The notes beneath the pieces were generated by a model. That model ran no database searches. It worked only from the letters and a program-made list of their open reading frames with translations, and was not told the origin of the DNA. From a virus, in IMG/VR virus record IMGVR_UViG_3300030102_000637, positions 1-21,157 of that record: a DNA stretch of 21,157 bases. The stretch is one strand, 5' to 3'. Of the stretch, positions 1 through 21,157 are shown piece by piece; the first letter of the stretch is position 1, and each line of letters starts with the position of its first letter. The position numbers were made by a program, and so were the translations under genes.

Positions 1-2072
1 GCTTGAAAATCAATTACCCCTAATTTATCATCAGCAGCAATATCTGTTTCACCTGTTTGAAGTGTAAGAACAAATGGATTATCATCTGCTGTTGCTGCTG
101 ATTTAAAGAACAAACCATCATCAGGATCATGTGTAATAGTTATATCAGTATCTGCACCAAATCCTAAAACTGCATCATCACTAATTAAATTTAAATCATT
201 TCCAATATTAACATTACCTGATACAGATACGTCATCTTCAAACTCTGCTTTGCCTGTAGCTAAAAATGTGCCACCTACAGACGTATTTCCTGTAATGTCT
301 AGAGTAGAACCAAGACTTGTAGCTCCAGCTATTGTTACTGTAGATCCAAAGTTAGAAGCTCCTCCTACACTTAAAGTAGAGGCAAGTGAAACTGCACCAC
401 CTATTGTTGTTGTTCCACCTATATTAACATTACCACTTACTGAAACATTACCATCAAATGTAATATTACCTGTGGTAAATAATGTACCACCTACAGAAAC
501 ATTACCTGCTACATCTATATTTCCAGAAACTGATACACTATCTTCAAATATAGCTGCTCCTGCTACAGTTACAGTAGATCCTAAATGTGTTGCACCTCCT
601 ACACTTAAAGTAGAAGCAAGACTAACTGCACCTGCAACTGTTACTGTATCACCAAAATTAGTAGCACCTCCCACACTTAATGTAGATGCTAAACTTACTG
701 CACCAGCAATAGTGGTAGTGCCTCCTATATTAACATTACCTGATACTGATACAGCGTCTTTAAAAGTAGCTGCTCCTACCACTGTAACAGTACTTGCAAA
801 GTTAGTTGCTCCACCTACACTAAGAGTAGATGCAAGACTTACTGCTCCAGCTACTGTTACTGTTCCTCCAATATTAACATTACCACTTACTGAAACATCA
901 TCCTCAAATTCAGCTTTACCTGTAGTAATTAATGTTCCACCCACAGAAGTATTACCAGTTATATCTAAAGTACTTCCTAAACTTGTAGCACCAGCTATTG
1001 TAACAGTGCTTGCAAAGTTAGTAGCACCTGCTACACTAAGAGTGGATGCTAATGAGACTGCTCCTGCTATAGTAGTAGTGCCACCAATATTAACGTTACC
1101 ACTAACAGATACATCATCATCAAAAGTAGCAGCACCAGTTGCTAAAAATGTTCCACCTATAGAAGTATTACCACCTACATCTAAAGTGCTTCCTACTGAT
1201 AATGCAGCAGATACTGCTAAACTACCACCAATTCTACCATCTGTAATAATAGAAGCAGCTATACCTGTAAGATTAGAACCATCTCCATGATATGCTGATG
1301 CACAAACTCTAGCGTTAGTAGCTTGAATATTTGTACCTGCTATTGTAACTGTGCCACCTACATTAAGATCACCACTTACAGAAACATCTCCACTAAATCC
1401 TGCATTACCTGTGCCTCTAAATGTACCACCAACTGAAGCAGAGGTAGCTACATCTAATCTACCACTTACAGAAACATCATTATCAAAAGTAGCTTTAGAT
1501 GTAAATGTACTTGCACCTGCCACATTAAATGTACCACTAACAGATACATTATTATTAAATATAGCTGCACCCTCTACAGTTACTGTGCTACCAAAGTTAG
1601 CTGCTCCTGATACAGATACATCATCTTTAAATACAGCTTTACCCTCTACAGTTACAGTAGAACCAAAGTTTGCTGCGCCACCCACAGTAACAGTTGATTT
1701 TAAATGTGTAGCTCCTACTATAGTTGCGGTACTAGATACTTGCAATGTACCACCTACTACTGCATTACTAACTGATATATTACCTGCTATTACAGCAGTA
1801 ACACCTGTTATATTTGAACCATCACCATAAAATGCAGAAGCACATACTCTATTATCTACATGAAGATTATTATCAAGAGAAACAGAACCAGCAACTCCTA
1901 AAGCACCACTAACTTGCACAGCATTAGTTGCAACTTTAAGTGCTGTATTAGTGCCATCTCCTGTTTGTATAGGTTTAAGAGATGTGCTTACACCTTCATT
2001 ACTAACAGCAGAACTTACAAGTATAAGCTGTTTATAAGTATTTGAAATAAGTCTTCCTGTTAAATCTGTCAT
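1..2072 (-). CDS. Tail fibre protein with hexapeptide repeats (C-terminus outside window)
   Basis: A reading frame of 690 codons is open to the left edge without a stop, so only the N-terminal part is present. The ATG overlaps the stop of the preceding gene (ATGA). After about 95 N-terminal residues, most of the protein runs in strict six-residue units such as VSVSGN, VNIGGT, TTIAGA and LSVGGA, with a hydrophobic residue at position 3 and a small residue at position 5. Units fill roughly residues 97-252 and 277-622. A related segment with the motif GDGSN(I/L)TG occurs twice, near residues 75 and 258, as a spacer before each repeat block. The visible end (about 623-690) is non-repetitive and Asp-rich. 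Such repeats are expected to form trimeric beta-structured shafts. The role as a receptor-binding or tail fibre is inferred from composition and from its place at the end of the virion genes. Confidence 0.85.
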   Translation of the reverse strand, partial: MTDLTGRLISNTYKQLILVSSAVSNEGVSTSLKPIQTGDGTNTALKVATNAVQVSGALGVAGSVSLDNNLHVDNRVCASAFYGDGSNITGVTAVIAGNISVSNAVVGGTLQVSSTATIVGATHLKSTVTVGGAANFGSTVTVEGKAVFKDDVSVSGAANFGSTVTVEGAAIFNNNVSVSGTFNVAGASTFTSKATFDNDVSVSGRLDVATSASVGGTFRGTGNAGFSGDVSVSGDLNVGGTVTIAGTNIQATNARVCASAYHGDGSNLTGIAASIITDGRIGGSLAVSAALSVGSTLDVGGNTSIGGTFLATGAATFDDDVSVSGNVNIGGTTTIAGAVSLASTLSVAGATNFASTVTIAGATSLGSTLDITGNTSVGGTLITTGKAEFEDDVSVSGNVNIGGTVTVAGAVSLASTLSVGGATNFASTVTVVGAATFKDAVSVSGNVNIGGTTTIAGAVSLASTLSVGGATNFGDTVTVAGAVSLASTLSVGGATHLGSTVTVAGAAIFEDSVSVSGNIDVAGNVSVGGTLFTTGNITFDGNVSVSGNVNIGGTTTIGGAVSLASTLSVGGASNFGSTVTIAGATSLGSTLDITGNTSVGGTFLATGKAEFEDDVSVSGNVNIGNDLNLISDDAVLGFGADTDITITHDPDDGLFFKSAATADDNPFVLTLQTGETDIAADDKLGVIDFQ
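207..1244 (-). repeat. Main hexapeptide-repeat block of the tail fibre
   Basis: The + strand word ATTAAC, part of the codons for the unit VNIGGT or VNIGND, begins at 207, 423, 729, 873 and 1089. The spacings are 216, 306, 144 and 216 bases, all multiples of 18 bases (six codons). Longer near-identical DNA modules recur, so the block could vary in length by recombination. Confidence 0.85.
1315..1783 (-). repeat. First hexapeptide-repeat block of the tail fibre
   Basis: The same six-residue units (for example VTVGGA, ANFGST, VSVSGT, LDVATS) run uninterrupted over about 26 units. The block is separated from the longer one by the second GDGSNLTG spacer segment. Confidence 0.75.
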
Positions 2073-2344
2073 ATTAATTGCCAATACTGTTCTGTTGAAT
2101 CATATGTACTTGCTGCTTGATCCCATGTTAAATTTCTTCCTGTATCATCTGGTCTTGGATTTAGTATAGAAGGATTATCTCTAACATCAGGTACTTTATT
2201 TTGTGGATGATTTTTTAAATCATATTGTCCTTCATAGTCTTCTGGACATACTAACATACCATAGCTATTCAATCTCATTTGACGATGTGGATAAACAAAT
2301 CCACAAATATCACACATAGCTAAAGCATTTTTAGTACTTGCCAT
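2069..2344 (-). CDS. Small zinc-finger-like phage protein
   Basis: A 91-residue protein. Its N-terminal half carries CDICG at residues 11-15 and a later Cys in LVCPED (near residue 33), with nearby His and Asp residues that could complete a zinc site. The C-terminal half is Asn/Pro-rich with the motif NPRPDDTG. Proteins of this type sit just before tail fibre genes in several marine phages as far as I recall, with unknown function. Its first base is the last base of the preceding gene's stop codon, and its own stop overlaps the fibre ATG, so it is tightly coupled to both. A structural or assembly role is inferred from position only. Confidence 0.7.
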   Translation of the reverse strand: MASTKNALAMCDICGFVYPHRQMRLNSYGMLVCPEDYEGQYDLKNHPQNKVPDVRDNPSILNPRPDDTGRNLTWDQAASTYDSTEQYWQLI

Positions 2345-3018
2345 TAAATATATCCTAACCTTGGAACTACATGCATAGAAGCTCTCTGTCTATCTTCCTG
2401 CATAGCTCTTGCAAGAAGTTCTTCATAATTAAGTTTTAAAAATTGTATTCTATCTGCTGGAACTAATGGTCTTTTTATAGACATATAGTAAGCTAGACCC
2501 ATTGTTAAACATGGTAAAAATCTTTTAGGTACATCAGCATTTTGTGTTGCTGATTTATTTACATCTTGTAATTCTTTTACTAATTCTAATTTAAGAACAT
2601 CAGTTGAATTATCTGGTAGAGGCCACACACGTAAAACAGGATTGTCTCTTTCTCTACGAATAGAGTATTGATTAGGTCTGCCTTTTTGTGTTTTATTTGG
2701 TATAAGTAAATATTCTTCTGAGCTAATTCTTTCTAATTGTAAATCTGTATCATCTCTATTAATAACAACCTCAAGAGCATCTACAGTAGAACTATCTAAA
2801 GAATATGTAGCAGTGCTTGCTGTTACAGTTAAAGAAGAAACAGATGTGCTCCAAAGCATTACACCACGATTTTGCCAATCTTTAAGCATAAGATTAATAG
2901 AACGTCTAGCAGATGCTGGCTCATGACCAAGAGTACTTTCACCACCAATCATCTCTGTAGCTTCTTGAATAACCTCATCTATATCTAGATTAAAGTTATA
3001 TGTTCCTGACACTGCCAT
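2344..3018 (-). CDS. Head-tail adaptor / tail tubular-like protein
   Basis: A 224-residue protein. The region around residues 12-60 (DIDEVIQEATEMIGG, then SARRSINLMLKDWQNRG) matches the pattern I know from connector or tail-tubular-type proteins of short-tailed phages, where helices with an ARRSLN-like motif precede a beta-rich middle. The C-terminal part is helical (FLKLNYEELLARAMQEDRQR), as in adaptors that dock under the portal. The position between the basic cassette and the fibre genes fits a neck or tail-tube component. TAATG overlap with the preceding gene. The family assignment is from memory, so the precise role (adaptor, stopper or tube) is uncertain. Confidence 0.65.
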   Translation of the reverse strand: MAVSGTYNFNLDIDEVIQEATEMIGGESTLGHEPASARRSINLMLKDWQNRGVMLWSTSVSSLTVTASTATYSLDSSTVDALEVVINRDDTDLQLERISSEEYLLIPNKTQKGRPNQYSIRRERDNPVLRVWPLPDNSTDVLKLELVKELQDVNKSATQNADVPKRFLPCLTMGLAYYMSIKRPLVPADRIQFLKLNYEELLARAMQEDRQRASMHVVPRLGYI

Positions 3019-3308
3019 TATTTCTTAGTCCTTCTTCTTACGGCTTTCTTTCTTTTTTTGAAAGTCCTGACCATTGTGGGCTTGCCTCTTACTCCTTGTG
3101 CTTTTGCTCTCTTCCTTGCAACAGCACTCTTGATCTGACCTTTGGTCATGCGTTTCGCAGTGGCTCTTGGTACGCATTTTGGATATTTCCTCTTACTTGT
3201 TTTAGCAGACTTACGACCACAGGCTTGGAACTTGCCCTTTTTCTTTGGAGCACCAATATCAACCCAATCACCCTTTGGGCCTTTTCCAAACCATTCTTTT
3301 AGGCTCAT
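3018..3308 (-). CDS. Small basic phage protein (KEWFGKGPKGDWVDIG type)
   Basis: A 96-residue, strongly basic protein with only three acidic residues, all in the first 17 positions. The N-terminus reads like a small folded motif (KEWFGKGPKGDWVDIGAPKK), followed by a Cys-containing segment (ACGRKS, KYPKCVP), then KRMTKGQIKSAVARKRAKAQ and a Lys/Arg tail. I recognise this arrangement as a small family of unknown function frequent in marine phages. The two Cys residues could bind metal or pair. The ATG overlaps the stop of the upstream gene (ATGA). The high charge suggests nucleic-acid contact. That is inference. Confidence 0.75.
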   Translation of the reverse strand: MSLKEWFGKGPKGDWVDIGAPKKKGKFQACGRKSAKTSKRKYPKCVPRATAKRMTKGQIKSAVARKRAKAQGVRGKPTMVRTFKKRKKAVRRRTKK

Positions 3309-3487
3309 GCGTAACCACCACCACGTTTTTTATACGTCCTAACTAACCATGCATTTGCATATGCTGAAGGATATACCTTAAACTTACGTTTAGCCTCTGA
3401 CTTTACTCTTGCATAGAGACTAGGGTTAGTTGGTCTAGGTGATCCTTTTTTTCTTTTTGTTTTTGGCTTTGGTTTTTTGATTGCCAT
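3305..3487 (-). CDS. Small basic phage protein (YPSAYANAW...YKKRGGGY type)
   Basis: A 60-residue basic protein with a single acidic residue (Glu31). A Lys-rich N-terminus is followed by NPSLYARVKSEAKRK and the C-terminal motif PSAYANAWLVRTYKKRGGGY. That motif is familiar from a compact family of unknown function in phages and giant viruses (I associate it with DUF5872, unverified). The family is often small and stand-alone. It overlaps the end of the 107-residue gene by 53 bases in another frame and overlaps the next gene by 4 bases, so it is translated within a tightly packed cassette. Confidence 0.75.
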   Translation of the reverse strand: MAIKKPKPKTKRKKGSPRPTNPSLYARVKSEAKRKFKVYPSAYANAWLVRTYKKRGGGYA

Positions 3488-3758
3488 CTTTTAATACCTT
3501 TTTTGCTTGTTTAGCGATTCGTACAACTTCATTTTTACCCATTACTTTTGCACGTTGTTCCATAACTGTAAGTATTTGTATTTTACGTGCATAAGGTTTC
3601 TTAATTCGTTTAACTTTAGCTACAGTGGCCCTTGCGTCTGCTGGAGTAGCAAACTTTATACTGACTGTATCTTTTGGATTTTCATCAGTATAAAGTCTGC
3701 GTCCAGAGCCTTTAGGTTTTTTACCTGTTCCTACTTTTGGATCTTTTCTTTTTACCAT
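3435..3758 (-). CDS. Small basic phage protein (KGSGRRLYTDENPKDTV type)
   Basis: A 107-residue protein. Residues 14-55 contain KPKGSGRRLYTDENPKDTVS and an alpha/beta-like stretch IKFATPADARATVAKVKRI. This is followed by KKPYARKIQILTVMEQRAKVMGK and a Lys-rich tail. The first motif recurs in small proteins of marine phages, with no known function. It overlaps the upstream 47-residue gene by 38 bases and the downstream gene by 53 bases. It is the least extreme of the basic cassette proteins, because its core has a normal mix of hydrophobic and acidic residues and probably folds. Confidence 0.75.
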   Translation of the reverse strand: MVKRKDPKVGTGKKPKGSGRRLYTDENPKDTVSIKFATPADARATVAKVKRIKKPYARKIQILTVMEQRAKVMGKNEVVRIAKQAKKVLKDGNQKTKAKNKKKKRIT

Positions 3759-3864
3759 TACCTAAAACTTTCTTTAATGTTTTAGCTTGTCCTGCATGTA
3801 GTTTAGAGGCTTTTTTTAAACCTTTAATAACCTTTTTAACTTTAGCTCTATTTCCTGTTTTCAT
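3721..3864 (-). CDS. Tiny Lys-rich protein
   Basis: A 47-residue reading frame starting MKTGNRAKVKKVIKGL, with 15 Lys and 4 Arg and no acidic residue. The central part (KVIKGLKKASKLHAGQAKTL) can form an amphipathic basic helix, and I have seen this KLHAGQAKTLK-like motif in small proteins of other marine phages. It begins three bases before the stop of the 50-residue gene and ends inside the 107-residue gene, in a different frame. Position and motif support a real gene. The function is unknown, with binding to packaged DNA or RNA as a plausible inference. Confidence 0.7.
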   Translation of the reverse strand: MKTGNRAKVKKVIKGLKKASKLHAGQAKTLKKVLGNGKKKRSKSRNR

Positions 3865-3866
3865 AG

Positions 3867-4019
3867 TTAACGCCTAGCTCGTCCACCGCCACGCCTACGA
3901 ACTGCCCCACCACGACTACGTGTTTTAGTCATCATACGACCACCTCCTTTACGAGTGCGTGTTTTAGTCATCATGCGGCCACCACCCATACGTCTAATTT
4001 TGCTTCTTCCTTTTGCCAT
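3867..4019 (-). CDS. Tiny Arg/Gly-rich protein with internal 13-residue duplication
   Basis: A 50-residue frame with 15 Arg, 5 Lys and no acidic residue. The start is supported by AAGGAGGAG about 7 bases before the ATG, inside the end of the 230-residue gene. It contains GGGRMMTKTRTRK followed directly by GGGRMMTKTRSRG, a 13-residue tandem duplication, and ends in RRRGGGRARR. RGG/GGR-rich tails commonly bind nucleic acid. No known family is recognised. The strong ribosome binding site and its place in the packed cassette argue against a chance frame. Confidence 0.7.
   Translation of the reverse strand: MAKGRSKIRRMGGGRMMTKTRTRKGGGRMMTKTRSRGGAVRRRGGGRARR
3919..3984. repeat. 39-base tandem duplication inside the 50-residue gene
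   Basis: The word CGTGTTTTAGTCATCAT begins at 3919 and again at 3958 on the + strand. The period is 39 bases (13 codons). A few substitutions separate the two copies, so the duplication is not brand new but is still recognisable at the DNA level. Confidence 0.85.
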
Positions 4020-4686
4020 TGGATTTCTCCTCCTTTGCATATAAGTTATTAAAAGTAATATTAGGATTCATATAACTATCATCTATTTCTGCTGAATGAA
4101 TATACTGACTAGGTACAAAATCTGGTGCTCCTTCTCCAGTCTCCCATAAAGCAGGGTTTGTTACTCTTACTCTATTATTAGGTAATGCTACAATATTACC
4201 TGTAAATTCACCAGCATCTATTAACTCTAACACATGTGATTGTTTATGTTGTGCTGGATCATCAGATATATGACTATCAGTATAATCAACTGTAAACATA
4301 TATCTACCTGTATAAAACTCTCCATTTATTTTACAAAGCCAAGGACTAGAAGATGTTCTATCCATAACTATTACACTGTGATTTCTAGCAGAACAATCCC
4401 AAGGTTGTACAAAATGTGTTGGCATTTGATTAGGCCATTCTTCTAATGGTGTATCAGCTACTAAAGCATTAATTGGCATCCTAGCCCACATTGCTCCACC
4501 AGATGTATTTTCTTTTTCATCACAACCTGTAAATACAATTTGAAAACTTAATGATCTATCTGGTATTGTATTTACGGCTATTGCCATTGCATGTAAATAT
4601 TCTCCGTGATATTGTTCATGATTATATGTAAACTCTTTACGCACCCAACATTTAAAATGAGGGATGTTTGATATTAAGTAGGACAT
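3994..4686 (-). CDS. Conserved marine-phage protein of unknown function
   Basis: A 230-residue protein starting MSYLISNIPHFKCWVRKEFT. It is a globular, beta-rich looking sequence with several Trp and Cys residues (FKCWVR, GCDEKE, PWDCSARNH, PWLCKINGEF) and motifs such as HGEYLHAMAIAV. The basic tail (EEKSNGKRKKQN) overlaps the ribosome binding site and start of the next gene. I recall close relatives with the same N-terminus in cyanophages and other marine viruses, always without a function. Its normal composition stands out among the surrounding basic peptides. No enzyme motif was recognised. Confidence 0.75.
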   Translation of the reverse strand: MSYLISNIPHFKCWVRKEFTYNHEQYHGEYLHAMAIAVNTIPDRSLSFQIVFTGCDEKENTSGGAMWARMPINALVADTPLEEWPNQMPTHFVQPWDCSARNHSVIVMDRTSSSPWLCKINGEFYTGRYMFTVDYTDSHISDDPAQHKQSHVLELIDAGEFTGNIVALPNNRVRVTNPALWETGEGAPDFVPSQYIHSAEIDDSYMNPNITFNNLYAKEEKSNGKRKKQN

Positions 4687-4691
4687 TTAGT

Positions 4692-4997
4692 TTAGCATCT
4701 CCATCTTCTTCTTGCTTGTCTCAAGCGGCTATTAGGATTCTTAGCTGCTTTTGGAAACTTCTTCATTTGCCCTGCTGATCTTGCACAGAAAGACTTTCGC
4801 CTTGCTGCTCTTTTTGCTGTTCTAGGTTTTGATTCTGTTACGGCTGTTTGTAATTTAGAACCGGGATTCTTACGTCTATATGCAGCTACACCTTTAGCAG
4901 TCATACCTGCACCAGACTTAGTAGGACGTTTATGACCACCTTTAATGGTCAATCCTTTCATACCTGTCCCTTTTCTTTTTCGTTTACGTGCAGCCAT
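4692..4997 (-). CDS. Small basic phage protein (GMTAKGVAAYRRKNPGSKL type)
   Basis: A 101-residue protein, Lys/Arg-rich throughout with one acidic residue. The motif order is KGLTIKGGHKRPTKSGAG, MTAKGVAAYRRKNPGSKLQ, ESKPRTAKRAARRKSFCARS and a C-terminal RRRWRC. Proteins combining T.KG...Y...GS.L with RRKSFCAR and a final WxC are widespread in marine phages as an unnamed family (I associate it with DUF6321, unverified). Two conserved Cys residues, one in SFCAR and one terminal, may pair or bind metal. It starts one base downstream of the 59-residue gene's stop. The role is unknown. Confidence 0.75.
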   Translation of the reverse strand: MAARKRKRKGTGMKGLTIKGGHKRPTKSGAGMTAKGVAAYRRKNPGSKLQTAVTESKPRTAKRAARRKSFCARSAGQMKKFPKAAKNPNSRLRQARRRWRC

Positions 4998-4998
4998 T

Positions 4999-5178
4999 CT
5001 ATACCTTTACATAAGTATTTTTAAATTTCTTTACTAAAAATTCACACAAATCAGCCCAATACTTTTTCCATTCTTTTGTACACTCTTTACAATTACAATT
5101 TATTTTAAAATTATAATCTCTTTTGTGAGGTCTAAGTCCACTATAATCTATTTTAGAACTATCTACTTTATAAGCCAT
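4999..5178 (-). CDS. Small Cys-cluster protein, unknown
   Basis: A 59-residue frame beginning MAYKVDSSKIDYSG. It contains CNCKEC (residues 28-33) and one further Cys in WADLCEF, enough for a small metal site, and many aromatic and Lys residues. Its ATG overlaps the stop of the transglycosylase gene (TAATG), the junction style used repeatedly in this cluster, and it fills exactly the interval to the next gene. No family is recognised. Confidence 0.65.
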   Translation of the reverse strand: MAYKVDSSKIDYSGLRPHKRDYNFKINCNCKECTKEWKKYWADLCEFLVKKFKNTYVKV

Positions 5179-6560
5179 TATATAAGTTTATTTGAATAAG
5201 TAGCTTTACCAAAACCTTTTACAGCTTGACCTACACCACGAACTTTACCTCCCACATTACGTTTTACTTTACCACCTGTTTTATACTCTTCTGGTTCTTC
5301 AAAAGCAGAATCACTGGTGTCAAAAGTTACATTACCAAAAGGTGTTTTAACTAGACGTTTTTTACCTTCTAGTCCTTCTTTTCCTCTTAGTCCTACAGCA
5401 CCTTTTACCATTTCACCAAAAGACATTGCTTCATCTTTTTTAGATTTTACATCAAAAGGATCTGAAGAAGATTGATTTGACGGTTTTGTTCCTGTTGGCA
5501 TATCTGGTTTATAACTTTGAATTTTAGGTTTTATTTTAGGAGTAGGAGAAGCTGCTTTTGTTTCTTTTTTCTTATCTCTTGTTGCAAGATATGTAAGACC
5601 ACCAACTACAGGAGTTCCAACTATTATACCTTTTTGAACTGGACTCATTCCAGTTTTCTTATCTGCTGTTGATTTCTTAGCTGTTGTTTTTTTAGCTGCT
5701 GTAGTTTTTTTAACTTTAGGTGTTAATGCTTTTGTTGCTCGTCTTAGAGTTCCAGCATCTTGACTTTTAGATTTTTTATCTACTTTTTTTTGTTTAGCTC
5801 TATTCATTGCAGAAAGTGATTGTTTATTTTTTGTTTGTGCTAGTTTTTTAGCTTTTGCACCAGCTCCTTTTTGACTTCTTAAAGTTTTTACAAGAGCTTT
5901 ACCAGCCGCACCTAAACCTCTACCAGCAAGAGCAAGACCACCACCACCAATAGCACTAGTAGCTAATATAGTAAATCTTTTATTAAATGTTCTACGTGAG
6001 TCTCGATTTAATTTTGCAGCAGTATCTGCACCAATTTTCTTAGCTTCTGCCTTACTTTTACCTTCATTTAAAGCTTTAGTAGTAGCTCTTAGTCCAGCTT
6101 GAATAGCTCTATTTTCAGCAGGTGTTCCTGTAATAGCACGTTCTGTTTGTCTCATTCTACTCATAGGTTCTCTCTCAATTTGTTTAGCTGGTTGTCCTAA
6201 TTCTTTGCGAACTTTTTTAATATAATTTTTTGTTTCTGTTGGTAACTTTTTTTTACCTTTAATAAATTTATCAGCATTACTCGGACCAAAGTTATAAGCA
6301 ATTAAAGCTGCATTTAAATCTCCGGGGTATCTTTTACGCATTGCTTTTAAATATTGACGACCAACTCTATCTAATTCACTAGATTTAAAACTTCCATCTC
6401 TATTTCTTCTAGCAGGTTTAATACCAAATCCGGGTTTTGCTGCTGTTGCTGGCATAACTTGCATCCTACCTAAAGCACCTTTAGGACTTACAGCATCAGG
6501 ATCACCGCCACTTTCAACTTGCATAACAGCTTTTTGAAGTAAACGATCACTAATAGCCAT
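5178..6560 (-). CDS. Virion-associated lytic transglycosylase with long basic tail
   Basis: A 460-residue protein. Residues 1-115 carry the SLT/lysozyme-like signature: likely catalytic Glu16 in VESGGD, then SPKGALGRMQVMPATA, NAALIAYNFGP (an AYNAGP variant) and TKNYIKKV. The family cleaves the glycan strands of peptidoglycan. In short-tailed phages such enzymes are usually packaged and used at infection to let DNA cross the wall. The remaining 340 residues are Lys/Ala-rich with two hydrophobic stretches (about 197-222 and 311-326). They contain SRMRQTERAI (134-143), GLTYLATRDKKKETK (321-335), DTSDSAFEE (414-422) and GG-basic motifs near the end. Two of these motifs recur in the 236-residue protein and one in the 500-residue protein. 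A role as an internal virion or ejection protein is inferred. Confidence 0.85.
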   Translation of the reverse strand: MAISDRLLQKAVMQVESGGDPDAVSPKGALGRMQVMPATAAKPGFGIKPARRNRDGSFKSSELDRVGRQYLKAMRKRYPGDLNAALIAYNFGPSNADKFIKGKKKLPTETKNYIKKVRKELGQPAKQIEREPMSRMRQTERAITGTPAENRAIQAGLRATTKALNEGKSKAEAKKIGADTAAKLNRDSRRTFNKRFTILATSAIGGGGLALAGRGLGAAGKALVKTLRSQKGAGAKAKKLAQTKNKQSLSAMNRAKQKKVDKKSKSQDAGTLRRATKALTPKVKKTTAAKKTTAKKSTADKKTGMSPVQKGIIVGTPVVGGLTYLATRDKKKETKAASPTPKIKPKIQSYKPDMPTGTKPSNQSSSDPFDVKSKKDEAMSFGEMVKGAVGLRGKEGLEGKKRLVKTPFGNVTFDTSDSAFEEPEEYKTGGKVKRNVGGKVRGVGQAVKGFGKATYSNKLI

Positions 6561-6562
6561 AA

Positions 6563-6739
6563 TTAGTCTTCTACTTTAAAAGATTTACCTTGAGTGTAGT
6601 CTTCATCTACAACTACATCTTGAGGCGGTCCTTTTACATCTGGACCTTTACGTGCAGCACCATAGCCTTGTCCAGTAGGTCTGCCTACAATATCATCTAA
6701 ATCATATGGACGTTTAATTAGTGTATGAGGTCCAATCAT
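6563..6739 (-). CDS. Small protein of unknown function
   Basis: A 58-residue frame beginning MIGPHTLIKRPYDLDDIVG and ending in DYTQGKSFKVED. Its start overlaps the stop of the 26-residue frame (AATGA), and GAGGAG lies about 6 bases upstream. It has a normal composition and ends two bases before the transglycosylase start codon region. No family is recognised. The tiling with neighbours and the ribosome binding site support a real gene. Confidence 0.6.
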   Translation of the reverse strand: MIGPHTLIKRPYDLDDIVGRPTGQGYGAARKGPDVKGPPQDVVVDEDYTQGKSFKVED

Positions 6740-6816
6740 TTCTTTCTCCTCTTTTTCTTTCGTTTCTTTTTAGGTGGTTTAGTTACCTGTTGTTTAATAC
6801 TTGATCTACTAATCAT
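6736..6816 (-). CDS. Tiny Lys/Arg peptide (26 residues)
   Basis: A 26-residue frame whose second half is almost entirely Lys and Arg (14 of 26 residues basic, none acidic). It starts inside the end of the 236-residue gene (8-base overlap) and stops over the next ATG. Part of the Lys/Arg coding run AGAGGAGAAAG doubles as the ribosome binding site of the next gene. It could therefore be a by-product of that purine-rich stretch, but it matches the basic-peptide theme of the cluster. Confidence 0.4.
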   Translation of the reverse strand: MISRSSIKQQVTKPPKKKRKKKRRKK

Positions 6817-7519
6817 CGTACATCATAGATACAATTTGACCACCAGTCATAGCAGTAACTATTCTACCACCTTTTTTTGCATATCCCATTTTATTAACTG
6901 TTTCTGGACTTTCTTTTTTTAAAGCTGCCAGCCCCGGTTGTGTTTCAGGATCAATAGGTTTTAAAGCTCCACCAGCTTGACGTTTTACTTTAGGAGGTAA
7001 TTGTTTGTAATCTGTCACTGTACCTTTATCAACAAAAACTTCTGTTTCATCTGGTCCGGGTATACGATCAGTAGTTTTCTTTTGTTTAGAAGGTGTAGGT
7101 TTTCTTTTAGGAACTGGTGGTGAAGTTACTTTAGATTTAGTTTTTTTAACTTTTCTTTTTTTATCTCCTAATTGTGGACCTATACTTCTTTCAGTTGCTT
7201 TCATTCTACTAGCTACATTAGTTTTACTATCTATAGCTTTTTTAACTTTTCTTCTTTTATCTCCTTTTGATTCTTTGTTCTTATTTTTAGTTCCAAGATA
7301 TGTAAGACCAGATCCTACTGTAGCTCCAGTTGTTGCTGCTCCACCTATAACTTTACCTGTTATTCCTTGAGATAATGTTGCTTGAGTTGTATTTCTACTT
7401 TTAGATTTCCTACCTTTAGATTTTTTAGTTGCTCTACCTATACCTTTACCTATATTTTTACCTGTTTTATAAAGGTCATATCCTAATTTTGCTAATCTTA
7501 CTAATCCTGCTCCTGCCAT
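6809..7519 (-). CDS. Basic internal-virion-type protein
   Basis: A 236-residue protein. I place the start at the ATG at 7519 (MAGAGLVRLAKLG) because GGAGAG lies 5 bases upstream and the frame further upstream overlaps the previous gene. It is Lys-rich with a glycine-rich hydrophobic segment (about residues 53-75), then GLTYLGTKNKNKESK (71-85) and SRMKATERSI (104-113), both also present in the transglycosylase protein but in the opposite order. The middle is Pro/Lys-rich and the C-terminus carries KKGGRIVTAMTGGQIV. These features suggest a packaged protein able to contact DNA or membrane. No named family is recognised. Confidence 0.7.
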   Translation of the reverse strand: MAGAGLVRLAKLGYDLYKTGKNIGKGIGRATKKSKGRKSKSRNTTQATLSQGITGKVIGGAATTGATVGSGLTYLGTKNKNKESKGDKRRKVKKAIDSKTNVASRMKATERSIGPQLGDKKRKVKKTKSKVTSPPVPKRKPTPSKQKKTTDRIPGPDETEVFVDKGTVTDYKQLPPKVKRQAGGALKPIDPETQPGLAALKKESPETVNKMGYAKKGGRIVTAMTGGQIVSMMYDD

Positions 7520-7529
7520 AATAGCTCTC

Positions 7530-8210
7530 CTACGATGCTGTTGGTTGTATTGTATCTGGGCCACCAGCAGGTGATCCTGCAACAGCCATATCATCTTGTC
7601 TTGTTCTTCTAGCTTGATTACGTAATGCTTGAATTTGTATTACATACTGTGCTTCCCAAAACTGTAAATTATTCCAATCTTTATTAAACATTGTAGCTTC
7701 CATTAATGAAGCATAAAATAAAGCATTATAACAATATTCACTAAAATAATTAGTTGTTGTTACACTTGTTCCTGTAGCAGATGCTAGAGGTAATGGTTGA
7801 GATTGTGTTTGTATTTCTGTTGTAATAACAGATGATGGAGTTGGAACTATTTTTAATGTAAGATTATCTTTTCTAGAATAGTAACGTGGTGTGCCAGTGG
7901 AAACACTAACAGGCCAATAGTCCTTGACATATTCAAAAGTACGTGGTAATAAATTAGTAACAGTAGTTCCAGTGCTAACTACATAGTTTACATTCCGAAC
8001 TACACGTACACGATCATTAAGAGTTACTGCACCAGCATTACCAGCAGATACAGAAACATTTGTAAATTCATCTAATCCAAAATCATCAAGATCTTTTACA
8101 AGACGAAACTCTGCTCGTTGTATAAAACCAGTAATAGCACTGGTGAACTCAGTGCCATCATTTTCAGAAGTCTCTTGGATGTCTGATTTTAGTTGAGCAA
8201 AATTAGGCAT
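7530..8210 (-). CDS. Head-tail connector / adaptor protein
   Basis: A 226-residue protein with an N-terminal helical region (FAQLKSDIQETSEND, FIQRAEFRLVKDLD), a beta-rich centre and a C-terminal helix (NNLQFWEAQYVIQIQALRNQ). Phage adaptors beneath the portal commonly have this pattern: an early multi-helix bundle recording QRAE..L...LD, then a region with prolines and short strands, then helices. It follows the capsid genes directly, as expected for a connector. Its start lies 2 bases after the previous stop. The family is inferred by resemblance. Confidence 0.7.
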   Translation of the reverse strand: MPNFAQLKSDIQETSENDGTEFTSAITGFIQRAEFRLVKDLDDFGLDEFTNVSVSAGNAGAVTLNDRVRVVRNVNYVVSTGTTVTNLLPRTFEYVKDYWPVSVSTGTPRYYSRKDNLTLKIVPTPSSVITTEIQTQSQPLPLASATGTSVTTTNYFSEYCYNALFYASLMEATMFNKDWNNLQFWEAQYVIQIQALRNQARRTRQDDMAVAGSPAGGPDTIQPTAS

Positions 8211-8211
8211 A

Positions 8212-8574
8212 CTAACCTACATATAATGTAATGGTAGGAGCATTAACTCCTGATACAGAAACACTTACAATACCATGTATAGGAACACCCATATCACCTA
8301 TGTACATATCATTTGAATCTGTAGCACCTACACGATAATGAATAGCATTACCTTTTGCTGTTTTATTTGTAATTTGTTTACTACCTGATATTGCAATTTC
8401 ACCTGCAACAGTAGAAAAAGTATGTATAGCAACAACACGATTAACTGTAGGTACAGGATTAGATCCATCACCCTCACCACCTAGTGTTACTGTTGGTGCA
8501 TCTACAAATCTAAATCCTGTTATGATTGCACCATCACTACTTACGTTATGTGCTACTTTAATATTTGAAGCCAT
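8212..8574 (-). CDS. Small virion protein, probably capsid-associated
   Basis: A 120-residue protein starting MASNIKVAHNVSSDG. It is Val/Thr/Ser/Gly-rich, with alternating patterns typical of beta-sandwich proteins (VNRVVAIHTFSTVAGEIAI, IVSVSVSGVNAPTITLYVG). GGAG sits 8 bases before the ATG. It lies directly after the capsid gene and its hairpin, and before the connector. A head decoration or fibre-like accessory role is plausible, but no family is recognised. Confidence 0.6.
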   Translation of the reverse strand: MASNIKVAHNVSSDGAIITGFRFVDAPTVTLGGEGDGSNPVPTVNRVVAIHTFSTVAGEIAISGSKQITNKTAKGNAIHYRVGATDSNDMYIGDMGVPIHGIVSVSVSGVNAPTITLYVG

Positions 8575-8596
8575 TTATATTCTCCATGTAATAAAG

Positions 8597-8623
8597 GAGG
8601 AGGTGACATAATGCCACCCCCTC
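8597..8623 (-). terminator. Hairpin after the major capsid gene
   Basis: On the minus strand GAGGGGGTGGC pairs with GTCACCTCCTC around a 5-base loop, an 11-bp stem with two G-U pairs, 7 bases after the capsid stop. The tail is CTTTATT, a weak U-tract, so it is probably a partial terminator or a 3' end stabiliser for abundant capsid mRNA. Confidence 0.6.
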
Positions 8624-8630
8624 GCTCTTA

Positions 8631-9551
8631 TTAAGAACCAGCACTTCCAAAGAAGCCACGCCAATCAGATACACCAAAGCTATATCGCTCTCGTGCCTTA
8701 AAGCGTAAGTTACCAGTATCAAAATCAGGCTCCATTTTTGTTTGAAGCGGAGAACGAACAAACATTTTTGTACCATTAGGAACATCTGTCTTAATGAAAT
8801 ACGAGTTTGTATCCGTAAACCTGCGATTGATAAAGTAACCTTCTGGAATCATGCCCAAGTGACGAGTGGCGTTTATAGCGTTCGTATTTGGGTTTGCCGC
8901 AGCAGCACTTGTTTGAGTGTTACCGGGGCTTGCCAAAATACGATCTGTAATCGCCCATGAATCAACAGGAACATGAAGTGAAATAGCACTTGCACCAATT
9001 AAAATACCACGATCATCTTTAATTTTTTGAATCGTAGTAAGAGCAGTTTCAAGTGTTGCTTCTGTAAGATCAGCCGCTGCAAGAAGGTTAGACTGATTAC
9101 CATCAGAGATTGTGGGGTGTGCGGCAGAAAAGAACGCAGCACCATCACCAATGGTGTCAGAAAAACCGTTATTGAAAAGATTAGCAGCTTTCACTTGTTT
9201 GGTATTTGCCATTGCACGAGCAAGGCCACGAGCACGAAGCTTGGCAAAAGAATCATATAGATTGTCTTCCATTGCTTCTTCCGTGACTGCAAAAGCAAGA
9301 GCTACAGTCTCGTGTGTATAACGAGCCGTGAAGCTTTCTTGTGCATTGTCAAAACTGACAGTTGCACCTTCACCCTTTACAGGGGCAGTACCAAAACCAG
9401 TGAAGAGCACTTCCTCTTCAAAAGCACGATCTGAGTTTTCAGTTTCATAGAGAGGTGCGTGTTCATCGTTTACCTCTCCATACTCCATTCCGAATACAGC
9501 ATTTAGACCCGGAAGGAGTTGTTTGCTAATACTAGCTCTATTAATAGCCAT
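8631..9551 (-). CDS. Major capsid protein
   Basis: A 306-residue protein starting MAINRASISKQLLPGLNAVFG. The opening LLPGLNAVFGMEYGEV, the central GAAFFSAAHPT and VPVDSWAITDRIL, and the C-terminal RFKARERYSFGVSDWRGFFG match the pattern I know from HK97-fold major capsid proteins of Mu-like and related marine phages. It forms the icosahedral shell. The length is normal. AGGAGGG precedes the ATG. It lies downstream of scaffold and decoration genes and is followed by a strong hairpin, consistent with very high expression. Its DNA looks visibly richer in G and C than the flanking genes. There is no N-terminal protease-cleaved delta domain, so a separate scaffold is expected, and one is present. 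Confidence 0.92.
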   Translation of the reverse strand: MAINRASISKQLLPGLNAVFGMEYGEVNDEHAPLYETENSDRAFEEEVLFTGFGTAPVKGEGATVSFDNAQESFTARYTHETVALAFAVTEEAMEDNLYDSFAKLRARGLARAMANTKQVKAANLFNNGFSDTIGDGAAFFSAAHPTISDGNQSNLLAAADLTEATLETALTTIQKIKDDRGILIGASAISLHVPVDSWAITDRILASPGNTQTSAAAANPNTNAINATRHLGMIPEGYFINRRFTDTNSYFIKTDVPNGTKMFVRSPLQTKMEPDFDTGNLRFKARERYSFGVSDWRGFFGSAGS

Positions 9552-9566
9552 AATAAACCCTCCTTA

Positions 9567-10181
9567 TTAAGCCGATGATGCCGTAGCAGTTACAAAACGA
9601 TCACGGTGATGGTTCAACCAAACTTCAAGAATTGGTTTTGCATCATCGCTACCTTCATCTGGGAACTTAGCTCGTCCAATGGCACGAACAGCAGCAGCAG
9701 ATTCAACACCAGATGCACCATCAAGATAGTAGCTGGATTGACCTGTTGTTGTGTTACCACTAGAAGCTGTTGAGCTAACGGTCACATTGTAGTTTTTAAC
9801 AACTAGCAACTCAGCCGCAGAAACGGTAAGAGATGCTTGAATGTAATAAGTCTGATCAGGATCAGTTATTACAAAAAATTTAATGTCCGTGGCTGAAACC
9901 GTACCCGGCCAAAAACGTGAGAACTTTTGTTCTCCATTTTCAACATACTGACAACCCATGAAAACCCCTGAAGGTTTCAGAGTTGCAGCAATAAATGGAG
10001 ATATAGTAGCAAAGTTAGCACCCGGTAAAACTACTGGATCACCAGTAAAGATTTTATTTGTGGGGCTACCTGTCATACCAGTTGAGGTAATCTCAATGGT
10101 ATCAGTGACAGCTTCACTATTATAGTTACCACCTTTTTTACGAGCAGGAATGAAACCACGAAATGCTGCGGTACTAGACAT
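9567..10181 (-). CDS. Capsid-associated structural protein (putative decoration protein)
   Basis: A 204-residue protein starting MSSTAAFRGFIPARKKGG. The beta-rich sequence with IFTGDPVVLPG, GVFMGCQYVENGEQKFSRFWPG, TYYIQASLTVSAAE and DDAKPILEVWLNHHRDRF resembles head proteins encoded next to the capsid gene in several marine podoviruses, where they are thought to stabilise or decorate the shell. AAGGAG precedes the ATG. Its base composition matches the capsid gene, suggesting similar high expression. The family name is not certain. Confidence 0.75.
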   Translation of the reverse strand: MSSTAAFRGFIPARKKGGNYNSEAVTDTIEITSTGMTGSPTNKIFTGDPVVLPGANFATISPFIAATLKPSGVFMGCQYVENGEQKFSRFWPGTVSATDIKFFVITDPDQTYYIQASLTVSAAELLVVKNYNVTVSSTASSGNTTTGQSSYYLDGASGVESAAAVRAIGRAKFPDEGSDDAKPILEVWLNHHRDRFVTATASSA

Positions 10182-10213
10182 GTTTCATTCTCCTTAATTA
10201 AATATAAAGACAG

Positions 10214-10702
10214 TCAGTCCTGAAAGGATGGTTGTCTGCCTTTGGTTGTAACAGAACGGCTAGTATTAGAAATAGGCATACGAGAATCAGAATTTTTCAT
10301 AAGTTGTGCATTAACTGCATCCATCATGTTATTAGCTTTATCTTCATAGTATTTCTGTCTAGCCTTTGCTTTTCCTGCTGGTATCTTAGCAAGAGCTAAG
10401 TCTCCACGACTTACTGTGCCTTGATACCTGCCACCCTCTTTCACGACAGAGGACAAAGCCATTTCAGGTACTTCTTCAGGATCAACAAACACCCAACCTT
10501 CTTGTTGTTTTTTACCAACATTAATATAGTCGTCTTGACCTTGAAGGGAGACTCGTATCCAACGTAATGCCATTTGTTCTTGATCAAATCTTTGCTGTAC
10601 AGCTTCAGGAATGTCAAGAGCATTTGGTTCTTCAAATGTCCATTGTTCTTCTCTCACTGAATTTTCTCTTTGACTTTTAGTACGTGATTCATTTCGTGTC
10701 AT
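10214..10702 (-). CDS. Conserved head-cluster protein
   Basis: A 162-residue protein. The start is the ATG at 10702, because GGAGG lies 5 bases before it and the earlier GTG at 10714 has no binding site. The core LRWIRVSLQGQDDYINVGKKQQEGWVFV, the later AKARQKYYEDKANNMMDAV and NSDSRMP are motifs I know from a conserved protein next to scaffold and capsid genes in marine phages, where the recurring signature is W.R....GQDD..N....L..GW. No biochemical role is established that I can name. Position implies capsid assembly. Confidence 0.75.
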   Translation of the reverse strand: MTRNESRTKSQRENSVREEQWTFEEPNALDIPEAVQQRFDQEQMALRWIRVSLQGQDDYINVGKKQQEGWVFVDPEEVPEMALSSVVKEGGRYQGTVSRGDLALAKIPAGKAKARQKYYEDKANNMMDAVNAQLMKNSDSRMPISNTSRSVTTKGRQPSFQD

Positions 10703-10715
10703 ATTTTCCTCCACG

Positions 10716-11681
10716 CTATCTTATATCTGTATATTCGCCATCAGCCTGAGTAACTTTCATTTTCTCAGCAGCATATTGTTCAAGTGGGATACCCCATTTA
10801 TTAGCAAGCCTTACGTCTTCTTTTGAAAGCTTAACTTTTTTACTAGAGGTTGGAGATGAGCGTGAACTCCCCGACACCACTTGAGCAGGTTGCTTCGTGT
10901 TATCCTGCACACGTTGCGAAGTTTGACCAAAAGCCGTTTCCAACCTCTTATCAATTTCTTCGTAAAATTCGTCACCATTAGGATCATATCCTTCATTCTT
11001 TAATTCTGCATCTAATGCTAATGCAGCAGCAGTCTTAATTGTATCTTTACCAAACCATTCATTTTCTTCAGCCCACTCTTGAGCTTTAGGATCTACAGTT
11101 TGAGTTTGTTGTTGCTGTTGAACTTGTGGTTGTACTTGTTCTTGTTCTTGTTGTTTAGCTTGTCTTTCAACTCTATTCTTCCAATTTTTTATAGCTTTTA
11201 ATTCAGTTTTAGCTTCTAATAAAGCTTCTTGTGCAGCTAGAGATTTATCTTTATCTCCAGATTCAAAAGCTTCAAGATAAGACTGTCTAGCAAGTTCAAC
11301 TGTTCTTTCTAAGTTTTGTTCATTAGTATTAATACTTGAGCTTGTAACTTGTACTAAATCATCAGATTTAGTTTTTAAACTATCTTGTAACTCTTTATTT
11401 TGTGCTAATAATTTTTCAATTTGTTCTTCACGTTCTTTACGTTGTCGTATAAGTTGTTTGATTCTTTTTTCAGCACCTTTAGTTTTAATACCTTCTAATT
11501 CTTTAGGTTCTTCTTTAACTTCTTCTTTTTGAGGTGCAGCTTCAATAACCTCTTCTTTTGGTTTTTCTTCTACAGCTTCAATAGATTTTTCTTCTTCACC
11601 TTCTACTTCAAATTCTATTTTATTTTCTTCTTCTTTAGATGGGACTTCGATTGTATCCCAACCTTCATTTTGATCACTCAT
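10716..11681 (-). CDS. Scaffolding protein
   Basis: A 321-residue protein starting MSDQNEGWDTIEVPS. Residues 1-70 are extremely Glu-rich, then a long coiled-coil region (about 70-175), then a Gln-rich run (about 178-198). The C-terminal region ends in a compact helical motif, KVKLSKEDVRLANKWGIPLEQYA (residues about 283-305). This is the classic make-up of tailed-phage scaffolds, which co-assemble with the capsid protein through a C-terminal helix motif and are lost on maturation. The location two genes before the capsid gene supports it. A sigma-70-like promoter lies 51 bases upstream of the ATG, and CGGAG is the ribosome binding site. Confidence 0.9.
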   Translation of the reverse strand: MSDQNEGWDTIEVPSKEEENKIEFEVEGEEEKSIEAVEEKPKEEVIEAAPQKEEVKEEPKELEGIKTKGAEKRIKQLIRQRKEREEQIEKLLAQNKELQDSLKTKSDDLVQVTSSSINTNEQNLERTVELARQSYLEAFESGDKDKSLAAQEALLEAKTELKAIKNWKNRVERQAKQQEQEQVQPQVQQQQQTQTVDPKAQEWAEENEWFGKDTIKTAAALALDAELKNEGYDPNGDEFYEEIDKRLETAFGQTSQRVQDNTKQPAQVVSGSSRSSPTSSKKVKLSKEDVRLANKWGIPLEQYAAEKMKVTQADGEYTDIR

Positions 11682-11731
11682 TATTTTCTCCGTTAGTCAC
11701 GATCTAAACGATTACGTTTTTTCTTTATACT

Positions 11732-11760
11732 ATTATAACATATAAATGCTAATCTCACAA
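11732..11760 (-). promoter_or_regulatory. Sigma-70-like promoter for scaffold and capsid genes
   Basis: On the minus strand TTGTGA and TATAAT are separated by 17 bases, with TG one base before the -10 box (extended -10). It starts just after the GroES-like stop, in the 80-base gap before the scaffold gene. The boxes are near consensus, so host RNA polymerase should use it. Confidence 0.8.
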
Positions 11761-11761
11761 A

Positions 11762-12190
11762 TCACTCTGACCCTCTTGTTAAATTAAATGTAGGATCAAG
11801 ATCTTTTGGATCAGGAACTCTCATGCTAATCTGATCATCAAATAAAAGTATTAGACGAACACCTTTATAAAAAAGTTTTGTTCCAGTATGTTTTCCATAG
11901 CATACATAGTCTCCTACTTTACACCATGCTCCATTTGGAAACTTATCTTTTTCACAATATGCTAAATCTCCTATTCCAATTACTTTACCAACTGTAGTAA
12001 GATATGACATATCTTCTCTTGTTGAATCAGGAATAAAAATACCACCTTTAGTTTTGCTTTTTACTGAGGTTGGACGAACTAAAACATGATAGCCCGGTAA
12101 CTCAGGTAAAGGTGATGGATCAGGTTTTTCCTCTGGATCAGTAATCCATAAATCATTTTTTAATGCCCCACCCATTTGTACTTGTTGCAT
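11762..12190 (-). CDS. groES: GroES-like co-chaperonin
   Basis: I place the start at 12190, because this ATG sits just after the previous stop (TAATATG), with GGAGG 12 bases upstream. The in-frame ATG at 12202 abuts GGAGG and is less likely. The 142-residue protein carries the GroES signature: PGYHVLVRPTSVKSKTKGGI, a mobile-loop-like IFIPDSTRED, then TTVGKVIGIGD, WCKVGDYVCYG and GVRLILLFDDQI. GroES forms the lid on the GroEL chamber. Phage versions (T4 gp31, RB49 CocO) adapt the host chaperonin to fold the phage capsid protein. Its place right before scaffold and capsid genes fits that job. It has an extra 30-residue N-terminus and a short C-terminal tail. Confidence 0.88.
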   Translation of the reverse strand: MQQVQMGGALKNDLWITDPEEKPDPSPLPELPGYHVLVRPTSVKSKTKGGIFIPDSTREDMSYLTTVGKVIGIGDLAYCEKDKFPNGAWCKVGDYVCYGKHTGTKLFYKGVRLILLFDDQISMRVPDPKDLDPTFNLTRGSE

Positions 12191-12191
12191 A

Positions 12192-12386
12192 TTATTCGTC
12201 ATCCTCCATATGTAGACGTTTTTTGTAAATTGAAGTTAAGTTATCTCTAGCCCATTGTATGCCAACAATAGAGCCAACAACTTGTCTGTAGTGTGAATAA
12301 TCTTCAGCTATACCATTGCCAAGATTACTTTGAAGTTTATTTATTTCTTTGTTAAACTCTAAAACTATTTCATCCCATATATCCAT
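12192..12386 (-). CDS. Small conserved head-cluster protein
   Basis: A 64-residue protein starting MDIWDEIVLEFNKEINKLQ, with helices throughout and the segment SHYRQVVGSIVGIQWARDNL. Short proteins with the pattern YR..VG.I.GI..A...L follow portal genes in many marine phages. Function is unknown. TAATG overlap with the gene above. The stop is two bases before the favoured GroES-like start. Confidence 0.65.
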   Translation of the reverse strand: MDIWDEIVLEFNKEINKLQSNLGNGIAEDYSHYRQVVGSIVGIQWARDNLTSIYKKRLHMEDDE

Positions 12387-12553
12387 TATGGTTTAAGTGT
12401 TCCTTTCTCCTCACCTTTCCAAGAATAATCGTCCCATTTATTAAGTGCTGAACGAATATTACGTCCACCAGTTATATCTTGAGCATATGCATCACCAAAA
12501 CTTTTATCAGTTTCTTTAACATTCTCAGGATACCCTTTACCTTTCTGCATCAT
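12386..12553 (-). CDS. Small protein after portal, unknown
   Basis: A 55-residue frame starting MMQKGKGYPENVKETDK and ending WKGEEKGTLKP. It begins inside the last codons of the portal gene (17-base overlap), with CGGAG 7 bases before the ATG, and ends by TAATG overlap with the next gene. It is hydrophilic, with no recognised family. The exact tiling of overlaps supports it. Confidence 0.65.
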   Translation of the reverse strand: MMQKGKGYPENVKETDKSFGDAYAQDITGGRNIRSALNKWDDYSWKGEEKGTLKP

Positions 12554-15092
12554 TTCTCATCTCCGTCATTTGTTGATTTGCTACTTTTAACATATTTTCA
12601 ATAGCTGTTTGATCTATTTCTTTTTTATCTTCCATTTGTTTTTTTAACATCTCTGATATATATTTAGCTAATTCTTTTCTTTGATCAAGATCTATTTTAC
12701 TTTTTTCTATTTGTATTTTAGCTTGTATCTCTGCTTCTTTAATTGCTTCTTTAGATTCTCTAGTAAGTTGAGCTTGTTGTTCTCTAGATTTTGATTGGCC
12801 TGTAGATTTAAGCATATCTATTAACTGACCAGTTTCTTTTATTTCAAGTTCTTTATTTTTAAGCTGTAATTCTGCTGCATCACTAGCTGTATCAGCTTGT
12901 AGTTTTTGTTTTTCAAGTTCTACTTTTGCTTGTTCAAGTGCTACAAGTTGTTGTTCTGGAGATTGAGCCATACCTATTGCTTGATTTGCACTGAAAACTT
13001 GTTGTGCAGCTTGAGCCATTACAACTTCTATTACAGAAGGATTCTGTGCTTGTTCTGGTGGAACTTGTTGCATTAACTGTTGAGTTACACCACTTACTTG
13101 CTCTTGATATTTCATAATAGAATGTTCTTGAATATTAGCTTGTAAAATTGGAGCAATACGTTCCATTAGTGGATTAGCACCATTTTGAGGATCTTGTAAA
13201 TATGCCATCTTTATTTGAATATGTGCATCATGATTTTGACCGGGAAAAGCTGCAATAGGAACACCTTTAGTTGCTGCCATAATATCAGATACAGGATCAA
13301 GTTGTTGAGGCTCAATTTTTGGTGGAAGTATTTGATCTATGTTAGGCATATTAGCTGCATTTAATATTGTGCGATTAAGTGCTTCAAGATTAAACATTCC
13401 CGGTGGAGACTGTTGTGCCATTTGTAATGCCATATTAGCCATCATCATACGGTGAGCATTAGATGGAATATTAGGATCAGACACAGGTAGAATATCTATA
13501 CGACCATCAAAATCTTTTTTAAATATACTACGAGATTCATAAGGAACATCATATGGATATTCTATTGGTAGATAATCAAAATCAATACGTGCTAATATTC
13601 TAAATTCGTCTTTTTGTGTTTTATGTAATCTCTTATGTACCGCACTAAAGAATTTACTTGATGCTTCTAATAGTGCCATAGTTGTCCCGACAGGTCCATA
13701 GGAGGCAGCATCAGAGATAACTTGCTCTGTGCTATCCGCAAACTTCTGACCAGCAGCAGTTACGAAATTTAACATCTGGAATAGAGTAGAGGAAGGCTCT
13801 TTGTAGGGGAGAGGAATAATAGCCTTTGATAAGTCTATACCAGTTGCTTCAACCTCCTTGAACTCACCGGGTGATATAGGATCATTGTCACCAACCATCC
13901 TTACACCTTTGGCCTTAAATCCTCCCGGTAAATTAGCAAACTGTCCTGCATCTATTAGGGATCGCATTGCAGCAGTTGCTGACATGGTGAGATTACCAAG
14001 AAAATGTATAAGACCAAATCCGTAGAAACCAAAACCGGGTACAAACCTATAATGAACAAAATGATTTATTTTTTCCTTGTTTGTATCGTTCTCTTTATAG
14101 TTTCTACGAATACTTAATACCTGTCGAGAATCTTTCTCAACAGTAATAATATAAGGAAGAAGTTCTCCTTCTTCTTCTATATCTAAATAACAATGCTGTT
14201 CTAGTAAAACATATTGTGGGTCATTATCTGAAGAAGGAGACAAACCAATAATAGTATCTATCTTTTCTCCAAAATTTGTAGTAGTTCCCATAGAAGGTTC
14301 TGGTAGATCAACATCTTCATAGATACCAGCCCTAATATCTCTTTGTATTTCTACAGGGCTACGATAAATTAAATGTGTGTATCTATCTGCATTACTAAGA
14401 TCAGTAGCATAGTAAGATACATAGAACTGATCTATAGGTATAAACTCTGATTTAGGACGTTTGACTGTAGCATCGTAGTACATCTTTTTAAATGCAGAAC
14501 CAATTAAAGGAAGATGGAACAACATTCTTTCAAACTCATCAAAATATTCTGGCATCTGCTCAGTAAGTTGATAGTTCATAAAGTTCTGAACACGATTAGC
14601 TTGTAGTTCTTTTTCTTGTGTGGCTTGTCCTATAATCTGTGTCTTAACAGGACCACTTGAAGGAAATAGTTCATTAGATGCTTTAGATTGAAACTTAACA
14701 GCAGACTCAATAAGAAGAGGATGTACTGCTGTACATGCACCTTCAAATGGTTCTGATCCTTGTTCTAACTTTAATCCTAAAAGATCAAAGCCTCGTTCAA
14801 ACATAGACTCCCACTCTTGTCTAGAATCTTTGTCTGCTTCAAAGTTTTCAATAACAGTATTAGCTATATCAGCTAGATCTTCTTCATCTAACTCTTCTAC
14901 TATATTACCAAACCATTCAGCAACAGAACCTTTAGCTTCCATCTCTGCATTTTCTGTGAAGTCTACAATAACACCACCATCATCTTCTACTTCAAAGGTA
15001 GCACTTAGATTATCTTCCATAGCAGCTTCAGGAACTACTTGAATATTTTCTTCTTGAGGTATCTGCTCAAGTGGATTTTGTTCTACAGCCAT
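12537..15092 (-). CDS. Portal protein
   Basis: An 851-residue protein starting MAVEQNPLEQIPQEENIQVV. Residues 1-100 are acidic. The central part has portal-type features (EPFEGACTAVHPLLIESAVKFQSKA, FKKMYYDATVKRPKSEFIP, GFGFYGFGLIHFLGNLTMSATAAMRSLIDAG, DAASYGPVGTTMALLEASSKFFSAVHKRLHKTQ). The last 140 residues form a Gln/Glu/Lys-rich coiled coil (about 710-851). Portals are dodecameric rings through which DNA enters and leaves. The length fits the long portals of podovirus-like phages, with the coiled-coil extension comparable to a barrel or internal segment. It lies between TerL and the scaffold genes. The family is remembered and supported by synteny. Confidence 0.88.
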   Translation of the reverse strand: MAVEQNPLEQIPQEENIQVVPEAAMEDNLSATFEVEDDGGVIVDFTENAEMEAKGSVAEWFGNIVEELDEEDLADIANTVIENFEADKDSRQEWESMFERGFDLLGLKLEQGSEPFEGACTAVHPLLIESAVKFQSKASNELFPSSGPVKTQIIGQATQEKELQANRVQNFMNYQLTEQMPEYFDEFERMLFHLPLIGSAFKKMYYDATVKRPKSEFIPIDQFYVSYYATDLSNADRYTHLIYRSPVEIQRDIRAGIYEDVDLPEPSMGTTTNFGEKIDTIIGLSPSSDNDPQYVLLEQHCYLDIEEEGELLPYIITVEKDSRQVLSIRRNYKENDTNKEKINHFVHYRFVPGFGFYGFGLIHFLGNLTMSATAAMRSLIDAGQFANLPGGFKAKGVRMVGDNDPISPGEFKEVEATGIDLSKAIIPLPYKEPSSTLFQMLNFVTAAGQKFADSTEQVISDAASYGPVGTTMALLEASSKFFSAVHKRLHKTQKDEFRILARIDFDYLPIEYPYDVPYESRSIFKKDFDGRIDILPVSDPNIPSNAHRMMMANMALQMAQQSPPGMFNLEALNRTILNAANMPNIDQILPPKIEPQQLDPVSDIMAATKGVPIAAFPGQNHDAHIQIKMAYLQDPQNGANPLMERIAPILQANIQEHSIMKYQEQVSGVTQQLMQQVPPEQAQNPSVIEVVMAQAAQQVFSANQAIGMAQSPEQQLVALEQAKVELEKQKLQADTASDAAELQLKNKELEIKETGQLIDMLKSTGQSKSREQQAQLTRESKEAIKEAEIQAKIQIEKSKIDLDQRKELAKYISEMLKKQMEDKKEIDQTAIENMLKVANQQMTEMRNDAER

Positions 15093-15121
15093 ATTTTATT
15101 ATTCCATTATTAATATTCTAT

Positions 15122-16624
15122 TTATTCAGGAAAAGCACTATCACGAGTATCTATAGTTAATGCTCCTCCAGTAATAGGATTATCTACTACTCTTAAACCA
15201 CCTTCTAAATTTATTTTATTAAGAACTTCTTCAACAGCTTGTTTTATAGATTTTCCTTCTTCTACTTTTTTCTCTACTTCTTCTTTTTCTGAAGTAGTTA
15301 AATTTTTAACAGCTTCTTTAAAATCTTTAGGTGCTGTTATATCACCTAAAATTGATTTAGTAACTCCTCTTCCAAAAGAACTATCAATAAAAGGCTTTTC
15401 TCTATCAAATAAAGTTTTTCTTAAAGCACCACCGAGTAATTTAGAATCACCAATTAATATATCTCTTATTATACCTTGTGGTGTTAAAGATGTTAAGCCT
15501 GTATAAAAATCAGAACTTAGTTTACCAAGATCGCCTAAACCTTGACCTATTTGACTAAGACCAAAAGTAAAAGCATCCATACCACCAGTATAGCTTGGAG
15601 TTTGAGTTTCAGGATCATAACCTACTTCAACATCTAATCCTCGTGTAATAGCTTGTCTTTGTAAATTTTTTGCAAGTTCTATATCTGTAGGATCTAATCC
15701 AGCAAGTCTATTTTCTACATCAAGATCTGATTCTTGAAACTTATTAAAAAGACTAGATGCAAAATCATCTTCAAGATCAAATTGTCTCTGCTTTTCTAAA
15801 TCTTGTTTATATTGGTCCTGTGCTTGTTCTGTAGATGGGCCAGTTTGATCTCCTCTATAGCCACCTGTTTCCCTAACATCATAATTATCATCATCAGTTT
15901 TATTTTGATTAGAACTACTATTACTAGAACTACTATTACTAGAACCACCATTAGATCTAGCAACAATAGGTAATCCTATTAAACCACCTTTAGCTTTTCC
16001 TCCACCTGTTGATCTTTTAATTATAGGTGAATATTCTACATTTTTTTTATCATCTATAGGAGTAAAGTCTTCATAATCTATATCATAGTTATAAGCTAAA
16101 TTACGTTCTTCATCACTAACTTTTTCACCAAGATAATCTTTAAATTTAATAAAATCTTTTCTAGCTTGTGCTTTAAAATTTTCTAATCTTTTTTCTTCCC
16201 TTGATGTTTGATCATCACTAATTTGAGGTGCAGCATCCCCTTGACCTTCAACAGCCATCTCAAGTTGCTCACGTAATTTTTGAAGACTTGTTACAGGAAT
16301 ACCTGTAACATCTGGTAAGTCATAATCAATAACACCGGGAATATATTCTCTTATTGGTCCTTCTTTAAATCTAGGAGCATCTCTATCAAAAGTAGATACT
16401 GCACTTTCATCATCACCAAGACCAAATCTAGCAAAACTATATTTATTAAGAAGATCAGATATTAAAGAATCTTGACCATATTCTTTATAAAATGCTGCTG
16501 CTTCAGGTCCACCTACATTAAAATAATCTTCTTCAGTTAAGTAGTCTGGTCCTAACACTGGTAATAGTTTAGGGAATCTTCGCATATCTACATTGCGAAA
16601 TCCCGGTAGTTTTCGTAGTGCCAT
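15122..16624 (-). CDS. Putative virion protein of unknown role (between terL and portal)
   Basis: A 500-residue protein starting MALRKLPGFRNVDMRRFPK, with AAGGGG 8 bases upstream. The N-terminal 200 residues are acidic and Tyr/Phe-rich. Residues 205-225 have TGGGKAKGGLIGLPIVAR, followed by a Ser/Asn run (about 225-240), then an acidic linker. A helical C-terminal region follows (GMDAFTFGLSQIGQGLGDLG; TTSEKEEVEKKVEEGKSIKQ), ending GALTIDTRDSAFPE. The DT.DSAF ending recurs in the transglycosylase protein (residues 414-420). No known family is recognised. It has its own promoter, and its position suggests a head component or a protein packaged with the DNA. Confidence 0.7.
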   Translation of the reverse strand: MALRKLPGFRNVDMRRFPKLLPVLGPDYLTEEDYFNVGGPEAAAFYKEYGQDSLISDLLNKYSFARFGLGDDESAVSTFDRDAPRFKEGPIREYIPGVIDYDLPDVTGIPVTSLQKLREQLEMAVEGQGDAAPQISDDQTSREEKRLENFKAQARKDFIKFKDYLGEKVSDEERNLAYNYDIDYEDFTPIDDKKNVEYSPIIKRSTGGGKAKGGLIGLPIVARSNGGSSNSSSSNSSSNQNKTDDDNYDVRETGGYRGDQTGPSTEQAQDQYKQDLEKQRQFDLEDDFASSLFNKFQESDLDVENRLAGLDPTDIELAKNLQRQAITRGLDVEVGYDPETQTPSYTGGMDAFTFGLSQIGQGLGDLGKLSSDFYTGLTSLTPQGIIRDILIGDSKLLGGALRKTLFDREKPFIDSSFGRGVTKSILGDITAPKDFKEAVKNLTTSEKEEVEKKVEEGKSIKQAVEEVLNKINLEGGLRVVDNPITGGALTIDTRDSAFPE

Positions 16625-16654
16625 AGAAATCCCCTTAAATTTTACCTCTCTTAT

Positions 16655-16683
16655 ATTATATCATACTTTTTCTAGATTCGCAA
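16655..16683 (-). promoter_or_regulatory. Sigma-70-like promoter after terL
   Basis: On the minus strand TTGCGA and TATAAT are separated by 17 bases, with TG one base before the -10 box. It lies in the 60-base gap between the terL stop and the 500-residue gene. Confidence 0.8.
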
Positions 16684-16684
16684 A

Positions 16685-18223
16685 TCATACATTCCAATAA
16701 GTTGCTCTTCTAGTTCTCTCACCATCTTCATATTCAGGATCGTCAGGATGTGTAAGATTCCATGAGTCTTTCATATAGTGTATAGCCATTGTTAAAGCAT
16801 CTACCTGATCATCATGAGCAGCATTTGGAAACCTTATTAATTCTTCTACTAGATCATCTGCCCACTTTTTATTCATAGGTATCCACACTCTACCTGATTC
16901 CATCATAGGTGTAGATGCGTATACTCGTGCAGTCTTATCTCTATCTGGTGTATAATCTAAAACAGGTAGACCAGCCCTACGCATATCTTGTATAAGTGAT
17001 TGACCAGATGCTTTCTTTTCTATCATACAGACATCAGGCTTATGTTGGTTATACAACTTCTGCGCCAGCCGCCTTAGTTCTGGATATTCAAACCTACCTT
17101 TAATATTACCTAGCAGTATTAAATGTGGGGCATAGTCTTCATACCCTTGATCATCTTGATTATACATATAGAAAATACCCCATGTTTGTATTACACTATA
17201 ATCAGCAGTGCTTGCTGTAGAGAAAGCTGTATCATAAGTTTGTATTACAAAGTCACAGGTAGGTGGTTCATCATACTCCCAGTTTTTAAGCCATCGTTTT
17301 TTTATGAGGCCACCCTCTTCAGGTGTAGGGTCTTGCATGTAAAGAGCGTTCCAATAACGAGAACCATTAGAAGCTTTAATTTCATTCTCATCTATTTTAA
17401 GTACACTATCTGGTTTCCACTCTGGAAAATAACTAGATCCTACTGGAAGATCTAAAAGATCTGCTGCATCTTCATCTAACCATGCTGGTATCTTTACAAC
17501 ATCCCAAGGTATTGTTTCATAGTCAGACATATTCTCTTGTTGTTTTAGAAGCCAGCCACAAAGATCATCATAATGATACCTTGTATTTATTATTACTATA
17601 GCTCCATTAGGCATGATACGTGTTCTAAGTCCAGCAGGATACCATTCTTTTATAAATCTTCTACCTGCACTAGAAATAGCATCTTCTTCTGACATAGCAT
17701 CATCTAAAATTGCTACATGTGCGCCTCGTCCAGCTATTTGTGAGCGTACACCAGCAGCATAGTACATTCCATTTTGGTTTGTCTTCCATTTACCTGCTGC
17801 TCTAACGTCACTTCGTAAAGACACACCATGAAATACCTTTTGAAACTCTTCTGTGTTTACTATATCACGAACTGATCTGCCAAAATCACTGGCTAGTTGA
17901 TCACTATGTGAGATAGTTAGGAGTTCATGTTCAGGATTTCTACCTATGTACCATGCAGGAAAGAGTTTAGAGCAGACAACAGACTTAGAAGATCGTGGTG
18001 GTAGAAAGACCATCAGTCTTTTTATCTCTCCTGATTCTACTTGTTGTAATTTATCAGAGATAACTTCTATGTGTCGCCCCATTTTAAAGCCAGACACAAG
18101 ACTAGGTGCTACTAATCTTACAAAAGACAAGAAGTCAGTGTTACATTGTTGATTAACTTGCTGAGACAACAGCCCTTCAAGCTGTATATAAGACTCTATA
18201 TAGTTACTATTTAGTTGTTCCAT
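16685..18223 (-). CDS. terL: Terminase large subunit
   Basis: A 512-residue protein, the usual length for TerL. The ATPase half shows a Walker A-like LPPRSSKS (residues 74-81), Walker B AILDDAMS (171-178, acidic D174/D175) and a coupling motif IVIINTRYHYDD. The nuclease half shows QTYDTAFS (D331), CMIEKKASGQSLIQ (E402) and HDDQVDALTMAIHYM (D471, D472, D475). TerL drives DNA into the empty head through the portal and cuts the concatemer. PPRSSKS in place of GxxxxGK(T/S) is common in phage TerLs. Its promoter lies at 18311-18339 and it starts the late cluster. No small terminase gene is next to it. Confidence 0.95.
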   Translation of the reverse strand: MEQLNSNYIESYIQLEGLLSQQVNQQCNTDFLSFVRLVAPSLVSGFKMGRHIEVISDKLQQVESGEIKRLMVFLPPRSSKSVVCSKLFPAWYIGRNPEHELLTISHSDQLASDFGRSVRDIVNTEEFQKVFHGVSLRSDVRAAGKWKTNQNGMYYAAGVRSQIAGRGAHVAILDDAMSEEDAISSAGRRFIKEWYPAGLRTRIMPNGAIVIINTRYHYDDLCGWLLKQQENMSDYETIPWDVVKIPAWLDEDAADLLDLPVGSSYFPEWKPDSVLKIDENEIKASNGSRYWNALYMQDPTPEEGGLIKKRWLKNWEYDEPPTCDFVIQTYDTAFSTASTADYSVIQTWGIFYMYNQDDQGYEDYAPHLILLGNIKGRFEYPELRRLAQKLYNQHKPDVCMIEKKASGQSLIQDMRRAGLPVLDYTPDRDKTARVYASTPMMESGRVWIPMNKKWADDLVEELIRFPNAAHDDQVDALTMAIHYMKDSWNLTHPDDPEYEDGERTRRATYWNV

Positions 18224-18256
18224 AGTAATATTCTTATTATTAATATTATAATTATA

Positions 18257-18280
18257 AAAAAAATATATCTTAGTAGTTAA
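18257..18280 (-). repeat. 24-bp direct repeat, copy 1
   Basis: Seven A bases followed by TATATCTTAGTAGTTAA. The identical 24 bases recur at 18351-18374, 94 bases away. This copy lies downstream of the terL promoter, in the leader. Confidence 0.9.
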
Positions 18281-18281
18281 T

Positions 18282-18300
18282 TAGTAACTATTTAGTTACT
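18282..18300. repeat. AGTAACT inverted repeat
   Basis: TAGTAACTATTTAGTTACT can form a 7-bp hairpin (AGTAACT/AGTTACT). The core TAATTAGTAACTATTTA (18279-18295) occurs as a perfect inverted copy at 18372-18388, and a partial copy (TAGTTACTATTTAGTT) lies at 18201-18216 at the start of terL. Likely operator-type sites. Confidence 0.7.
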
Positions 18301-18310
18301 CTATAGATAT

Positions 18311-18339
18311 ATTATACACTATTTATTATAAATCTACAA
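18311..18339 (-). promoter_or_regulatory. Sigma-70-like promoter for terL
   Basis: On the minus strand TTGTAG and TATAAT are separated by 17 bases. The 24-bp direct repeat brackets it on both sides. It would give a leader of roughly 80 bases containing the AGTAACT hairpin. Confidence 0.7.
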
Positions 18340-18350
18340 TAGTAATATAT

Positions 18351-18374
18351 AAAAAAATATATCTTAGTAGTTAA
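18351..18374 (-). repeat. 24-bp direct repeat, copy 2
   Basis: Identical to 18257-18280. This copy lies just upstream of the -35 box of the terL promoter and is adjacent to the inverted copy of the AGTAACT core. Confidence 0.9.
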
Positions 18375-18506
18375 ATAGTTACTAATTAGTACCGCACTGT
18401 GGTATTTTAGCAACAATGATAGATACCTTTTTTATTTTGATTATAAACCCTAGTATTTTTGTTCTTAAATCAGGGTTCCTTTTTCTTGTCTTGTGTGCTG
18501 TGTAAA

Positions 18507-18532
18507 TTTTTTGTGTAGGCCTATGCAAAAAA
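18507..18532. repeat. Imperfect A/T-flanked palindrome
   Basis: Six T bases, GTGTAGGCCTATGC and six A bases form a 26-base inverted repeat centred on AGGCCT with two unmatched positions. There is no U-tract after it on either strand, so it is not a simple terminator. Confidence 0.6.
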
Positions 18533-18586
18533 GACAAAAAGAACAAAACAAGAACACAAGGCATCTCTTTTTCTGTATAGAAATGT

Positions 18587-18599
18587 TCGGACTGTCCGA
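18587..18599. repeat. TCGGAC-T-GTCCGA palindrome, copy 1
   Basis: A 13-bp perfect palindrome in non-coding DNA. The same word extended to 15 bp occurs at 19768-19782, and the half-sites occur in the opposite orientation in the 20953-20977 hairpin. Confidence 0.85.
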
Positions 18600-18615
18600 G
18601 GATCTGCTAAATATT

Positions 18616-18635
18616 GATGATGTGGCCATATAATA
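18616..18635 (+). promoter_or_regulatory. Repeated TATAAT-containing element, copy 1
   Basis: The pattern ATxATGTGxxCATATAATA is shared with 18714-18733 (16 of 20 positions identical). It contains a consensus -10 box but no recognisable -35 box at 16-18 bases, so an activator or a different sigma factor may be needed. Confidence 0.45.
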
Positions 18636-18713
18636 TCTCTGTAGTTGTCTAAATAATGCAAAAAAATGCATATTAAAGCAAAAAACCTAGGGTTTTGGGG
18701 TTGTATTTATAAT

Positions 18714-18733
18714 CATTATGTGCTCATATAATA
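18714..18733 (+). promoter_or_regulatory. Repeated TATAAT-containing element, copy 2
   Basis: The second copy of the same element, 98 bases from the first. It lies directly before the structured leader of the first rightward gene. TTGTAT is present upstream but with a 20-base spacer. Confidence 0.45.
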
Positions 18734-18734
18734 A

Positions 18735-18782
18735 CACCAGACGGCAACGGGGTGGCCACTGGTGACGATATTTCGACACCCC
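18735..18782 (+). promoter_or_regulatory. Possible H-type pseudoknot leader
   Basis: A GC-rich patch in AT-rich DNA. CACCAG (18735-18740) can pair with CTGGTG (18759-18764). GGGGTG (18749-18754), in that loop, can pair with CACCCC (18777-18782). The second stem ends 9 bases before the AAGGA ribosome binding site of the next gene. It could be a translational control element. No known riboswitch class was matched by eye. Confidence 0.5.
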
Positions 18783-18804
18783 TATGATGATAAGGAACTT
18801 TAAA

Positions 18805-19386
18805 ATGATAAATGAAACACAAGCCCAAAAAAAGATGAACGGCATTAACAAAGATCAAAAGGCTGGACTAGCAACACCAACTAAAATTGCAGACTATTCG
18901 GCAATGGGCGAGATATTTAACCAAGCCAAAATTGAGGTTGGAGCTGGCAAGGTCACTAAAAAAGTTTGGGAAAATGTAAATCAAAAATATCCAAATGTGG
19001 CGTTTAATGCAGTTTTAAAAGATAGTGCATTAAATTATCTAGTCTCTAACTTCCTATTTTGCTATGAGAAAGAAAAAGAGTTGATCCAATTCCTAAAGGA
19101 TACTAAAACACAAGTAAAGATGGATAATCTTAGAAGAGTATACGCTAGGCACACACGAGTTATTGAGACTGAAACAGTCACAAGTGACACTCAGATGGCA
19201 AGTTCTGGCAATGAACCAACGGCCAAAAATGCCAATGACTCGCTATCGAGTAAGATTGAAAGACTAGCCAAGGCAATAGAAAAGGAAGTTAAAGACACTG
19301 AAATATCACCTTTAGAGATGGCCGAGGCCTTGGTTAAGTTATACAAACAAACACCAGCACAACGTGCTCTAAATATAGCCAAGTAA
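18805..19386 (+). CDS. First rightward gene, unknown function
   Basis: A 193-residue protein. I choose the ATG at 18805 (MINETQAQKKMNG) because AAGGA lies 8 bases upstream. The in-frame ATG at 18784 has no binding site and would overlap the structured leader. The N-terminal half looks globular (ADYSAMGEIFNQAKIEVGAG, KVWENVNQKYPNVAFNAVLK, NYLVSNFLFCYEKEKELIQF). The C-terminal half is a Ser/Thr/Asn linker followed by a helix (SSKIERLAKAIEKEVKDTE, MAEALVKLYKQ). No family is recognised. It faces the late cluster and is closed by its own terminator, so it may be an early or regulatory gene. Confidence 0.75.
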   Translation: MINETQAQKKMNGINKDQKAGLATPTKIADYSAMGEIFNQAKIEVGAGKVTKKVWENVNQKYPNVAFNAVLKDSALNYLVSNFLFCYEKEKELIQFLKDTKTQVKMDNLRRVYARHTRVIETETVTSDTQMASSGNEPTAKNANDSLSSKIERLAKAIEKEVKDTEISPLEMAEALVKLYKQTPAQRALNIAK

Positions 19387-19407
19387 TACCACCACATAAC
19401 AAACTAT

Positions 19408-19434
19408 AGAGACTCTTCGGAGTCTCTTTTTTTT
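19408..19434 (+). terminator. Intrinsic terminator
   Basis: AGAGACTC, a TTCG loop and GAGTCTCT, followed by eight T bases. A textbook rho-independent terminator 22 bases after the 193-residue gene. Confidence 0.95.
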
Positions 19435-19475
19435 GTCTTTTTTGTAGTAACAAAAGAAGCAGCATTATGTGCTGA

Positions 19476-19504
19476 TTGCATCTACTAGTAGGCCATGCCA
19501 TAAT
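19476..19504 (+). promoter_or_regulatory. Sigma-70-like promoter
   Basis: TTGCAT and CATAAT are separated by 17 bases, with TG one base before the -10 box. It lies between the terminator at 19408 and the 75-residue gene, which begins 34 bases downstream of the -10 box. Confidence 0.6.
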
Positions 19505-19537
19505 AATGGAGTGAGAAAAACATAGAGGAATAGACGC

Positions 19538-19765
19538 ATGGCAAAACAACAACGGACTTATTGGCCTAACCACGCACCACTAGGTGACAGTGAACACAGT
19601 GACAGAACATTAACAGATACGAACTTCCTCTTGTTGAAGCGTAAGGGGTACGCAATAGGCCATAACTGGGGACAAGGTGCTTGTGTTACATCTAAACACA
19701 GCAGAGAATTAATTGAGTTAGATAATGCTGTGCGTTTACTTAAACGAAAGGAACATTACACATAA
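19538..19765 (+). CDS. Small hypothetical protein
   Basis: A 75-residue protein starting MAKQQRTYWPNHAPLGDSEH, with AGAGGA 8 bases before the ATG. It is hydrophilic, with YAIGHNWGQGACVTSKH in the middle and a basic helical end (NAVRLLKRKEHYT). No family or motif is recognised. It has its own promoter-like sequence after a terminator and is followed by a palindrome. Confidence 0.65.
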   Translation: MAKQQRTYWPNHAPLGDSEHSDRTLTDTNFLLLKRKGYAIGHNWGQGACVTSKHSRELIELDNAVRLLKRKEHYT

Positions 19766-19767
19766 TC

Positions 19768-19782
19768 CTCGGACTGTCCGAG
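19768..19782. repeat. CTCGGACTGTCCGAG palindrome, copy 2
   Basis: A 15-bp perfect palindrome just after the 75-residue gene. No T-run follows on either strand, so it is unlikely to end transcription by itself. It shares its 13-bp core with 18587-18599. Confidence 0.85.
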
Positions 19783-19817
19783 AAACTGTGAACACCTAAA
19801 AATGGGAGAATTGAACC

Positions 19818-19898
19818 ATGATTAAAACAATGTTTGAAACAGTTATATTAGGAATGTTATTAACAGTTATATTGTTTATTGGAACGGTGGTGTTATAA
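19818..19898 (+). CDS. Tiny single-span membrane peptide
   Basis: A 26-residue frame starting MIKTMFETVILGMLLTVI and continuing hydrophobic to its end, one predicted membrane helix. GGGAGAA lies 7-8 bases before the ATG. Its stop is one base before the ATG of the next membrane protein gene, so the two are probably translated together. Function unknown. Small membrane peptides of phages can act in lysis or superinfection exclusion. Confidence 0.55.
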   Translation: MIKTMFETVILGMLLTVILFIGTVVL

Positions 19899-19899
19899 A

Positions 19900-20124
19900 A
19901 TGAAAACAAAAATAATATTATTAATTACAAGTTTTATTAGTACAATATCAACAATAACAGTCATAAATATTGATTTGTTACTTGGTATTATGTTAATGAT
20001 TGTGGCTATTATATCTTTTATTGGTTTTCTTCATGAAGCAATACAAGATTATAACCTTGCACAAGAATATCCAAATTTATGCGGTAAAAGAATACCCAAA
20101 TTTATGAGAAAGGAAGTAAAATGA
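19900..20124 (+). CDS. Small two-span membrane protein
   Basis: A 74-residue protein starting MKTKIILLITSFISTISTIT. I choose the ATG at 19900, coupled to the upstream stop. An earlier in-frame TTG at 19879 lies inside the previous gene. Two hydrophobic segments (about residues 5-24 and 26-45) are joined by a short Asn/Asp turn. The C-terminal 28 residues are hydrophilic and end basic (KRIPKFMRKEVK). The shape is like small holins or anti-holins, but no family signature is present and no endolysin is next to it. It is closed by a terminator. Confidence 0.65.
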   Translation: MKTKIILLITSFISTISTITVINIDLLLGIMLMIVAIISFIGFLHEAIQDYNLAQEYPNLCGKRIPKFMRKEVK

Positions 20125-20152
20125 GAGGGGCTTTGCAGCTCCTCTTTTTTTT
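20125..20152 (+). terminator. Intrinsic terminator
   Basis: GAGGGGCT, a TTGC loop and AGCTCCTC (one G-U pair), followed by eight T bases, directly after the 74-residue gene's stop codon. Confidence 0.93.
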
Positions 20153-20193
20153 GGTATATTTAATTAAATTAACTATTACGGAGAACAGAATAA

Positions 20194-20949
20194 ATGAAAA
20201 TTAAACAGCTAAAACCTAAAGGTTATATTATATATGATGGCCCATCTCAAATAGATGGTTTACCTATAGTAGTTATTGCATTAGAGGATTCTAAAAATAA
20301 CAAAACAGGTAAAATGCTACAAACTCTTATTATTAAAAAAGATATTGACCCTATTACGGCAAGCAGAACAGGTGCAGATTATAGTATATGCGGTAGCTGT
20401 ATACATAGGGGAGAACCGCATAATGGTAGCAAAGGTGGAGCAAAGAAACGTAGCTGTTATGTTATGTTACTTATGGTTTTGAGTGTATATAAAGCATATA
20501 TAAAAGGTAATTATAAAACTATGTTAGGCCATAAAAATATACAATCAGTAGGCGACAATCTCCATGTGCGACTAGGTACATATGGAGATCCTGCCGCAGT
20601 ACCCTCTTACATATGGGAAAGCCTATTGTCTAATAGCAAAGGTCATACGGCATACAGCCATCAAGCTAACATAGAATCTGCTGACTTTAGGCCAGACATA
20701 TTCATGCGTAGTGCAGATAACTTGACAGAAGCAAAGCAAGCATGGCAGAATGGTGAGCGTACTTTTAGAGTGACAACTAACGAGAATGATGTAGTGAAAG
20801 GTAAAGAAATTATATGCCCTGCTACACCAGAGGGAGGACAGAAAACTAATTGTATTAAATGTTTATTATGTTCAGGTAATACCAAACAAGCAAAATCAAT
20901 AGCAGTTGTTGTGCATGGTGCAGGTAAAAAGCATTTTGCTACAGCATAA
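20194..20949 (+). CDS. Cys-rich phage/plasmid protein of unknown function
   Basis: A 251-residue protein starting MKIKQLKPKGYIIYDGPSQI, with CGGAG about 10 bases upstream. Cysteines are clustered: C66, C69 and C88 in the first half (ICGSCIHRG, RSCY), and C208, C220, C223, C226 near the end (ICPATPEGGQKTNCIKCLLCSG). Between them are VRLGTYGDPAAVPSYIWESL and HTAYSHQ. I recognise a widespread family with GxYGDPAAVP, a H-T-x-Y-x-H-Q motif and a terminal C-rich knuckle, found on phages and plasmids (I associate it with DUF7227, unverified). Two metal or iron-sulfur sites are likely. The function is not known. It has no obvious partner except the convergent small gene downstream. Confidence 0.75.
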   Translation: MKIKQLKPKGYIIYDGPSQIDGLPIVVIALEDSKNNKTGKMLQTLIIKKDIDPITASRTGADYSICGSCIHRGEPHNGSKGGAKKRSCYVMLLMVLSVYKAYIKGNYKTMLGHKNIQSVGDNLHVRLGTYGDPAAVPSYIWESLLSNSKGHTAYSHQANIESADFRPDIFMRSADNLTEAKQAWQNGERTFRVTTNENDVVKGKEIICPATPEGGQKTNCIKCLLCSGNTKQAKSIAVVVHGAGKKHFATA

Positions 20950-20952
20950 AAC

Positions 20953-20977
20953 AAATTGTCCGAAGTTCGGACAATTT
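20953..20977. terminator. Bidirectional hairpin between convergent genes
   Basis: AAATTGTCCGAA, one G and TTCGGACAATTT form a perfect 25-base inverted repeat 4 bases after the 251-residue gene and 3 bases after the stop of the convergent gene. Short T tracts flank it on both strands, so it can act in both directions, although the U-tracts are short. Confidence 0.7.
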
Positions 20978-20979
20978 AA

Positions 20980-21147
20980 TTACTTACCATTATTTACTCT
21001 AGATATAAAAATTTCTTTATTAAATCTAGGATTTTCTTTGCTCAATACATCTGCAAAATCATTAGCTAGATCATTAATAGTAAAGATACCTTTTTGGTTA
21101 TTATTATATAATACGTCAGCTATAATCTCAAAATCTTTGCGTGTCAT
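20980..21147 (-). CDS. Small phage/plasmid protein (MTRKDF type)
   Basis: A 55-residue frame starting MTRKDFEIIADVLYNNNQKG, preceded by AGGAAG. It ends with the motif ENPRFNKEIFISRVNNGK. I know a common family of very small proteins on phages and plasmids with the form MT.KD...IA......., then A..L...NPRFD...F, with no assigned function. It faces left, against the 251-residue gene, with which it shares the terminal hairpin. Its promoter lies outside the window. Confidence 0.75.
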   Translation of the reverse strand: MTRKDFEIIADVLYNNNQKGIFTINDLANDFADVLSKENPRFNKEIFISRVNNGK

Positions 21148-21157
21148 TTTACTTCCT

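Follow-up and report, generated by a model that had tools for sequence, protein, structure and literature searches.

The small basic genes of this phage probably encode modular internal head proteins that are loaded into the prohead and packed together with the DNA, a reading to which we give a probability of roughly 0.6. The window, the whole stretch of 21,157 nucleotides analysed here, is part of a 50,082-base IMG/VR virus record, and its minus strand carries the terminase, portal, GroES-like, capsid and adaptor genes. The closest isolates by terminase are the pelagiphages HTVC027P and HTVC023P and the phage 023Pt_psg01, at approximately 40% identity. The small-gene set is found at 3018-4997, between the transglycosylase and the neck genes and far from the terminase large subunit gene terL (16685-18223). 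The transglycosylase gene adjoining the set matches internal virion protein families. The genes that the argument draws on are the following:

4692..4997, minus strand: A101, basic module A, Pfam DUF6321; net charge +33; PF19846 E=1.4e-13; dN/dS 0.18
3994..4686, minus strand: B230, acidic companion gene, phrog_3704 E=3.7e-34; dN/dS 0.17
3867..4019, minus strand: C50, Arg/Gly-rich basic protein of 50 residues; net +20; dN/dS 0.43, weaker evidence
3721..3864, minus strand: D47, Lys-rich basic module of 47 residues; net +19; dN/dS 0.46
3435..3758, minus strand: E107, basic module E; net +27; dN/dS 0.18
3305..3487, minus strand: F60, basic module F, Pfam DUF5872; net +18; PF19197 E=3.1e-9; dN/dS 0.20
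3018..3308, minus strand: G96, basic module G with a conserved Cys pair; net +33; phrog_23735 E=2.5e-21; dN/dS 0.10
6736..6816, minus strand: H26, a tag like the capsid N-terminus followed by a polybasic tail; net +14; relatives in 45 loci
8631..9551, minus strand: major capsid protein, N-terminus MAINRASISKQL; phrog_371 major head protein E=4.3e-20
10716..11681, minus strand: acidic 321-residue gene upstream of the capsid gene, phrog_28737, candidate scaffold by position and charge

A preliminary description of this DNA had listed small proteins of 101, 50, 47, 107, 60 and 96 residues and a further one of 26 codons (6736-6816), and all of these sizes and coordinates are correct, as are its counts of 20 Lys+Arg and no Asp+Glu residues in C50 and of 19 and none in D47. 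Its statement that most of the proteins have almost no acidic residues is loose, as E107 has eight. The run of basic genes is present as listed, except that the acidic 230-residue gene between A101 and C50 had been omitted. Several of the genes overlap, G with F by 4 bp, F with E by 53 bp and E with D by 38 bp. Among the 25 minus-strand cluster genes that we took as real, A101, C50, D47, E107, F60, G96 and H26 are the top seven in basicity, with 25 to 54 net positive charges per 100 residues versus -6.5 to +16 for the other cluster genes, and the 321-residue gene is the most acidic.

Purifying selection acts on modules A, E, F and G. Their pooled dN/dS values against up to 14 relatives (0.18, 0.18, 0.20 and 0.10, respectively) compare with control values of 0.12 for the capsid gene and 0.89 and 1.54 for two antisense ORFs, and on this basis a coding artefact is ruled out for these four. 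By the preliminary description, a lack of conserved starts and stops in most of the frames in related genomes would speak against it; in close relatives such as loci L006, L060 and L186, the stops of A, E, F and G are kept and so, almost always, are the starts. H26 has a pooled dN/dS of 0.12, calculated on few sites. The weaker cases are C50 (0.43, with low complexity) and D47 (0.46, with a short conserved motif).

The modules are common in marine phages and belong in part to Pfam and PHROG families without an assigned function, namely DUF6321, DUF5872 and phrog_23735. A101 scores 51.7 bits against PF19846 (curated cut-off 28.5) and F60 scores 37.9 bits against PF19197 (curated cut-off 27.5); C50, D47, E107 and H26 have no match in PHROGs and none above the cut-off in Pfam. 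A literature search found nothing on DUF6321 and a single mention of DUF5872, in an algal giant virus (PMC12085832). Residues L, W, W, C, G, C and P of G96 are invariant across 48 sequences, and relatives of C50 occur in 22 loci. Module A is also the C-terminal domain of a fused cyanophage protein, and a cyanophage A-domain protein matches 519 phage records. In Ma-LMM01 an A-type gene sits among replication genes rather than head genes. Sequence searches of solved structures with A, F and G gave no usable match, and a fold search with a low-confidence model of G96 matched no solved fold. The corresponding search with the model of a fused protein from locus L121 matched only a DUF192-like domain, which is absent from the window. 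A cellular origin of module F was considered and rejected: only 20 matches occur among 84,980 species genomes, all of them on contigs of approximately 4-62 kb and nearly all titled as metagenome or single-cell assemblies, and these may well be viral.

Relatives of the capsid protein, the fused protein, F and G were taken from IMG/VR, and the modules were mapped on them with profiles. Module G lies within 500 bp of F in 77 of the 80 loci found through F, and F is adjacent to G in 69 of the 71 loci found through G; relatives of B230 lie at most 3 kb from G in 34 of these 71. The position of the set varies among phages, from between the capsid and adaptor genes to upstream of GroES (HTVC027P) and, in others, beside the terminase; among the annotated neighbours of module F, the most frequent is the terminase large subunit. 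Natural fusions combine the modules in many ways, E-G-F-A included. The T4-like cyanophages carry E, G, F and A on a single protein, whose gene lies between those of the small and large terminase subunits. Fusions of module D number 15 ORFs with F and four with A. In locus L230 the A, G and F modules are fused behind a head-maturation protease (E=4.7e-49), and the arrangement in L232 is the same. Adjacency and natural gene fusions thus strongly support the earlier proposal that these genes form one functional set. The joined form in other ocean phages, with its link to head assembly, suggests that the modules are loaded into the head with the DNA.

The joined architecture is associated with a prohead protease. 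We searched the records of 52 loci, and that of this phage, for the S77 and S78 families, most of them also for S78_2 and the first batch for ClpP and S49. The search turned up a prohead protease in 10 of the 15 records whose modules are joined and in none of the 38, this phage included, whose modules are separate (Fisher p=1.5e-7, not corrected for kinship). S-CREM2 was counted as joined with module A as the only one recognised there, and its removal leaves 9 of 14. The p-value overstates independence because four of the protease-positive records are T4-like, others are near-duplicates and many records are fragments; the association is confounded by phylogeny and by these fragmentary records. 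None of S77, S78, S78_2, ClpP or S49 was found by family searches in the 50-kb record of this phage.

Cleavage of the fused protein would be expected to fall in its linkers. In 48 fused T4-like proteins, a hydrophobic-x-Glu-small motif occurs 146 times in linkers, versus 68 +/- 8 in shuffled sequences, and three times inside domains. The reversed motif occurs 95 times, so part of the excess reflects composition; with this control in view, the enrichment of putative cut sites is modest and was given little weight. In Sf-CH8 the forward motif recurs in the capsid protein (LSE|A at 57) and, ten times, in the scaffold, which is what a gp21-type protease would lead one to expect. As modelled, the fused L121 protein has folded domains, with a pLDDT above 90 for the E domain, and low-confidence stretches between them. 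Seven of nine candidate sites in this model, with K also allowed after Glu, lie in or at most five residues from such stretches.

H26 (sequence MISRSSIKQQVTKPPKKKRKKKRRKK) resembles the start of the capsid protein of the same phage (MAINRASISKQL), and peptides of the H26 type are present in 45 loci, a count that includes the window. Of 31,087 distinct ORF N-termini, 58 score at least 22 against the capsid head; a basic tail follows 49 of these 58 (84%), versus 8.9% of all N-termini. The tag also heads E modules (L187, L279 and L209), an A module (L183) and a D-containing ORF (L309). Two positions past the tag arginine, the residue tracks that of the phage's own capsid protein, with 34 pairs in which both are S-class, three in which both are Q and two mismatched (Fisher p=0.001, with one pair left out of the test and kinship uncorrected). 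This is what a head address signal would look like, and the tag may serve as one. It is possible, though rather unlikely, that the tag is a mere leftover of a duplicated capsid gene start that serves no address function. Duplication would give the observed likeness to the capsid N-terminus in both sequence and register; that E, A and D modules are tagged too, that the tag changes in step with the capsid protein of the same phage and that H26 is under constraint, on few sites, argue against a leftover. A capsid targeting sequence of the T4 type was not found on the window proteins. The strict T4 targeting pattern occurs five times in the fused cyanophage relatives versus 1.8 +/- 1.4, and because this enrichment is not significant the pattern was dropped as support, although the A-domain protein gp192 of S-SZBM1 starts with MKTFKQYITEA.

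Published virion proteomes bear on the A-domain proteins. In CsCl-purified particles of S-CREM2, ORF137 (108049-109521) was detected with four unique peptides and 4.1% coverage, and neither terminase subunit is present in the virion list (PMC10665884); ORF137 carries an A domain. The A-domain protein gp192 of S-SZBM1 is absent from the proteins detected in its proteome (PMC9146016). The virion support from these proteins is real but thin. A literature search for pelagiphage virion mass spectrometry found no paper. The earlier hypothesis of packaged head proteins is supported indirectly, by the protease fusion, the A-domain protein of S-CREM2, the protease association and the capsid-like tags, and its DNA-condensing part is plausible from charge only. 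For its alternative of RNA binding, the analysis yielded neither supporting nor opposing evidence.

The location of the fused cyanophage gene between the terminase genes, together with the frequent position of module F beside the terminase large subunit, would suit packaging-motor cofactors, which would engage DNA or terminase while the head is being filled and not stay in the virion. Such a role is unlikely, given that the set is far from the terminase gene in the window and in many relatives and that S-CREM2 ORF137 was found in virions for which neither terminase subunit was listed; the head-protease fusion and the capsid-like tags also indicate the prohead interior. That fusion and those tags are equally compatible with the mature head and with the prohead stage, and the latter is where the modules would act if they were scaffold or assembly helpers residing in the prohead core and removed before or during DNA packaging. 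This is improbable, because such strongly basic proteins are suited to being packaged with DNA, the cluster's most acidic gene is the candidate scaffold and one A-domain protein has been reported in mature virions. There is only a slight chance that the modules are host-directed proteins that attach to nucleic acid or ribosomes of the host in the late phase of infection, their place in the late operon being incidental. High charge would suit RNA or nucleoid binding, and the A-type gene of Ma-LMM01 lies outside the head genes; their place among the late virion genes, the head-protease fusion and the capsid-like tags stand against this role.

As internal head proteins, the modules would be made late and drawn into the prohead as it assembles. 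They would stay with the packaged DNA, binding it by virtue of their charge and neutralising part of its own, and would probably exit with it at ejection. Where a phage has a prohead protease, its modules would enter the prohead on one polyprotein and be cut apart in the linkers; in phages where no prohead protease was found, as here, each module would have its own gene. The tag on H26 and on the E, A and D modules of some relatives may bind the scaffold or the shell interior. More tentatively, these genes could be part of a widespread protamine-like system of marine phage heads, in which exchangeable basic modules are loaded in amounts that matter for genome charge, the two interchangeable routes being a polyprotein cut by a protease and separate genes, some of them with an imitation of the phage's own capsid N-terminus as an address. 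If the modules are internal head proteins, several families without an assigned function would be explained at once, proteins would have a share in genome packing in phages of very abundant ocean bacteria, and a new natural signal that directs proteins into phage heads would be at hand. At approximately 300 copies each, the figure for T4 internal proteins, the seven proteins would bring approximately 49,000 positive charges, or about half of the phosphates of a 50-kb genome.

The internal proteins of T4 are basic and packaged at approximately 300 copies (PMC9026906). Like IPI, IPII and IPIII, the proteins described here are small, basic products of the virion programme (net +14 to +33), with a proposed delivery to the prohead, a proposed place with the DNA and a candidate N-terminal address (PMC9026906), and the joined form of the modules occurs with a gp21-type protease, as the T4 proteins do with gp21. 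Unlike the T4 proteins, several modules form a conserved exchangeable set, and the tag is similar to the start of the capsid protein, not to the T4 targeting sequence. Since no T4-type targeting sequence, no prohead protease of the S77 or S78 family in this phage and no common sequence family with the T4 proteins were found, they are not filed as members of that class. Ejection proteins of the P22/T7 type are likewise encoded among virion genes, but the proteins of the cassette are much smaller, lack an enzymatic domain and gave no match to any ejection-protein family in PHROGs or Pfam. The core proteins of chloroviruses, likened here by description, are basic, packaged with DNA and proposed to neutralise it; the same source states that there was no evidence of phage dsDNA genomes being neutralised by basic proteins to any great extent (PMC3281028). 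Homologous modules E, G, F and A are found in the phrog_727, phrog_10346 and phrog_3477 proteins of T4-like cyanophages (T4-GC_119 of S-BM3); phrog_727-type proteins are one chain encoded between terS and terL, whereas here the modules are separate genes in the interval between the transglycosylase and the neck genes.

The acidic gene B230 (3994-4686, minus strand) belongs to the family phrog_3704, which is labelled ferredoxin, and its relative in the pelagiphages HTVC023P and HTVC027P is labelled PurM. No match to B230 was found in Pfam, and both labels look like misannotations. The products of the transglycosylase gene (5178-6560) and of a 236-residue gene (6809-7519) are both basic and have in common a segment resembling G-x-TYL-x-T-x-x-KKK. 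Since the transglycosylase has matches in families of internal virion proteins, these two genes may constitute an ejection-protein block. A long, repetitive fibre-like gene occupies positions 1-2084, continues past the window edge, and matches phage structural and tail fibre families.

The Cys-pair mini-motif CWKGYEKKGMKTMFGKRYPNC, which resembles the second half of module G, recurs in several fused proteins, e.g. at L100 4627-5475 and L121 5578-7434. In the 962-residue protein of L160 (3697-6585), module A is flanked by repeated SARE-x-LD-x-I-like linkers, and this protein may be a further polyprotein, one that has cut or address repeats of its own. The fused cyanophage protein of L121 contains a DUF192-like domain between basic modules (residues ~272-350), for which a fold search with the L121 model returned 3pjy as a match at 37% identity.
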